NCBI GenBank assembly: GCA_021787475.1
Contig: JAJYLW010000002.1
Coordinates: forward strand, 1-56,248
From: Actinomycetes bacterium
GTDB lineage: Bacteria > Actinomycetota > Thermoleophilia > BMS3ABIN01
Direction of reading: 5' to 3'
DNA: 56,248 nt
Shown: one piece after another, positions 1 to 56,248 of the stretch
How positions within the stretch are numbered: the first letter of the stretch is position 1
How the letters are laid out: every line of letters starts with the position of its first letter
Notes under the pieces: generated by a model
What the model was told of the DNA's origin: nothing
What the model saw: only the letters and a program-made list of their open reading frames with translations
Databases searched by the model: none
Made by a program: the position numbers and the translations under genes

Positions 1-2
1 GG

Positions 3-644
3 GTGCTCTCCGCCGGGGGCTCGGCCTTTAACGAGGTGGCCGGCATCCCCGCCAGCCAGCTCTCCGACCACTACCTCTGGACCTGGTACGACATGCGGTC
101 GGCCGGGGCCAAGGACTGGGTGCTGGTGGCCAATCCTGGTGTTGATCATAACGGCAACACCCAGGGAACCGTAACGGCGTCAATCAGGATCGCCGGCGCC
201 CAGGTCTGGACCGGCAGCCTCGCCCCTGGCGCCAGCGCCACCCCCCTCTTCCCGGGAAAGATGGGCGGACCGGTTGAGGTGGACTCGGCCGATGGAGATG
301 TGATCGCCACCCAGCGGAGCATCTGGGGGCCGTCCTTTGAAGAAGTTCCGGGCTTCGCCACCGGGAAGCTGAAAAACGACTACCTCTGGACTTGGTACGA
401 CCAGTTGAGCGCGGGCGCCACCAACTGGGTGCTGGTCGCAAATCCGGGGTCAACCGCCACCACCTACAGAATCATGATTGGCGGCAGCCAGGTGGCAGCG
501 GGATCACTGCCGCCGGGAGGACGCGCCATCCCCACATTCCCCGGTGACATGGGCGGCCCGGTGGAAGTGCAGGCATCAGGCAACGTGGTTGCCTCCCAGC
601 GCGTCCTCTGGAATGGTTATTTCAATGAAGTGTCGGGAAGTTGA
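3..644 (+). CDS. C-terminal part of a repeat-containing surface protein (5' truncated)
   Basis: The frame is open to the window edge, so the true start lies upstream; the GTG at position 3 is probably internal, because the text before the first 'FNEV' matches the 'SQRVLW' that precedes the last one. The 213 visible residues hold two copies of a unit of about 100 residues. Each contains YLWTWYD, SAGA, WVLVANPG, a GSLPPG-like turn, FPG.MGGPVEV and a closing S/TQR.W segment. Repeats of this style, rich in Trp, Gly and Pro, suit a secreted or wall-attached beta-rich module; the domain family is not recognised. The gene converges on serS with a 33-bp gap. The function is unknown; coding status is well supported by the repeat conservation. 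Confidence 0.75.
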   Translation: MLSAGGSAFNEVAGIPASQLSDHYLWTWYDMRSAGAKDWVLVANPGVDHNGNTQGTVTASIRIAGAQVWTGSLAPGASATPLFPGKMGGPVEVDSADGDVIATQRSIWGPSFEEVPGFATGKLKNDYLWTWYDQLSAGATNWVLVANPGSTATTYRIMIGGSQVAAGSLPPGGRAIPTFPGDMGGPVEVQASGNVVASQRVLWNGYFNEVSGS

Positions 645-677
645 AAAGCCTATCCCCTTAGGCATCCACAAGCGCTT

Positions 678-1946
678 CTACTCTATCATCTCGGCTCCCA
701 TGTAATGCCTGAGCGCTTCCGGCACGTTGACGCTCCCATCCTCGTTTTGATAATTCTCAATGATTGCGGCGGACGTGCGCCCCACCGCGAGGCCGCTTCC
801 GTTTAGCGTATGGATGAAGCGCGGCTTGCCGCCGCCGGGGCGGTAGCGTATGTTCAGACGCCGCGCCTGAAAGTCAAGGAAGTTAGAGCAGGAGGAAATC
901 TCCTTGTAGTCATCATACGATGGCAGCCAGACCTCAAGATCGTACGTCTTTGCGGCGGCAAAACCCAGGTCGCCGGCACACAGGGAAACCGTCCGGAAGG
1001 GAAGCTCAAGCCGCTTCAGGACTTCCTCCGCATTTAACGTGAGCGCCTCCAGCTCTTCCGCGGAAGTCTCCGGCCTCACAAACTTCACCAGCTCGACCTT
1101 GTTGAACTGGTGCTGGCGGATCAGGCCGCGCGTATCGCGGCCGGCGGCGCCGGCCTCGCGCCTGAAGCTCGGCAGGTAGGCGGTCACATGGATCGGCAGG
1201 TCCTTCTCATCCAGAATTTCATCCCGGTAAATATTGGTGACGGGCACCTCGGCGGTGGGGTTGAGATAAAGATCATCGTCGCGCAGCTTGTACATTTCCT
1301 GGCCGGCGAATTTTGACAGCTGCCCCGTGCCCCGCATGCTGTCGCTGTTGACAAGGATGGGCGGGAACAGCTCCGTATAGCCGTGCTCACCGGTATGCAG
1401 ATCAAGAAAGAAGTTGATCAAGGCCCGCTCCAGGCGGGCGCCGGCGCCTTTTAGCAGGGTAAAACGTGATTCGGCAACCTTGGCGCCCCGCTCCTGGTCA
1501 ATGATGTCAAGCGCCGTGCCGATGTCCCAGTGGGGACGGGGCTCGAAATCAAATCTGGTGGGACTGCCCCATGAGCGCACCTCGACGTTGTCGTGCTCGT
1601 CGGCTCCATCGGGAACGTCATCCAGAGGGGGATTGGGAAGCTCGAGAACAATGTCATCAAGCTGCGCTTCGATGTCGGCCGCCAGCAGGTCCAGGGCTTT
1701 TATTTTCTCGCTCAGTTTTCTGGCGGCTGCGATCTTCTCCTCCGAATCCCGGCCGGCCTGCCTGGCGGCGGCGATCTCGTCCGAGGCCTTGTTGCGAAGC
1801 GCCTTGTTCTCCTCCGCCTCGGCAATGACCTCACGCAGCTTCCTGTCAAGCTCGGCAAATTCGTCAAGCGGCGCATCCAGCCCCCGCCGCGCCAGCGCCA
1901 GCTTGATTTCCTCGGGCTGCTTCCGCAGCTTTTTAATATCCAGCAT
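678..1946 (-). CDS. serS: Seryl-tRNA synthetase
   Basis: Class II aminoacyl-tRNA synthetase charging tRNA-Ser and tRNA-Sec in the cytoplasm. The 422-residue product begins [13 protein letters not shown], followed by the two-helix coiled-coil tRNA-binding arm (about residues 25-100). Motif 2 is visible as FRREAG...[10 protein letters not shown] and motif 3 as [10 protein letters not shown] near the C terminus. The start at 1946 is chosen over an ATG 12 nt upstream because GGGAG lies just before it and because SerRS proteins normally start MLD. It is transcribed divergently from the TPR gene at 2074. Length and motifs are typical. Confidence 0.97.
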
Positions 1947-2073
1947 TAATTCTCCCATTCAGAATTGTTTAACAAGTTGTATCGGACGAGCGGTTTATAA
2001 GACTATAAAGCCAGACGGTTTTGGCCGGCAGAAACGATGTTAAAATGAAATTGGCTACTTTGGGAGGAAATCC

Positions 2074-2403
2074 TTGAACAGGGAATCGGCGTATCATCTG
2101 CTCCTGCGCGGCGAAGAGCTCCTCAGAACCAGCAATCCCGCCGCGGCTGCGGTCGTGCTGGAGCGCGCCCGGCGGCAGGAGCCGGACCGCAGCTCGATCA
2201 GGGAGGCGCTCGGGCGCGCCTATTTTAACAGTGGCCGCGTTCGAAGCGCCGCTGAGCAGTTTAAGGCCGTCATCGAAATTTATCCCACAAACAGCTACGC
2301 TCACTACTGCCTGGCCCGTTGCGCCGTAAAACTTGATGACGAACTTCTTTCCCGCAAACATTTCCGCCTCGCCAGCGCGATGGGCTACAGGACGGATCGA
2401 TAG
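2074..2403 (+). CDS. Small TPR-repeat protein
   Basis: The 109-residue soluble protein consists almost entirely of tetratricopeptide helices: one repeat around residues 6-38 (LLLRGEELL...ALERARRQEP type), one around 40-72 (REALGRAYFNSGRVRSAAEQF) and a partial third. TPRs are protein-interaction scaffolds, so a partner rather than a reaction is expected. The start is TTG, preceded by GGGAGG at good spacing. It is divergent from serS and convergent with galE. No catalytic motif is visible, and the partner cannot be inferred from the neighbours. Confidence 0.8.
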   Translation: MNRESAYHLLLRGEELLRTSNPAAAAVVLERARRQEPDRSSIREALGRAYFNSGRVRSAAEQFKAVIEIYPTNSYAHYCLARCAVKLDDELLSRKHFRLASAMGYRTDR

Positions 2404-2550
2404 CCCCCCCAATAACTGTGTTTTGTTACGCAAAACGCGAATCGAAATCGTCGCCGGGTTTGTGGCCACCTGCTGCCGGCGGCTTAGCGCCAATTCCAGC
2501 AGGTGTGTCCTGTTGCGACCTCGCAACAAATTACCTGCGGGGACAGGCTT

Positions 2551-3525
2551 TTACCCATAGCCATTGGGATGACGCCGGCGCCATTCCCAGGCGCTGGCAA
2601 TGATCTCCTCCAGTTGCGGGTGTTTTGGGCGCCAGCCAAGCTCTGCCGAAATCCGGGCGGAGCTGGCCACCAGCCGCGCCGGGTCGCCGGCGCGCCGGCC
2701 GGATTCTTTCACTTTAATATCGCTGCCGGTTACCCGCCGGGCTGCCTCAATCACTTCCCGGACCGAGTACCCCCTGCCGTTGCCAAGATTGTAGTGCAGG
2801 TTTTCATCTCTCAGGCGCTCCAGAGCGATTAAATGTGCTTCAACCAAATCGGCAACGTGGATGTAGTCGCGGATGCACGTGCCATCAGGGGTTGGATAGT
2901 CGCAGCCGTAAATCTCTACGTGCGGGCGCCGTCCCAATGCCGCCTGCAAAACCAGGGGAACGAGGTGGCTTTCGGGGTGGTGTTCTTCCCCGTGCTCAGG
3001 CGTGGCGCCGGCGGCGTTAAAGTACCGTAGCGCCGCGTGCTTGATCCCGTATATCTCGTCATACCAGTCAAGCATTTGCTCAAAAAAAAGCTTTGTCTGA
3101 CCGTAGCAGTTTGCCGGCTGCAACGGATGATCTTCGTTGATGAAATCTGACTGCGGATTGCCATAGATGGCGGCGGTCGATGAGAAGATGATCCTGCTGA
3201 CGCCGGCCACAGCCATTGCCTCCAGAAGCTCCAGGGGGCGGCAGTCGTTATTGCGGAAATATTTGCCGGGGTCCGCCATCGACTCGCCCGCCTCGATATA
3301 GCCGGCCATGTGAACAACGGCCTCGGCGCCCGAATACCTGAGCGCCTTCAGGACCAGATCGGCGTCGCCAACATCGCCGGCGACAAGCTTTGCCTGAGGA
3401 GGGACCGCCTGCCGGTGCCCGGTACTGAGGTTGTCATACACCGTCACCTCATGACCGGCCTGAAGGCAGGCCTCAGCCAGGACGCTGCCGATGTAGCCGG
3501 CTCCACCTGTGATCAGTAGCTTCAT
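2551..3525 (-). CDS. galE: UDP-glucose 4-epimerase
   Basis: Extended short-chain dehydrogenase/reductase of 324 residues, expected to interconvert UDP-glucose and UDP-galactose (or N-acetyl forms) with bound NAD. The N-terminal Rossmann motif GGAGYIGS is at residues 7-14. The catalytic set is visible as SSTAAIYG (Ser) and YGQTK (Tyr...Lys), followed by the family signature RYFNAAGA. The C terminus ends in HPNGYG, common in bacterial GalE. It probably supplies sugar nucleotides for the envelope glycan genes located at 4.4-8.2 kb and 28.5 kb, although it is not in one operon with them. A second, more divergent epimerase lies at 28500-29420. Confidence 0.93.
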   Translation of the reverse strand: MKLLITGGAGYIGSVLAEACLQAGHEVTVYDNLSTGHRQAVPPQAKLVAGDVGDADLVLKALRYSGAEAVVHMAGYIEAGESMADPGKYFRNNDCRPLELLEAMAVAGVSRIIFSSTAAIYGNPQSDFINEDHPLQPANCYGQTKLFFEQMLDWYDEIYGIKHAALRYFNAAGATPEHGEEHHPESHLVPLVLQAALGRRPHVEIYGCDYPTPDGTCIRDYIHVADLVEAHLIALERLRDENLHYNLGNGRGYSVREVIEAARRVTGSDIKVKESGRRAGDPARLVASSARISAELGWRPKHPQLEEIIASAWEWRRRHPNGYG

Positions 3526-3652
3526 TCAACCTGGGATAATACAACATAAACCTGTTTTATTAAAAAATCCCAACCTTCACTTTGAAAAGGGGAGTATTAG
3601 CGGGGTGATCCAGAATCCGGCGTCTGGCATCCGGCATCAGGTTTGCTTTTGT

Positions 3653-3665
3653 TATACTGCCCGCA
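3653..3665 (+). promoter_or_regulatory. -10 box of a probable leaderless promoter for ymdB
   Basis: TATACT at 3653-3658 is followed after six bases by the ATG at 3665, so a start point seven bases after the box would fall on the A of ATG. No Shine-Dalgarno sequence precedes the codon. The -35 region is weak. Confidence 0.5.
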
Positions 3666-4438
3666 TGAAACTTCTGTTTATTGCGGATATTTTTGGCAAA
3701 CCGGGGCGGAACGCTGTTTTATCAAAACTGCCGTCTCTGCGTGAAGAGCTGGGCGCCGACTTTGTTGTCGCCAACGGCGAAAACGCCGCCAGCGGCGCCG
3801 GCATCACCACCAATATCGCCGAGAGAATGCTTGCCGGCGGCGTCGACGTGATCACTTCCGGCAATCACATCTGGCGGCAAAAAGACATTATCCCGTTCCT
3901 GGCCAGGTCTGACAGGATCATCCGGCCGGCAAACTACCTTCCGTCAAATCCGGGCCGTGGCTGGACCGTTGCCGGAGAGCAGGGCGGGCGCACTGCCGTT
4001 GTGAACCTGTCCGGCAATCTCTACATCGGCGCTCCCCGGGGAGCCTTTCAGGTGATCGACGGCATCCTTGCCGAGATACCTCCGGAGATAAAGGTAATTT
4101 TAGTCGACATGCATGCTGAAGCCACCAGTGAAAAAGTGGCGCTCGGCTTTTACCTTGACGGCCGCGTCACGGCGGTTGTCGGCACGCACACCCATGTGCA
4201 GACTGCGGATGAAAAAATTCTGCCAGGAGGCACCGCCTACATCACCGACGCCGGCCTCACCGGCCCCCACAATTCTGTAATCGGTGTCAACAAAGAGATT
4301 ATCATCCGGCATTTTCTCACCCAGATGCCGGTCCGGTTTGAGGTCGCCGATGACGACGTCTGGATTGAAGGCGTCATCATCGAAACCGGCCCCGGAGGCA
4401 AGGCCGGTTCCATCCAGCGGCTGCAGATTCCTGTCTGA
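3665..4438 (+). CDS. ymdB: YmdB-family metallophosphoesterase
   Basis: This 257-residue protein belongs to the YmdB/TIGR00282 family of cyclic nucleotide 2'-phosphodiesterases that affect RNA turnover and biofilm decisions in Firmicutes. Metal-ligand motifs are visible: FIADIFGKPGR (Asp at residue 8), ANGENAA, TSGNHIWRQKD and GTHTHVQTADE with TDAGLTG following. A longer reading frame begins at 3509, but the segment before MKLLFIADIFG does not resemble the family, so the start is set at 3665. That ATG lies six bases after a TATACT box, which suggests a leaderless message. It converges with the membrane protein gene ending at 4440. Confidence 0.92.
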   Translation: MKLLFIADIFGKPGRNAVLSKLPSLREELGADFVVANGENAASGAGITTNIAERMLAGGVDVITSGNHIWRQKDIIPFLARSDRIIRPANYLPSNPGRGWTVAGEQGGRTAVVNLSGNLYIGAPRGAFQVIDGILAEIPPEIKVILVDMHAEATSEKVALGFYLDGRVTAVVGTHTHVQTADEKILPGGTAYITDAGLTGPHNSVIGVNKEIIIRHFLTQMPVRFEVADDDVWIEGVIIETGPGGKAGSIQRLQIPV

Positions 4439-4439
4439 T

Positions 4440-5693
4440 TCAAACGCTGTCCGGCAGATTTTTCGGGCTCCGGACCGCCGTCAGCAGCAGCAGGGCGCCG
4501 AGCAGCGCGTTCCTCACCGCCACTTCCACGATCATGATGCCGTTTAGCGAGTACAGGCGCCAGTAATTGAACGGGAATTCAACCTGGGTCAGGACAAGCA
4601 CGGCTCCGAATAAAAACAGCACCAGGCGCCGGTCCGGACCCCGGACCAGGACTGCGAGCGGCAGCAGCCATATCAGAAACTGCGGTGAAAAAACCTTGCC
4701 TGCGAATACAAAGACGCCGATGGCGACGAACGCAAAGCGAAACAGCTGCCCGGAACCATCACCGGCGCCGCTGCGGCGGAAAAAAAACAGGTAGGCGGCG
4801 GCCAGCAGCAGCAGCGTCACCGGCGTTGTCAGTGAGGCAAAAGCCGATGACAGCGAAGAAAATACATTGTGTGATCCGTAAGAATTAAGAATTCGCAGCG
4901 GATAATTGCCAAAGCGCGCCGCCAGCAGCAAGGGCGACGACCAACTGCTTTCCAGTTGGAGCGGCCTTTCAACATGGTAGAGAAACGCGTCCGCCAGGCC
5001 CACCGGCGCCAGCAGCAGCAACGGGAGGGCAATGACGCCGGCCGCAAACAGCAGCAGGGCGGGACCCAGCCAAAGGTCCGTCCACTCGCGCCGGCGCAGA
5101 TGAATGACAAGATAAAAAGGAGCGATCAGCACCGGCACAACTTTTGTCATCAGACCGACCCCCAGAAGCAGCCAGGCCCAAACGTACCTGTCCGTGATAA
5201 AACAGACAAGGCTCGCCAGAATGACAAAAGCCGCCGCCAGATCAAACCTCGACTCAACGATGGAGCCTATCGCCAAGATAAACAGAGTGTAAGCGCCCAG
5301 GGCGCCGGCCAGTTTCATGAGATTGCCCCACTGCTTCCAGGCGGCAACAGCCAGCAAGGCAACGTTGCCGCAGCTGAACAGGCACATTTCCGCCTCAAAC
5401 CAGGTGTTAAAAGCGGGGTAACCCAGGCCGGAGAAAATGCGCGGCAAGGAAAATAGCAGCATCGCGACTGGCGGGTATTCGGAGGCAAAATCACGGTAGG
5501 GCAGCATTCCCCTGGCGATGCGGCTTGCGTAGGAATAGTAAATCGGAACGTCAGTGATCGACTTGTCTCCATACCGTGAGTTGCGGAACAGGACCAGCCA
5601 GATAAATGCCTGCGCCAGCATAAAAGCGCCGGCGATCAGCCAGCGCTGCCTGTTTGGCGAAAGCGCCTTGATTTTCTCAGTAGGTTGCTGCAA
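4440..5693 (-). CDS. GT-C type polyprenyl-phosphate glycosyltransferase-like membrane protein (GT87/DUF2029-like)
   Basis: The 417-residue product has roughly ten hydrophobic segments. An early extracytoplasmic loop carries ITDVPIYYSYASRIARGMLPYRDFASEYPP, a pattern of acidic residue followed by Y.D.....EYPP seen in GT87/DUF2029 mannosyl- and arabinosyltransferase-like proteins that take sugars from polyprenyl phosphates on the outer membrane face. The proposed start is a TTG inside the 3' end of the upstream gene (17-bp overlap), indicating translational coupling; the exact start is uncertain. With the next gene and gtrA it forms a lipid-linked sugar unit. Confidence 0.7.
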   Translation of the reverse strand: MQQPTEKIKALSPNRQRWLIAGAFMLAQAFIWLVLFRNSRYGDKSITDVPIYYSYASRIARGMLPYRDFASEYPPVAMLLFSLPRIFSGLGYPAFNTWFEAEMCLFSCGNVALLAVAAWKQWGNLMKLAGALGAYTLFILAIGSIVESRFDLAAAFVILASLVCFITDRYVWAWLLLGVGLMTKVVPVLIAPFYLVIHLRRREWTDLWLGPALLLFAAGVIALPLLLLAPVGLADAFLYHVERPLQLESSWSSPLLLAARFGNYPLRILNSYGSHNVFSSLSSAFASLTTPVTLLLLAAAYLFFFRRSGAGDGSGQLFRFAFVAIGVFVFAGKVFSPQFLIWLLPLAVLVRGPDRRLVLFLFGAVLVLTQVEFPFNYWRLYSLNGIMIVEVAVRNALLGALLLLTAVRSPKNLPDSV

Positions 5694-7776
5694 TTTCTTT
5701 TGTTTTGCCTCGGCCGGAGACGACTAGCAGGGCGATCAGCGCCAGGGGGAAAAACCAGGGAATGTAAAGGTAAAACCAGTGAGTAAGCAAGATCTGGAAA
5801 CCGACAATCAAGGCAGCCGACCCTGCCGCCACCTGGGTGGCGTTTTTGCGAAGCGGCCAGAAATATGATAAGACTGCGAGCCCAATCAGCACATATTGCC
5901 CTAAATGCTGGACGCTGGCAAGCCGAGGGTGCTGGCCCCAGATGCTGAACGGCGACGGCCGGCCCAGCTGCCATCGGATCGATCTGTCCAGAAACGTGGA
6001 GAACGTCCCGCCGCCAAGGAAAACAACCGGCATCGCTGCCCCGGCTGCGACGGTAAATCCAAGCAGGAACAGGACTTTTCTCCGCCAGCCTTTAAACGCC
6101 CGCGGGAAAGAGATCCAAAGCGGCCCCAGGATGGCGGGAAAGAACTTGATTTGCGCCGACAGGCCGAGCAGGATGCCCGAGGCAAACACCCTCTTCAGCA
6201 GGACGAAGCCCCAGACCATGAAGGCGGCTACGATCGCGTCGTTGACGTTGCAGTTTTGCACAAATGTGGTGTACGGGTACGCCGCCCAACCAAAGGCGAG
6301 GGCCAGGCCGAGGCGGTTGCCGGCGGCGCGGGAGCGGGTGAGCCTACGGCCGGCGAAGTAAAGACCGGCGATGGTAGCCAGGTCAAAGAAAATAGCGGCC
6401 GCGTGCGCAGCCGGCAGGTCGTCCCAGGAGCCCGACCAGACGAGCGCCCGCACAAACGGCACGTAAACCAGGTAATTGAAAGGGCCGTAAGTGTCGCCGT
6501 TCTGATCATCAGAGGTCATGTGCCCGTAAGGCGCCTGGTTATGGAGAATGCGGTAGGCGCCAATCACGCCCGAATAGCCGACGTCGACGACATTTGAGTC
6601 GGTCACGTTAAGGCCAATGCGAAAGACGACCAGCGCGACGAGGGCGACAAAGAGTATCCTGGACGAGAAATTGAGATGGATGCGCCCCGCTGCCTCCCGG
6701 TCGCTTTCCGCCCTGGAAAGAAGCACGGGCTGAGTAATAACGCCACCAGGCGCGCCGGCGCCAATCCAGGAAATCGACAAACCGGGATAAACCTGCCGCG
6801 GCGCCTGCCGCCTGGCGGAGACGCGCGGCGCCTTCCTGACGGCAATCCAGCCGAGGCGAAGGAACATATAGACAAGCGGCGGGTAAGAAAGGGGAACCGA
6901 TTTAAATATCTCTCCCTGGTTGAAATAATAATGCGAGACGGAAAAGGAGAGTAGCACCAGCAAATCGAGGTGCAGCATCTTAAGCGGCCGGCGCAAATCA
7001 ACAAACGGCGCCAGAAACAAAAAGCAGAGGGGCAGCCAGATATACGGCTCGTTGATAATCCGCCCGAAAGCGCCCGGGTAGCCGCGCGCCATCTGCCAGG
7101 CGACTTGGGGGCCGGTCATTACCTCTTTAACCGTGCCGCTGGAGTCGTCGATCAGCACCCGGGCGACTTCGTCCGCGCCGTCATAGAAACTGACCGTCCA
7201 GACAGAATCGAGTCCCTGGCTGGCGCTGGGTTTCGTCGCCGGATGGTCTGCAAGTTCGTCCTTCACCTTTTGCTGTCCCTGCGCCGTTTTTATCGCCTGG
7301 CTCTCGGTCATCGAGGGAAGGACGTCCTGGTAGGCTCCTGATTTGATATCGCTGGAGATGACGGCGCCGGTCCCGTCGCTGATGTGAATGGTGATGAACT
7401 GGCGGCCGCTGACCGGGTCGGACCAGGTAACGCTCCAGAGGCCGGTGAGACTGTCATACAACGCGTGGCGGACCAGCTCCGGATGTTTGGTCAGCACCAT
7501 GACGACGCCGGCGTTTGCGGATGCGATTTGGTCGGCCCGTTCTTCACTCAGGCGGGGAGCAGAATCAAAGGAAGATGCGGGAAAACCGCCGCCGGGAATT
7601 CTGGGGGCGGCGGCTGCTGCGGCGGCTCCAGCCCGGCCATACATGGCGCTTACCCCCGGCGCCGCTAGTAAAAGCAGGCACAACGCGGCCGCGAATATCA
7701 GGCGGCTTAATTTCAAAGGCCGAAGAAAAAAGCGGCAGATTGCATACGGGCGAAGCAAACGATTTTGGCGCAACAC
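5677..7776 (-). CDS. Large GT-C-like membrane protein with extracytoplasmic PepSY-like N-terminal region
   Basis: The 699-residue protein has an N-terminal signal or anchor (hydrophobic stretch ending AAPGVSA), then about 180 soluble residues with two PepSY-like alpha/beta repeats (SVTWSDPVSGRQFITIHISDGTGAV; WTVSFYDGADEVARVLIDDSSGTV). A polytopic region follows, with a loop containing YRILHNQAPYG...TYGPFNYLVYVP that resembles the catalytic loop of GT87-type transferases. It overlaps the following transferase gene by 17 bp. The combination suggests membrane glycan assembly, with the N-terminal repeats acting as a sensor or chaperone-like module; that role is inference. The start codon (TTG at 7776) is uncertain, and further TTG codons lie just downstream. 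Confidence 0.65.
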   Translation of the reverse strand: MLRQNRLLRPYAICRFFLRPLKLSRLIFAAALCLLLLAAPGVSAMYGRAGAAAAAAAPRIPGGGFPASSFDSAPRLSEERADQIASANAGVVMVLTKHPELVRHALYDSLTGLWSVTWSDPVSGRQFITIHISDGTGAVISSDIKSGAYQDVLPSMTESQAIKTAQGQQKVKDELADHPATKPSASQGLDSVWTVSFYDGADEVARVLIDDSSGTVKEVMTGPQVAWQMARGYPGAFGRIINEPYIWLPLCFLFLAPFVDLRRPLKMLHLDLLVLLSFSVSHYYFNQGEIFKSVPLSYPPLVYMFLRLGWIAVRKAPRVSARRQAPRQVYPGLSISWIGAGAPGGVITQPVLLSRAESDREAAGRIHLNFSSRILFVALVALVVFRIGLNVTDSNVVDVGYSGVIGAYRILHNQAPYGHMTSDDQNGDTYGPFNYLVYVPFVRALVWSGSWDDLPAAHAAAIFFDLATIAGLYFAGRRLTRSRAAGNRLGLALAFGWAAYPYTTFVQNCNVNDAIVAAFMVWGFVLLKRVFASGILLGLSAQIKFFPAILGPLWISFPRAFKGWRRKVLFLLGFTVAAGAAMPVVFLGGGTFSTFLDRSIRWQLGRPSPFSIWGQHPRLASVQHLGQYVLIGLAVLSYFWPLRKNATQVAAGSAALIVGFQILLTHWFYLYIPWFFPLALIALLVVSGRGKTKEIAATY

Positions 7777-7810
7777 CTAGAAGCGCCGGCAGCTCAAGCA
7801 CTTGATGACA

Positions 7811-8209
7811 TCAAGCCGCAGTCTGCCGGAAACTCCATTTCTTGTTTCCGAGATAATTGAGCACCGTCACCACGCCAATGGCGATCATTTGGGCGACGAT
7901 GTTGCCAAGGCGGACGTCCTCGACAAGCAGGTGCAGGACAAGCAGGTTGAGCAGCAGGCTCAGCAGGCTGACAATCAAAAAACGGCCCGCCTGGGTGAAG
8001 CCGCTTCCGTCCGGATTGCCAAAAGTCCAGTATTTGTTAAGAACAAAATTGTTTGTCGCAGCCGCGGAAAAAGAGACGGTGGCGCCGGCAAGGTAATGAA
8101 GATGGGCGGCGTTAACCAGCAGCGTATAAATGCCCATATTGACAAAAACGCCAATCAGGCCAACAATGCAATATTTGCCAAACTCAGAAAACCGTTGCAT
8201 TCTATCCAT
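7811..8209 (-). CDS. GtrA-family membrane protein (sugar-lipid flippase type)
   Basis: The 132-residue protein has four transmembrane segments and matches GtrA/DPMS1-like proteins: FGKYCIVGLIGVFVNMGIY at the start, NFVLNKYWTFG in the middle loop and NYLGNKKWSF at the end. GtrA proteins are thought to move polyprenyl-phosphate sugars across the cytoplasmic membrane for GT-C transferases to use. It sits directly upstream, in the same direction, of the two GT-C-like genes at 4440-7776. That context supports a three-gene module for decorating an extracellular glycan, lipid or protein. Confidence 0.88.
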   Translation of the reverse strand: MDRMQRFSEFGKYCIVGLIGVFVNMGIYTLLVNAAHLHYLAGATVSFSAAATNNFVLNKYWTFGNPDGSGFTQAGRFLIVSLLSLLLNLLVLHLLVEDVRLGNIVAQMIAIGVVTVLNYLGNKKWSFRQTAA

Positions 8210-8341
8210 CCAGTCTTCCAGCGGTTGCCGGCCGGCTTTTCAACCTGCCAGACTGTTTTTCATTTTAACAAAACTGATCATACAGTTTAATGATTATACG
8301 GTTCGTTCAGCCGGAAGAAACTCGGGGATTTGAAAAACTTG

Positions 8342-8384
8342 GGGGACATGACCCAATTTCCGAAGGAAATTGGGTCATGTCCCC
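8342..8384. repeat. REP-like palindrome, copy 1 (perfect 20-bp arms)
   Basis: Arms at 8342-8361 and 8365-8384 are perfectly complementary around a 3-base loop, beginning GGGGACATGACCC and ending GGGTCATGTCCCC. A related palindrome lies at 20707-20748 and degenerate copies at 14446 and 20610. The left edge is preceded by a second CTCGGGGA. No uridine tract follows, so it is a REP-type element more than a classical terminator. It overlaps the 3' end of the gene at 8375-9460 and supplies that gene's TGA stop. Confidence 0.8.
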
Positions 8385-9460
8385 GAGCCCAGCTGGGCAG
8401 CCAGTAAGGAGGCGGTCTCGGTCGCCAGGGCCAAGCAACGCTCCGCCACCGCTGTGCTGCGCGAGCCAAGGCCGCAGGACTGGGAAACAAACGAATGTTT
8501 CAGCACGGCTTCAGCATCGATGCCGGTCGGTGCAAAACCGGCTACCCTTTCAGCGGCTGCCATTACCCTGTCTGCCACCTCGCCGCCACTCAGATCAAGA
8601 GAGCGCTCATCGGTGGGAATCATACCCCAGGCAAGCAGGCCCCCCCGCTCCAAGAAAGCGGCAATCTCATTTTTGTATAAGAAGAATTCCTGCGCGTGGT
8701 CGGCGGCGTCAAAGTGAAGGATATCCACATCTGTCTCCGCCAGCAGGCCCCAGTCGGTGGCGCCGCAGACATGGGTGCCCGCGTATCCCCCCTTTGCCGC
8801 CACCGGCGCAAAGCATTCACTAAGGCTGGCGCTGATCTGCTCCGGGGGCAGGCTGATCATTGCCGAGCCCGCCTGTGTCAGGTATGGTTCATCAAAGAAA
8901 ATGACTGGCGTCAGGTCCGGCGCCGCTGCGAGAAATCTCTCTGCCTGCCAGCTTCCTTTCAGCTGGAGCGCCTTTACCACAGCGTCAAAGAGATGCTCCT
9001 GGTAAAGGACAGGCCGGTTTTCACCGTCTTTGACAGAAAGCCCAAATGTGGACGGCCCTGTCACCTGCCCTTTGACGAAAAGGGCCTCCGGGGTGGGCAA
9101 CCGCTCAAGAAACGGCTCCAGGCCGCGGGCGTAATCAGCCGAGATGTGGCATAAACCGGTTTCCTGCGCCAGATAGCGCTCATAAAAGCCTGCCATTTCG
9201 ATTGGCGTTCTGTCCATGTCAAACCAGAGCCGCCGCCGCGCGAGGTCAAGCACGACCCCCGGCATACATTCGCTGAACTGTACATACATGTCTTCGCGAA
9301 AATCCAGGCGGGGAAGCTGGGGCCACGCCGGGCAGACCGGATTAAACTCGATCATTAAGTCAACTGCGGCGGTGACGCTGGTGTGAGGCAGGCTGCCTAT
9401 GGCGAGCGAGGCGCATTTGGGCAGAGGCCGCCTCGGGCCGCCGTCGCCGGCCACCGCCAT
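8375..9460 (-). CDS. MetE C-terminal-domain-like (core methionine synthase/UROD superfamily) protein
   Basis: At 361 residues this protein has the length of 'core' methionine synthases that contain only the catalytic half of MetE. Candidate zinc ligands are GTHVCGATDWG (His and Cys in HxC spacing, about residue 240) and SQSCGLGSRS near residue 335, with an acidic FFDEPYL in between. In the family these bind zinc that activates homocysteine. The methyl donor cannot be read from sequence; corrinoid-dependent members are known. Its ATG overlaps the TAA of the upstream cysteine desulfurase gene (TAATG), indicating coupling. The last codons and stop come from a REP palindrome. Confidence 0.6.
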   Translation of the reverse strand: MAVAGDGGPRRPLPKCASLAIGSLPHTSVTAAVDLMIEFNPVCPAWPQLPRLDFREDMYVQFSECMPGVVLDLARRRLWFDMDRTPIEMAGFYERYLAQETGLCHISADYARGLEPFLERLPTPEALFVKGQVTGPSTFGLSVKDGENRPVLYQEHLFDAVVKALQLKGSWQAERFLAAAPDLTPVIFFDEPYLTQAGSAMISLPPEQISASLSECFAPVAAKGGYAGTHVCGATDWGLLAETDVDILHFDAADHAQEFFLYKNEIAAFLERGGLLAWGMIPTDERSLDLSGGEVADRVMAAAERVAGFAPTGIDAEAVLKHSFVSQSCGLGSRSTAVAERCLALATETASLLAAQLGSGT

Positions 9461-10626
9461 TAATCCCGCGCCCCGTTGGCCCGGTCGCCTGCAGAAATGG
9501 CGGCCACCGCCTCGACGGCGGTATCGATGTCGGCCTGGCTGTTAAAGGGGCCGATGCTCAAGCGGACGGCGCCGCCGGCCAGCGTGCCCATCACCCGGTG
9601 GGCGCCGGGCGCGCAGTGGAGCCCGGCGCGGCTGGCGATATCAAATTCGCGGTCCAGCCGGGCGGCCACCTCGGCTGCCGTCAACCCGCCCACGTTAAAG
9701 CAAACCAGCGGCGCCCGCGACTCGCCAGCGGCAGGGCCATATGCGGATACATTTTCCAGCCTGCTTAAACCGGTTAACAGCCTTGAAACCATCTCATCCT
9801 TGTGTGCCGCTATCTTTCCCAGCCCTTCCTGCCGGAGAAAATCAATTCCCGCTCCCAGGCCGGCAATGCCCGGCGTATTAAGGGTGCCGCTCTCATACCG
9901 GTCCGGCCGCGCCAGGATTTCCTGCTCGTCCTCCGACCTTGTGCCTGTCCCACCCTGCCGCACCGACATAAGCTCAATTTCCGGAGAAATGTAAAGGAGG
10001 CCGACACCCTGCGGACCCATCAATCCTTTGTGTCCCGTGATCGCGATCATGTCCGCCGGCACGGATTCAACGTCAAGCGCGAGCGAGCCGCCGCTTTGAG
10101 CCGCATCGACAAGCAGTGGCACCCCCCGCTCCCGAAGCGCAGGTGATATTGCCTTGAGCGGCGCAATCGCACCGCTGACGTTGGAGGTATGGGCAAGGGC
10201 AACAAGGCGTGTGCCGGGGCCGGCCAGAGCCAGCACTTCTTCCGGGTCGATCCGCCCGCGCGAATCGGCGCCGGCGAAGGAAACCTCGACGCCGCGACGC
10301 GCCAGCGCCTTAAGCGGCCTTATGACCGCGTTATGCTCAACAACGGAAGTGACAACATGATCTCCAGGCTTAAGCAGGCCGTGAAGAGCCATGTTGAGGG
10401 AGTCGGTTGCGTTCTGCGTGAAAACAATATTGGCGCTGTCATTGACCCCCAGAAGGGAAGCTGCCTTTTCACGCGTCTGAAAAATGACGCGGGCCGCCGC
10501 CACTGCCAGCCTGTGCGCGCCCCTGCCGGGATTGGCGCAGTAGTTCTTCAGGCAGTCATTTACCGCCTCGGGCACTGCCGGCGGCTTGGGGCAGGAACTG
10601 GCGGCGTTGTCAAGATAAATTGTCAT
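9460..10626 (-). CDS. Class V aminotransferase fold cysteine desulfurase family protein
   Basis: PLP-dependent enzyme of 388 residues, predicted to release sulfur (or selenium) from cysteine. Visible features: start TIYLDNAASSCPKP, the PLP-lysine segment ITGHKGLMGPQG (about residue 200), the RYESGTLNTPG motif and the active-site cysteine in SRAGLHCAPGAHR near residue 345. The short loop with AGLHCAP and the HKGL lysine resemble the EF2568-type family (TIGR01977) more than housekeeping IscS. It overlaps the upstream small membrane protein gene by 4 bp and the downstream MetE-like gene by 1 bp, so three genes are probably co-translated and may share sulfur-amino-acid chemistry. Confidence 0.85.
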   Translation of the reverse strand: MTIYLDNAASSCPKPPAVPEAVNDCLKNYCANPGRGAHRLAVAAARVIFQTREKAASLLGVNDSANIVFTQNATDSLNMALHGLLKPGDHVVTSVVEHNAVIRPLKALARRGVEVSFAGADSRGRIDPEEVLALAGPGTRLVALAHTSNVSGAIAPLKAISPALRERGVPLLVDAAQSGGSLALDVESVPADMIAITGHKGLMGPQGVGLLYISPEIELMSVRQGGTGTRSEDEQEILARPDRYESGTLNTPGIAGLGAGIDFLRQEGLGKIAAHKDEMVSRLLTGLSRLENVSAYGPAAGESRAPLVCFNVGGLTAAEVAARLDREFDIASRAGLHCAPGAHRVMGTLAGGAVRLSIGPFNSQADIDTAVEAVAAISAGDRANGARD

Positions 10627-11069
10627 GCAAGCCTTTTTGCCACATTGTCAACAACCGGCGCCAGATCGGCGGCGGGCTGGAAAACCTGACCGTTGGCGAC
10701 AAACCGGTTACGCGCGCCCGAGTAAGGAAATTCAAGCGTCCGGTTGCCGGAAAACGAGAAAACTATCAGATCTGAAAACGTGGCGTCTGCTTCCCCGCCT
10801 GCCGGCTCTGCGGCAGCGATGCCGCCCGCAAGGGATGAGAACTCGGGGGTCCTGCCGCCAATCATGAAAGACGCGACGCCGCCCTTTCCGTCATAGATAA
10901 AGACGTTTGCATAGTTTGCATGCACGACATCAGCCATGGTATATCCTTTTGTCCCCGCTTGTTGCTCCCGGTCGGCTTGACCGTGTGGCCGCACGGCAAC
11001 CAGAAAGACGGCGACGAACACCAGCAGCAGCACCAGCAGATATTTGTTTCCCGCTTTCAAGGGGTTCAT
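10623..11069 (-). CDS. Membrane-anchored hypothetical protein
   Basis: The 148-residue protein has one N-terminal hydrophobic helix (KYLLVLLLVFVAVFLVAV) after a short positive stretch, so it is a signal-anchored extracytoplasmic protein. The remaining ~115 residues include SFMIGGRTPEF and LIVFSFSGNRTLEFPYSG, which suggest a small beta domain. The family is not recognised. The ATG overlaps the end of the following cysteine desulfurase gene by four bases (ATGA). TATGAT eight bases upstream of the start could be a -10 box that gives an almost leaderless message. Confidence 0.6.
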   Translation of the reverse strand: MNPLKAGNKYLLVLLLVFVAVFLVAVRPHGQADREQQAGTKGYTMADVVHANYANVFIYDGKGGVASFMIGGRTPEFSSLAGGIAAAEPAGGEADATFSDLIVFSFSGNRTLEFPYSGARNRFVANGQVFQPAADLAPVVDNVAKRLA

Positions 11070-11083
11070 TCGCCGCTATCATA

Positions 11084-11130
11084 TACCAAAAACCGGATAC
11101 TGGATACTGGAAACTGGATGCCGGACATTG
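11084..11130. repeat. Degenerate GGATACTGGA-type intergenic repeat
   Basis: CCGGATACTGGATACTGG is followed by a variant ACTGGATGCCGG. Related wording occurs at 3609-3641 in reverse sense (CCGGCGTCTGGCATCCGG), and a similar iterated pattern (CCAATGTCCAATGTCC) is found at 14570-14590. These are low-complexity intergenic repeats with no coding content; their function is unknown. Confidence 0.5.
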
Positions 11131-11284
11131 AAAAAAACAAGCGACTGATCTTCCAGTGAGGTCTGTTTTTAGGAATTAACTGCCGTCGAATATACTTTTG
11201 GGATAAACTCAAATATTGTACAGTCTCGCATTGCAGTAATTGGCGCGTGAGTTGCGCCTCGACGAAAGAAATCCATCCTGACAG

Positions 11285-14200
11285 TTGAACGCAACCGGCA
11301 AACAGAAAAAACAGATTTACCGGAAGGTGTCGCCCCGGGTCAGTTTTCCTCAGCTGGAAACTGAAATCCTCGCCTTCTGGCGCGATAACGAGATTTTCGA
11401 AAAGAGCCTTGCGCGCGCGGCGGAAAAAGGGGAGTTTGTCTTCTACGAGGGGCCGCCGACGGCCAACGGCAGGCCCGGTTCGCATCATGTTCTCTCGCGC
11501 ATCTTCAAGGACATCTTTCCCCGTTTCCGCACCATGTGCGGCTATCATGTTCCCCGCAAGGCTGGCTGGGACACGCACGGCCTGCCGGTGGAGCTGGAGG
11601 TGGAAAGGCAGCTCGGCATCAGCGGCAAGCGCGATATCGAGCAGGTCGGCATTGCCGAATTCAACCGCCTCTGCCGGGAAAGCATCTACCGCTACCTGGG
11701 GGACTGGGAGAAGCTGACGGAGCGCATCGGCTTCTGGATCGACACGAAAGACGCCTATTACACCCTTAGCAACGATTACATCGAGAGCGTCTGGTGGATA
11801 CTGAAGCAGATCTGGGACAGGGGCCTGCTTTATTACGATTACAAGGTGGTGCCATACTGCGCCCGCTGCGGCACCACCCTCTCCAGCCATGAGGTTGACC
11901 AGGGATACAAAACGGTTGAGGATCCTTCAGTTTATGTCCGCTTCCCGCTTGCCGACGAGCCGGAGCTTTCGCTGCTGGTCTGGACGACTACCCCCTGGAC
12001 GCTGATCAGCAACGTCGCCGTCGCCATCAGCCCCGAGATCGTTTATGCCGAGATCGAGCAGGATGGCAGGCGCCTGATCATGGCGCGCGACTTGGTCGCA
12101 AAGCTGTTCGAGGAGGAAGCCGGAATCGTTCGCGAGTTGAGCGCCGCCGAACTGGCGGGACGGTCATACGTTCCGCCATACGGCTTTGTCAAACCGGACA
12201 AACAGGCCCATTACATTGTCGAAGCCGAATTTGTTTCAGCGGAGGAGGGCACCGGCATCGTCCACATCGCCCCCGCGTTCGGCGCCGACGACATGCTGGT
12301 GGCGCGCGCGCACGACCTGCCCGTGGTCAACCCCGTTGACGAAGAAGGGCGTTTTGACAATCGTGTCGAGCCGTGGTCGGGCCAGTTCGTCCGTGACGCC
12401 AACGAAGAGATAGTGCTGGAGCTTGAGCGGCGCGGCCTGCTGTTGGCACACGTTCCCTACGAACACTCCTATCCCCACTGTTGGCGCTGCGACACTTCTC
12501 TGATTTATTACGCCAAGGCAAGCTGGTACATCCGGACGACCGCAATCAAGGATCAGTTGCTTGAAGCCAACGAGACCGTCAACTGGCGCCCGGAGCATAT
12601 CAAGCATGGCCGGTTTGGCAACTGGCTGGAGAACAATGTTGACTGGGCGCTCTCACGCGAGCGCTACTGGGGAACGCCGCTGCCAGTCTGGAGTTGCCCG
12701 GAAGGCCACCGGGTCTGCATCGGCAGCATTGCCGAGATGAGGAAGATGGCGGTGGCCGATCCCGGTGAGGATCTCGATCTCCACCGTCCCTATATCGATG
12801 CGGTAAAGCTGAAATGCCACGAGTGCGGCAAGGAAATGACCCGCGAGCCTGAGGTAATCGACGCCTGGTTTGACTCCGGCAGTATGCCGGTGGCCCAGTG
12901 GCATTATCCGTTTGAAAACGAGGAGCTGTTTAAGGAACGGTTCCCGGCTGATTTTATCTGCGAAGCAATCGACCAGACGCGCGGCTGGTTTTACAGCCTG
13001 ATGGCGGTGAGCACGCTGCTATTCGGTACTTCCAGTTACCGGAATGTCGTCTGTCTGGGCCACATTCTCGACCGCGAGGGTCAGAAGATGAGCAAGTCCC
13101 GCGGCAACGTTGTCGAGCCCTGGCGAGTGCTCGACAGCCAGGGAGCCGACGCCTTCCGCTGGTATCTGTTTACCGTCAGTTCGCCCTGGTATCCGCGCCG
13201 TTTCTTCCCGGAGGCTATCGAGGAAGTCGTGCGCAAGTTTTTGTTGACTTTATGGAATACCTATTCATTTTTTGTCCTTTACGCCAACATTGACGGATTC
13301 AACCCGGGTGAACACGAGATTCCCGTCCCGGACCGGTCCCTGATGGACCGCTGGATCATTGAAAGTCTCGGAGCGCTTGTCAGCAACGTGAGGGACGGCC
13401 TCGAAAGCTACGACGCCACCGCCAGCGGCCGGAAGATCCAGGAATTTGTTGACGACCTCTCCAACTGGTACGTGCGCCGCAGCCGGCGTCGCTTCTGGAA
13501 AAGCGGTGAGAACACCGACAAGATCAGCGCCTACCTGACGCTGTACGAGTGCCTGGTGACCGTGGCGAAGCTTCTTGCTCCCTACACGCCCTTTATCGCT
13601 GAAGAAATCTACCGCAACCTGGTCACAAGCGTTGATGAAAGCGCGCCAGAGAGCGTCCACCTCTGCCGTTTTCCTGAATCAGGGATTTCCGCCAGTGTGC
13701 TGGCGGAACGGATGCAGCTCGTCCGCCGGATTGTCAACCTTGGCCGGGCCGCCAGGAACAGGGCGGCGGTGAAGACAAGACAGCCGCTTCCCGAAGCGGT
13801 CGTCATCGCCGGCGAGCCGGAGCGGGAAGCGCTTGTCGGCCTGGAACACCTGATAACGGATGAGCTTAATGTCAAAAAGCTGTCTTATGCCGCTGACAGC
13901 AGTGGATTCTTTACGGTTCTGATAAAGCCCAACCTGCAGAAGCTCGGCCCCCGGTTCGGCTCCCGCCGCCCTCAGGCAGACGCCGCCATCGCCGCGCTTG
14001 ACCCGGAGCGGGCGCTTAAGCTGATGCAGGAGCGGGGCGGCATCGGCATTACTGTCGAAGGTAAGGAAGAGTTGCTTTCTGCCGGCGAGTTGCTGATCGA
14101 GAAAGTCAGCCGGCCTGGTTTCGTCACCGAGGAGAGCGGCGGCCTCGCAGTTGGCGTCAGTACGCTGGTGACCGATGAGCTGATGCGCGAGGGGCTGGCC

Positions 14201-14443
14201 CGCGAGCTGGTGCACAAGGTGCAGAATCTGCGCAAGGAAGCCGGCCTTGAGATCGAGGACAATATCACGGCTACTATTTATGGCGAGGGGCAGCTCGTTG
14301 AGGTAGCGCGTCAGTTCGCTGAGTTCTTTAAAGGCGAAACCCTCTGCCGCAATCTTGACTTTGAAAAAGAAAGCAGGCAGGATGCGGCCACGATCACCGT
14401 TGACGGCGACTCGTTTCAAATCACCATCGCCCGGATAAGTTAA
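11285..14443 (+). CDS. ileS: Isoleucyl-tRNA synthetase (long, eukaryote-like type)
   Basis: Class I synthetase of 1052 residues that charges tRNA-Ile and edits valine. The HIGH-type motif appears as GRPGSHHVLSR (about residue 62), the editing domain carries the TTTPWTLISN threonine-rich motif, and the KMSKS motif is GQKMSKSRGN. The anticodon-binding region follows (WYVRRSRRRFW). The length and the PRKAGWDTHGLPVE segment match the ileS2-like branch. The start is TTG with a weak ribosome site, so a slightly different start is possible. TATACT at 11191-11196 is a possible -10 box about 90 bases upstream. No T-box leader is visible. Confidence 0.95.
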   Translation: MNATGKQKKQIYRKVSPRVSFPQLETEILAFWRDNEIFEKSLARAAEKGEFVFYEGPPTANGRPGSHHVLSRIFKDIFPRFRTMCGYHVPRKAGWDTHGLPVELEVERQLGISGKRDIEQVGIAEFNRLCRESIYRYLGDWEKLTERIGFWIDTKDAYYTLSNDYIESVWWILKQIWDRGLLYYDYKVVPYCARCGTTLSSHEVDQGYKTVEDPSVYVRFPLADEPELSLLVWTTTPWTLISNVAVAISPEIVYAEIEQDGRRLIMARDLVAKLFEEEAGIVRELSAAELAGRSYVPPYGFVKPDKQAHYIVEAEFVSAEEGTGIVHIAPAFGADDMLVARAHDLPVVNPVDEEGRFDNRVEPWSGQFVRDANEEIVLELERRGLLLAHVPYEHSYPHCWRCDTSLIYYAKASWYIRTTAIKDQLLEANETVNWRPEHIKHGRFGNWLENNVDWALSRERYWGTPLPVWSCPEGHRVCIGSIAEMRKMAVADPGEDLDLHRPYIDAVKLKCHECGKEMTREPEVIDAWFDSGSMPVAQWHYPFENEELFKERFPADFICEAIDQTRGWFYSLMAVSTLLFGTSSYRNVVCLGHILDREGQKMSKSRGNVVEPWRVLDSQGADAFRWYLFTVSSPWYPRRFFPEAIEEVVRKFLLTLWNTYSFFVLYANIDGFNPGEHEIPVPDRSLMDRWIIESLGALVSNVRDGLESYDATASGRKIQEFVDDLSNWYVRRSRRRFWKSGENTDKISAYLTLYECLVTVAKLLAPYTPFIAEEIYRNLVTSVDESAPESVHLCRFPESGISASVLAERMQLVRRIVNLGRAARNRAAVKTRQPLPEAVVIAGEPEREALVGLEHLITDELNVKKLSYAADSSGFFTVLIKPNLQKLGPRFGSRRPQADAAIAALDPERALKLMQERGGIGITVEGKEELLSAGELLIEKVSRPGFVTEESGGLAVGVSTLVTDELMREGLARELVHKVQNLRKEAGLEIEDNITATIYGEGQLVEVARQFAEFFKGETLCRNLDFEKESRQDAATITVDGDSFQITIARIS

Positions 14444-14445
14444 AC

Positions 14446-14490
14446 TCAGGGACATGAGTTAAAGAAGGAAATTGGGAGCGTGTCCCCGAG
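14446..14490. repeat. Degenerate REP-like element, copy 2
   Basis: Starting three bases after the ileS stop, CTCAGGGACATGAG is paired imperfectly with CGTGTCCCCGAG, and GGAAATT lies between them. Sequence blocks and order match the perfect palindrome at 8342-8384, so this is a decayed copy. Confidence 0.55.
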
Positions 14491-14530
14491 TTATTAATCT
14501 TTCATAATCGGGCAACAAGATCCAAGGCCG

Positions 14531-14560
14531 TTAAACGAGGTTAAACGAGGTTAAACGAGG
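14531..14560 (+). repeat. Three tandem 10-bp repeats before usp
   Basis: TTAAACGAGG is repeated three times without interruption, immediately followed by TTGC. Each unit ends in ACGAGG, which resembles a Shine-Dalgarno sequence, and the last unit is placed 12 bases before the probable usp ATG. Copy-number change would alter the leader of usp. Confidence 0.75.
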
Positions 14561-14572
14561 TTGCTTAATCCA

Positions 14573-15037
14573 ATGTCCAATGTCCAACATCCGAAGTCAG
14601 AAGTTACATTCTCGAAAATCATGGTGGCGACTGACGGCTCGGCTAACGCGGACGCTGCTGTTGCCAGCGCGGCTGATCTGGCGGAAAAGGTTGGCGCAAG
14701 GGAGGTGCTACTGATTCATGTCTGCCCGGGCTGCACCGCCGACATAGACGTGAGGGACGCCAACCGGGAGGAAGCCGAAGATCTTATCAAGCAGAAGGCC
14801 AAACTGTTCCGTGAAAGCGGCGCCCACGTGCGGACGCTGGTCGAGATCGATTATCCGCCTGAATCAGTCGGCGCTGCCATCCTGGACGCAGCAATGCGTG
14901 AAAAACCTGACCTGATCGTGTTGGGCAGCCGCGGCTTAAGCGGCATCAAAGGAATGCTTCTCGGCAGCGTTAGCAACAAGGTGGTGCAGAATGCCCGCTG
15001 CCCCGTGCTGGTTATCAAGCACGCCGGCCGGGAATGA
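14573..15037 (+). CDS. Universal stress protein, UspA family
   Basis: The 154-residue cytoplasmic protein has the UspA alpha/beta fold. It contains KIMVATDGSANAD at the start of the domain and the ATP-binding pattern LGSRGLSGIKGMLLGSVSNKVVQNARCPVLV near the C terminus (GxxG-x9-GS/T type), so it should bind ATP. The first ~14 residues (MSNVQHPKSEVTF) come from a CCAATGTCC-like intergenic repeat and are probably a recent extension. ATG at 14573 is preferred; a TTG at 14561 is in frame but lies directly on the tandem repeat. The promoter is not obvious. Confidence 0.88.
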   Translation: MSNVQHPKSEVTFSKIMVATDGSANADAAVASAADLAEKVGAREVLLIHVCPGCTADIDVRDANREEAEDLIKQKAKLFRESGAHVRTLVEIDYPPESVGAAILDAAMREKPDLIVLGSRGLSGIKGMLLGSVSNKVVQNARCPVLVIKHAGRE

Positions 15038-15578
15038 AGCGAAGCGGCTGGCGAGCGTCAAAAAAAGAGCCCGGCTCAGCTATACATACCGACCGAAATG
15101 TAGGGCATGCTTCCCCCTTGGGCAGGGAGCAAAGGTCGCTTTGGCCGAAAAAACATGTCCTGCAGGAAATCTCGCTAACGGCAACATTTCCCGTATGGGC
15201 TGCGGGCTCGGTCTGGACGCCGGAGATGCCCGTCTGTGGGGACGTTTCTTCCTCCTTCTTTGGTGAGTAGTGGGAACCAAATCTTACCGGCGCCGGCTGC
15301 TGCTTTCAATAAGCCGCCCGGATTTAGTTCCAGCAAATTGCTTAATATTTACCCGTTGTCATCCAAGTAGACAGTTTATCGGCCGGCCACCCGGGGAGGG
15401 GTACCTTTCCAAAATCCCTTCCGGATTAAGAGACTTTCTTTAGCAGGCGTATTTTGGAGGGATAGGCTTTGAATCTTTGGCCCGCCCTTTGCTATCATGG
15501 AAAGGTGCGTTTCAAGATGCCTAACGGGATAGGCTCTCAGGGTTGACTGCGCCTGCGAAGTGCGAATTTGAGATGTAG
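15038..15578. other. 541-bp stretch without a confident gene; possible coupled ORF or folded RNA
   Basis: A 78-codon frame (15034-15270) overlaps the usp stop as ATGA and ends in GDVSSSFFGE, but its composition is not convincing and it has no recognised domain. The same span is rich in short inverted repeats, for example GGAAAT at 15165-15170 with ATTTCC at 15186-15191, so it may act as RNA. The 3' part (15300-15460) shows nothing recognisable before the promoter at 15469. Confidence 0.4.
15469..15498 (+). promoter_or_regulatory. Sigma-70-type promoter for the lipoprotein gene
   Basis: TTGAAT at 15469-15474 and TATCAT at 15493-15498 are separated by 18 bases, giving a start near 15505 and a leader of about 75 bases before the ATG at 15579. 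Confidence 0.55.
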
Positions 15579-16316
15579 ATGTTTAATAGATTCCGGCACG
15601 CAACGATTGCGACGATTTTAACATTGGCTGCGATTGTGCTGCTTGCCGCTGCCGGTTGCGGCAGCCCCGAGTCGACCGTCCGCACCATCCACACCCAAAA
15701 ACCGATTCTGTCTGTGCCCACGACTACCGCGCCGGCGCCGCCTGCTGAGCGGGCTCCCGCCGGCATCTCCCTTGATCCCAGCCTGCGCAGCGCCACCGGC
15801 ACGCCGTCGCCGGATGAGATGGCCGCCCTCATCGCCCTGCAGAAAAAAGTGCCTTACCCGATCATTGTTCCGGCTTGGGTTCCTGATGGTATGAAGCTCG
15901 ACACCAGCCTGATGGACTCCGGGAGCGTCGCCGGCGATCCGGCCGGCTTTTACAGCTACAAGTACGCCGAACCGGGAAGCAACACCTTCACTCTTACTTT
16001 TAATCAAACCAGCAGCAACAGTCAGCCGCTGGCGGATTACTATCTGACCGAGGAGAACGTGGAGGGCGTGGATTACCAGGTTTACTGGCACCGGGACAGG
16101 GATTACCTGCCCGAAAACGGCCAGCCGGTGCGGACGACAAAAATCGTCAAGCCGGAGTCGTTCGTTGTTGTCTGGCAGGGCCAGTTCAAGGACGCCGCCG
16201 GACAGACCCATGACCTTTATTACAGCATGACAACAGGAATCTGGACCGGTTGGGACTGGGGAACGATCCGGGATATCCTCGCCAGCCTGAAACCGTTGTC
16301 CGATGTCGGCAGTTAA
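15579..16316 (+). CDS. Putative lipoprotein, DUF4367-like C-terminal region
   Basis: The 245-residue exported protein has an N-terminal hydrophobic segment ending in LAAAGCGS, a lipobox with the lipid-modified cysteine near residue 28. A Thr/Pro/Ala-rich linker follows, then a domain starting at about residue 85 (PYPIIVPAWVPDGMKL...YSYKYAEPG...FTLTFNQTS). Its last part pairs a long beta stretch with GTIRDILASLKPL. The 'P..VP.GM.L' opening and the final 'I..SLKP' resemble DUF4367-type extracytoplasmic domains often linked to sigma-factor or spore regulation, but the match is weak. It has its own promoter and converges on the dehydrogenase gene. Confidence 0.7.
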   Translation: MFNRFRHATIATILTLAAIVLLAAAGCGSPESTVRTIHTQKPILSVPTTTAPAPPAERAPAGISLDPSLRSATGTPSPDEMAALIALQKKVPYPIIVPAWVPDGMKLDTSLMDSGSVAGDPAGFYSYKYAEPGSNTFTLTFNQTSSNSQPLADYYLTEENVEGVDYQVYWHRDRDYLPENGQPVRTTKIVKPESFVVVWQGQFKDAAGQTHDLYYSMTTGIWTGWDWGTIRDILASLKPLSDVGS

Positions 16317-16382
16317 GACAGTTTCGCGTTCGCGTCAAAAAATCAGGCTTGGGAGATCAGCTTGTGAAAAGAGTTGGTGCGG

Positions 16383-17399
16383 TCATTCGTTATTCGATAG
16401 TTGATGGATAATTGCGTCTGTCATCTCCGTGGTGCCGGCGCTGCCGCCCAGGTCGTGAGTCACCCGCCTGCCTTCCCTGATCACGGTTTTGACAGCGCTT
16501 AAAATCTGGCTGGCGGCAGCGCTCTCGCCCAAGTGGCGCAGCATCAGAACGGCGGAGAGAATGGTGGCGGTGGCGTTGGCCCGGTTCCGGCCGGCATACT
16601 TGGGGGCGCTGCCATGCACAGGCTCAAAAACAGCCATTTCATCGCCAATATTTGCCCCCGGGGCCACGCCCAGCCCTCCCACCAGCCCGGCACAGAGGTC
16701 GGAGACGATGTCGCCGTAAAGGTTGGGCATTACGAGGACGTCATAAAGCTCCGGCTTTTGTACCAATTGCATGCACATATTGTCAACAATCCTGTCTTCG
16801 AACTCAATATCGCCGTAGCTTTCAGCCACGGTCCGCGCCGATTCCAGAAACAGGCCGTCGCTTAACTTCATGATGTTAGCCTTATGTACGGCCGTGACCT
16901 TGCGCCGGCCTTCCCGGCGGGCATGCTCAAACGCGAATCTCACAATCCGCTCCGAAGCGCGGCGAGTGATGATCTTGATGCTCTCGGCGGCATCGGGTCC
17001 CACCATGTGCTCGATTCCCGCATAAAGGTCCTCCGTATTTTCCCTGACGATGACCAAGTCAATATCGTGGTAAAGCGATTTGACTCCGGGAATGGAGACT
17101 GCCGGCCGGAGGTTGACGTAAAGATCCAGCGCCTGGCGGAGGGATACGTTGACGCTGCGAAATCCGCTTCCGACAGGTGTAGTTACCGGCCCCTTTAGAG
17201 CGACTCCTGTCTTGCGGATTGACTGTAGGACATGATCGGGAAGCGGTGTGCCGTACTCGGCAAGAGCGTCCGAGCCGGCTACGACTTCCTGCCACTCGAC
17301 CGGAACGCCGGCGGCCTCTACGACCCGGCAGGCCGCCCGGGTAATCTCAGGCCCAATGCCATCGCCTGGGATTAAAGTAACCTGGTAGGGATCAGCCAT
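16383..17399 (-). CDS. Isocitrate/homoisocitrate-type beta-decarboxylating dehydrogenase
   Basis: The 338-residue enzyme oxidises and decarboxylates a 2-hydroxy tricarboxylate. [10 protein letters not shown] starts the fold. The substrate loop reads [18 protein letters not shown]: Ser and Asn in S.N...R are as in isocitrate dehydrogenase, and 3-isopropylmalate dehydrogenases differ here. [12 protein letters not shown] and the metal-binding [14 protein letters not shown] follow, and [14 protein letters not shown] forms the cofactor pocket (Lys-Tyr as in NADP-dependent E. coli enzyme; cofactor use unproven). A good ribosome site (AAGGAGAG) precedes ATG. It is the last gene of the cluster behind aconitase-like subunits and a citrate/homocitrate synthase-like gene. 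Confidence 0.85.
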
Positions 17400-17447
17400 A
17401 GCAAGCTCTCCTTTGATTGACCAAAAAACACGGTCCGCGTTTTGGTC

Positions 17448-17951
17448 CTATGTCTCTAGATTGAAATCGCGGTATTTCTTGAAATGCGCAACGATGCCGC
17501 CGTCGCCGAGAATCTTCACCATCACCGGCGGCAGCGGCCGGAAAGACAGGGTTTCGCCAGTCGTGATGTTTTTGACGCTGCCTGCTTCAAAGTCAACCTC
17601 CAGCTGATCGCCCTGGTTTATGCCCGAAGTATCAAGCTCAAGCACCGGCAGCCCCACATTGATCGAGTTCCGGAAAAAAATGCGGGCAAATGACGGGGCC
17701 AGCACGGCGCCGGCGCCGGCAAGACTGATTATCCGGGGGGCATGCTCCCTGCTTGATCCGAGGCCAAAATTGCGGCCGGCAACGATAAAATCGCCCGGTT
17801 GCATCTGCGAAGCGAAATCAGGATTGGCGTCTTCGAGCACATGCTTTGCCAGTTCCGGCAGGTTGGTGCGGAGGTGGAAATACCTCCCCGGCGCGATGTG
17901 GTCGGTGGAAATATTGTCACCGAATTTCCAGACTTTTCCCCGCAAAATCAT
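17448..17951 (-). CDS. Aconitase-superfamily small subunit (LeuD/HacB-like)
   Basis: The 167-residue swivel-domain protein begins with MILRGKVWKFGDNISTDHI and contains GRNFGLGSSREHAP, the family signature. The substrate-recognition loop reads RYFHLRTN. In archaeal small subunits an LRT-type loop with Arg is linked to homoaconitase-like substrates with an extra carboxylate, while isopropylmalate isomerases carry other residues there, so a tricarboxylate substrate is favoured. It pairs with the large subunit encoded just upstream and is followed 49 bp later by the dehydrogenase gene. A ~100-bp gap separates it from the large-subunit gene. Confidence 0.85.
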   Translation of the reverse strand: MILRGKVWKFGDNISTDHIAPGRYFHLRTNLPELAKHVLEDANPDFASQMQPGDFIVAGRNFGLGSSREHAPRIISLAGAGAVLAPSFARIFFRNSINVGLPVLELDTSGINQGDQLEVDFEAGSVKNITTGETLSFRPLPPVMVKILGDGGIVAHFKKYRDFNLET

Positions 17952-18050
17952 CTGGCTCAGGAATCCCTTATTGGTTTAAATGATTGCACAACCGCCTTTT
18001 CGTTTCGAATTCACGTTCCGGCAGGCAAAGCCTAGCTTTTAACGAAACTG

Positions 18051-19307
18051 TTATTTTATGAATTCCCTCGGGTCGGTTATCTCGCCAACGATGGCGCTGG
18101 CCGCCGCAGTTGCCGGTGACGCCAGGTAAATAAACGCCTCCGCGTTTCCCATCCTTCCCTGGAAGTTGCGGTTCTGAGTCGAGACGCAGACCTCGCCGTC
18201 GCCAAGGACGCCGCCGTGAACGCCGACGCAGGCCCCGCACCCCGGCCCTGTTACCGACGCGCCCGCCTCCGCGAACGTTTCCAGAAGGCCTTCTCTGGCC
18301 GCCTGAATGTAAACGCTTCTTGACGCCGGCGTTACGATCAGTCGCGTCTGCTGATGGCGCCGCCGGCCCTCCAGCACCTGCGCCGCGATGCGCAGATCTT
18401 CGATGCGGCCGTTGGTGCAGGTGCCGATGAAAACCTGGTCCACTTTCCTGCCGGCCGCCGCCGCCACTGTCTTCGTATTGTCCACTGTATGGGGCGCTGC
18501 GACAAGCGGCTCCAGCGCTTTTGCATCAATCTCAATTGTGCGGGCGTATGCCGCCCCCCCATCCGCCGCCAGCGGCCGGAAATCTTTCTCCCGCCCCTGC
18601 GCCGCCAGAAACTTTCGCGTTATTTCGTCCGCAGCCAACAGGCCCGTCTTGGCTCCCGCCTCCACTGCCATGTTGGCAAGGGTAAAGCGCTCCGCCATTG
18701 TCAGGGCCGCCGCCAGCGGCCCGGAAAACTCGAGCGCCATGTAGGTGGCGCCGTCGGCGCCTATGTCGCCGATTAGCTTAAGAATCAGGTCCTTGGCGAA
18801 AACGCCGGGCTTGAAGGTCCCGTTCATGATCACGCGAACCGTCTCTGGAACTTTAAGCCATGTTCTCCCGGTGGCAATGCCAATGGCGACGTCAGTAGAG
18901 CCCATCCCGGTGGCAAAAGCGGCCAGGGCGCCGGCGGTGCACGAGTGGGAGTCGGCGCCGATAAGGATGTCTCCCGGCGAGGCAAAGCCCTCCACCAGCC
19001 GCTGGTGGCAGACGCCCTCGTTAATGTCGGAAAGGACGGCGCCGGTCCGTGAAGCAAAAGCGCGCAGGGAATTGTGGGCGTTGGAAAGCTCCTTGCGCGG
19101 GCTGGGAGCGGCATGATCGATGAACAGGACAGTCCCCGCGGGGTTATGCGCTCTGACCAGGTCCAGCTCCTCCAGCTGCATCAGCGCCAGCGGCCCGGTG
19201 CCGTCTTGCAATGCAGCCACATCGATCCCGGTTATGACGATCTCACCGGGCCTTACCCCGCGCCCTACATGTTCGGCGATGATCTTCTCCGCCAGGGTGC
19301 TAGCCAA
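18051..19307 (-). CDS. Aconitase-superfamily large subunit (LeuC/HacA-like)
   Basis: The 418-residue [4Fe-4S] hydro-lyase subunit is of the short, two-component type. Cluster ligands are visible as FIGTCTNGR (Cys about residue 297) and GPGCGACVG (CxxC about residue 357), with GADSHSCTAGA and DHAAPSPRKELSNAH as substrate and fold motifs. With the small subunit it should isomerise citrate, homocitrate or a close analogue through the unsaturated intermediate. The start is TTG, overlapping the end of the synthase gene by 8 bp, which indicates tight coupling. Isopropylmalate isomerase is the alternative, but no leuA/leuB context is present. Confidence 0.85.
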   Translation of the reverse strand: MASTLAEKIIAEHVGRGVRPGEIVITGIDVAALQDGTGPLALMQLEELDLVRAHNPAGTVLFIDHAAPSPRKELSNAHNSLRAFASRTGAVLSDINEGVCHQRLVEGFASPGDILIGADSHSCTAGALAAFATGMGSTDVAIGIATGRTWLKVPETVRVIMNGTFKPGVFAKDLILKLIGDIGADGATYMALEFSGPLAAALTMAERFTLANMAVEAGAKTGLLAADEITRKFLAAQGREKDFRPLAADGGAAYARTIEIDAKALEPLVAAPHTVDNTKTVAAAAGRKVDQVFIGTCTNGRIEDLRIAAQVLEGRRRHQQTRLIVTPASRSVYIQAAREGLLETFAEAGASVTGPGCGACVGVHGGVLGDGEVCVSTQNRNFQGRMGNAEAFIYLASPATAAASAIVGEITDPREFIK

Positions 19308-20511
19308 CCCGCTCCTCGCCCCCGGCCTTTTGGGCCTTGAAATCCTTGTAGATATACATCAGCTCTTTCTCAAACAGGCCGCGCTTCAGCTTTACCGACA
19401 GCTTGCGCGCAAGGCGCAGGATCTCCCGGCTCTCGTCATCGTCCAGCACGATTGCGAACTCCTGAAATTTCGTTCTGACAGCCTTGCTGCCGGTATGCTT
19501 GCCAATCACCAACTGCCGCTCCAGTCCGACCTCTTCTGGGCTGAACACCTCGTAATTGAGCGGATTCTTGATAACGCCATCGGCATGGATGCCGGACTCA
19601 TGGGCAAACACGTTTGCGCCCACAATCGGCTTCCACACCGGAATGGTGCGCGCCGACGCCCCGGCCACGTACTCAGACAGCTCGCGGAAAAGCTTGGTTT
19701 TACAACCCAGGTCGGCCTTGGCAATATACTTGAGCGCCATCACAACCTCTTCCAGGGCGGCGTTGCCGGCCCTCTCCCCCAGCCCGTTCACGGTGGTATT
19801 GACATAAGTGGCGCCCGCCTTGATCCCGGCCAGCGCGTTGGCCGTGGCCATGCCGAAGTCATTGTGGGTGTGCATCTCGATGGCAACGCCGATCTCCCGG
19901 CGCAGGAACGAGACGACGTTGTAGGTATCAAAAGGATCGAGGATGCCAACCGTGTCGCAGAAACGGATGCGGTTGGCGCCCTGCTCTTCCGCCGCCCGGG
20001 CAAAACGAACCAGGAATTCGAGGTCGGCGCGGGAAGCGTCCTCGGCATTGACGGAAACATAAAGGTCGTGTTGCTTGGCAAAGTCGACAGACTCCCGGAT
20101 CTTCTCCAGCACCCAGGTGCGCGACTTCTTCAGCTTGTGCTCGATGTGAATGTCGGAGGCTGACATGGAGATGGCCACGGCGGTTACGCCACAGTCGAGC
20201 GAGTGGCGGATATCATCAATAACAGCCCGGTTCCAGGCAAGGATGCTGGCGTTAAGCCCAAGGCCGGCAATGTGCCTGATCGTTTTTTTTTCGTCACCGC
20301 CCATCGCCGGGATGCCGGCCTCGATCTGATGTACGCCTAACTCATCGAGCAGCCTGGCGATCCGCACTTTTTCCTGATTGGCGAAGACCACGCCCGCTGT
20401 CTGCTCGCCGTCGCGGAGCGTCGTGTCGTCAATCTTGATCTTCTTTTTTGGCGACGGCGCCGCCCCTTCAAGGTTAAAGCTATCCAGTTTTTCCTTGTTG
20501 TCTGAGTCCAT
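19300..20511 (-). CDS. Homocitrate synthase / Re-citrate synthase-like acyltransferase
   Basis: The 403-residue enzyme is of the DRE-TIM metallolyase family. After a ~28-residue hydrophilic leader it reads IKIDDTTLRDGEQTAGVVF, the NifV-type active-site strand. Metal and catalytic residues are visible in EMHTHNDFGMATAN (HxH), VNTTVNGLGERAGN and the lid HESGIHADGV. It joins acetyl-CoA to a 2-oxo acid. Close relatives include NifV homocitrate synthase and the Re-face citrate synthases of Clostridium kluyveri, Desulfovibrio and Dehalococcoides. The linked aconitase-like, isocitrate-dehydrogenase-like and PEP carboxylase genes favour citrate as product; no nif genes are visible. Specificity remains unproven. 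Confidence 0.8.
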   Translation of the reverse strand: MDSDNKEKLDSFNLEGAAPSPKKKIKIDDTTLRDGEQTAGVVFANQEKVRIARLLDELGVHQIEAGIPAMGGDEKKTIRHIAGLGLNASILAWNRAVIDDIRHSLDCGVTAVAISMSASDIHIEHKLKKSRTWVLEKIRESVDFAKQHDLYVSVNAEDASRADLEFLVRFARAAEEQGANRIRFCDTVGILDPFDTYNVVSFLRREIGVAIEMHTHNDFGMATANALAGIKAGATYVNTTVNGLGERAGNAALEEVVMALKYIAKADLGCKTKLFRELSEYVAGASARTIPVWKPIVGANVFAHESGIHADGVIKNPLNYEVFSPEEVGLERQLVIGKHTGSKAVRTKFQEFAIVLDDDESREILRLARKLSVKLKRGLFEKELMYIYKDFKAQKAGGEERVG

Positions 20512-20609
20512 GAATTGCCCCCGCAGCGGAGTTGTCGGGATAAGCGGCCCTGATTCTTAGTTAAAATATAACTTAAGCACTACAGATGCGGCAACCGTAA
20601 GCGTCTTCC

Positions 20610-20748
20610 TAAACTCGGGGACACAATACTGATTTCGAAAATCGGCAGCAAATCAGTTTGTGTTCTCTGCCCCTTGTAACTCCGGGACACGACCTATTGT
20701 AACTCTGGGACATGACCTGATTTCCTAACGGAAATCAGGTCATGTCCC
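20610..20748. repeat. REP-like elements, degenerate copy plus near-perfect copy
   Basis: The stretch between the PEP carboxylase stop and the synthase start begins with a decayed copy (CTCGGGGACACAATACTGAT...ATCAGTTTGTG), continues with two half copies (CTCCGGGACACGACC and CTCTGGGACATGACC) and ends in a palindrome with perfect 19-bp arms at 20707-20725 and 20730-20748. The right arm abuts the ppcA stop codon. The family matches the palindrome at 8342. Confidence 0.8.
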
Positions 20749-22359
20749 TTATCCGAGGCTTCCCCGCAGCTTGCCCAGCCGGCAGATCCATTCCGTCACC
20801 AACTGCCTGTCGGCAACTTCGCCGGTCCATTCCTGGCCGCCGGCCGCCAGTTGCCTCAGCATCGGCTGGACCGTCTCCAGAAGCACATGGTAGCGCTTGT
20901 CGTCCTGAGACACCGGTCCTGGCTCAATGCCAAGCTCGAGCGCAATTTCTTCCAGGTCCGATTCAAGGTGTGGCAGGAGAGACTTTGGTATATGCATCGC
21001 CGACGTCCTCAAGCTGGCATAGCAGGCGGCCCGGGCCAGGTCGGCGCGAATGCCGGGATAAAACCTCAGCAGCATTTCCATGCCGGCGCCGCCATAGTGA
21101 TCCTTGACCGCTTTTAAGCCCCTGCCTGTGCCGATGAACTCCGGCGGCAGGCCGATTGAGTAAAGGGCGCCGGTGTAACTGATGGCCCGCGGGAGGCTGG
21201 CCGCCTTCCGCGGTTTGATCTGAGCGACAAGGCCTGCGACTCCGGCATTATCAATTTCTGCCGCCAGCTTGTGCGGCGCCGCGGCGGCGCGGGCGTAACC
21301 AACGGCGCTCTTGCGGGCAAGGCGGTCCCGCTGCGCCGGAATTACATCCGAGATGGCGATGACCACCGGCAGCAGGGAGTCAAAGCTCTCCAGGTAGGCA
21401 GTGGTGAACAGCCCGATCATAGCGGTAATGGCGTCGCGCTCATCAGCGCTGAACGCAAGCGGCTCGGCCTGCTCAAGTTCATCCCTTGCCCTGATTGCCA
21501 CCTGGCGGGCGGACTCGCCGCCGATGTCATACCTTAGGCCGGACTGAATCGTCACCGTGCGCACGCCGGCGTAGTCATTGACAAGCTGGTCGAAATTACC
21601 AAGAGTGACATGCCCGCGAAAGGGAAGCGCACCGCCACCGTAAATCGGGAATATCTCAATATCCTGTTCACGACCCAAACGGTAGCAGTCGGCTATAGCA
21701 GTCTTTACGGCCAGCACCGACGGCACCATCCCGTAGGCCATCGCCGAATCGCTGCGGCCCAGCATGACACGCAGCCGGTCAACCTTGTACCCTGCATCTT
21801 TGGTGCCGTCAATGTATTTGCGCAGCATGCTCCTGGCGCCAAGCAGCTCGGGCACCTCTTCGATCAGGGGGATGACCTGGACTGCGCTGGCGTCGCGGGC
21901 GGTGCCAAACTCCTTGTAGCCCAGCTCGATTACGTCTTCGATGCGGCGGCGCACGTCCATCAACTCCGCTGCCGTCTCAACCATCGGCACGATAACTTCA
22001 CAGATGGCGCCGCCGCCTGACAGCGACATCTGGTAATTGGACTCAATCACGCTCATCAGCGCCATCAATTGATGAAATGATGTTTCCTTGGTAGCACTGG
22101 GCACGCGCGGCGTCACGAGGACGTCGCGGCCGGGCGTCTGGCCCCGCTCGAGCAGGCCCAGGGAAATCTCAGCCGTCTGGTGATAAGGAGTCAACTTGCC
22201 CTCATAGTCAACCATCACTTCCTCGAGTCCGAGGCCGATGGGCTGGGGCGTGAGCGCGTCAATAGCTTCCTTTGGCTCGTCCCGGACCGGCACGTAGCGC
22301 GAGGCGCTGTCCGGGTGCTGCGTCATCATCGTTGCGGGGATGAAAGGTTGAGCGGCCAT
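20749..22359 (-). CDS. ppcA: Archaeal-type phosphoenolpyruvate carboxylase
   Basis: The 536-residue protein belongs to the compact PEPCase type (PF14010), which is about half the size of the classical bacterial enzyme. The N terminus contains MMTQHPDSASRYVPVRDEP, the family hallmark, and the C-terminal part contains YTGALYSIGLPPEFIGTGRGL, matching the substrate-loop region. It carboxylates PEP to oxaloacetate. It lies downstream of gatB by 9 bp and upstream of the citrate/homocitrate synthase-like gene, so oxaloacetate supply for citrate formation is a sensible reading. The stop codon is immediately followed by a REP palindrome. Confidence 0.9.
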   Translation of the reverse strand: MAAQPFIPATMMTQHPDSASRYVPVRDEPKEAIDALTPQPIGLGLEEVMVDYEGKLTPYHQTAEISLGLLERGQTPGRDVLVTPRVPSATKETSFHQLMALMSVIESNYQMSLSGGGAICEVIVPMVETAAELMDVRRRIEDVIELGYKEFGTARDASAVQVIPLIEEVPELLGARSMLRKYIDGTKDAGYKVDRLRVMLGRSDSAMAYGMVPSVLAVKTAIADCYRLGREQDIEIFPIYGGGALPFRGHVTLGNFDQLVNDYAGVRTVTIQSGLRYDIGGESARQVAIRARDELEQAEPLAFSADERDAITAMIGLFTTAYLESFDSLLPVVIAISDVIPAQRDRLARKSAVGYARAAAAPHKLAAEIDNAGVAGLVAQIKPRKAASLPRAISYTGALYSIGLPPEFIGTGRGLKAVKDHYGGAGMEMLLRFYPGIRADLARAACYASLRTSAMHIPKSLLPHLESDLEEIALELGIEPGPVSQDDKRYHVLLETVQPMLRQLAAGGQEWTGEVADRQLVTEWICRLGKLRGSLG

Positions 22360-22368
22360 TACTGTTTC

Positions 22369-23817
22369 TTAGCCGGCAAGTTTTTCCTTAAGAATGCGGT
22401 TCACTGCCTGGGGATTGGCCCGGCCCTTTGTCTCTTTCATGACCTGCCCGACAAAAAAGCCGAGCACCCTCTCCTTGCCGGCGCGGAACTGCTCGACTTG
22501 CGCCGGGTTGGAGGCGATAACTCGCCCGGCGATGGCGGCCAACTCGGGCTCATCGGAAATCTGGGCCAGCCCCTTGGCCGCGACGATCTCGCCGGCCGTC
22601 TGGCCGGTCTTGCACATCTCGGCAAAAACTTCCTTGCCAACGGCATTGCTGACCGCGCCGGATCTGATCATCGCCAGCAGCTTGCCCATTTCTGCCGGCG
22701 CCATCCGGCAACTGGCGAGATCGCCGCCGGCGGCGTTTATGTATCCAAGCAGCTCGCCCATGATCCAGTTGCTCGCCATCCGGGCGTCATCAAAATGAGC
22801 AAGAGTTGCCTCGAAAAAGTCTGACAGCTCGCGGCTGGAAGTGAGAACCTCAGAATTATACGCCGGCAGGCCGAGGTCGTTAACGTAGCGGGCGGCCCTG
22901 GCGTCTGGCAGTTCGGGCATTGCCGCCCTGATCTTTTCGACAAAATCGCTGCCGGCGGCCAGCGGCACCAGGTCCGGCTCGGGAAAGTAGCGGTAATCGT
23001 GAGCAAACTCCTTGGAGCGCATCGGCGTCACTTCGCCGGTGGCAAAATCAAAATGAACGGTCTGTTGTACTACCTGCCCGCCGCTTTCAATCAGCTGCGC
23101 CTGCCGCTCAATCTCCATTGCCAGCCCCTTCTCGAGGTGCTTGAAACTGTTCATATTCTTAAGCTCGGTCTTGACGCCCAGCCCGCTTGAGCCGGCCGGG
23201 CGCACGGAGACATTGGCGTCGCAGCGCAGCGACCCCTCCTCCATGTTGCAGTCGGAGACATCCAGGTACTTGAGCAGATTTTTAAGTTTGTTGAGGAATG
23301 TGCGGGCTGCTTGCGGCGAATGTATTTCAGGCCTGGTGACGATCTCAACGAGCGGCGTCCCCGAGCGGTTGAAGTCGATCAGCGAATAGACGGCGCCAGC
23401 AATGCGGCCGCCGCCACCGGCATGGATGTTCTTGGCCGTATCTTCCTCCATGTGCACTCGCTCGATGCCGACCGTCAGCTGTTCATCATCAACCACAATT
23501 TCAAGGCGGCCGTCGACGGCAAACGGCCGGTCATATTGGGATATCTGATATCCCTTCGGCAGGTCGGGATAAAAATAATTCTTGCGGTGAAAAATGCTGC
23601 GTTCGGGAATGCTGCAGTTTAACGCCAGGCCTATCCTGGCCAGATACTCAATCGCCTTTTCGTTGGCTACCGGCAGCGCTCCCGGATGGGCCATGCAAAC
23701 AGGACAGCAGCGGGCGTTGGGCTCGCCGCCAAACTTGACCCGGCAGCCGCAGAACATCTTGCTCTCGGTGGAGAGCTCCACATGGATTTCAAGGCCGATT
23801 ACCGGCTCAAAGTCCAT
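22369..23817 (-). CDS. gatB: Asp/Glu-tRNA amidotransferase subunit B
   Basis: The 482-residue subunit of GatCAB phosphorylates the tRNA-bound Glu or Asp and receives ammonia from GatA. VIGLEIHVEL starts the cradle domain. Cysteines in MFCGCRVKFG and ARCCPVCMAHPG form the zinc site, and HRKNYFYPDLPKGYQISQYD and RCDANVSVR are family signatures. The C-terminal helical and YqeY tail ends NRILKEKLAG. It follows gatA after 64 bp. GatCAB indicates that this organism makes Gln-tRNA and/or Asn-tRNA indirectly. Confidence 0.97.
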   Translation of the reverse strand: MDFEPVIGLEIHVELSTESKMFCGCRVKFGGEPNARCCPVCMAHPGALPVANEKAIEYLARIGLALNCSIPERSIFHRKNYFYPDLPKGYQISQYDRPFAVDGRLEIVVDDEQLTVGIERVHMEEDTAKNIHAGGGGRIAGAVYSLIDFNRSGTPLVEIVTRPEIHSPQAARTFLNKLKNLLKYLDVSDCNMEEGSLRCDANVSVRPAGSSGLGVKTELKNMNSFKHLEKGLAMEIERQAQLIESGGQVVQQTVHFDFATGEVTPMRSKEFAHDYRYFPEPDLVPLAAGSDFVEKIRAAMPELPDARAARYVNDLGLPAYNSEVLTSSRELSDFFEATLAHFDDARMASNWIMGELLGYINAAGGDLASCRMAPAEMGKLLAMIRSGAVSNAVGKEVFAEMCKTGQTAGEIVAAKGLAQISDEPELAAIAGRVIASNPAQVEQFRAGKERVLGFFVGQVMKETKGRANPQAVNRILKEKLAG

Positions 23818-23881
23818 CGTTTTTTCCTTTCATCGGCGGCCCTGTCTTTTTGCAAATGAGACGTCCCGCATCAACAGCCGT

Positions 23882-25366
23882 TCAATCCGCCCGCTCGATC
23901 AGCGGCGAGACCGCGTCAAAGCCAATGACAGCTTCTGCACTATGGGCCGCCTGCAGAAGCATGTTCTCGGAAAATGCCGGCCCGATCAGCTGCAAGCCCA
24001 CCGGCAGGCCGTCCGCCAGCCCGGCAGGAATCGAGATCCCCGGCAGTCCCGCCAGGTTAACCGGAATGGTGCAGATGTCTGATTTGTACATCGTCAGGGG
24101 ATCGCCCGTTTTCTCCCCCAGCCGGAAGGCAGTTGTCGGCGAAGTGGGCGAGATGAGCAGATCGACTTGATCAAAAGCCCTCTCGAAGTCCTCCACCACC
24201 AGGGTGCGCACCTTCTGCGCCTGGCCGTAATAGGCTTCATAATAGCCGGATGAAAGGGCATAGGTGCCAAGCATTATCCGCCGCTTTACTTCGTCCCCGA
24301 ATCCCTGGCTGCGCGTCAGCTCGTACATCTCAGTGATGTCCGCAAGGGCGCCGACGGCCCTGAACCCGTAGCGGACGCCGTCAAACCGGGCCAGATTGGC
24401 GCTGGCTTCGGCGGGAGCAAGAATGTAATAAGCCGGCAGGGCGTATTCAACGTGAGGCAGGCTGGTTTCGCACACGGCGGCGCCGGCGGCCTCCATTTTC
24501 TTTACGGCCTGGTCGAAAACCTTCTTCACGCCGGCGTCAATACCCTCGCCGACAAGCTCGCTGACAATGCCGACGCTCAGTCCGTCCAGGTCCTTGTCCT
24601 GGGGCAGATTTATCACATCGGGATGCTCGACTGAAGTCGTGTCAAGTGGATCCTTGCCGACCAGGTACTGGAGCATCAGCGCCGCGTCGCGCACTGTTTT
24701 GGTAATCGGCCCAACCTGGTCAAAAGAAGACGCGAACGCAACCAGCCCGTAGCGGGAAATGCTGCCATAAGTCGGTTTGAGGCCAACGACGCCGCAGAAG
24801 GCCGCTGGCTGGCGGATCGATCCTCCCGTATCGGAGCCGAGAGCCCAGATCGCCTCGCCGGCCGCCACCGCCGCCGCCGAGCCGCCACTTGAGCCACCGG
24901 GCACGCGCTCAGGATCCCAGGGATTCCGCGTCGGGCCAAAGGCTGAATTTTCCGTGGACGAGCCCATTGCGAACTCATCCATATTTGTCTTCCCCAGCAT
25001 GACTATGCCGGCCTCTGCCAGCTTGAGTATGCTTGTGGCGGTATAGATGGGATTGTAAGCTTCCAGCATTTTCGAGGCGCAGGTGGTGATCACACCCTCA
25101 GTAACGAGCACGTCTTTAACCGCCGTCGGCAGTCCTGCAAGCGGCGCCCTGTCAGCGGCGGGCGCGGCGTCATTGGCGGCTGCCTTCAACCGCGCTTCTG
25201 CCGTTGTCAGCCTCAGGTAAGCAGCCACAATTTTGTCATTTTTTGCTATTTGTGACAGATAGGCGTCGGTGAGGGCGGCTGCCTCAAGCGCGCCTGTCCT
25301 CATCAGCTCCAGCGCATCCAAGGCGCTTAGCCTGAGCAGGTTGCCGGCCGTCGCGGTCCCGGTCAC
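23882..25366 (-). CDS. gatA: Asp/Glu-tRNA amidotransferase subunit A
   Basis: The 494-residue amidase-signature protein liberates ammonia from glutamine for GatB. The Ser-cisSer-Lys triad is visible: Lys in [10 protein letters not shown] (about residue 82), cis-Ser in [14 protein letters not shown] and the nucleophile in [12 protein letters not shown]. Glutamine-binding [23 protein letters not shown] follows. The GTG start overlaps the gatC stop by four bases (GTGA), as expected for a stoichiometric complex. Length is normal. Confidence 0.97.
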
Positions 25367-25659
25367 TGTTCTCCCGCCTCCAGAATTTGTGGCACTTTAA
25401 AGGCGCCGGCCTCAGCCTCGGGTGCGTTTAAGAGCGCCTTCTCCTGGGATACCGAGGACCATGGAGTGTCAGCGCGGAAAACGTTTTCCAACCGGGTGAC
25501 ATGCGACGTCGGCTCAACATCCTTAAGATCAAGCTCGGCGATCTTGTTTATATGATCAATGATTCCGGAGAGCTGGCGGGAGTAGCGGTCCAGCTCTGCG
25601 CTCTTCAGCTTGAGCCGGGCAAGCCGGGCCACGTACCTGACGTCGTCATCGGAAACCAA
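25363..25659 (-). CDS. gatC: Asp/Glu-tRNA amidotransferase subunit C
   Basis: The 98-residue linker subunit wraps around GatA and GatB. It contains the typical [13 protein letters not shown] start, the [18 protein letters not shown] core and the [18 protein letters not shown] tail. The start is set at the TTG at 25659, which follows GAGGAGG at five bases' distance and gives the usual protein length; a longer frame extends to 25698. It is the first gene of the gatCAB-ppcA block. Confidence 0.95.
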
Positions 25660-25727
25660 GATTACCTCCTCGGGCGAGCTGTTGAAGTTATTCCACAACG
25701 GCGAAATGTTATCACATGCCAGGAGTT

Positions 25728-25796
25728 TAACGTTTTGCGTTTAACGTTTCACGGATTTCTTAAGGATGGTTTTACGTTAAAGTGAAACGAGGGTCC
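25728..25796. repeat. Iterated TTTAACGTTT-type sequence and inverted repeat upstream of gatC
   Basis: GTTTAACGTTTTGCGTTTAACGTTT is iterated here in two units, and CGTTTCAC near 25748 is mirrored by GTGAAACG near 25784-25791. Similar text is found at 33163 and 35470, and the TTAAACGAGG tandem at 14531 is related. No protein or known RNA is visible. Confidence 0.45.
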
Positions 25797-25810
25797 GGTG
25801 GTCCCGGCAG

Positions 25811-26797
25811 TTAAATCGCCGATTGCTCTGTTGCCCGGCGGTCTGAGCCGGAAACACGCCTGTCGTCGTCCACACCCGGCGGCAGGCCGGAGTCGCGCAT
25901 GCGGCGATCGGGAATGAAGCGCCTGCCGGAAAGGGAAGTCGGCAGCGGCTTGCTGTAAATGAAAGTGCCGCCAATCTCCACCAGCGCGTACCTGGCCGAC
26001 AGCTTCCAGAGGGTCTCCGAGTGGCCAAGGAAGAGATAGCCACCCGGGTTAATGATGTCAAAAAAGTGTTCAATGACAAAACCGGCCGTGCTGTGCGTAA
26101 AGTAAATGATGACGTTGCGGCAAAACACCACGTCGCAGATGCCATAAACCTCAATCGGCAGGGGATCGTTTACCAGGTTGTGCCGGGTGAAGGTGACAAG
26201 CCGCCTGACTTCGTCATTAACCTGGAATCCGCCGTCGCTCCGGTGAAAATACCTTTCTCGTTGTGGCTGGCCGACACCGGCCATCCTGCTTTTTTGGTAC
26301 CAGCCCCGCCGCGCCTGATCAAGCGCCTGCTCATTTAAATCCGTGGCCAAAACCTCGACTTTCCAGTTGTCGCGATCGGGAAGCGAGTCTAGCAGCGTCA
26401 TCGCCACCGAATAGGGCTCTTCTCCAGTGGAGCAGCCGGCGCACCAGAACCGGAGCACGCGGCGCTCCTCCAGCTTGCGCCGCGCCAGCTCCGGAATAAT
26501 GTATTTATGCAGCACATCAAACTGGCTCTGGTTGCGGAAGAAACGGGTGTCTGGGACCGACAGCTGGCGGAGCAGCCGCCGCACCTCCTCTTCCCGGTTG
26601 ATGTCGGTGGTTAGCAGGCGGTAGTAATCTTCCAGCGTCGTCACGCCCAGCGCGCCGGCCCTGGCCGCGAGCCCTTTCCGCAACAAATCCTTCCCGGCAT
26701 GGGTTATGGCAACACCGCCGGCCCGGTTCACCAGTTCGCGAAACCGCTGGAAACCGGTTTCGCTGAGCTTGAATGTATGATTGCCGTTCATTTCCAA
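25811..26797 (-). CDS. cheR: CheR-type protein glutamate methyltransferase
   Basis: The 328-residue protein has the CheR N-terminal helical domain (residues ~10-85) and the SAM-binding domain: FWCAGCSTGEEPYSVAM is motif I, VLATDLNEQALDQAR follows, and CDVVFCRNVIIYF is the catalytic-region signature. TRFFRNQSQFDVL precedes the fold as in known CheR. It methylates receptor glutamates in chemotaxis-type systems. No receptor, cheB or flagellar gene is nearby, so it may serve a non-motility signalling pathway. The last ~35 residues are Arg/Asp-rich (RRFIPDRRMR...DDRRVSGSDRR) and lie beyond the usual domain. Confidence 0.9.
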   Translation of the reverse strand: MEMNGNHTFKLSETGFQRFRELVNRAGGVAITHAGKDLLRKGLAARAGALGVTTLEDYYRLLTTDINREEEVRRLLRQLSVPDTRFFRNQSQFDVLHKYIIPELARRKLEERRVLRFWCAGCSTGEEPYSVAMTLLDSLPDRDNWKVEVLATDLNEQALDQARRGWYQKSRMAGVGQPQRERYFHRSDGGFQVNDEVRRLVTFTRHNLVNDPLPIEVYGICDVVFCRNVIIYFTHSTAGFVIEHFFDIINPGGYLFLGHSETLWKLSARYALVEIGGTFIYSKPLPTSLSGRRFIPDRRMRDSGLPPGVDDDRRVSGSDRRATEQSAI

Positions 26798-26918
26798 AAT
26801 GAGATTACAGCAGGCTTTAATAACTCACGCAGCAATTATCGGTTCTTTGAGCCTATCCCAGTAGGCTTTTCGTGGCGCATCCTCCAGGATCGCGCTGCCG
26901 GCCGCGGCAGCCACCTGA

Positions 26919-27690
26919 TTATTGTTCCCGGTGCGGCCTCCTCGCCCCGATCCACCGCCGGGAAACGGGCTCAGTCCTTAAAAGCTTCTTGCCGGCAAAC
27001 AATCGGGCAGGATTCTCAAGCATGATGGCGCGCGCCGCTTCATCTCCCGCTAGGCGGCGCAAAGCTTCGTAGCTTTTCGAGAGCTGCGGCGGCCGCATGC
27101 CGGCCGAGTGGGCGTCGCTGGCGATCAGATGGACAAGGCCGGCTTTTGCCATCTCTTCCCATGACTTTCTTGGCCCCCGGCCAAACAGTCCCTGAATCGC
27201 AGGGGCGGTAACCTGCACGAAAGCGTCATTTTGCTCAAGCAGATCCGCCATGCCGGCACTGATCCCGGGCAAAGGAAAACCGCTCCGGATGAGCCAGCAC
27301 CGGATAAAGGCCGGAGAGCTTGACATGATAGATTGACTTGGCCAACTGGTCCAGGGAAGCCTCCGATGTCTCCATCAGCAGGTAGCGGCCGCCGATTGAG
27401 AGTGATTGTAACAAGGCTTCATCTGCGGAAGCGCACAGGCTCATTGGCACCTCCGCGCCTGGGACCAGGTTAATTTCAAGTCCGCTGCCCAGAAACGGGC
27501 GGCGCAGCTCGCTCAAGCGAACCTTCCTGTCTTCGCCCAGATAGTAGCCCTCGACCACATGCGGGGTGGCCACGATCGTGTTAATGCCGTCCCCGGCGGC
27601 AATGCGTCCCATTTCCAGGCTCTCGGCCGGGTTGGCGGCGCCATCGTCGACGCCGGCTATGATATGGCAGTGTGTATCAATAAATTGCAT
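26919..27690 (-). pseudogene. Frameshifted CpsB/YwqE-type PHP tyrosine phosphatase
   Basis: Two overlapping frames encode one PHP-family protein. The first (start 27690, after GAGGTGG) holds FIDTHCHIIAGVDDGA, VATPHVVEGYY, the GAEV segment and VLAHPERF, then runs into a stop at about 27235. The second (27326-26919) continues with ADLLEQNDAFVQVTA, LIASDAHSAGMRPPQL and ARAIMLENPARL, which complete the metal-binding and C-terminal parts. The shift lies around 27260-27285. The family dephosphorylates tyrosine kinases that control exopolysaccharide export. Either the gene is decayed or one base is wrong in the assembly. Confidence 0.8.
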
Positions 27691-27749
27691 TTGGCCCACC
27701 TCGTTGTCCAGCGCCGCCGTCAATAGCGGCCCCGCAGGTAAAACTCAAC

Positions 27750-27778
27750 TTGAGAAAGCCTGCTATGTACTCTATGCT
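27750..27778 (+). promoter_or_regulatory. Promoter directly before the sortase start
   Basis: TTGAGA at 27750-27755 and TATGCT at 27773-27778 are 17 bases apart. The TTG start codon is at 27786, so transcription would begin at or one base before it. Confidence 0.6.
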
Positions 27779-27785
27779 GAAATAA

Positions 27786-28472
27786 TTGAATTTGCAGCCC
27801 GCCATGCTCGGCAGAATCAAGAAATGGAATAAATACAAAATCGCTGGCCTCATCCTCATTCTTGTGGGGTTGGGATTTATTCTTTACATCCCCGCCACTT
27901 GGGTCGTCGGTTATTTCGAGCAGCGCAGCCTCCGTGGCGATTACGCCCAGGAGTCGGCCGACGCGCTGGCGCTCAACCAGTCCATCCTTGCTAAACTTCA
28001 GGGCGCCGCCGACCAGGACAAGCTCCGGGCGCTGGCGGTGGCTTTCAGGTCACGCCTGAGCGCCGATCAGACCATTGGCGAGCTTGAAATTCCTAAAATT
28101 GGCCTCGACTCGATTGTCGTGGAAGGCTCGGATGACAGCGCCCTGCACAAAGGGCCGGGCCACCTGGAGGAAACGCCGCTTCCCGGGATGGGCGGCAATT
28201 TTGTCGTGGCCGGCGACCGCGTCCTTTACGGCGCCCCTTTCCTGCATCTGAATGACATCCACAAGGGCGATGAAATTTTTTTCCACACCCCTTACGGAAA
28301 CTTCAATTACACAGTCATAAACCATCATATTACGCAACCGGAAGACATCTCGGTGCTTAACCCGGACGGCAGCGACGAGATTACTCTTATTACCTGCGAC
28401 CCGATCTGGAACACAACCCACCGCCTGATCGTGCAGGCCAACCTGACCTCCGCCAGCATGCGCCAGTCCTGA
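27786..28472 (+). CDS. Sortase-like protein with catalytic His replaced by Asp
   Basis: The 228-residue protein has an N-terminal transmembrane helix (IAGLILILVGLGFILYI) and a C-terminal sortase domain. IGELEIPKIGLDSIVVEG opens the barrel, TLITCDPIWNTTHRLIV contains the Cys nucleophile and the Arg. The position of the catalytic His, normally in an AGHR-type motif, reads VVAGDRVLYGAPF, so His is Asp here (GAC against CAC, a single base). Sortases link surface proteins to the wall. Either it is inactive, it uses altered chemistry, or the base is wrong. The TTG start sits right at the predicted transcription start. Confidence 0.8.
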   Translation: MNLQPAMLGRIKKWNKYKIAGLILILVGLGFILYIPATWVVGYFEQRSLRGDYAQESADALALNQSILAKLQGAADQDKLRALAVAFRSRLSADQTIGELEIPKIGLDSIVVEGSDDSALHKGPGHLEETPLPGMGGNFVVAGDRVLYGAPFLHLNDIHKGDEIFFHTPYGNFNYTVINHHITQPEDISVLNPDGSDEITLITCDPIWNTTHRLIVQANLTSASMRQS

Positions 28473-28499
28473 GTGCCGGAGAGCGCATCCCGTCCCGGT

Positions 28500-29420
28500 T
28501 TAGTCCTCATTCAGCAGATCTAAAAGTCCCGTTTCAATTGCAATTGCCGGCGTGAAATCCAGGACATCTTTTAGCCTGGTGGTGGTAGAAAATGACCGGT
28601 AGATATCCCCCTCGCGTTTCTGTTTCTTGATGATCGGGGCGTTGCTGTTCGTGCTTTTTTGAATTATCGCCGCCGCCTCGGTAATGCTGGTCTCTTTGCC
28701 CGTTCCCACGTTGATTACCGGTGGCAGGGGCCCGGCTGCTTCAACCGCCCTCAGGTTGGCCTCGGCGATATCGGATACATGGATGAAATCCCGCGTCTGG
28801 CTGCCGTCGCCGTAAATGGCAAGCGGCTGGTTCAGCCGCGCCTGGCGGACAAAGATGGATATCACCCCGGAATATGGCGAGGCCGGGTCCTGCCGCGGCC
28901 CGTAGACATTGAAATACCTGAGCGCCAGGAACCCGGCGCCGCCCTGGCGGCTGAAAAAGGAGCCGTAAAACTCACCGCTTTGTTTTTGCCAAGCGTAGGG
29001 CGATCCGGGCCTGGTTTGCGAGTCCTCGCTTAACGGTAGCTGAAAGGGCTCGCCATAGACGGCGGCGGAGCTGGCCATGACCAGCCGGCTCACACCCTGG
29101 CGGCGGCAGGCTTCGATGACGTTGATGGTGCCTGCAGTGTTTATCCGCTCGGTCGCCAGCGGATCCTCAATTGACTTGACAACCGAAGAGACGGCAGCCA
29201 GGTGCAGGACCATCTCCATTCCCTGGCATGCTTCGCTTGTCTTGTTAAAGTCCCTGATGTCAACTTCGGCAAATTCGATATCTCCCGCGACGGCCTCAAT
29301 ATTGGAAAGGCTGCCGCTGGAAAGGTTGTCGGCAACCCTTACCCGGTGGCCGTTCCTGACAAAACGTTCGCATGTATGAGAGCCGATAAATCCGGCCCCG
29401 CCTGTGATCAGTATTCTCAT
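28500..29420 (-). CDS. NAD-dependent sugar-nucleotide epimerase/dehydratase
   Basis: The 306-residue extended SDR protein begins MRILITGGAGFIGSHTCERF, with catalytic Ser in ASSAAVYGEP and a Tyr-Lys pair that reads SPYAWQKQSGE, a W-for-X variation around YxxxK. RYFNVYGPRQDP is the typical GalE/RmlB-like substrate signature. The start is chosen at the ATG after AGGAGGGCC, where it overlaps the stop of the upstream fragment by four bases (ATGA). It converts a UDP- or dTDP-sugar for envelope polysaccharide; the exact sugar is not predictable. It is distinct from galE at 2551. Confidence 0.85.
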   Translation of the reverse strand: MRILITGGAGFIGSHTCERFVRNGHRVRVADNLSSGSLSNIEAVAGDIEFAEVDIRDFNKTSEACQGMEMVLHLAAVSSVVKSIEDPLATERINTAGTINVIEACRRQGVSRLVMASSAAVYGEPFQLPLSEDSQTRPGSPYAWQKQSGEFYGSFFSRQGGAGFLALRYFNVYGPRQDPASPYSGVISIFVRQARLNQPLAIYGDGSQTRDFIHVSDIAEANLRAVEAAGPLPPVINVGTGKETSITEAAAIIQKSTNSNAPIIKKQKREGDIYRSFSTTTRLKDVLDFTPAIAIETGLLDLLNED

Positions 29421-29823
29421 CCGGGCCGGCCCTCCTGGCCGGGGTCCGTTCCCGGGGCGGCTCCGGACCGGACGGGCCAGCTCACCAGCATTCCGGCAAA
29501 AAAGAAAAAAGGCATGGTAACCGCAAACACGTTCCAGTCCCAATCGAAGCTGGTATGAATCAGGTAGATGGTTATCATCGAAAGTATCGTTCCCGTCGCC
29601 GCCCGCTCCCGGCGTTCACGGCTGCGTACGAGGTTCCGGACGCCAAAACCGGCAACCGTAAAGATGAACGCTCCGCCCAGGATAAAACCGACCAGCCCCA
29701 ACTCATTTAAAGGCAAAAAGGCAGCCCGTGGGGCTGTTTGACAAACGGCATGTCGCTTTCCCGCTCGATCAAATGGGTGATGGGAAAACTCTGGCCGTCG
29801 GTTCCCCCCAATAAGTGATGCCG
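29417..29823 (-). pseudogene. 3' remnant of an O-antigen ligase/Wzy-like polymerase
   Basis: The frame ending at 29417 encodes LPLNELGLVGFILGGAFIF...TIYLIHTSFDWDWNVFAVTMPFFFFAG, the last membrane segments of an O-antigen ligase-type protein. Just upstream, in another frame, GQSFPITHLIERESDMPFVKQPHGLPF continues the same protein, but a frameshift at a TTTTT run near 29715 and a TAG at 29824-29826 break it. The 5' part is fused to a receiver domain (next entry). No intact polymerase can be made from this locus as it stands. Confidence 0.7.
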
Positions 29824-30297
29824 CTAGTTGGAAACCGCCTCCTGCCACAGCCGCCAGCGCACGGACGAGCCGACATCCAGCAGCCGCGCCGCGCCCACCG
29901 GCGTCTGCCTGACCGTGGTGGAATCGTGGTAGGTCTGGTGGATCCAGCCGCCCACGGAAGCCTGACTATTTGCAAACCATCCGGCGGCGCCGATGGTTGC
30001 GACGATCACAACCGCCAGAACACCCAGGCCAACCAGCTTGTCAGTTTCCTCAGCCTTGGCAGTAAGCATAATCACGAAGGCGTCTGACTCATTTCTTAAA
30101 ATGCGGCAGACTTCAAGACCGTCAATCTCCGGCAGCATCAGGTCAAGCACGACCAAGTCAGGCCGTTGGCGGCGCGCCAGGCTTAGCGCGGCGGCGCCAT
30201 CGGCCGCCTCAGTCACTTCAAATCCCTCCTGTTTTAAATAAGATGACACCAGCTTCCTGACGCCGGCTTCATCGTCTACCACCAGTATTTTCTTCAT
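29824..30297 (-). pseudogene. Response-regulator receiver domain fused in frame to a Wzy-like fragment
   Basis: The 157-residue reading frame starts with a clear receiver domain: MKKILVVDDEAG (acidic pair), LVVLDLMLPEIDGLEVC (phospho-Asp) and FVIMLTAKAEETDKLVGLG (Thr). At the point where a receiver should continue ADDYVTKPF, it runs straight into a hydrophobic helix (VLAVVIVATIGAAGWFA) and the RLLDVGSSVRWRLWQEAV motif of an O-antigen ligase-type protein, so the receiver lacks its conserved Lys and any output domain. The junction lies at about 30024. A deletion or a misassembly would explain it. TATAAT six bases before the ATG suggests a leaderless start. Confidence 0.75.
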
Positions 30298-30473
30298 GAC
30301 AACATTATAAACACGGATGCTCTGTCTTAAAAGGTGACTCGCAACGCTCACAGGAGGAGATAACCGGGATGATCAACCGACGCCTTGTGCTGGACGCAGA
30401 TGCGCCTGTGGTCGTTATGAGACCGGCATTAAAACCCGGACGCCGGAGCATCCGTCCGCAAACGCCCGGCAGC

Positions 30474-31025
30474 TTAGCGCAGCGTTGGCGCCGGCTCAAG
30501 CAGAAAGGCAATTGCCTCGATGAAATGAAGCAGGTTTTGCTCCGATTGACTGGTGACAATGTTATGGTCGACAACAAGGCCTTGGCCAAGGAAGAAAGCG
30601 CCGTGATGTTCGAGGGCTCTTTTGGTGCGAAATTCGCCGGTTACCCGCATGCCGTTGACAAGGCCGGCGGAAGCAAGCACCATCGCGCCGCTGCCCACTG
30701 CCCCGATTGGCTTTCCGGCGGCCTGCAACTCCATCAGCAGCGTCAGCGCCATCGTGTCAGATTGAAGAGCGGCGGTTGAATTGCCACCCGCTATAATGAC
30801 TGCGTCAAGCGACGCCGCCGGCAGGCGTGACAGCTGCACGTTGGGATTAAGAAGCGCCCCCCGCATCCCGGCAACCGGCCCAGGTAAAACCTCACCCTGC
30901 GAGCTTACCATCACTTCGGCTTTCATATCCCGCAGAATCTCAATTGTCCTGATGACCTGTCCGTCATCAAAACCCGGCGCCACTAATATACCAACTTTTC
31001 TACGTTTGAGTTCCACGTTGCTCAC
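30474..31025 (-). CDS. DJ-1/PfpI superfamily protein lacking the nucleophile cysteine
   Basis: The 183-residue flavodoxin-like protein matches the DJ-1/PfpI/ThiJ superfamily: KVGILVAPGFDDGQVIRTIEIL at the start with the conserved acidic residue, DAVIIAGGNSTAAL in the middle, and KPIGAVGSGAMVLASAGLVNG at the nucleophile elbow. Active members have Cys-His there (AICHG); this one reads VGSG, so protease, glyoxalase or deglycase activity through that Cys is not expected. A small-molecule binding or structural role is possible. The GTG start has a weak ribosome site. It stands alone between the decayed polysaccharide region and a small Cys-bearing gene. Confidence 0.8.
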   Translation of the reverse strand: MSNVELKRRKVGILVAPGFDDGQVIRTIEILRDMKAEVMVSSQGEVLPGPVAGMRGALLNPNVQLSRLPAASLDAVIIAGGNSTAALQSDTMALTLLMELQAAGKPIGAVGSGAMVLASAGLVNGMRVTGEFRTKRALEHHGAFFLGQGLVVDHNIVTSQSEQNLLHFIEAIAFLLEPAPTLR

Positions 31026-31100
31026 CGAGGTCTTTTTCCCTCAATCGCAATTTACCCGAAATCTAACCGGATAAACTTGGGACTCCCTAAGGCGCTTTTA

Positions 31101-31385
31101 TTATTTTTCGCGGCGCCGGAAGTTAATCCTTGCTTTTCCTGCCTCCGGGGTTGTGTTGTCCAGGCGGTTTTTCACATTCAACAGCCACGCGGCCGTTCCT
31201 GGATCGATTTTGTCGATAATGCCAAAGTGCTGAAGCCCGCAGGCCTCCTCATTGCTGACCTCAATGTCCTGTGCGTCAAGCAGCCGCCAGAAAATGCATT
31301 TCTCGCGCGTACACCATGCCTCCAGGCCGTTCAACTTTTGCAACATGCATTTTTCCTGCGGTGTTTTTGCTTTGCTTACGGTCAT
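31101..31385 (-). CDS. Small Cys-containing hypothetical protein
   Basis: The 94-residue protein shows LNGLEAWCTREKCIFWRLLDAQ and EEACGLQHFGIID. Four cysteines, two as CxxxxC, suggest a metal or redox site, but the family is not recognised. AGGAT precedes the ATG at 31385. The C-terminal ~25 residues are basic and low in complexity. It is divergent from the sigma factor operon and shares the ~180-bp intergenic space that holds the SigB-type promoter. Confidence 0.55.
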   Translation of the reverse strand: MTVSKAKTPQEKCMLQKLNGLEAWCTREKCIFWRLLDAQDIEVSNEEACGLQHFGIIDKIDPGTAAWLLNVKNRLDNTTPEAGKARINFRRREK

Positions 31386-31489
31386 ATCCTGTCCATGTCC
31401 ATTATTTTCCGTCCCAAGGAACCAATTATAACATTCTGCTTTTCGTTCCGTATTTGTAAAATTTTACGCCTCCTTTGCCGATAATCCTT

Positions 31490-31514
31490 GTTCAGCCCGC
31501 TTGGAAACGGGTAT
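31490..31514 (+). promoter_or_regulatory. SigB/SigF-type promoter of the sigma factor operon
   Basis: GTTCAG at 31490-31495 and GGGTAT at 31509-31514, 13 bases apart, fit the GTTTAA-N12-14-GGGTAT consensus known for B. subtilis SigB and related actinobacterial SigF. It lies ~55 bases before the first gene, which suggests that the sigma factor drives its own operon. Confidence 0.6.
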
Positions 31515-31567
31515 AAGTATTAATTACGCTCCGGTTGGCCGGACGCCGCGATGTGGAGGTGCCCTGT

Positions 31568-31969
31568 TTGGCCAAGACAAAAACGGCAGACACCATCTGC
31601 CTGACCCTATATCAAAGAAGTCTCTTGCCAAAGATAGTCCGCCTGGCTACGGCCGGTGTTGCCAGCAAAGCCGGCTTTAATCTTGACGAAGCCGACGATC
31701 TGCAGACGGCGCTGGAAGAGCTACTCCGGCTGCACCTTGCCGAGGACAACCCACCCGGCGGCAATTTATGCATCCGCTACAGCTTCTTTTCCGATCGGCT
31801 GGAAATCATTACCCGCAGCATTCCCAGAAATTTCCTTGACGGCGCCAATAAAATTGACCGCTATGCCCGTTTCATCCTTGAAAAAGTTGCCGACCGGGTC
31901 GAAGAATCCCCCATCCCGGACGGTGAGTTTGAAGTCAAAATCGTCAAAAACCTGCCTGTCCACGGATAA
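31568..31969 (+). CDS. Degenerate HATPase/anti-sigma-like protein
   Basis: The 133-residue protein starts at TTG, eight bases after GGAGG. Its segment LLPKIVRLATAGVASKAGFNLDEADDLQTALEELLRL matches the first helix and N-box region of RsbW-type histidine-kinase-like ATPases, but the N-box Asn is absent and no clear G1 (DxGxG) motif follows. It may therefore be a non-catalytic partner in a partner-switch network. Its stop codon touches the start of the sigma factor gene (TAA then TTG), so both are translated together. The exact role is inference. Confidence 0.6.
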   Translation: MAKTKTADTICLTLYQRSLLPKIVRLATAGVASKAGFNLDEADDLQTALEELLRLHLAEDNPPGGNLCIRYSFFSDRLEIITRSIPRNFLDGANKIDRYARFILEKVADRVEESPIPDGEFEVKIVKNLPVHG

Positions 31970-32737
31970 TTGCCCCGGCGCGCCAACAATACGCTCAACA
32001 GGGAGGCGATCCAGTCCCTGTTTCGCACTTATCAAAAAACGCGCGATCCCGGAATAAAAAATGTGCTTGTCGACGCCCATCTTGACCTGGCCCATTCGCT
32101 TGCCCGCCGTTTTCTCAACCGGGGCGAGCCGCTTGATGATCTTGTCCAGGTTGCCTCAATGGGCCTTCTAAAAGCAATTGACAGGTTTGATCCCGACCGA
32201 AATGTGCAATTTACTACTTATGCCGTCCCCACGATTGTCGGAGAACTGAAACGATACTTTCGGGACCGGGTATCCACAATCCGCCTGCCCAGAGGCCTCC
32301 GGGAGCGTACCCATGCATTAAACAATGCAGTGCAGAAATTTTCGCAGCAGCACGGCAGATCGCCAAATGTTGCCGAGATCGCAAGGGAAATGAGCATCAG
32401 TGAAGAAGAGGTGATTGAGGGTCTGGAAAGCTCGGAGAGCGTTTCAGTGGCTTCGCTTAACACCAGCTCGGGGGAAGAAAGTGACCTGTCGTTACTTGAT
32501 ATTATCGGAGGCGAAGACAAGGCCTTGCAAATCCTTGATGAACGCCTTAGCCTTGCCGGGGCAATGTCTTTCTTGAGCCAGCGCGAGCAAAGCCTGCTTT
32601 ACCTGCGATTTGTCGAAGGCTTAAGCCAGACCGAGATCGCCGGGCGTCTGAGGATATCGCAGATGCATGTTTCCCGGCTCCTGCGGCGGACGCTGCAGTC
32701 GTTAAGACAGAATCTGACAACAAACAAGGCAACCTAA
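31970..32737 (+). CDS. SigB/SigF/SigG-family RNA polymerase sigma factor
   Basis: The 255-residue group 3 sigma factor has no region 1.1. Region 2 is visible as DDLVQVASMGLLKAIDRFDPDRNVQFTTYAVPTIVGELKRYFRD, region 3 as RSPNVAEIAREMSISEEEV, and region 4 as QREQSLLYLRFVEGLSQTEIAGRLRISQMHVSRLLRR. Such factors direct stress or development regulons and are held inactive by RsbW-like kinases. The operon places one HATPase-like gene before it and one RsbW gene after it, without gaps. A matching SigB-type promoter lies upstream at 31490, which suggests autoregulation. Confidence 0.93.
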   Translation: MPRRANNTLNREAIQSLFRTYQKTRDPGIKNVLVDAHLDLAHSLARRFLNRGEPLDDLVQVASMGLLKAIDRFDPDRNVQFTTYAVPTIVGELKRYFRDRVSTIRLPRGLRERTHALNNAVQKFSQQHGRSPNVAEIAREMSISEEEVIEGLESSESVSVASLNTSSGEESDLSLLDIIGGEDKALQILDERLSLAGAMSFLSQREQSLLYLRFVEGLSQTEIAGRLRISQMHVSRLLRRTLQSLRQNLTTNKAT

Positions 32738-33157
32738 ATGTCAAAGAAAAGCGACAGAAACGTTTTAAGCCTGGTTGTTCCTGCCAAGGCGGAATATCTC
32801 TCCCTGGTGCGGCTGGTAGTGGCAGCCGCCGCCCAGGACGAGGGCTTTAGCGACGACAGCATCGCCGACATCAAGGTGGCGCTGTCAGAGGCCTGCACCA
32901 ATGTCGTCAGGCATGCCTACTATCCCGAAAATGATACCATCAAACAAGTAATACAAATCAAGTGCCACTGGGAAAGAGGCAGTTTACAGATTGAAGTTCT
33001 CGATTACGGCCACGGCATGACCCTGCCGCCGCCGCCATCCGAAGGATTGGGCTTCGGCATCATGGGCAGCTTAATGGACAAGGTTGACGTGGAGACAAGC
33101 AATGATGGCACCACGGTCCAGATGATTAAAAAAGTCGCCGCCGTCAGAAACTGCTAA
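32738..33157 (+). CDS. RsbW/SpoIIAB-like anti-sigma factor kinase
   Basis: The 139-residue GHKL ATPase contains the N-box KVALSEACTNVVRHAY (Glu, Asn) and the G1 box EVLDYGHGM, plus GLGFGIMGSLMDKVDV as the G2-like lid. It should bind the preceding sigma factor and phosphorylate an anti-anti-sigma factor. No RsbV-type STAS gene is visible nearby, so that partner must be encoded elsewhere. The ATG follows the sigma stop directly (TAAATG). Confidence 0.9.
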   Translation: MSKKSDRNVLSLVVPAKAEYLSLVRLVVAAAAQDEGFSDDSIADIKVALSEACTNVVRHAYYPENDTIKQVIQIKCHWERGSLQIEVLDYGHGMTLPPPPSEGLGFGIMGSLMDKVDVETSNDGTTVQMIKKVAAVRNC

Positions 33158-33178
33158 GAGCAGTTAAACGTTTTAAAT

Positions 33179-33264
33179 TGGTGCCCGAGGTGGGAGTCGA
33201 ACCCACACACCCAAAGGGCGAGGGATTTTAAGTCCCTTGTGTCTACCGGTTCCACCACTCGGGC
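33179..33264 (-). tRNA. tRNA-Leu (anticodon TAA)
   Basis: The 86-nt gene folds into a cloverleaf with acceptor GCCCGAG/CTCGGGC, anticodon stem GGGA/TCCC around the loop CTTAAAA (anticodon TAA), a long variable arm CGCCC-TTT-GGGTG expected for tRNA-Leu, and T arm GTGGG-TTCGACT-CCCAC. Discriminator A and the terminal CCA are encoded. It reads UUA and UUG. Confidence 0.95.
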
Positions 33265-33388
33265 AAACTGCTCGGGGGCTTGTCTCTCTATGCCTGTGTC
33301 CGGACGGCTCCCCGGCGTCGGACTAGCGTTCATTTCTCTGGTTATACTAAGCGAGCTGGATCATCCGTTCGATTTTAACTGGATTATA

Positions 33389-33416
33389 TAGGAACTATCG
33401 GCCCAGGGAGTTCCTA
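33389..33416 (-). terminator. Hairpin at the end of ppx
   Basis: TAGGAACT at 33389-33396 pairs with AGTTCCTA at 33409-33416, 8-bp arms with a 12-base loop. The ppx stop codon is inside the arm. There is only a short AT-rich tail (TATAATCC), so it is a weak terminator candidate. Confidence 0.4.
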
Positions 33417-34337
33417 AAGCTCACCCGCCGCCAGCTTCAGCGCCGCCCCGTCGAGGATGTCGTTTTCACTGACCGTAAGCGCGTCGATCCCACTGTATTC
33501 CATCAGCTTTAAGACAATCAGCGCCCCGCCAACGATAACATCGGCCCGCCCTTGCTCAATTGTGTTAATCTTCAACCTTTGCTTCAGGCTCAGGCCGGCG
33601 AGCCTGTCAAACAGTGCGCCAACTTTTTCCCGCGTCAGCAGATGGCCATGAACGGCGTCGCGGTCATATTTTTTAAGCCCCAGGTCAACTGCCGCCAGGG
33701 ACGTCACCGTCCCGGCTACCGCCACTGCTATTTCGATGCCAACCAGATAATGCGGATCTACTTTCGTCTGCAGCAAGTCGTTAATGAACCCGGCCGCGGC
33801 GTCAGCCTCCACCGGCAGGACCGGGTCGTTTTTAAAGAACCGTTCCGTTATCCGAACGCAGCCAATATCCAGACTGCGCGCATAATCAACCCGGCCGACC
33901 TTGCCGGCGGCAATCTCCGTGCTGCCGCCGCCAACATCAAAGAGCATGATCCGCTGACGATCAGGCAAGGAAAAAGTGGCACCGAGGTAGCTTAAGGCTG
34001 CCTCCTCAGCGCCGGAAAGCAGCCGCTCGGAAAGATAGTGAGATTCCGCCAGCCATGCCAGAAATTCCTCGCCGTCGGCTGCTTCCCGGACCGAACTTGT
34101 CGCGAGGATTACGGTTCTTTGGGCATTATGTCTGGCGATTATTTCGGCATAACCATCAACTGCCCTTTGCACACGCGCACGGGCGCTGCGGTTAAGCCTG
34201 CCCGATTTGTCAACTCCTTCGCCTAGGCGAGTGACTTCGGTCCGGCGGGCAATCTCCCGGACTTTGCCGTCCCCGGCATCGGCAACCAGCAGCCTGGTTG
34301 AGTTTGTGCCCGTGTCAATCACCGCGACGACGGTCAC
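33414..34337 (-). CDS. ppx: Ppx/GppA phosphatase-family protein
   Basis: The 307-residue protein is of the ASKHA fold. VAVIDTGTNSTRLLVAD is the phosphate-1 loop, ILATSSVREA and LLSGAEEAALSYLGA follow, and IMLFDVGGGSTEIA is the second nucleotide-binding motif with the catalytic Glu at SGAEEA. Members hydrolyse exopolyphosphate or pppGpp. The length matches the short, two-domain actinobacterial type without the C-terminal HD extension. The GTG start overlaps the upstream DUF501 gene by four bases. ppx-DUF501-divIC is a conserved actinobacterial order. Confidence 0.9.
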   Translation of the reverse strand: MTVVAVIDTGTNSTRLLVADAGDGKVREIARRTEVTRLGEGVDKSGRLNRSARARVQRAVDGYAEIIARHNAQRTVILATSSVREAADGEEFLAWLAESHYLSERLLSGAEEAALSYLGATFSLPDRQRIMLFDVGGGSTEIAAGKVGRVDYARSLDIGCVRITERFFKNDPVLPVEADAAAGFINDLLQTKVDPHYLVGIEIAVAVAGTVTSLAAVDLGLKKYDRDAVHGHLLTREKVGALFDRLAGLSLKQRLKINTIEQGRADVIVGGALIVLKLMEYSGIDALTVSENDILDGAALKLAAGEL

Positions 34338-34882
34338 GATGTCTCTCCACTGCCCCCTGCCGCCATGATCTCGACCATCCAGTGGCGGCAGCGCTCGTCA
34401 TCACACCACAATCCCTCAAGTCCCTCAGCAATGAGCCGGCCTATTTTGTAATCATTGTGGACAAACCCGTAGGCAAAGTGGGCATGCAGGCATTTCAGCA
34501 GCGTGTCTCCGCTCGAGGCGGCGATGCGCGGGCCCGGGGGGGCCGTTTTTACGAGGCCGCCGGCGGCCTCCTGCCACTGCCGCGAATGATCCGCCTGTGC
34601 CTGCCTTAACGCCAGGATTAAATCCGGCTCCAGAGCAATCAGTTCCTCCAGCCTGGCGGTGCGGCCTTCCCCCTCCAGCCTCCCCAGCCGCTTTCTTAAA
34701 TACGGACAGCTGAGATAGTAAAGATTGGGATTCGGGTTGCCCCTGTCGTCGAAGGGAGCATTCCTGATTACGGCCGGCCAGCCGTAGCGACATTTTTTTG
34801 CAACCGAAAACCCGATTGCCGGCTCCCGCCCGATCTGCCGCGCGACAAGCAGCCTGGTTTCTTTTGTCGAGGGACTTTTCAA
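34334..34882 (-). CDS. DUF501 family protein
   Basis: The 182-residue soluble protein contains ARQIGREPAIGFSVAKKCRYGWPAVIRNAPFDD, PNPNLYYLSCPYLRKRLGRLEGEGR and LKCLHAHFAYGF...YKIGRLI...LWCDDERC, the conserved blocks of DUF501. Cysteines and His in YLSCPYL and LKCLHAHFA suggest a metal site. The biochemical role is unknown; the family occurs mainly in Actinobacteria next to divIC and ppx, as here. The start is a TTG without a clear ribosome site. Confidence 0.85.
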   Translation of the reverse strand: MKSPSTKETRLLVARQIGREPAIGFSVAKKCRYGWPAVIRNAPFDDRGNPNPNLYYLSCPYLRKRLGRLEGEGRTARLEELIALEPDLILALRQAQADHSRQWQEAAGGLVKTAPPGPRIAASSGDTLLKCLHAHFAYGFVHNDYKIGRLIAEGLEGLWCDDERCRHWMVEIMAAGGSGETS

Positions 34883-34951
34883 TGTGGCAATAATTTTCGC
34901 CGTGTAAAAATGAAGTCAAGCCGGCGGCGCGCAGACAGCACAGCGATGCTT

Positions 34952-35395
34952 CTATGGCAGAAGCGACTTCAGGTCTCCCAGGATCCTGTCGGCAAGCGAT
35001 TTGTTTTCTTCCGGGGCAGGCACGGAGACCTCTGTCCTGCCGGGAGTCCGGTCCAGGTCCCTGACAACGTATGATTGCTCGCCCGGCTTCACCAGCCCCA
35101 GGTCGCGCCGGGCCAGTTCCTCCACATATCTATTGCTTTGCAGCCGATTTTTTTCCTGCTGTAAAAAATCATGCTGCTTTTGCAACCGGTCAGTTTCAGC
35201 CTGCTGGCTGGCAACCTGCCCCCCGGCGACGAACAGTGATCTAAGCGGGGGGATGTAACCGGCGGCAATCATGATTATCACGGCCAACAGCCCCAGCCGC
35301 CAAAGCCGGCAGCGGCGCGCAAATGTTTTTTGCCTCCTGCTGACCTTGGTTTTTGCCAAAAATTCCCTTTCTAATTTTGACTCAAGCCGGGGCAT
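34952..35395 (-). CDS. FtsB/DivIC-type septum formation initiator
   Basis: The 147-residue protein has a basic cytoplasmic N terminus, one transmembrane helix (LGLLAVIIMIAAGYI, about residues 35-50) and an extracytoplasmic coiled coil rich in Gln (ASQQAETDRLQKQHDFLQQEKNRL). RYVEELARRDLGLVKPGEQSYVV is the DivIC/FtsB signature. It bridges cell-division proteins at the septum. A longer frame starts at 35428; MPRLESKL at 35395 is preferred but not proven. Its place upstream of DUF501 and ppx is typical. Confidence 0.85.
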   Translation of the reverse strand: MPRLESKLEREFLAKTKVSRRQKTFARRCRLWRLGLLAVIIMIAAGYIPPLRSLFVAGGQVASQQAETDRLQKQHDFLQQEKNRLQSNRYVEELARRDLGLVKPGEQSYVVRDLDRTPGRTEVSVPAPEENKSLADRILGDLKSLLP

Positions 35396-35516
35396 TTTTG
35401 AGCGCCCCGGCGTAACCTGGCCCAACATCTTCTGTTATTTTTCGCTGTGGCGCCTTCCTACCCTTTATTGACAGTTTGCGTTTGGCGTTTTGCATTTCAT
35501 GTTATGCAGGACGGGG

Positions 35517-36932
35517 CTAATCCAACAGGTGAACCTTAATCAGGTTTGTCGTACCAGACACATTGACACGAACACCGGCTGTAATAACGATCATCTTGCC
35601 CTCGACGTCGATGCTGCTTGCCTGGGCGGCTGCGATTGCTTTTGAAAACATGTCATCTGTATCGCGGGCCGGGCTAATCAGTTGGGGCTTCACACCCCAG
35701 GCAAGCGCAAGCTGGTTAATCACTTCAATGCTGGGACTCACGGCGACAACCGGCTGGTAGGGCCTGTGCTTGGCCACTTCCAGAGCGGTGCTGCCTGAAC
35801 TGGTGGGGGTCACGATCGCGGCGGCGCCGAGGTCGGCGGCCAACCCGACGGCGGCGGCGCTTATCGCTCTGGTGACTCCGTCGCTGGTGATCCTAAGGCC
35901 AAAGCCACCCGCCGGCAATGATGACTCCACTGTCCTGGCAATGCGGTTCATCGCCGCAACCGCGCGGCTGGGAAATTTCCCAATTGCCGTCTCGCCGGAA
36001 AGCATCACTGCATCCGTGCCGTCATAGACTGCGTTGGCAACATCGCTCGCTTCTGCCCTTGTCGGCGTGGGGCTGGATATCATCGATTCCAGCATCTGGG
36101 TGGCGGTTATCACAATTTTTGCCTGCCGGGAGGACCGGCGGATGATTTCTTTCTGCCAGTAGGGCACCCTTTCGCCGGCGATCTCCACTCCCAGATCGCC
36201 GCGGGCGATCATGACGGCATCGGCGGCGGCGATTATCGCATCGATGTTCCTGATTGCCTCGCGTCGCTCAATCTTGGCAATGATGCGCACCAGCCCTTTT
36301 GTCAACTTCCCGATCAGCCCGCGCAGCTCTTTCACATCATCCGCCGATCGCACAAACGAAAGGGCAATGTAATCAACTCCCGCCTGCAGCGCAAACTCAA
36401 GATCCTGCCTGTCCTTGACCGTCAAGCTTGGCGCAGGGATCGAAACTCCCGGGAAGTTGACACCCTGGCGCGACTTAAGCAGCCCGCCGGTTGTCACGCG
36501 GCAAACAATATCAGAGCCCTCGGCGCTTAGCGCTCTGAGGGCGATTTTGCCATCATTGAGAAGAATCCGGCTGCCTTTCCGGACAACCTGCGCCAGTTGC
36601 CCGTAAGAAACAGGAATCAGGCCACTGCCGCCGGCTTGCCGCCGCGCCGTCAGAGTAACCTGCTGACCCCGCACCAACTTCAAACCTGCGGCCGGCATTT
36701 CCCCCACCCTGATCTTGGGACCCTGCAGGTCGGCTATAACTGCGAGCGGTTTTCCCGCCTTGACAGAGGCGGCCCGGACCAGCGCCAGCAGCCGCGCATA
36801 TTTTTCATGGCTCCCGTGGGAAAAATTAAGCCGCACCGCATCAGCGCCGGCCTCAAGAAGACCGTCGATCTGCGACTCGCCGGTTGTGGCCGGCCCCAGT
36901 GTGGCTATTATTTTAGTGCGGCGGTACGACAT
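35517..36932 (-). CDS. pyk: Pyruvate kinase
   Basis: The 471-residue glycolytic enzyme converts PEP and ADP to pyruvate and ATP. TKIIATLGPAT and RLNFSHGSHEKY form the N-terminal part, ADLQGPKIRVG the metal region, IIAKIERREAIRNID the catalytic Lys segment, IARGDLGVEI the binding loop, and TATQMLESM and the C-terminal regulatory domain follow. The start at MSYRRTK is chosen; an in-frame extension upstream lacks homology to the family. It competes for PEP with the ppcA product. A 20-bp palindrome lies in the divergent promoter region. Confidence 0.96.
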   Translation of the reverse strand: MSYRRTKIIATLGPATTGESQIDGLLEAGADAVRLNFSHGSHEKYARLLALVRAASVKAGKPLAVIADLQGPKIRVGEMPAAGLKLVRGQQVTLTARRQAGGSGLIPVSYGQLAQVVRKGSRILLNDGKIALRALSAEGSDIVCRVTTGGLLKSRQGVNFPGVSIPAPSLTVKDRQDLEFALQAGVDYIALSFVRSADDVKELRGLIGKLTKGLVRIIAKIERREAIRNIDAIIAAADAVMIARGDLGVEIAGERVPYWQKEIIRRSSRQAKIVITATQMLESMISSPTPTRAEASDVANAVYDGTDAVMLSGETAIGKFPSRAVAAMNRIARTVESSLPAGGFGLRITSDGVTRAISAAAVGLAADLGAAAIVTPTSSGSTALEVAKHRPYQPVVAVSPSIEVINQLALAWGVKPQLISPARDTDDMFSKAIAAAQASSIDVEGKMIVITAGVRVNVSGTTNLIKVHLLD

Positions 36933-36983
36933 TGCCTGTTTCTCAACGGAATTATTCCGCCAGCCTCTTTTCAAATAAAGTTA

Positions 36984-37003
36984 AATAACTTATAATAGTT
37001 ATT
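36984..37003. promoter_or_regulatory. Palindrome centred on a TATAAT box between pyk and a small gene
   Basis: AATAACT at 36984-36990 and AGTTATT at 36997-37003 flank TATAAT, so a 20-bp palindrome surrounds a -10 box. It is a candidate operator for the divergent pyk/37080 region; the -35 region (TTTTCA at 36968) is weak. Confidence 0.45.
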
Positions 37004-37079
37004 AATTCTCTACCGTTTGTTTGTCGCTCGACCGGCACCCACACCGCCGCGGCATCCACGGAAAGATGGTTTGGAACAA

Positions 37080-37298
37080 ATGGAGAATAATTTAAAGAAG
37101 TGCAAGGTGTCAGGTTGCGGCAAGTGGGTAACAGACGGGCCGGAATCGGATTACTGCCCGGATCATCGCCTAAAGATCGATCCCATCTCCGCCCTTTATG
37201 TTGATAAATCTCCCGAAGAGCAGCAGGCTGACGAGCGCGTAATCGAGTTCTTCTCCTATCTGCTTTGGAACAAGTCGCCGGAAGAGCTGCTAAACTAG
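37080..37298 (+). CDS. Small zinc-finger-like protein
   Basis: The 72-residue protein has KKCKVSGCGKWVTDGPESDYCPDHR, a CxxxxC...CxxH arrangement fit for one zinc ion, followed by a helical acidic tail (SPEEQQADERVIEFFSYLLWNKSPEELLN). The start is set at the ATG before ENNLKK, because the longer frame to 37017 has no ribosome site. The family is not recognised. A strong bidirectional hairpin follows. Confidence 0.6.
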   Translation: MENNLKKCKVSGCGKWVTDGPESDYCPDHRLKIDPISALYVDKSPEEQQADERVIEFFSYLLWNKSPEELLN

Positions 37299-37322
37299 GA
37301 ACAGTCGGCCGGCCCAATTCTT

Positions 37323-37362
37323 GAAACCAAAAAGTGTCGCTTGAGCGGCACTTTTTGGTTTC
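37323..37362. terminator. Bidirectional transcription terminator
   Basis: GAAACCAAAAAGTG with CGCT pairs across a 2-base loop with AGCG and CACTTTTTGGTTTC. The arms carry A and T runs, so it can stop transcription both from the small gene on the plus strand and from rex on the minus strand. Confidence 0.75.
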
Positions 37363-37409
37363 CATTTGCTGCCTGCGGCGCTTGTCTTGCATCTGCGGCA
37401 TTGCTCCCC

Positions 37410-38033
37410 TTACGTCAAATAAAAATAAAGCGCGTACAGAAGCTCGCCAGCCGGGCTCATTGAATGAACAGCGACCCCCGGCGGCGCATCGACCAGGGCC
37501 TCGCTGTAATTGAAGATTATCTTCACACCGGCGTCGATCAGAAGGTCAGCCGCCGCCTGGGCCGCCGCCGGCGGCACCGCCAGAACGCCGACAATGATTT
37601 TCTTCTCCCTGACCGTCTCGCCAACTTCCGACAATGGCCGGACCAGCAGGTTTCCAACCCGTTGGCCGACTTTGGCGGGGTCGGTGTCAAAAAGGGCGGC
37701 AATATTAAAACCATGGTCGGCAAAGATGCGGGAGCTGGCAATGGCGGCGCCAAGGTTGCCGCTTCCCATCAGCGCGAGATTGTGCTGCCCTGATGTGTGC
37801 AGAATCTCCTTGATGCGGCCGATCAGGTAATCCACATTATAGCCGACGCCACGTTTGCCAAACTTGCCGAAAGCTGACAGGTCGCGGCGGATCTGGGTTG
37901 GATTTACGTTGGAATACTCGCTGAGGATCTGGGAGGATATCGTTCTCTTGCCGCTTTTTTTTGTCTGGGTAAGAATTTGAAGGTACCGCGACAACCGGGC
38001 TGCAACTCCAAGCGGCAACCTTTCTTCTTGCAT
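37410..38033 (-). CDS. rex: Redox-sensing transcriptional repressor Rex
   Basis: The 207-residue regulator has a winged-helix N terminus (TISSQILSEYSNVNPTQIRRDLSAFGKFGKRGVGYNV) and a Rossmann domain with ALMGSGNLGAAI, a typical dinucleotide-binding loop. Rex senses the NADH/NAD+ ratio and represses fermentation and respiration genes. The start at MQEERLPLG is chosen because GGAGGCGAGC lies just upstream; the longer frame to 38099 is unlikely. It is divergent from dnaK. No clear Rex box is visible near it. Confidence 0.93.
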   Translation of the reverse strand: MQEERLPLGVAARLSRYLQILTQTKKSGKRTISSQILSEYSNVNPTQIRRDLSAFGKFGKRGVGYNVDYLIGRIKEILHTSGQHNLALMGSGNLGAAIASSRIFADHGFNIAALFDTDPAKVGQRVGNLLVRPLSEVGETVREKKIIVGVLAVPPAAAQAAADLLIDAGVKIIFNYSEALVDAPPGVAVHSMSPAGELLYALYFYLT

Positions 38034-38194
38034 GCTCGCCTCCAGGCATTTGGTTCGCAAGAACTTTACCCCATTCATGTGGCATCTTGCAACTAACATC
38101 CTTTTTTTAGCCTCGCCGCAGGCTCTCCGGTCCGGTTACAAAAGCACGGCCCGGGGGATATTTAGTCAATGATTCCGTCAGTTGAATCTTTTAT

Positions 38195-38245
38195 CTTAAG
38201 TATATCGTCTATAAATTTGACATAGATATACTTAGATTATATAAT
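38195..38245 (+). promoter_or_regulatory. dnaK operon promoter with inverted-repeat operator
   Basis: A consensus promoter TTGACA (38217-38222) -N17- TATAAT (38240-38245) precedes dnaK. An inverted repeat CTTAAGTATATC (38195-38206) and GATATACTTAG (38225-38235) brackets the -35 box. It differs from the HAIR consensus in spacing and from CIRCE in sequence. HspR, encoded in this operon, is the likely binder. Confidence 0.7.
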
Positions 38246-38308
38246 CCTTTCGCGCTTAATACTTCGCAATAACACTTTGTTTAATATTTAAAAAACAGGA
38301 GGAAAATC

Positions 38309-40219
38309 ATGGGAAAAGTAATTGGCATTGATCTTGGCACCACCAACTCGTGCGTAGCCGTGCTTGAAGGCGGCGAGCCCACGGTTATTCCCAACGCCGA
38401 GGGCGGCCGCACCACTCCGTCTGTTGTCGCCTTTACGAAAGACGGTGATCGTCTGGTGGGCACCGTTGCCAAGCGCCAGTCGGTCACAAACCCCGAGAAT
38501 ACAATCACGTCGATCAAGCGGTTCATGGGCCGCAAGGAGAGCGACGTCCGCTCCGAGGAGAAAACCGTATCCTACAAAGTTGACAAGGATTCCAGCGGCG
38601 ACGTGATTGTTCACGCGGGCGGAAAGTCTTACAAACCGCAGGAAATCTCAGCGATGATCCTGCAAAAGCTTAAAAGCGACGCCGAGGCTTACCTGGGCGA
38701 AAAAGTGACCGAAGCGGTGATTACCGTGCCGGCGTATTTTGAGGATGCGCAGCGGCAGGCTACCAAGGACGCCGGCCGGATTGCCGGCCTTGACGTCAAG
38801 CGGATCATCAACGAACCGACCGCGGCCTCGCTTGCCTACGGCCTCGACAAGGAGCATGACCAGACAATCCTCGTCTACGATCTTGGCGGCGGCACTTTTG
38901 ACGTCTCCATCCTCGAGCTGGGCGATGGCGTCTTCGAGGTCAAGGCTACCAGCGGCAACAATCATCTTGGCGGCGATGACTTTGACAAGCGCGTCGTCGA
39001 CTGGATGGCGGATGAGTTTAAGAAAGAGCAGGGCATTAACCTGCGTCAGGACAAGATGGCGGTGCAGCGGCTGGTGGAGGCTGCCGAAAAGGCAAAGATC
39101 GAGCTTTCCAGCGCCATGACCACCGACATCAATCTGCCATTCATCACCGCCGACGCTAGCGGCCCCAAGCATTTGACTATGTCGCTTACCCGCGCCAAGC
39201 TGGGCGAACTTACCTCCGATCTGATCGAAAAAACCGAAGGGCCAATGAAGCAGGCGATCAAAGACGCCGGCGTCAGCACGGAAAAAATCGACCAGGTCAT
39301 CCTCGTCGGCGGCATGACCCGCATGCCGGCCGTGCAGGAGTTGGTGCAGAAGATCACCGGCAAGGAGCCGCACAAGGGCGTCAACCCGGATGAAGTTGTC
39401 GCCGTCGGGGCCTCGATTCAGGGCGGCGTCCTGTCCGGAGAGGTCAAGGACGTGCTCCTGCTTGATGTGACGCCTCTTTCACTAGGGATTGAGACCAAGG
39501 GCGGCGTCTTCACGAAGCTGATTGAGCGCAACACGACCATCCCCACCAAGAAGAGCGAGATTTTCTCGACTGCCGACGACAACCAGACCAGCGTCGAGAT
39601 TCACGTCCTCCAGGGGGAGCGCGAGATGGCGGCTTACAACAAGACGCTGGGCAAGTTCCAGCTGATGGGAATACCGCCCGCGCCCCGGGGCATCCCCCAG
39701 ATTGAGGTCGCCTTCGATATCGACGCCAACGGCATCGTCCATGTGTCAGCCAAGGACCTGGGCACGGGCCAGGAGCAGAAGATCCAGATCACCGGCGCCG
39801 GCGGCCTTGGTGAAGACGATATCAGCAAGATGATGAAGGACGCCGAAGCACACGCCGAGGAAGACAGGCGCCTGCGTGAACTGGCCGAGGCGCGCAATAA
39901 CGCCGAAAACCTTGTCTATTCAACCGAGAAGTCGCTCAAGGAAATGGGCGACAAGGTTGATCCCGGCACCAGGAGCGGCATTGAGACCGCCGTTTCTGAT
40001 CTGAAAAAAGCAATGGAAGGCGACGATGTTGGCGAAATCAAGGCCAAGACTGACTCATTGATGCAGGCATCCCACAAGCTGGCCGAAGCAGTCTACCAGC
40101 AGGCGCAGCAAACTCAGGCCGGCGGCAGCGCTGGGCCTGGCGCTGCTGCTCAAAGTGAAGAAGAGGAAGTCGTCGAGGACGCCGACTACGAGATAATCGA
40201 TGAAGACGAGAAGAAATAG
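38309..40219 (+). CDS. dnaK: Chaperone DnaK (Hsp70)
   Basis: The 636-residue ATP-dependent chaperone begins [48 protein letters not shown] and [13 protein letters not shown] complete the nucleotide-binding domain; [27 protein letters not shown] opens the peptide-binding domain, and the C terminus ends in acidic [20 protein letters not shown], close to the EEVD-like bacterial tail. A strong ribosome site (AGGAGG) precedes ATG. It is the first gene of dnaK-grpE-dnaJ-hspR, an order typical for Actinobacteria. Confidence 0.99.
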
Positions 40220-40223
40220 GTCG

Positions 40224-40817
40224 ATGGACAGCCAGAGCAAAGAGAAAAAAAATAAAGAGGGCAACCCGCACGTCAAACCGGTAACGGAACCCGAAGCGCC
40301 CAAAACGGGCGCTTCGGGCCGGAATGAAGCCGAGATCTCCGGAGAGATGTACGAAGAGCTCCGGCGCGAACGCGACGAATACCTGGAGACCCTGCAGCGC
40401 CTCCAGGCGGAGTTTGCCAACTTTCGCAAGCGCGTGCTGCGGGAATCGGAGCAGGCGGGCGAACAGGCATCGCGCCAGATCATCCAGGACCTGCTTCCGG
40501 TGCTGGATAATTTCGAGCGGGCGATCAAAGCGGCGGCCGAACATGACCGGGAAGTCTTAGGTGGCGGCGTCGAGCTCGTTTACGGCCAGCTTCGCGATCT
40601 GCTTGCCCGCCGCGGCCTCTGTGAGATCGAAGCCCACGGACAGCCGTTTGACCCCACCCGCCATGAAGCTGTCCTCTGCCAGCCCTCAACTGAGCATGAA
40701 GAGGGAACGGTGATGGAGGTTCTGGAAAAAGGGTATCAGCTCGATGACAAAGTGGTTCGTCCCGCCAAGGTGGTTATCTCCCAGGAAGAGAAAGCAAAAA
40801 CCGGACGAGGAGAATAA
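40224..40817 (+). CDS. grpE: Nucleotide exchange factor GrpE
   Basis: The 197-residue cofactor promotes ADP release from DnaK. A charged, disordered N terminus (about 45 residues) is followed by the long dimer helix (ERDEYLETLQRLQAEFANFRKRVLRE) and the beta-wing with FDPTRHEAVLCQPST, EGTVMEVLEKGYQLDDKVVRPAKVVIS. The start lies four bases after the dnaK stop. The N-terminal 45 residues contain a short palindrome-forming stretch (GCCCAAAACGGGC) of no obvious role. Confidence 0.96.
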   Translation: MDSQSKEKKNKEGNPHVKPVTEPEAPKTGASGRNEAEISGEMYEELRRERDEYLETLQRLQAEFANFRKRVLRESEQAGEQASRQIIQDLLPVLDNFERAIKAAAEHDREVLGGGVELVYGQLRDLLARRGLCEIEAHGQPFDPTRHEAVLCQPSTEHEEGTVMEVLEKGYQLDDKVVRPAKVVISQEEKAKTGRGE

Positions 40818-40899
40818 GCCCGGCAGGCAGAAGGCCGAGCAATTGCCTCATGATTGGCAAGGCGCGGCGTAACGCCGGCCTCTGGCCTACGTTGACATT

Positions 40900-41997
40900 A
40901 TGGCCGATCTTTACGAAACACTTGGCGTAGACAAAAAAGCGACTCAGGCCGAGATCAAGAAAGCATACCGGCGGCTGGCGCGCAAATATCATCCGGACGC
41001 CAACCCTGGCGACAAGGACTCCGAATCGAGGTTCAAGGAGATCTCAGCTGCATACGACGTCCTCTCCAACCCGGAGAAGCGCAAGCAGTATGACGCCGGT
41101 CCGCAGCAGTTTTTTGGCGGCGGCGGGGGCAGCGGCTTTGACGCATCGATGTTCGAAGAGGCCTTTCGCCGGGGAGCTTTTGGCGGCGGGGGCAGCGGCT
41201 TCAACATTTTTGACCTGTTTGGCGGCGGCGCTTACGGCCCCGGCCAGGCGCCTGCCCGAGGCGCGGACCTCACATATGTCCTTAACCTTTCCTTCGATGA
41301 CTCGCTGCGCGGCGTTACCGCCCGGATCTCGGTCGACAAGGATGTCAGCTGCCCGGTCTGCGGCGGCTCCGGCGCGGCGCCGGGAACTTCGCCTGTAACC
41401 TGCCCCCAATGCAGCGGCCGCGGGACCATCGCCCAGAACCAGGGCTTCTTCGCGCTTAGCCAGCCCTGCCCTCGCTGTGGAGGCCGCGGCTCAATTATTG
41501 AAAGTCCCTGCCTCCGGTGCGGCGGCGTCGGCATCACAAGGGCGACGAAAAAATACACGGTCAAAATTCCGGCGGGTGTCAAAACCGGCAGCAAGATACG
41601 CCTGAAAGGAAAGGGTCAGCTCTCGGCGGCCGGCGGTCAACCCGGTGACCTTTATGTCAAGGTGCAGGTGGCCCCCAGCCCCCTCTTCCATCGCCGCGGC
41701 GATGACCTGCTGCTGGAGGTGCCGGTCAGCTTTTCGGAAGCCGCGCTGGGAGCCAAGGTTGAGGTGCCGACCACAAATGGCAATATCTCCCTGAAAGTTC
41801 CCAAGGGAACCCCCAATGGCAAGACCTTCCGGGTCAAGGGGAAGGGAGTCCCCCGCATCAGGGGCGGCAGTGGGGACTTGCTGGTTAAAATCAACGTAAC
41901 CGTGCCAGCCAGGCTGAACAAGGAACAGCGCCAGGCGCTGGAGAAATTTGCAGCCCTAAACCATGAAGATCCGCGCGCGGGCCTGAAGGTCAGGTAA
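40900..41997 (+). CDS. dnaJ: Chaperone DnaJ (Hsp40)
   Basis: The 365-residue class I J-protein has its J domain at residues 4-68 with the HPD motif (KYHPDANPG), a Gly/Phe-rich linker ([40 protein letters not shown]) and four zinc-binding CxxC repeats: [24 protein letters not shown] and CLRCGGVG. Two C-terminal beta domains follow. It delivers substrates to DnaK and triggers ATP hydrolysis. It lies 82 bp after grpE; the gap shows no internal promoter that can be called with confidence. Confidence 0.97.
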
Positions 41998-42008
41998 AGG
42001 TTATTATT

Positions 42009-42446
42009 ATGTCCGCTTCCAAAAAACCGTCAAATGAACAAGCGCCGCGAGCCCTTTTCATGATCTCCATTGCCGCCAGGCTGGCCGGCATGCATCCCCA
42101 GACTCTCCGGATCTATGAGCAAAAGGGCCTGATCATGCCCGACCGGACGCCAAAAAATACCCGCCTCTACTCGCAAGAAGACATCAGCCGCCTGCGCTAC
42201 ATCCAGAAGCTGACCACCGAAATGGGTATGAACCTTGCCGGCGTGGAGAAAGTGATCGAGCTGGAAGGGCAGATCGAGGATTTAAAGCAAAGCGTTGACG
42301 CGCTTCGCCAGGAAGTCAAGCACGCAACGGAAAAGCTGCGCCGCGAGGTTGAGGCAGTGCACAGGAGCTACCGGCGCGAGCTGATGCTGCTTCCCAAAAA
42401 TGAAATAACCATCAGCTCACGGGCAGGGCGCCGGCCGAGACACTAA
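42009..42446 (+). CDS. hspR: HspR, MerR-family heat-shock repressor
   Basis: The 145-residue regulator has a MerR winged helix: ISIAARLAGMHPQTLRIYEQKGLIMPDRTPKNTRLYSQEDISRLRYIQKL, the pattern of HspR, then a coiled-coil dimerisation helix (VIELEGQIEDLKQSVDALRQEV). HspR represses the dnaK operon with DnaK as corepressor. As the last gene of that operon it forms the usual feedback loop. The probable target is the inverted repeat at 38195-38235. Confidence 0.95.
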   Translation: MSASKKPSNEQAPRALFMISIAARLAGMHPQTLRIYEQKGLIMPDRTPKNTRLYSQEDISRLRYIQKLTTEMGMNLAGVEKVIELEGQIEDLKQSVDALRQEVKHATEKLRREVEAVHRSYRRELMLLPKNEITISSRAGRRPRH

Positions 42447-42478
42447 CTCTTCTGCTTTGGTCAAAGCATGTGGCTCTC

Positions 42479-43288
42479 TTAACCGGGAATCTTCCTCCAG
42501 ACAAAAGAAATGCCAAACAACAGAAGAGATATCAAAACAATGGCGCCGCCGGCGGCAATATTGAGGTAAAAAGAGGCAAACAGTCCGGCAATAACCGACA
42601 AGAGCCCCAATGATACCGCGTAAACAATTGTCTGGTGGAAACTGCGGCTGTTCTGCATTGCCGCCGCCACCGGTATCACCATCAGGGCGCCGATCAGGAG
42701 CCCGCCGACAATCCTTAAGGAAAGCACCACTGTCACCGCCGCCAGGATCACCAGAGCCTGATTGAGAAGGACCGTCTCGACCCCGCTCACGCGCGCTGAC
42801 TCATCGTCAAAGGCAAGATAGGCCAATTCCTTGTAAAACAGCCCCGTAAAGGCAATCACCACCAGCCCCAGCGGCATGATGATCAACAGGTCCTGCCGGC
42901 TGACGGTGGTGATGCTACCAAACAGGTAGGAGAATAGGTCAATCTGGGCATTGCGTGACAGGCCGATTAGGACAATTGCCACCGCCAGTCCGCCGGACAG
43001 GAACATTGCCAGGGCGACATCGCCGGTAAGCACTCTGCCCGCCCTTAACTTCTCGATCACCAGCGCCAAGACCAGCCCCACTCCGAGGGCGCCAATAAGA
43101 GGATTGATGTTGAGCAGGGCTCCGGCGGCAACCCCAGCCAGCGAAGCGTGCGCGAGGGTGTCGGCAATAATCGAGTAGCGCTTGGCCACCAGAAAACTGC
43201 CTATCAGCGGCGAAGCCAGCCCGATCGTAATGCCGGCCAGAAAGGCGCGAATCATAAAATCGTAGGTAAATATCGCCGGCATGAGCAT
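42479..43288 (-). CDS. Metal ABC transporter permease (ZnuB/MntB family)
   Basis: The 269-residue protein has about eight hydrophobic segments and the ABC-3 permease hallmarks: AFLAGITIGLASPLIGSFLVAKRYSIIADTLAHASLAGVA near the start and LRIVGGLLIGALMVIPVAAA in the second half. It imports Zn2+ or Mn2+ with the ATPase and binding protein encoded upstream. The start is taken at ATG 43288, which overlaps the upstream stop as TGATG; an ATG six bases later is also possible. Confidence 0.92.
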   Translation of the reverse strand: MLMPAIFTYDFMIRAFLAGITIGLASPLIGSFLVAKRYSIIADTLAHASLAGVAAGALLNINPLIGALGVGLVLALVIEKLRAGRVLTGDVALAMFLSGGLAVAIVLIGLSRNAQIDLFSYLFGSITTVSRQDLLIIMPLGLVVIAFTGLFYKELAYLAFDDESARVSGVETVLLNQALVILAAVTVVLSLRIVGGLLIGALMVIPVAAAMQNSRSFHQTIVYAVSLGLLSVIAGLFASFYLNIAAGGAIVLISLLLFGISFVWRKIPG

Positions 43289-44040
43289 CAGTGCCCGTGC
43301 AAAATGAATTTGCGGCCGCGGCCATACAGCTTCTCCATGTAATCGCCCGAGATAAACTCCCTCGGCGTGCCATGGCATATGAGAGTCTGGTTCAGGCACG
43401 CGACGCTTTTTACCTCGTTGGCGATCACATCGATGTCATGCGAGACGACCACGAGTGTAATGCCCTCTTTTCGGTTCAGCCGTGAAAGCAGGCGGTAAAA
43501 CTCGTCCTGGGACTCAACGTCAACGCCGGCCGTCGGCTCATCGAGGATGAGAATATCCGGCTCCGAAACAATCCCTTTGGCGATAAAAACCAGTTGCTGC
43601 TGTCCTCCGGAGAGCTCAGAGAGCCGTGCCTTCCGCTTAGGCGCCATATTTACCTGAGCCAGCGCCCTCATCACCGCTTCGCGGTCAGCAGCCTTGAGCC
43701 GCCTCAGCATTCCCTTGCTGCCAACGCGCCCAAAAGAAACAACCTCTTCAACCGTAAACGGGAAACGCGATTCAATGCTCGTCGCCTTCTGCGGCACATA
43801 ACCGATTCTTGACCATTGCCTGAAAGTGGTTGTGGGCCGGCCAAACAGCTCAACGCTGCCGCTGTCTGGTTTCAACAAACCAAGAATCAGCTTTAGCAGC
43901 GTTGTTTTGCCACCTCCGTTTGGCCCGATGACTCCCAAATATTCGCCGGGAACGATATCAAGATTGATTCGGGAGAGCACCATCCTGTCGTGATAGGCAA
44001 ACGAGACATCCGCAACCCTTATGATTGCCTTGTCGTCCAT
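43288..44040 (-). CDS. Metal ABC transporter ATP-binding protein (ZnuC-like)
   Basis: The 250-residue ATPase contains Walker A GPNGGGKTT, the signature LSGGQQQ, Walker B ILILDEPTAGVD and the switch VVSHD. VGQ- and PQKATSIESRFPFTVEEVV follow the metal-transporter subfamily pattern. It powers the import complex. Four bases separate it from the binding-protein gene, and its stop overlaps the permease start, which supports one transcript. Confidence 0.93.
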   Translation of the reverse strand: MDDKAIIRVADVSFAYHDRMVLSRINLDIVPGEYLGVIGPNGGGKTTLLKLILGLLKPDSGSVELFGRPTTTFRQWSRIGYVPQKATSIESRFPFTVEEVVSFGRVGSKGMLRRLKAADREAVMRALAQVNMAPKRKARLSELSGGQQQLVFIAKGIVSEPDILILDEPTAGVDVESQDEFYRLLSRLNRKEGITLVVVSHDIDVIANEVKSVACLNQTLICHGTPREFISGDYMEKLYGRGRKFILHGH

Positions 44041-44044
44041 AATC

Positions 44045-44971
44045 TCAATTGCAATTCAGCGCCAGGCGCAAGTTGGCCAGGTTCTGCCTTTGAATGGAAA
44101 GATAGTTTTTTCCCTGATTGATTTCATCCTGCGTCAAACCTTCCAGCGGGTCAACGACAAGCGTCTTTGCCCCTACCTCGCTGGCAATTGTCTGCGACAG
44201 CTTCGGGCTGACGAGCTTTTCAAAGAAAATATATTTGACATTATGCTGCCGGGCGAACTGCGCCACCTGGGCCAGTTTCTCCGGCGACGGCTCTTCATCG
44301 GGAGAGAGGCCGGAGATCGCCATCACATCAAGTCCGTAGCGCCGTCCCAGGTAAGCAAATGCCTGATGTGAAGTGACAATGTCGCTCCTGCCGCAATTGG
44401 CCAAGCCGGTCCTGAACTCACGGTCGAGGTCCGCCAGCTTCGCTTTGTAGCTGGTGGCGTTTTGCTCATACGTTTTTCTGTTGCCTGGGTCCGCCTTGAT
44501 GAGCCCGTCCTTTATGTTATCCACTTCCCGTGCAGCCAGAACCGGGTCAAGCCAGACATGAGGGTCAAAACTAGGCGCGCCCTCGCCCTCGGCTGATCCC
44601 GGCACGAGGTTGATGCCATCGCTTGCCCGGACCACAACAATGCCTTCTGATGCAAGCTCATTCCCGATTTTATCGGCCCACAACTCAAGGCTTGCGCCAT
44701 TGTAAACAAACAGCTTTGAATTATGAATGGCGGCGATGTCCTGTGGGGTTGGCTCATAATCGTGCGGCTCAACGCCAGGCTTGATAATCGTGGTGACGTC
44801 AATCTTGTCTCCGCCCACCTGCCGGGTAAGCTCCGCCATCGTGTAGAACGAGGCGGTGACCGCCAGTCTGCCCGCATTTGGCCGCCCGCCGCCCAGGGGC
44901 CAAAACAGCAAAACAGCTGCTCCGCCCGCAACAAGCACGCCAATTATAATCCAGAAAAAAATCCGCTTCAA
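44045..44971 (-). CDS. Metal ABC transporter substrate-binding protein (ZnuA-like)
   Basis: The 308-residue cluster A-I binding protein has an N-terminal signal-anchor (IFFWIIIGVLVAGGAAVLLFW). Metal ligands are visible as VEPHDYEPTPQD (His), DPHVWLDP (His) and SHQAFAYLGRRYGLD (His), with a late Asp. No His-rich loop is present, so zinc against manganese cannot be decided from the protein alone. The TTG start at 44971, six bases after GGAGG, is preferred to the longer frame. It is divergent from a Fur/Zur regulator, which favours zinc. Confidence 0.9.
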   Translation of the reverse strand: MKRIFFWIIIGVLVAGGAAVLLFWPLGGGRPNAGRLAVTASFYTMAELTRQVGGDKIDVTTIIKPGVEPHDYEPTPQDIAAIHNSKLFVYNGASLELWADKIGNELASEGIVVVRASDGINLVPGSAEGEGAPSFDPHVWLDPVLAAREVDNIKDGLIKADPGNRKTYEQNATSYKAKLADLDREFRTGLANCGRSDIVTSHQAFAYLGRRYGLDVMAISGLSPDEEPSPEKLAQVAQFARQHNVKYIFFEKLVSPKLSQTIASEVGAKTLVVDPLEGLTQDEINQGKNYLSIQRQNLANLRLALNCN

Positions 44972-45029
44972 AATAGTCCTCCGGCGGGTTGGTCCCTGAT
45001 GCCGACAAAGTACTATGATCTGAATGTAT

Positions 45030-45046
45030 TTGCAAAAAAGTCGCAA
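45030..45046. promoter_or_regulatory. Candidate metalloregulator operator
   Basis: TTGCAAAAAAGTCGCAA forms an inverted repeat (TTGC...GCAA) in the 94-bp space between znuA and the Fur-family gene. The position, ahead of both start codons, fits a shared operator, although the sequence is not a textbook Fur or Zur box. Confidence 0.35.
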
Positions 45047-45065
45047 TTAGATTAATTTGTTCCTG

Positions 45066-45473
45066 ATGACGGAAAAATTTAAACAGCACCTGCGCAATGC
45101 CGGTCACAAGGTGACGGCGCCACGCCTGGAGGTCTTCTGCTTTTTCCAGAAGCGGGATTTGACGACAGTTTCAGCCCTGTTAAGCGGGTGCAACCGCGCT
45201 GACCGGGCCAGCATCTACCGCGCCATTGCGCTCTTCCGGAAGCTGGGCGTAATCCACGACGTTGTTTCCGGGGGCAAACGGATGATCGAGCTAACGGACA
45301 GCTTCACCAACCATCATCATCATATTTACTGCCTGAAGTGCGGCAAATCCGAGGCGGTGGCGAACAGGAAGCTTGAATCAGACCTTGACATGATTTTGAG
45401 GAAAAGCGGCTTCAGGGCGGTCAGCCACCAGATCGAGATCGACGCTATCTGCCCTGAATGCCAGGATGAATGA
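45066..45473 (+). CDS. Fur-family metalloregulator, probably Zur
   Basis: The 135-residue repressor has the Fur winged helix (HLRNAGHKVTAPRLEVFCFF...RASIYRAIALFRKLGVIHDV), the His-rich metal motif NHHHHIYCLKCGK and the second CPEC pair near the C terminus, together binding structural zinc. It lies divergent from and adjacent to znuABC, which suggests zinc-dependent repression of that transporter. The ATG at 45066 matches the family start; a TTG nine bases upstream is in frame. No strong ribosome site is visible. Confidence 0.88.
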   Translation: MTEKFKQHLRNAGHKVTAPRLEVFCFFQKRDLTTVSALLSGCNRADRASIYRAIALFRKLGVIHDVVSGGKRMIELTDSFTNHHHHIYCLKCGKSEAVANRKLESDLDMILRKSGFRAVSHQIEIDAICPECQDE

Positions 45474-45528
45474 AAGAAAGATCCGCGACGTATCTCGCTG
45501 AAGAGCCTGAAACAGTTTGCTGGTCGGA

Positions 45529-45555
45529 CTGTTCGGACGTTATCTGAACAGCAGC
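45529..45555. repeat. 27-bp direct repeat flanking the AbiE island, left copy
   Basis: This 27-base block (CTGTTCGGACGTT... ending ACAGCAGC) is identical to 48478-48504. It holds an inverted repeat CTGTTC/GAACAG. In one frame both copies read LFGRYLNSS followed by LAKK and a stop, as if they were the same gene tail. Homology continues weakly for about 50 bp. Confidence 0.8.
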
Positions 45556-45689
45556 AACACTGCTATTCTACAGCAGTTAGGGAATCTTGCGAAGAAGACT
45601 CGCTAAAATACGCTTTTTTGGAAACTAAAGGTTGTCATCAATATAGCCAGATCCTATCCAAAAATATACTAATACCGATCTGAATTAAG

Positions 45690-45854
45690 CTATTTCTGAC
45701 TCAGTATTGCAAAGAGCTCTCTTTCTGTCCCAACCTCGCTCCGTTCAAATTCTTTCTCACTTTGGGCCAATGCTCTTTGAAGCTCAGGATCATTCTGCAC
45801 GGCTAGAATTTCCAGCATTTCTTTTTCGTCTATCATTTCTTTTTCATCTTTCAT
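45690..45854 (-). CDS. 54-residue acidic protein, possible antitoxin-like remnant
   Basis: The short ORF begins MKDEKEMIDEKEMLEIL and continues NDPELQRALAQSEKEFERSEV, a highly charged helical sequence that resembles the C-terminal half of small antitoxins. AGGGCGG precedes the ATG and an AT-rich stretch with GATAAT further upstream could be a -10 box. No toxin gene is adjacent. It may be functional or a remnant; the family is not recognised. Confidence 0.45.
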   Translation of the reverse strand: MKDEKEMIDEKEMLEILAVQNDPELQRALAQSEKEFERSEVGTERELFAILSQK

Positions 45855-46069
45855 AGCCGCCCTATTATCTCACAATTTAACTATACATCAAAATGTTACC
45901 TAATTATTGGTTCGCCCGAACCATTTTTCAGGTAACTATAATTTAGTAAGGTATTACTAAAAAGCTATTAGACTGGAGCTGTCGATATTATCTCAAAAAC
46001 GGCGTTAACACGCTCTTTTTAAGATAAGTCTACTCATATAAAAAATGTACTGATCAGTACAAAAAAGTA

Positions 46070-46327
46070 TTAGTTCTTTCCGCAGAGTATTTCATCAATG
46101 GTCACGTCAATTTCTTCATCAGAGAGACCGCTGCAATCTTTGCCTGATATTTCCTCAACTCGGACTTCGTGAACAGCTCGATTAATAACTTTCATTGAGT
46201 AGAGATTCAAAATATCTTCAATAAGCTGCTCCCTGGTTTTATTTTCGATCTTTGCCAATTTGTCAATCCACTTGATGGTTTTAACCTGCGAAGAGAAGGT
46301 AATTGTTGATTTCTCTTTATTTGTCAT
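46070..46327 (-). CDS. Ribbon-helix-helix-like small protein
   Basis: The 85-residue protein shows STITFSSQVKTIKWIDKLAKIENKTREQLIEDILNLY, a beta strand followed by two helices as in RHH DNA-binding antitoxins, and an acidic C-terminal tail (SDEEIDVTIDEIL) that could bind a toxin. The ATG at 46327 follows TGAGGAT and is chosen over a TTG upstream. Three TCAATATTT repeats lie in its promoter region. No toxin gene follows in the same direction. Confidence 0.6.
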   Translation of the reverse strand: MTNKEKSTITFSSQVKTIKWIDKLAKIENKTREQLIEDILNLYSMKVINRAVHEVRVEEISGKDCSGLSDEEIDVTIDEILCGKN

Positions 46328-46338
46328 GATTTTTATCC

Positions 46339-46423
46339 TCAATATTTTTCGAAATTTATATTCAATATTTTTAGTAGTTAGTGTCTAGATTTAATATTTC
46401 TTAGCGTTAATTGTTCAATATTT
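46339..46423. promoter_or_regulatory. Three TCAATATTT repeats upstream of the RHH gene
   Basis: TCAATATTT occurs at 46339-46347, 46362-46370 and 46415-46423, the first adjacent to the ribosome site. RHH proteins bind short repeated sites, so these are candidate operators for autoregulation. Confidence 0.45.
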
Positions 46424-46456
46424 TATAGCTGCTTGCGGCAGAAGGTTAGTCTCTGA

Positions 46457-47260
46457 TTAATCCAAATCGTATTTTCTCAAGCTCCGATTTAGCTCTCGCA
46501 ATACCTCCGCCAAATGGGGCAGCTCCTTAATCTGATGTTCCAGGCGGGTCTCCCACATTCGGGCGTATTTATCTTTCTTGTCATTCAAGCTTCCTCTTAA
46601 TTTCTCAGGATCAATCCCTTTGAACTCTGCTTTCTCACGGAAAGCATCTGGGATTTTGTGAAAATCGATATCACTTACGCCGAAAAGATAATTTACGTCG
46701 TAAATATCCCGCGGTTCGGTTCTGCCAATAATGGCGCAGAGCTTTTCGACGAGGATCTCTTCCAAAGAATAAGTGGCGAAACTCTTTTGAACCGCATTAC
46801 TATACAGCGAATGAATTTCTTTGGCTTCAATTGGAAAGATCAATTTTTCGGAAAGCGTGAAATCGACCTTGATGCTCCTGCTTCCAAGTCTTGCTTGAAG
46901 CGGACCGACAAAGTCCATATACACCGTCAGACTTTCAGTGCGTTCTTCGATTTTCTCGGCTGGAATATCGAATTGAAACCCTTGCTCCTTGCCCAGCGTT
47001 TCTAATGTCTTATTCAGTCGAGTAATTAAATCATCGTTGGCAATTTCTTTCCTTAAGGTGAAGTCCAGGTCTTCTGAGTAGCGATAATCCGGGAAATAGA
47101 TTTTCTTTAAAGCGGTGCCGCCTTTGAAAACAAGAAAATCTTTGAGACTTAAATCGGCCAAAGCCAGTAGAACACATGTGATAACATAGTCCTTCTCAAT
47201 GACCTTGTCGCTCATGCCCTCACGAAATGCTAATTTTGAAATCTCTGACTGTGGGATCAT
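46457..47260 (-). CDS. AbiEii-family nucleotidyltransferase toxin
   Basis: The 267-residue protein matches AbiEii/AbiGii toxins: FLVFKGGTALKKIYFPDYRYSEDLDFTL contains the GG[ST] and DxD-type nucleotidyltransferase active site, followed by IKVDFTLSEKL and a C-terminal basic helical region with IIGRTEPRDIYDV. Family members act as NTP-dependent toxins on tRNA or other RNA and give phage resistance when paired with AbiEi. It starts one base after the antitoxin gene ends, which supports an operon. Confidence 0.9.
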   Translation of the reverse strand: MIPQSEISKLAFREGMSDKVIEKDYVITCVLLALADLSLKDFLVFKGGTALKKIYFPDYRYSEDLDFTLRKEIANDDLITRLNKTLETLGKEQGFQFDIPAEKIEERTESLTVYMDFVGPLQARLGSRSIKVDFTLSEKLIFPIEAKEIHSLYSNAVQKSFATYSLEEILVEKLCAIIGRTEPRDIYDVNYLFGVSDIDFHKIPDAFREKAEFKGIDPEKLRGSLNDKKDKYARMWETRLEHQIKELPHLAEVLRELNRSLRKYDLD

Positions 47261-47261
47261 G

Positions 47262-48107
47262 CTATGTTTTCGTTATTTCAATTAATTCTTCTGGCTCGAT
47301 ATTTGCCCTCAACTTCCATGAACTTTTAAATTTGCCGGAAGCTGTAAGTGACGGATCAAGTAATACGTAGCTGCTTGTTAGTTCTTTCTTCAACCGCAAA
47401 AGCAATTCTTTGCTTCCCAACGAATATGTTTCAAGAATGAAACCGAGCCTTTTGATGACACTTTTTTTGCCATATCTCTTCGCATAATTAATGAGTTTCT
47501 GATAATCAATTTCATTTTGCTTTGCCCATATTCCTTTGGCCACTTCGCTTACGCCACCGCAAAGGTCAGGCCGGTCAAGGCAATCGATGATGGTTCTTTC
47601 GAGATCACTGAATTTGACCTGTTGGGTTCTAGTGGCCCAAACATCTTCGATGCCCCATAAATCTTCGGGCTTTGTAAAAACGAACTGAAAAGTTGCGCCG
47701 AGGACTCGCTTTGGGATTCTCCTGATGGGTGTGCTGATGTAAACAGTCAGTGCCGGTTGTGTGAGCATCTCGTGGACGTCCAGGGCACTGTAATGGGACA
47801 GGTAGTAAGGCTTGGGCTCAATAAGGTTCTTGGCTATAACGAACCAGTCTTCGGTGTGTTCTCCCCGCTCACCAGCCTCTAGTGGAATAATGAGATATTT
47901 GCCTTGAACTAGCCTGATAAGCCATTTCTTTTTGACCAGGCCGCTGACCAGAGAATGGACTGCAGGTAGGGGACTGCCTGTCACCGCCTGAGCATCCTTA
48001 ACGGTAAAAATCAGTTTATTTTGCGATGCCAAAGAAGCAAGGAGCCTTGCTTCGACCTCTCCCAGCGCTTTTGAGTATTTACGCATAAAATCATCTTTTA
48101 TGTACAT
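47262..48107 (-). CDS. AbiEi-family antitoxin / transcriptional regulator
   Basis: The 281-residue protein has an N-terminal winged helix (KLIFTVKDAQAVTGSPLPAVHSLVSGLVKKKWLIRLVQGKYLIIPL) and the AbiEi core (YYLSHYSALDVHEMLTQP, VKFSDLERTIIDCLDRP). AbiEi proteins neutralise AbiEii and bind inverted repeats in their own promoter. A good promoter lies just upstream at 48128-48156. The pair forms a type IV toxin-antitoxin system. The GC content is visibly lower than in the housekeeping blocks, consistent with transfer. Confidence 0.88.
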   Translation of the reverse strand: MYIKDDFMRKYSKALGEVEARLLASLASQNKLIFTVKDAQAVTGSPLPAVHSLVSGLVKKKWLIRLVQGKYLIIPLEAGERGEHTEDWFVIAKNLIEPKPYYLSHYSALDVHEMLTQPALTVYISTPIRRIPKRVLGATFQFVFTKPEDLWGIEDVWATRTQQVKFSDLERTIIDCLDRPDLCGGVSEVAKGIWAKQNEIDYQKLINYAKRYGKKSVIKRLGFILETYSLGSKELLLRLKKELTSSYVLLDPSLTASGKFKSSWKLRANIEPEELIEITKT

Positions 48108-48127
48108 ATTCTGCCCTTACAAGACAG

Positions 48128-48156
48128 ATTATATACACAGAACATAATTCCTGCAA
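48128..48156 (-). promoter_or_regulatory. Promoter of the AbiE operon
   Basis: Read on the minus strand, TTGCAG (48156-48151) and TATAAT (48133-48128) are 17 bases apart. Transcription would start about 14 bases before the ATG at 48107, which follows AAGGG. Confidence 0.6.
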
Positions 48157-48477
48157 GAGTTTTCTCAAGAAAGCGTCATCTGATTTATCAAAGACCGTCT
48201 TTTTTGCCCCTGATAATAATCGTAAGTAAAGTATTATCGTTGAACGAATATGACAGACTAATACGCGAAGGTTATAGCGGAGTTGTCTTTTTTATCACCA
48301 TAAAGTGAGCGAATATGCACACGTTCTGGCAGCAATAAAGACAGAGCTTCCAATAAGGGAATGATCTTAGAAAATCCACCAAATTGCGCTTAAAGTTCGC
48401 ATCCTGTCAGCTGTTACGATATTTTGAAAATTATTTGGCTTATTTAAAGCAAAAATATGGTTGACATTTAGGTCGAG

Positions 48478-48504
48478 CTGTTCGGACGTTATCTGAACAG
48501 CAGC
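48478..48504. repeat. 27-bp direct repeat flanking the AbiE island, right copy
   Basis: Identical to 45529-45555 in the same orientation; the following ~50 bp are partly alike and again end in a GCGAAGAAGA motif. The copies enclose about 2.9 kb containing the small acidic protein, the RHH protein and the AbiE pair. Confidence 0.8.
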
Positions 48505-48807
48505 CCTATTTTACATCAGATCAAGACGCTCGCGAAGAAGATTTCTGAATAGCCTCTCAGAGTGGCTAGAGAATCGTCTGAAACCTGGGCGTCCAGCTTC
48601 TGGACTCGGTCGTGATCGCGGCTGGCGGGAAGGTTCGGAGCGTCGCGCGGTATAGCGCACAAGGCACAGTCTCACGTAGAGATTGTGCCGTTCTCTTCTC
48701 GTCACAAAGATAACCAATCTATGTCCAACGGGAGATATGCTGTTGACAGAGACGAAATTGAATAACAGACTTTTTCTCCTTTTAGCCGTTTAACAACTGC
48801 CACAACC
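48505..48807. other. Gene-free stretch before the membrane protein
   Basis: No convincing ORF is present. A hairpin with 11-bp arms, GGCACAGTCTC and GAGATTGTGCC, is at 48663-48689 and followed by a pyrimidine-rich tail, so it could be a terminator or part of a small RNA. Confidence 0.4.
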
Positions 48808-49926
48808 ATGAAAGAAGATCATTTTCAAATAATCAGATGGGGAATTCCTGGTTGGTGCTTCTTATCCTTCACCGCCGCCTTCTTCAGCATTAATCATTAT
48901 GTGACTGGTGCAAATCCCAGCATCGTGGATGGGTTCATTGGGGTCTTTGAAGATAAGAATTCGGTCATGATAACTCTGATCATTGGCTCTTCGATACCGA
49001 TTGGCTTCTTAATTTATCAGATTCATCATTACCTATGGTGGAATCTATGCTATTTCGCAAGCGAGTGGACGATTGACCTCAGTTTAATCCCAGAAACATT
49101 CTGGCTGGAAGATCGAAATCAAAAATTGCTAATAACCATGAACGCTGATCTTTATGAAGAACGACGAATAAAAATATGGGCGCGAATTCTAGCAACTATC
49201 TCGTATTTCCCATTTCCGCACTTATCATCTTTCGACAGTTGGAATCCTCGCATTCGCTATCAAAAAAGATATGAGGCTTTAAATTTCATGCGAGCACGAA
49301 AGAATAAATGGGTTCTGGCCAATATGACATGGCAGGTTAAACATCCTGACGATAATAGTGTGCGAAAAAGAAATTATTTATTCGGTTCTCTGGGGACGAT
49401 AACTTTTGCGGCCGGTTGTGCTTTTCTTCTATTTCTATTTATTTTACTACTAAATTGGAATTGGAATTTCACAAGCCTGACTTCGCGACATGATGTCGTC
49501 TTGTATTCGCTTTGGATTCTAATAATTGCAATATCAATAGCTTTATTTGTCAGCCTTTTCATTAAGGGTATTTTGTGGATTCAGCGAATGGCGAAATGGA
49601 AAATTGGTGTTGGATTTCAAACTACTACCTTACTCTGGAGCGTGGCACTATTAGTATTTGCCGAATTCTTCGTACTCAGTGCATTCCCATGGATTGCAAA
49701 ACATTTTCTTGGGTTTGTCCCTCTCCCTGAGAATTTCGCTTATCCAGTTGGTTTGAGATATGTGGCTTCGGTACTGATTTCTCTTGGTTTTACAATCATT
49801 GTGATAGCTTCTTGCAGAGGGAATCGCCGAGACGTTGTAAAGGAAAGAAATTTACGTATCGCTCATGGTCTATACGAAGAATATACTGAGCTTGTAACTC
49901 TGGCAGCTGAACAAACGACCGAGTGA
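48808..49926 (+). CDS. Polytopic membrane protein of unknown function
   Basis: The 372-residue protein has about six hydrophobic helices: one near residue 15, one at 52-70, then a ~110-residue soluble loop with many aromatic and charged residues (YEERRIKIWARILATISYFPFPHLSSFDSWNPR), and four in the C-terminal half. It ends in a soluble helix (IAHGLYEEYTELVTLAAEQTTE). The domain is not recognised. It is AT-rich relative to the chromosome core and lacks an obvious operon partner, and a good terminator follows at once. Proximity to AbiE suggests an accessory, possibly defence-related, role; this is speculation. Confidence 0.7.
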   Translation: MKEDHFQIIRWGIPGWCFLSFTAAFFSINHYVTGANPSIVDGFIGVFEDKNSVMITLIIGSSIPIGFLIYQIHHYLWWNLCYFASEWTIDLSLIPETFWLEDRNQKLLITMNADLYEERRIKIWARILATISYFPFPHLSSFDSWNPRIRYQKRYEALNFMRARKNKWVLANMTWQVKHPDDNSVRKRNYLFGSLGTITFAAGCAFLLFLFILLLNWNWNFTSLTSRHDVVLYSLWILIIAISIALFVSLFIKGILWIQRMAKWKIGVGFQTTTLLWSVALLVFAEFFVLSAFPWIAKHFLGFVPLPENFAYPVGLRYVASVLISLGFTIIVIASCRGNRRDVVKERNLRIAHGLYEEYTELVTLAAEQTTE

Positions 49927-49932
49927 AAAAGT

Positions 49933-49962
49933 AAAAGCGGACCATTTTGCTTGTCCGCTTTT
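49933..49962 (+). terminator. Rho-independent terminator
   Basis: AAAAGCGGAC (49933-49942) pairs with GTCCGCTTTT (49953-49962), followed by ATTT. It lies seven bases after the membrane protein stop. Confidence 0.8.
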
Positions 49963-49984
49963 ATTTGACTTCGTTACTTCTTTG

Positions 49985-50541
49985 CTAACTGGTCTGGACT
50001 CTGTAATCTGGCACATAAAAGACCAGAGTGGTTGTTCCCCCATATTCACAGCCTTTGTCCATGAAGAATCCTAATTTTTCCCAACTACCAGAGAGATTGT
50101 AGCATGTCTTTTGCCAATAAGTGACCACCTTCGGTGCACCCTTAGCCTTCTCAATTTTTACTAAAGGTATGCCATTCTGTCCACTATCTCCGTAATCAGT
50201 AATTGTTTGCGGCATCGACGTCGGGACATTGGAGATCTGGTATCGATAAGTCTTAGTAGTTACCCAATCTCCCTCTCCGTTGGTTTTGATCCCAAGAAAT
50301 GCGCCTGATGGATGTAGTGGAACAAGTAAGCTACTTTTCTGCACGACTGTTTGAACAGAAGAATCCAAGAAATTCCTTTGCACAAACATTGACCCTAGGG
50401 CAACAAATAGCAGGATGCCAAATTATAAACCAATGAAATCCAAAATTGCCTGTAGCCAACTTGTAACTCCATGACGGATCATAACGTACAATATTAAAGC
50501 AACTATCATAATCAACATTAAGGCAAAAAAAGGGTGTACAT
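49985..50541 (-). pseudogene. Exported two-helix protein interrupted by a stop codon and a T-run
   Basis: Two neighbouring reading frames lie in the same frame, separated only by TAA at 50423-50425. Upstream of it: ALMLIMIVALILYVMIRHGVTSWLQAILDFIGL; after it: FGILLFVALGSMFVQRNFLDS and a ~110-residue domain with YRYQISNVPTSMPQTI and CEYGGTTTLVFYVPDYRV. The stop falls inside what would be a second membrane helix. The best start (ATG 50541 after AGGAGG) requires one extra base in the seven-base T run at 50525-50531. Function unknown. The downstream half (49985-50389) could still be made separately. Confidence 0.6.
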
Positions 50542-50942
50542 TTCCTACCTCCTGATTTTTAGAAAAGAATAAGGGAGAGGACGAATGTGACCGCATAGTT
50601 TTACAAGGAACGAAGTCAGATCGAAAATACCACAATACATCTTCTATGTTAACCATTATTTTTAAATGCGTCTTACAATTGAAGACAAAGGTCCGTCCCA
50701 TATATTTCACTGCATGAAAGAAGAATTTCAAAATCAGTGTCCCATCTGCTATCTAGAACCAATTCAATCTGTGCAATTATTGGAAAATTAAATTAGGCGT
50801 CGACAAAATTGAAATCTCTAAAACTGGGAATGACATTAGGCGACACCGACGAGATCGTCGGTTTTTATTTGCCAGAAGAGGACAGATCAACCCACAAAGT
50901 TATCGATGATTGTGCGAGGAATGCGGCCTGACACGGAACTTC
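50542..50942. other. AT-rich intergenic stretch with an orphan terminator
   Basis: No supported gene. A terminator CCGACG-AGAT-CGTCGG followed by TTTTTATTT (50846-50870) faces right, but no plus-strand gene lies upstream of it, so a short untranslated transcript from about 50740 is possible. Confidence 0.45.
50846..50870 (+). terminator. Rho-independent terminator without an evident gene
   Basis: Six-base-pair GC stem (CCGACG/CGTCGG), loop AGAT and a T-rich tail TTTTTATTT. Only minus-strand genes flank it. Confidence 0.65.
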
Positions 50943-51485
50943 TCAATGAGGATGACCATCAGGGAAGTCGCTGCCTTCTATATGTTGAGATTCAGGATAA
51001 AATCGGGTCCAGTTACCATTGATATTTACCCAATGTGCCGTATCACTCTGGGTTTCAGTCATCCCTGGAGCTTGGAGGTCGAGAGTTTCCTCTACTGCCA
51101 CGACATCTGAATACGTTTTTCCGCTTAAGACATTAGTCCAAGAATTTAAAAAAGATATATTACCTATTTTATAATCTGCGATAGTGGGAGTGCCGGGAAG
51201 TCTTTCTGTGCCGTTCATTTTAAATCCTCTGTTTCTTTGTACGGATAATGCAAAGTTAGACTTACTGACTAATTTCTGACTTTCCGGGTCAAGCATGCTA
51301 TATAGATTATCTACATTGCCAGATTCGTAATCATGCACCCACCGGTTTTCGGCGCTTTTGACATCGTCAATATTACTGACCTGTGTTTTTGTTATTTGAG
51401 CCACAGAGCTACTCTCGCATGCAACCACTGTTAGCATTATCAATAAACCAGTGGCAGCGGTTCCTAAGGCTGCTAACTTTTTCAT
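50943..51485 (-). CDS. Putative lipoprotein
   Basis: The 180-residue protein starts MKKLAALGTAATGLLIMLTVVACES, a clear lipobox with Cys at about residue 22. The ATG at 51485 follows AGGAG and is preferred to the longer frame. The rest contains ENRWVHDYESGNVDNLYSML, like a small NTF2-type or DUF4878-like fold, and ends HWVNINGNWTRFYPES. Similar 'W...NGxW' endings are found in stress-related lipoproteins. The family is not certain. It is expected at the outer face of the cytoplasmic membrane. It lies downstream of the aromatic-rich secreted protein, separated from it by a terminator. Confidence 0.7.
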   Translation of the reverse strand: MKKLAALGTAATGLLIMLTVVACESSSVAQITKTQVSNIDDVKSAENRWVHDYESGNVDNLYSMLDPESQKLVSKSNFALSVQRNRGFKMNGTERLPGTPTIADYKIGNISFLNSWTNVLSGKTYSDVVAVEETLDLQAPGMTETQSDTAHWVNINGNWTRFYPESQHIEGSDFPDGHPH

Positions 51486-51514
51486 TAAACTGGCTCCTGT
51501 TAGCATCGAAAAAT

Positions 51515-51562
51515 AAGGGAGCTACGGAATATCTGTAATTCTTGTTGAACCGCAGCTCCCTT
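51515..51562 (-). terminator. Terminator between the secreted protein and the lipoprotein gene
   Basis: On the minus strand, AAGGGAGCTGCGG pairs with CCGTAGCTCCCTT, 13-bp arms with one wobble, followed by ATTTTT. It should stop transcription from 51598-52338. Confidence 0.7.
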
Positions 51563-51597
51563 AAACAACTTTATATCACGAACTGGATTGATCTATA

Positions 51598-52338
51598 TTA
51601 GTTTACCCAATCGAGCGTACATATGTAACCAATGCCGTTTCCAAACGCGTTCTGATCAACAGACCAGTTGCAGTAGAAGTCTCCATTCCCGTAGCCATGA
51701 AAGGCTACGTAATTGTATGTATCATATATGTTATAGTCGCCGTTCCAAGTAATAAAATCAGTGTAAAATCGTGCGGTCGAATAACTCATAACCTCATTTG
51801 AGTTCCATTGATAAAAATAACTATTAAAATAATCGTTGTACCAGTTATTATCCCAAGACACGCCGGAGCCATCATTGTTCGCCCACCACTTTCCCCAATA
51901 CCACGCATATGGTCCAGTAACGCTCCAGCCGTTCCATGACCACGTTAAATAAGCAAATACGGAGTCATCTGCCTGACCATCAACGTCCCACGTCCAAACT
52001 TGGACGTGCCCTTGAGAAGTCGGATCGGTTCCTCCTGCGGCCGTGTTAAATGCCTTCTTCGGGCCAGCGACGCCTCCCTTAGGTGCGTCTGGTGCCGGAC
52101 CGGGCTTTCGCTCCATGACCATCGTACAGCTTGCAAGGTCTGAGTGAATACTTTTGCCATGTGTGTTAGCGGGTGCGGATATTGTGTATATGCACCCACC
52201 TTTTTTGTCATGAATGCCATGGTAGGTGACGTCTGTTGTAATGGCTTGCGTTGCGAAGGCTGTCGATGTTTGGGAAAGACCAAACATGCAAACTGCGATG
52301 ATAACAATTGCGACTAAAGTGAAATTTTTTCTACGCAT
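51598..52338 (-). CDS. Secreted Trp/Tyr/Asn-rich protein
   Basis: The 246-residue protein starts MRRKNFTLVAIVIIAVCMFGL...STAFA, a typical signal peptide with cleavage after AFA. The mature part has a Gly/Pro-rich segment (KPGPAPDAPKGGVAGPKKA) and then ~150 residues unusually rich in aromatic residues: VQVWTWDVDGQADDSVFAYL, SWNGWSVTGPYAWYWGKWW, NNWYNDYFNSYFYQWN. Cys residues near both ends (GGCIYT, SCTMV, FYCNW, YICTL) may pair. The family is not recognised; a cell-surface adhesive, toxin-like or carbohydrate-binding role is possible. The second of two adjacent ATGs is preferred for spacing to AGGA. It has its own promoter. Confidence 0.65.
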   Translation of the reverse strand: MRRKNFTLVAIVIIAVCMFGLSQTSTAFATQAITTDVTYHGIHDKKGGCIYTISAPANTHGKSIHSDLASCTMVMERKPGPAPDAPKGGVAGPKKAFNTAAGGTDPTSQGHVQVWTWDVDGQADDSVFAYLTWSWNGWSVTGPYAWYWGKWWANNDGSGVSWDNNWYNDYFNSYFYQWNSNEVMSYSTARFYTDFITWNGDYNIYDTYNYVAFHGYGNGDFYCNWSVDQNAFGNGIGYICTLDWVN

Positions 52339-52569
52339 CATCGTTCCTACTTTTTCGTAATTTCTGCTAGCTTTTCTTGCAGAGATTAGCTTTTTGCTCA
52401 ACACGCTTTTCCCCAAAGCACCCCCCCCTCTTACTCACAGTCCGGGTCTTGACGAAAGCAGAACTTGAAACAAGAAGCAATAAAAAAATCATTCAAGATC
52501 GACGGATTTCAATTTTGCCGGTTATGCCCCTACTAAAACTCTACCTCCTCTTCTTTAGAAGTGACGTTG

Positions 52570-52598
52570 ATGGTATCGTTGTAATTAGTAAAAGTCAA
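52570..52598 (-). promoter_or_regulatory. Promoter of the aromatic-rich secreted protein
   Basis: On the minus strand TTGACT (52598-52593) and TACCAT (52575-52570) are 17 bases apart. The leader to the ATG would be about 225 bases and includes a run of eight G residues. Confidence 0.5.
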
Positions 52599-52701
52599 TT
52601 GAATAGTCACAATTTATCAAACTATAATTGATGTTTAGATTATATTTGTCAGTTTTATGGTTTTCCAAAAAGATGCTCTCTTGAACGTCAAGTCCCGACA
52701 G

Positions 52702-53676
52702 TCACCCCGGCAAAGAATCTGCTTCCGTCAAAAACCTGCATAGAGTTAAACATTCCCAGATGGCGCAAAGCAGTTTTCGCATCACGGCAACTATGGCCTG
52801 AAGCGGTTTCTTGTCCGCGTCAAGCAAATGGTCATAATATGCGCCTACGTGCGTTTCCCGCCTGATGGCAACAATCGCGGGCATGTATAAAGCTTTCCTT
52901 AGGTGGCCATTGCCAGCCTTGCTGATTCTGACCCGTTTGTGGACCGAAGCTCCTGAATCAAAATGTCTGGGGTCAAGACCGGCATGGGCAGTCCACTGGC
53001 GTTTGTCCATGCCATCCGGCAGCACTGAAAGCTCACCCAGGATCTGGATGGCGCTGATGCGGGCGATTCCAGTAACGGAGACGAGAAAGTCATACTTCTG
53101 GCCCAGACCAGCGTCTTCACGAATCAGCTTCACTGCCCTTTGGCGTAAAAGCTCGATCCGCTTTTCCAGGAAGCGGATATGGATCTTGATGTCACCCGCC
53201 GTTTCGCCTGTCTGAGTGGCATTGTCGGCATGCAGCCGGTTCTTCTCCGCCGTCATCAATTTACCGAGGGCCGCGATACGCCTGCTGATGCCCCTGAGCT
53301 TGAGGGCAGCCGCCGAACAAGGAACGTACGGCACGAAGGGCATGCGAGCCGCATGTTCGGCCAGAACCACAGCATCGAGGGCATCCGTCTTGGACCGGCT
53401 CATCATTGCGCCGGCAAAGTCTTTTACCGCCCTGGGGTTTGCTACCATTACCTCGATATTTTTGGCTTGGCTTAAGGCAATCGCAACGTCTAGGCTGTAG
53501 ATGCCTGTTGCCTCCAGGCAGACCCTAACCGGTGTATTGTTCCTGGTGAGATTCTTGATAAGTGCTTTGTGTCCGCGCCGGTCGTTGGCGAAAATCTTTA
53601 GTTCCGGTTCGCACAGTCGCGCCACCACCAGCTCCCTCGCGCTTACGTCGATCCCAGCAAAAACAACCTTAGACAT
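52702..53676 (-). CDS. IS110-family transposase (DEDD recombinase)
   Basis: The 324-residue protein has the N-terminal RuvC-like domain (VVFAGIDVSARELVVA with the first Asp, VRVCLEATGIYSLDVA with Glu, SRSKTDALDAVVLAEHA with the DxxD pair) and the C-terminal Tnp domain (FLVSVTGIARISAIQIL, WTAHAGLDPRHFDSGASVHKRVRISKAGNGHLRKALYMPA with the catalytic Ser area). IS110 elements move as circles, without terminal inverted repeats, guided by a structured bridge RNA from the non-coding end. GAGGAGG precedes the ATG. The length is slightly short for the family but all key motifs are present. Confidence 0.93.
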   Translation of the reverse strand: MSKVVFAGIDVSARELVVARLCEPELKIFANDRRGHKALIKNLTRNNTPVRVCLEATGIYSLDVAIALSQAKNIEVMVANPRAVKDFAGAMMSRSKTDALDAVVLAEHAARMPFVPYVPCSAAALKLRGISRRIAALGKLMTAEKNRLHADNATQTGETAGDIKIHIRFLEKRIELLRQRAVKLIREDAGLGQKYDFLVSVTGIARISAIQILGELSVLPDGMDKRQWTAHAGLDPRHFDSGASVHKRVRISKAGNGHLRKALYMPAIVAIRRETHVGAYYDHLLDADKKPLQAIVAVMRKLLCAIWECLTLCRFLTEADSLPG

Positions 53677-53711
53677 TCTTACCTCCTCGTGCTATCTTTT
53701 TTAGTCCGGTT

Positions 53712-53799
53712 CCCCGGCTCCGGCAAACGCCTACCGACCTTGTGTATGCAGGCTCTTACGGCCTCGGATACTCCTCGGCATAGACGAATAGAGCCGGGG
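53712..53799 (-). ncRNA. Candidate IS110 bridge-RNA region
   Basis: The 5' non-coding segment of the IS110 element contains a 9-bp perfect inverted repeat, CCCCGGCTC (53712-53720) with GAGCCGGGG (53791-53799), enclosing 70 bases with further short hairpins (for example CCTCGG repeated at 53762 and 53773). In IS110-type elements the bridge RNA is encoded upstream of the transposase. Identification is by position and fold only. Confidence 0.45.
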
Positions 53800-53909
53800 G
53801 GCCGATCTTTTATTGCAAGCTCGCGGCTTTAGGGGAAATTCGGCCTCCCCGGACTACTTCAAAGAGGAAGCTATCTCAATTTCCTTTTCAAAGCATTTAA
53901 AAAATACAA

Positions 53910-54107
53910 GGGGAATTAAGGCGACCGCAGGGAGCCGTCGTCTGGGCGATAGCCCAGGCTTCCCGTCGTTTCGCCGAGAGACAACGGAGCGAGGGAAACC
54001 GCAGGTCGAAATGGTGGGAAGTCGGGGCTCATTTTGACCTACAAAATGAGACCAGACAACGCTGGCTCCGATGTGGCTAGATGCCGCTCGGAGACAGTTA
54101 ATTCCCC
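53910..54107 (+). ncRNA. Strongly folded ~200-nt non-coding element of unknown class
   Basis: Closed by a perfect 10-bp stem, GGGGAATTAA (53910-53919) and TTAATTCCCC (54098-54107). Inside lie GGCGA/TCGCC (53920/53971), hairpin CTGGGC-GATA-GCCCAG (53942-53957), CTCATTTTG/CAAAATGAG (54028-54050), CCAG/CTGG (54052-54065) and CTCCGA-GTGGC/GCCGC-TCGGAG (54066-54093). ACCGCAGG occurs twice (53924 and 53998). The strand is not certain. No gene is visible inside. Confidence 0.55.
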
Positions 54108-54151
54108 TTTTGGTTTTGCTTTGTTTTCAAGGGTTTTGCCTCTTTCAATAT

Positions 54152-54294
54152 GGTCTTACAACTGATTGTAAGTACCAGTGTAAGACCCTGTCCGCTGATT
54201 TTTGGGTCTTTAAATCGGGCCTTGATCTGAGATCAATAGGCGTTTCAATACCTTGGCGTTAATAGGCCTGGGTATTAATACGTAGTTAATAGGC
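54152..54294. repeat. Inverted repeats and three spaced TAATAGGC-type repeats
   Basis: GGTCTTACA (54152-54160) is mirrored at 54179-54187 (TGTAAGACC), and a second TGTAAG at 54167 allows an alternative hairpin. Downstream, CAATAGGC/TAATAGGC boxes occur at 54233-54241, 54259-54267 and 54286-54294, 26 and 27 bases apart. The layout is like iterons or recombinase binding sites. Confidence 0.5.
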
Positions 54295-54358
54295 AGATTA
54301 AGAGGCTGGCGGTTCTCGGGTTTTCCACACATTGCCGACAGGTTCGTAAAAAATACCA

Positions 54359-54413
54359 TTGACAGAAGTTCAAGATAGGACTAAATTGGGGATAACACTC
54401 AGTATGACTGAGT
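54359..54413 (+). promoter_or_regulatory. Promoter and operator of the RHH-PIN toxin-antitoxin pair
   Basis: TTGACA (54359-54364) is followed after 17 bases by TAAATT (54382-54387). A palindrome ACTCAGT-ATG-ACTGAGT (54397-54413) lies just downstream, ahead of the antitoxin ATG at 54442, a typical place for autorepression. Confidence 0.65.
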
Positions 54414-54441
54414 AGTAGAATAATAACTACAGGAGGTGATT

Positions 54442-54696
54442 ATGTTGGGTAGAACCACTCAAACAATGACCGTCTCTCTTCCTCCGGAGATCATGAAAGA
54501 GGTCGAGCGGCGGGCAAGGATCGAAAGAAAAAGCAAGAGCCAGCTATTCAGGGATATGTTTACCGTTTATGAAGAGATGCAACGGGAAAGGCGCTGGCAG
54601 AACGCAAGACAGGCTGGCAGGCGGGCATTTAAACGGCTCAATATTACATCAGAGGAAGAACTCGACCGGATTCTACACGAGGTTAGGGGTGAATAA
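54442..54696 (+). CDS. Ribbon-helix-helix antitoxin
   Basis: The 84-residue protein reads QTMTVSLPPEIMKEVERRARIERKSKSQLFRDMFTVY, the CopG/ParD-like RHH fold, followed by a helical C-terminal tail (RRWQNARQAGRRAFKRLNITSEEELDRILHEV) that should mask the toxin. ATG at 54442 follows AGGAGG at five bases; a GTG six bases earlier is less likely. The gene overlaps the PIN toxin start by eight bases. The palindrome at 54397-54413 is a likely autoregulatory site. Confidence 0.9.
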   Translation: MLGRTTQTMTVSLPPEIMKEVERRARIERKSKSQLFRDMFTVYEEMQRERRWQNARQAGRRAFKRLNITSEEELDRILHEVRGE

Positions 54697-55105
54697 GGCC
54701 GTCTTCGATACCAATGTTTACGTATCGGCACTTGGTTTCGGAGGTCTCCCGGAGCATCTGTTGAGACTTGCCACCGGACCGGGGAGACAATTTGAACTCT
54801 ATGCCTCGCCTGATATCCTCAAAGAGATAATAAAGGTCCTGGGCTCTGAAAAGTTCAATTTCAGCCAAGAAGAGATCGCTGACGCCATTTCCGTCATTGA
54901 CGATGCGGCGGATGTCATTATTCCGGGAATCAAGCTGAACATCATCAAACACAAGCCCGATAACCGCATCCTCGAATGCGCCATCAAAGCCAAAGCCGAC
55001 TATATTGTTTCAGGGGACAAGCACCTGCGCACCCTAAAAGAATATAAAGGGATCCGCTCTATTACCCCCGCTCAGTTCCTCGCTTTGCTCGAAAAAGAGC
55101 GATAA
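54689..55105 (+). CDS. PIN-domain toxin (COG1569-type ribonuclease)
   Basis: The 138-residue protein starts VNKAVFDTNVYVSALGFGGLPEHLLRLA, with the first catalytic Asp in FDTNV. ELYASPDILKEIIKVL carries Asp/Glu, and HKPDNRILECAIKAKADYIVSGDKHLRTL contains DNRILECA and the last Asp pair (SGD). These four acidic residues form the Mg2+-dependent RNase site. The start is GTG 54689, inside the antitoxin end (8-bp overlap), which gives the normal family length; the longer frame from 54569 is an artefact. Together with the RHH gene it forms a type II toxin-antitoxin system. Confidence 0.9.
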   Translation: MNKAVFDTNVYVSALGFGGLPEHLLRLATGPGRQFELYASPDILKEIIKVLGSEKFNFSQEEIADAISVIDDAADVIIPGIKLNIIKHKPDNRILECAIKAKADYIVSGDKHLRTLKEYKGIRSITPAQFLALLEKER

Positions 55106-55147
55106 AACCTTGCAACATTTTTCATTCCGTGAAATGATTGCCTCATA

Positions 55148-55167
55148 AGTCCGTAATATAACGAACT
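55148..55167. promoter_or_regulatory. Near-palindromic operator overlapping the XRE gene start
   Basis: AGTCCGTAATATAACGAACT matches its own reverse complement except at two positions per half. TATAAC at 55157-55162 could serve as -10, ten bases before the ATG at 55172. Likely the autoregulatory site of the XRE protein. Confidence 0.5.
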
Positions 55168-55171
55168 AATT

Positions 55172-55540
55172 ATGAGCATCAAAGAGATATTTGGTAAGAA
55201 AATCAAAGAGGCCCGCCTTGAAAGAGGGCTGAAACAGAGCGATATCACGAAAGCCCTAGGCTATGAATCAAAAAGCTACGTCTCTGACGTTGAAAACGGC
55301 TATTTTCTCCCCCAACCCGACAAGCTCGCCAAATGGGCCAAAGCCCTCAGTATGAGTCAGGAAGAGATGGACAGTTTGCTGGCAGACGCCAAGCTGGAGG
55401 AGATGGGGCTCACCGATCCGGGCTTCACACTCATGTTTAAGGAAGTGCCGAACATGACCGCCGAAGAGAAAGAATCGATTATCAATTCGTACAAACGAGT
55501 AATGAAGGCCAGAGAGGCCAAAGGAAAGAAAAAATCATGA
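55172..55540 (+). CDS. XRE-family DNA-binding regulator
   Basis: The 122-residue protein has an N-terminal Cro/CI helix-turn-helix (FGKKIKEARLERGLKQSDITKALGYESKSYVSDVENGYFLPQPDKLAKWAKAL), then a helical region with EEMDSLLADAKLEEMGL and a Lys-rich end. It probably controls the following recombinase, which it overlaps by four bases (ATGA). No ribosome site is visible, and a possible -10 box lies only ten bases ahead, so the message may be almost leaderless. Such pairs are usual in integrative elements. Confidence 0.88.
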   Translation: MSIKEIFGKKIKEARLERGLKQSDITKALGYESKSYVSDVENGYFLPQPDKLAKWAKALSMSQEEMDSLLADAKLEEMGLTDPGFTLMFKEVPNMTAEEKESIINSYKRVMKAREAKGKKKS

Positions 55541-56248
55541 GATGCGTCATCTACTTACGAGTTTCCACGAGAGAACAGGCCGAGGGTGGATATTCCATTC
55601 CCGCCCAGCGTGAAGCCTGCATGAAGCTGATTCGGGAGAATGATTGGGTGCTCGTTGATGAATACGCCGACAGGGGCGAATCAGCCAGATCAACTGCCCG
55701 CCCCCAACTTCAGGAAATGCTCTCAAGGATCAAGAAAAAAGACATTGACGCGGTTGTGGTTCACAAGATCGATAGACTGGCCAGAAATATGTCGGATCAC
55801 GTGGCCATCAAATCGATTCTGACGAGAGCCGGGGCGCAGTTGGTCTCAGTGGTTGAAAACATCGAAGACAGCGCCTCTGGACGCTTCATAAAAGGTATCC
55901 ACGCCCTCATGGCTGAGTTCTACTCCGCCGATCTATCGGCGTAAGTTAAAAAAGGTCTTCTTCAAAAAGCCAAGTCCGGCGGCATGATCACAAGAGCCCC
56001 GGTCGGTTACAAGAACGTCAGAGACATGATTGAAGGCAAAAGCATCGCCAGAGTAATACAAGATGAGGAGATGGCTCCGCTGGTCAGGGAATGCTTCGAT
56101 CTTTACGCCACCGGCAATTACTCCCTGGCTGAGATTCAAAAGATCATGGCCAAAAAAGGGCTACGGAATAATTTCTCCAAGAAAAGGCCATATCCTGAAT
56201 TTTGTAAATCTTCAATCGCCATGCTGCTACAAAACAGATTTTACATGG
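55537..56248 (+). pseudogene. Serine recombinase interrupted by an in-frame TAA (3' end outside the window)
   Basis: The first 135 codons encode a resolvase-type catalytic domain: VIYLRVSTREQAEGGYSIPAQREAC (nucleophile Ser in RVST), VHKIDRLARN and GRFIKGIHALMAEFYS. Then TAA (55942-55944) occurs where relatives have an acidic residue (L-S-E-E/x-V-K-K-G). The same frame continues without another stop to the window edge, with VKKGLLQKAKSGGMITRAPVGYKN and YSLAEIQKIMAKKGLRN, the recombinase DNA-binding part. One base change (GAA to TAA) explains it. Large serine recombinases integrate phages and mobile elements. Confidence 0.85.

Follow-up and report, generated by a model that had tools for sequence, protein, structure and literature searches.

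A conserved folded element in actinobacterial integrative islands is less likely a new RNA than a probable origin of island transfer or copying

The locus and the folded element

The window, which is the whole stretch of 56,248 nucleotides analyzed here, carries near its right end a compact non-coding element of about 200 nt that is closed by stem P1 (Table 1). As the first-pass annotation had placed it, the element is flanked by an IS110 copy and a CopG/PIN toxin-antitoxin pair. The + strand of 53910-54107 folds with a free energy of -99.1 kcal/mol and a z score of -6.95, and 0 of 200 shuffled sequences were as stable; the - strand of the same interval gave -88.5 kcal/mol and a z score of -5.73. 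For forty stretches of 200 nt sampled across the window, the median z score was -0.16 and the lowest -2.05, which bears out the earlier statement that the fold is denser than that of ordinary intergenic DNA. The perfect 10-bp stem described earlier (GGGGAATTAA/TTAATTCCCC) is exact and extends to 12 bp with its flanks (53908-53919/54098-54109), and the repeated 8-base motif is indeed ACCGCAGG at 53924-53931 and 53998-54005, both copies of which form CC(GCA)GG mini-hairpins. The five internal helices of the first-pass annotation are present as a local fold, but that fold is only one of two alternatives.

No conserved frame spans the element, in agreement with the earlier reading that it holds no open reading frame; the computed frames of 74 and 63 amino acids that cover it are not kept in homologues. 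It was also correct that the element does not match a known riboswitch or ribozyme, as the Rfam covariance-model search gave nothing over the element region at the gathering threshold or at E values up to 1. A blastn search against 72,556 plasmids returned at most short chance matches to the element. The same genome has a second copy on contig C33 that is 75% identical. Near this second copy, a repetitive array is found beside Cas-like genes (L102:7671-8891, or G000:C33 at about 91.7-92.9 kb), which suggests a CRISPR locus.

Table 1. Positions of the features in the window (+, forward strand; -, reverse strand;., no strand)
Feature	Position	Strand	Basis or remark
RadC gene fragment, like RadC of relaxase-bearing islands	48585..48650	+	tblastn, 77% over 22 aa
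VirD4-type coupling-protein gene fragment	50815..50895	+	tblastn, 67% over 27 aa
IS110 copy	52702..53909	-	PF01548/PF02371; ends at the foot of the element, separate from it
Structured element, closed by stem P1	53908..54109	+	z score, covariation in 23 copies, P1 complementarity
P1, 5' strand AAGGGGAATTAA	53908..53919	+	pairs with 54098-54109
P2 mini-hairpin with first ACCGCAGG, loop GCA	53922..53935	+	alignments and sequence reading
Helix X (long-range), 5' strand GCCGTCGTCTGG	53934..53945	+	RNAalifold consensus; partner 54052-54062
Hairpin H2 (local), GTCTGGGC GATA GCCCAGGC	53940..53959	+	excludes X plus Y
Long hairpin P4 with extension Y	53951..54030	+	two-sided changes
ACC(GCA)GGT mini-hairpin inside P4, second ACCGCAGG	53998..54006	+	direct sequence reading across copies
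Hairpin P5, CTCATTTTG / CAAAATGAG	54028..54050	+	reaches 54021-54057 in the local fold
Helix X, 3' strand CCAGACAACGC	54052..54062	+	RNAalifold consensus, two-sided changes
Hairpin P6	54062..54097	+	two-sided changes at 8/10 pairs
P1, 3' strand TTAATTCCCCTT	54098..54109	+	pairs with 53908-53919
Array of diverged inverted-repeat units (GGTCTTAC ... GTAAGACC type)	54136..54300	.	adjoins the element
CopG antitoxin (54442-54696) and PIN-domain toxin, same island	54442..55105	+	PF01402, PF13470
XRE-type regulator	55172..55540	+	PF01381
Large serine recombinase, runs past the window end	55537..56248	+	PF00239

Conservation of the fold and its two alternatives

About 30 copies of the element, dispersed over two classes of a single bacterial phylum, make up its family. 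The copies are found in metagenome-assembled genomes (MAGs) of subsurface actinobacteria, which include Thermoleophilia bacterium DeMMO3_11 and Gaiellales bacterium SURF_19. A search of relatives gave about 25 copies in nine genomes of the window's family; one further match of 29 bases was at chance level and was not counted as a copy. Named contigs added two copies (L113 and L115), and another class of the same phylum provided four divergent ones.

The secondary structure is strongly supported as conserved across this family, and the covariation in homologues that the first-pass annotation had proposed as a check was found. With the divergent class left out, 97.1% of the cells in an alignment of 21 copies are paired and 16 pairs have changed on both sides. 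With the divergent class included (23 copies), 97.6% of the cells are paired and 31 of 54 pairs have changed on both sides, a result that 0 of 500 shuffles and no slid version came near, in an alignment that was fitted to the model and thus leans towards the structure. P1 is perfectly complementary in all lineages over 10-15 bp (8 in one copy) and varies in both sequence and length; its 5' strand is CACCAGGGAAATTAA or TCGGGGGAGGAA in homologues, with 3' strands changed to match. P2 occurs in fully paired variants, GCTCC GTA GGAGC in L114 and GCGCCC GCA GGGCGC in L069. In the 23-copy alignment, two-sided changes are seen at 4 of 9 pairs in helix X and at 7 of 14 in the Y/P4 stem, and H2 is present in all 23 aligned copies, in a shorter form in L164.

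RNAalifold prefers helix X, which encloses P4 and P5, whereas the fold of the first-pass annotation uses H2, and the two cannot both form fully at once. In alignment A6, the partner of column 72 is column 85 when H2 forms and column 241 when X forms. In the window's family column 72 is T and both partner columns are A, and in the other class it is G and both partners are C, a triple covariation that is built on few independent events, column 85 being a gap in L164. This pattern suggests that the two helices are both conserved, as would be expected of a four-way junction able to branch-migrate. Either of two pairings is possible between two direct repeats (GTCTGG and GTCGGG) and two inverse ones (CCAGAC and CCAGAC), and deletions in L044 and L167 as well as a tandem duplication in L069 have their endpoints at these short repeats.

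The islands that carry the element

The element lies in islands that are integrative elements, in which the gene for a large serine recombinase ends in a tRNA-Pro, tRNA-Met or tmRNA gene on the side away from the element. Two types of island can be distinguished by gene order. In type B the order is recombinase, M78 peptidase, XRE regulator, element, Replic_Relax, DUF6908, RadC and then a VirD4/TraG-type ATPase. In all B-type copies read, the element is about 20-80 nt upstream of the Replic_Relax start and antisense to it. The order from recombinase to Replic_Relax and RadC is unchanged in the other class, where the relaxase is 48% identical. TraG/VirD4 domains were detected in the same island as Replic_Relax with E values of about 1e-8, and the coupling gene was not seen in every B copy because contigs end or the island has decayed. 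No mating-pore genes were recognised among the proteins scanned.

The Replic_Relax protein matches PF13814 (E value 1.5e-30), which is listed as the MOBC relaxase superfamily (PMC5357655), and a relationship between MOBC relaxases and restriction endonucleases has been described (PMC11389934). In a predicted model the confident C-terminal domain weakly resembles restriction-type nucleases (best E value 2.6e-3), a match taken as weak support, since the confidence of the whole model is low (pLDDT 55). The residues P166-D167, E184-V-D186 and K198 are invariant. Taken from Pfam, the literature and the weak fold match, the protein is predicted to be a relaxase. Intact Replic_Relax occurs in exactly the nine element-bearing genomes of the window's family, and the element is absent in both cases of a broken gene (G018, and the named contig L116, with stops). 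Additionally, A-type elements are confined to genomes that also hold a B-type element (7/7 in the window's family). These counts come from fragmented MAGs and are inflated by shared ancestry. In the distant genomes G485 and G443 the element is present and no Replic_Relax gene was found, which means that some copies do without a resident helper. Viral contigs held no relative of the relaxase.

Type A, the smaller of the two, comprises the window's island and about a dozen others, some of them partial. Its order is element, inverted-repeat array, an optional CopG/PIN pair, XRE regulator and large serine recombinase; thus recombinase, regulator and element are kept and there is no relaxase in these islands, the window's included. 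A-type recombinase genes end inside the 3' end of tRNA-Pro genes with three anticodons, and that of the window continues to a tRNA-Pro(CGG) at about G000:C5:57029. The window's recombinase frame has a TAA stop at 55942-55944, after SADLSA, where other copies read through; decay of the recombinase or an error in sequencing may account for it. The far side of the A-type element holds variable cargo, for example arsenic or zinc/cadmium genes, that is unrelated between islands and lies in both orientations. L031 is an internal-deletion derivative of about 0.5 kb that consists of the recombinase 3' end and the element.

The inverted-repeat array accompanies A-type copies, and about one unit is found beside B-type copies. 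The units (window 54136-54300 and L033:9060-9300) have interleaved inverted arms, GCCTGTTG..GGGTGTTG..CAACAGGC..CAACACCC, which appear to covary between units. Judged from its sequence, the array probably provides binding sites for the XRE regulator or the relaxosome. An AbiEi/AbiEii pair at 46463-48101 of the window is 70% and 85% identical to a pair in a B-type island of G013 and can be read as defence cargo common to the islands. Together with the RadC and VirD4 fragments, this pair makes the left flank of the window probably the remains of a B-type-like element.

Besides the inverted repeats P1-P6, the copies L162-L164 of the other class have one more inverted repeat, 9 bp long, at their 5' foot. 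This repeat (TTGACGGAA..TTCCGTCAA or ATCGCCGGA..TCCGGCGAT; L162:1720-1760, L163:540-580 and L164 near 10010-10045) surrounds the G-rich foot. As the loop of the repeat forms P1, it would make a pseudoknot, and it is possibly a nic-proximal repeat. In the Methylomagnum plasmid pRS11DPr5 (L129), a strongly folded stretch of about 185 nt (z score -6.45) was observed about 0.5 kb before a distant Replic_Relax gene; the very strong double hairpin there (3430-3540) may be the origin of that plasmid. Streptomyces and Herpetosiphon plasmids with Replic_Relax had no such folded region upstream, and the plasmids compared are too few to generalise.

Candidate functions and known systems

The first-pass annotation had offered three readings, the distal part of the IS110 end, an RNA of a mobile element and a new class of non-coding RNA. 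The IS110 reading is rejected because IS110 copies in the sister genome G002 stop at the same place with the element absent, and IS110 does not accompany the majority of element copies. Separately, G002 has two solitary pieces of about 130 bp (G002:C48:1-129 and C76:15155-15281; L126 and L123) that correspond to the upstream non-coding end of IS110, lack the transposase and are cut by contig ends; they could be MITE-like derivatives or assembly breaks. That the element itself is a MITE or a transposon terminal repeat was rejected as the main reading, since B-type islands carry it in their interior and the end with the recombinase is at tRNA genes. These same facts make any recombination (attachment) site or terminal repeat very improbable, even though similarity between A-type islands ends just outside P1 and IS110 abuts the element in the window.

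As to RNA or DNA, the 31 covarying pairs fit both a structured RNA and folded DNA. A structured non-coding RNA for island mobility or regulation would have a role comparable to the sgm-sRNA of SGI1. Covariation this strong is typical of RNAs, an essential RNA beside an oriT has precedent (PMC9299015), and on the + strand G-T mismatches (19) outnumber A-C ones (7). Against this, G-T makes up only 1.7% of the standard pairs compared with 4.6% in 41 tRNAs of the same loci, and Rfam has no match. Furthermore, in A-type copies the sequence upstream of the + strand shows no conservation beyond the stem and hence no evident shared promoter; matches to consensus promoters were not counted as evidence. 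The far-side genes of A-type islands, being unrelated and in both orientations, do not suit a cis-regulatory leader on the - strand, and a leader RNA of a single gene was rejected for the same reason.

The + strand is the one that folds better in 21 of 21 copies, and it bears the mismatches that are tolerated, with 19 G-T and 14 G-A as opposed to 7 A-C and 1 C-T. In the window's family H2 is capped by GCA, GTA or GATA, all of which are known as stable DNA loops. The strand, pairing and loop data favour folded single-stranded DNA, and none of them is decisive. The neighbouring genes, for a relaxase and a coupling protein, point to a DNA site that serves conjugative mobilization. Of the suggestion of a mobile-element RNA, membership in a mobile element stands, but RNA action is made less likely by the scarcity of G-T pairs, the lack of conserved upstream sequence and this gene context. 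As the element sits in the relaxase gene's leader, regulation of this gene through RNA is conceivable. A non-coding RNA is possible but unlikely, and less probable than a single-strand or transfer origin. A vegetative replication origin or regulatory operator of the excised island, unrelated to transfer, is more doubtful still. The element does adjoin an iteron-like inverted-repeat array, and the Replic_Relax family has been described for plasmid replication as well as relaxation (PMC3756968). However, none of the A-type units has a recognisable replication initiator, the number of iteron-like repeats varies while the element is constant, and the VirD4-type coupling genes of B-type islands suit transfer better.

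We therefore favour, with somewhat better than even confidence, a cis-acting site of a mobilization module, that is an oriT and/or a single-strand origin that would act as folded single-stranded DNA; an island origin for transfer or copying is probable rather than a new RNA. We propose that the serine recombinase would excise the island and that the Replic_Relax relaxase would nick at the element or next to it. Once displaced, the + strand would fold, and either the relaxosome would recognise it or the complementary strand would start there; oriT and single-strand origin can coincide. Type B would be an integrative mobilizable element with a relaxase (iMOB), and type A, including the window's relaxase-less island, would be an iOriT that is mobilized by the products of type-B islands. 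What the sequences show is the conserved structure, its place beside the relaxase gene, integration at tRNA genes and the presence of both island types within one family; nicking, transfer and single-stranded DNA as the active form we infer. A more tentative proposal, which we hold to be rather unlikely as it stands, is that the relaxase reads the transfer origin as a folded, branch-migrating four-way DNA junction and that relaxase-less islands keep the structure in order to hitch on a resident relaxase.

Few transfer origins have been described for MOBC elements or for genomic islands that lack a relaxase, particularly from uncultured lineages. A covariance model of the element detects such islands independently of any protein and ties islands of subsurface actinobacteria with metal-resistance and defence cargo to their likely helpers. 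If both alternative folds are functional, the element would be a natural origin that uses a mobile four-way junction.

A folded single strand that acts in conjugation is known from Frpo of the F plasmid and other single-stranded DNA promoters, although the gene context of Frpo is unlike that of the element. The sgm-sRNA of Salmonella genomic island 1 is a processed transcript required for transfer (PMC9299015). The element is likewise non-coding and adjoins the mobilization genes of a genomic island, but it is known from sequence alone and not as a processed transcript. The terms iOriT and iMOB are used for integrative mobilizable elements (PMC11389934). The islands described here are similar in that their oriT-like site occurs either with a relaxase gene or on its own, and they would likewise depend on helpers; they differ in that the helper relation is read from sequence. 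In ICEBs1, sso1 is about 200 nt long, lies beside the relaxase gene nicK and has three stem-loops, and structure counts more than sequence for sso function (PMC4595007). The 198-nt element resembles it in size, in its place beside a relaxase gene, in the several stem-loops to be expected in single-stranded DNA and in conserving structure over sequence. It differs from sso1 as a closed multi-branched fold with alternative helices that lies before the relaxase gene in another host phylum, and no sequence similarity to known sso was found by blastn against the 72,556 plasmids. Compared with the oriTs of MOBC (PF13814) elements such as IME_Class_8 and CloDF13, the element is different in its length of about 200 nt and its conserved multi-helix fold, and no sequence match to a known oriT was found. 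It is similar to them in being non-coding, in having inverted repeats and in adjoining the relaxase gene, which the window's own island lacks. Streptococcal IME_Class_8 elements encode a serine integrase, a PF13814 relaxase and a VirD4 coupling protein (PMC5357655), the same gene set that is found in the B-type islands.
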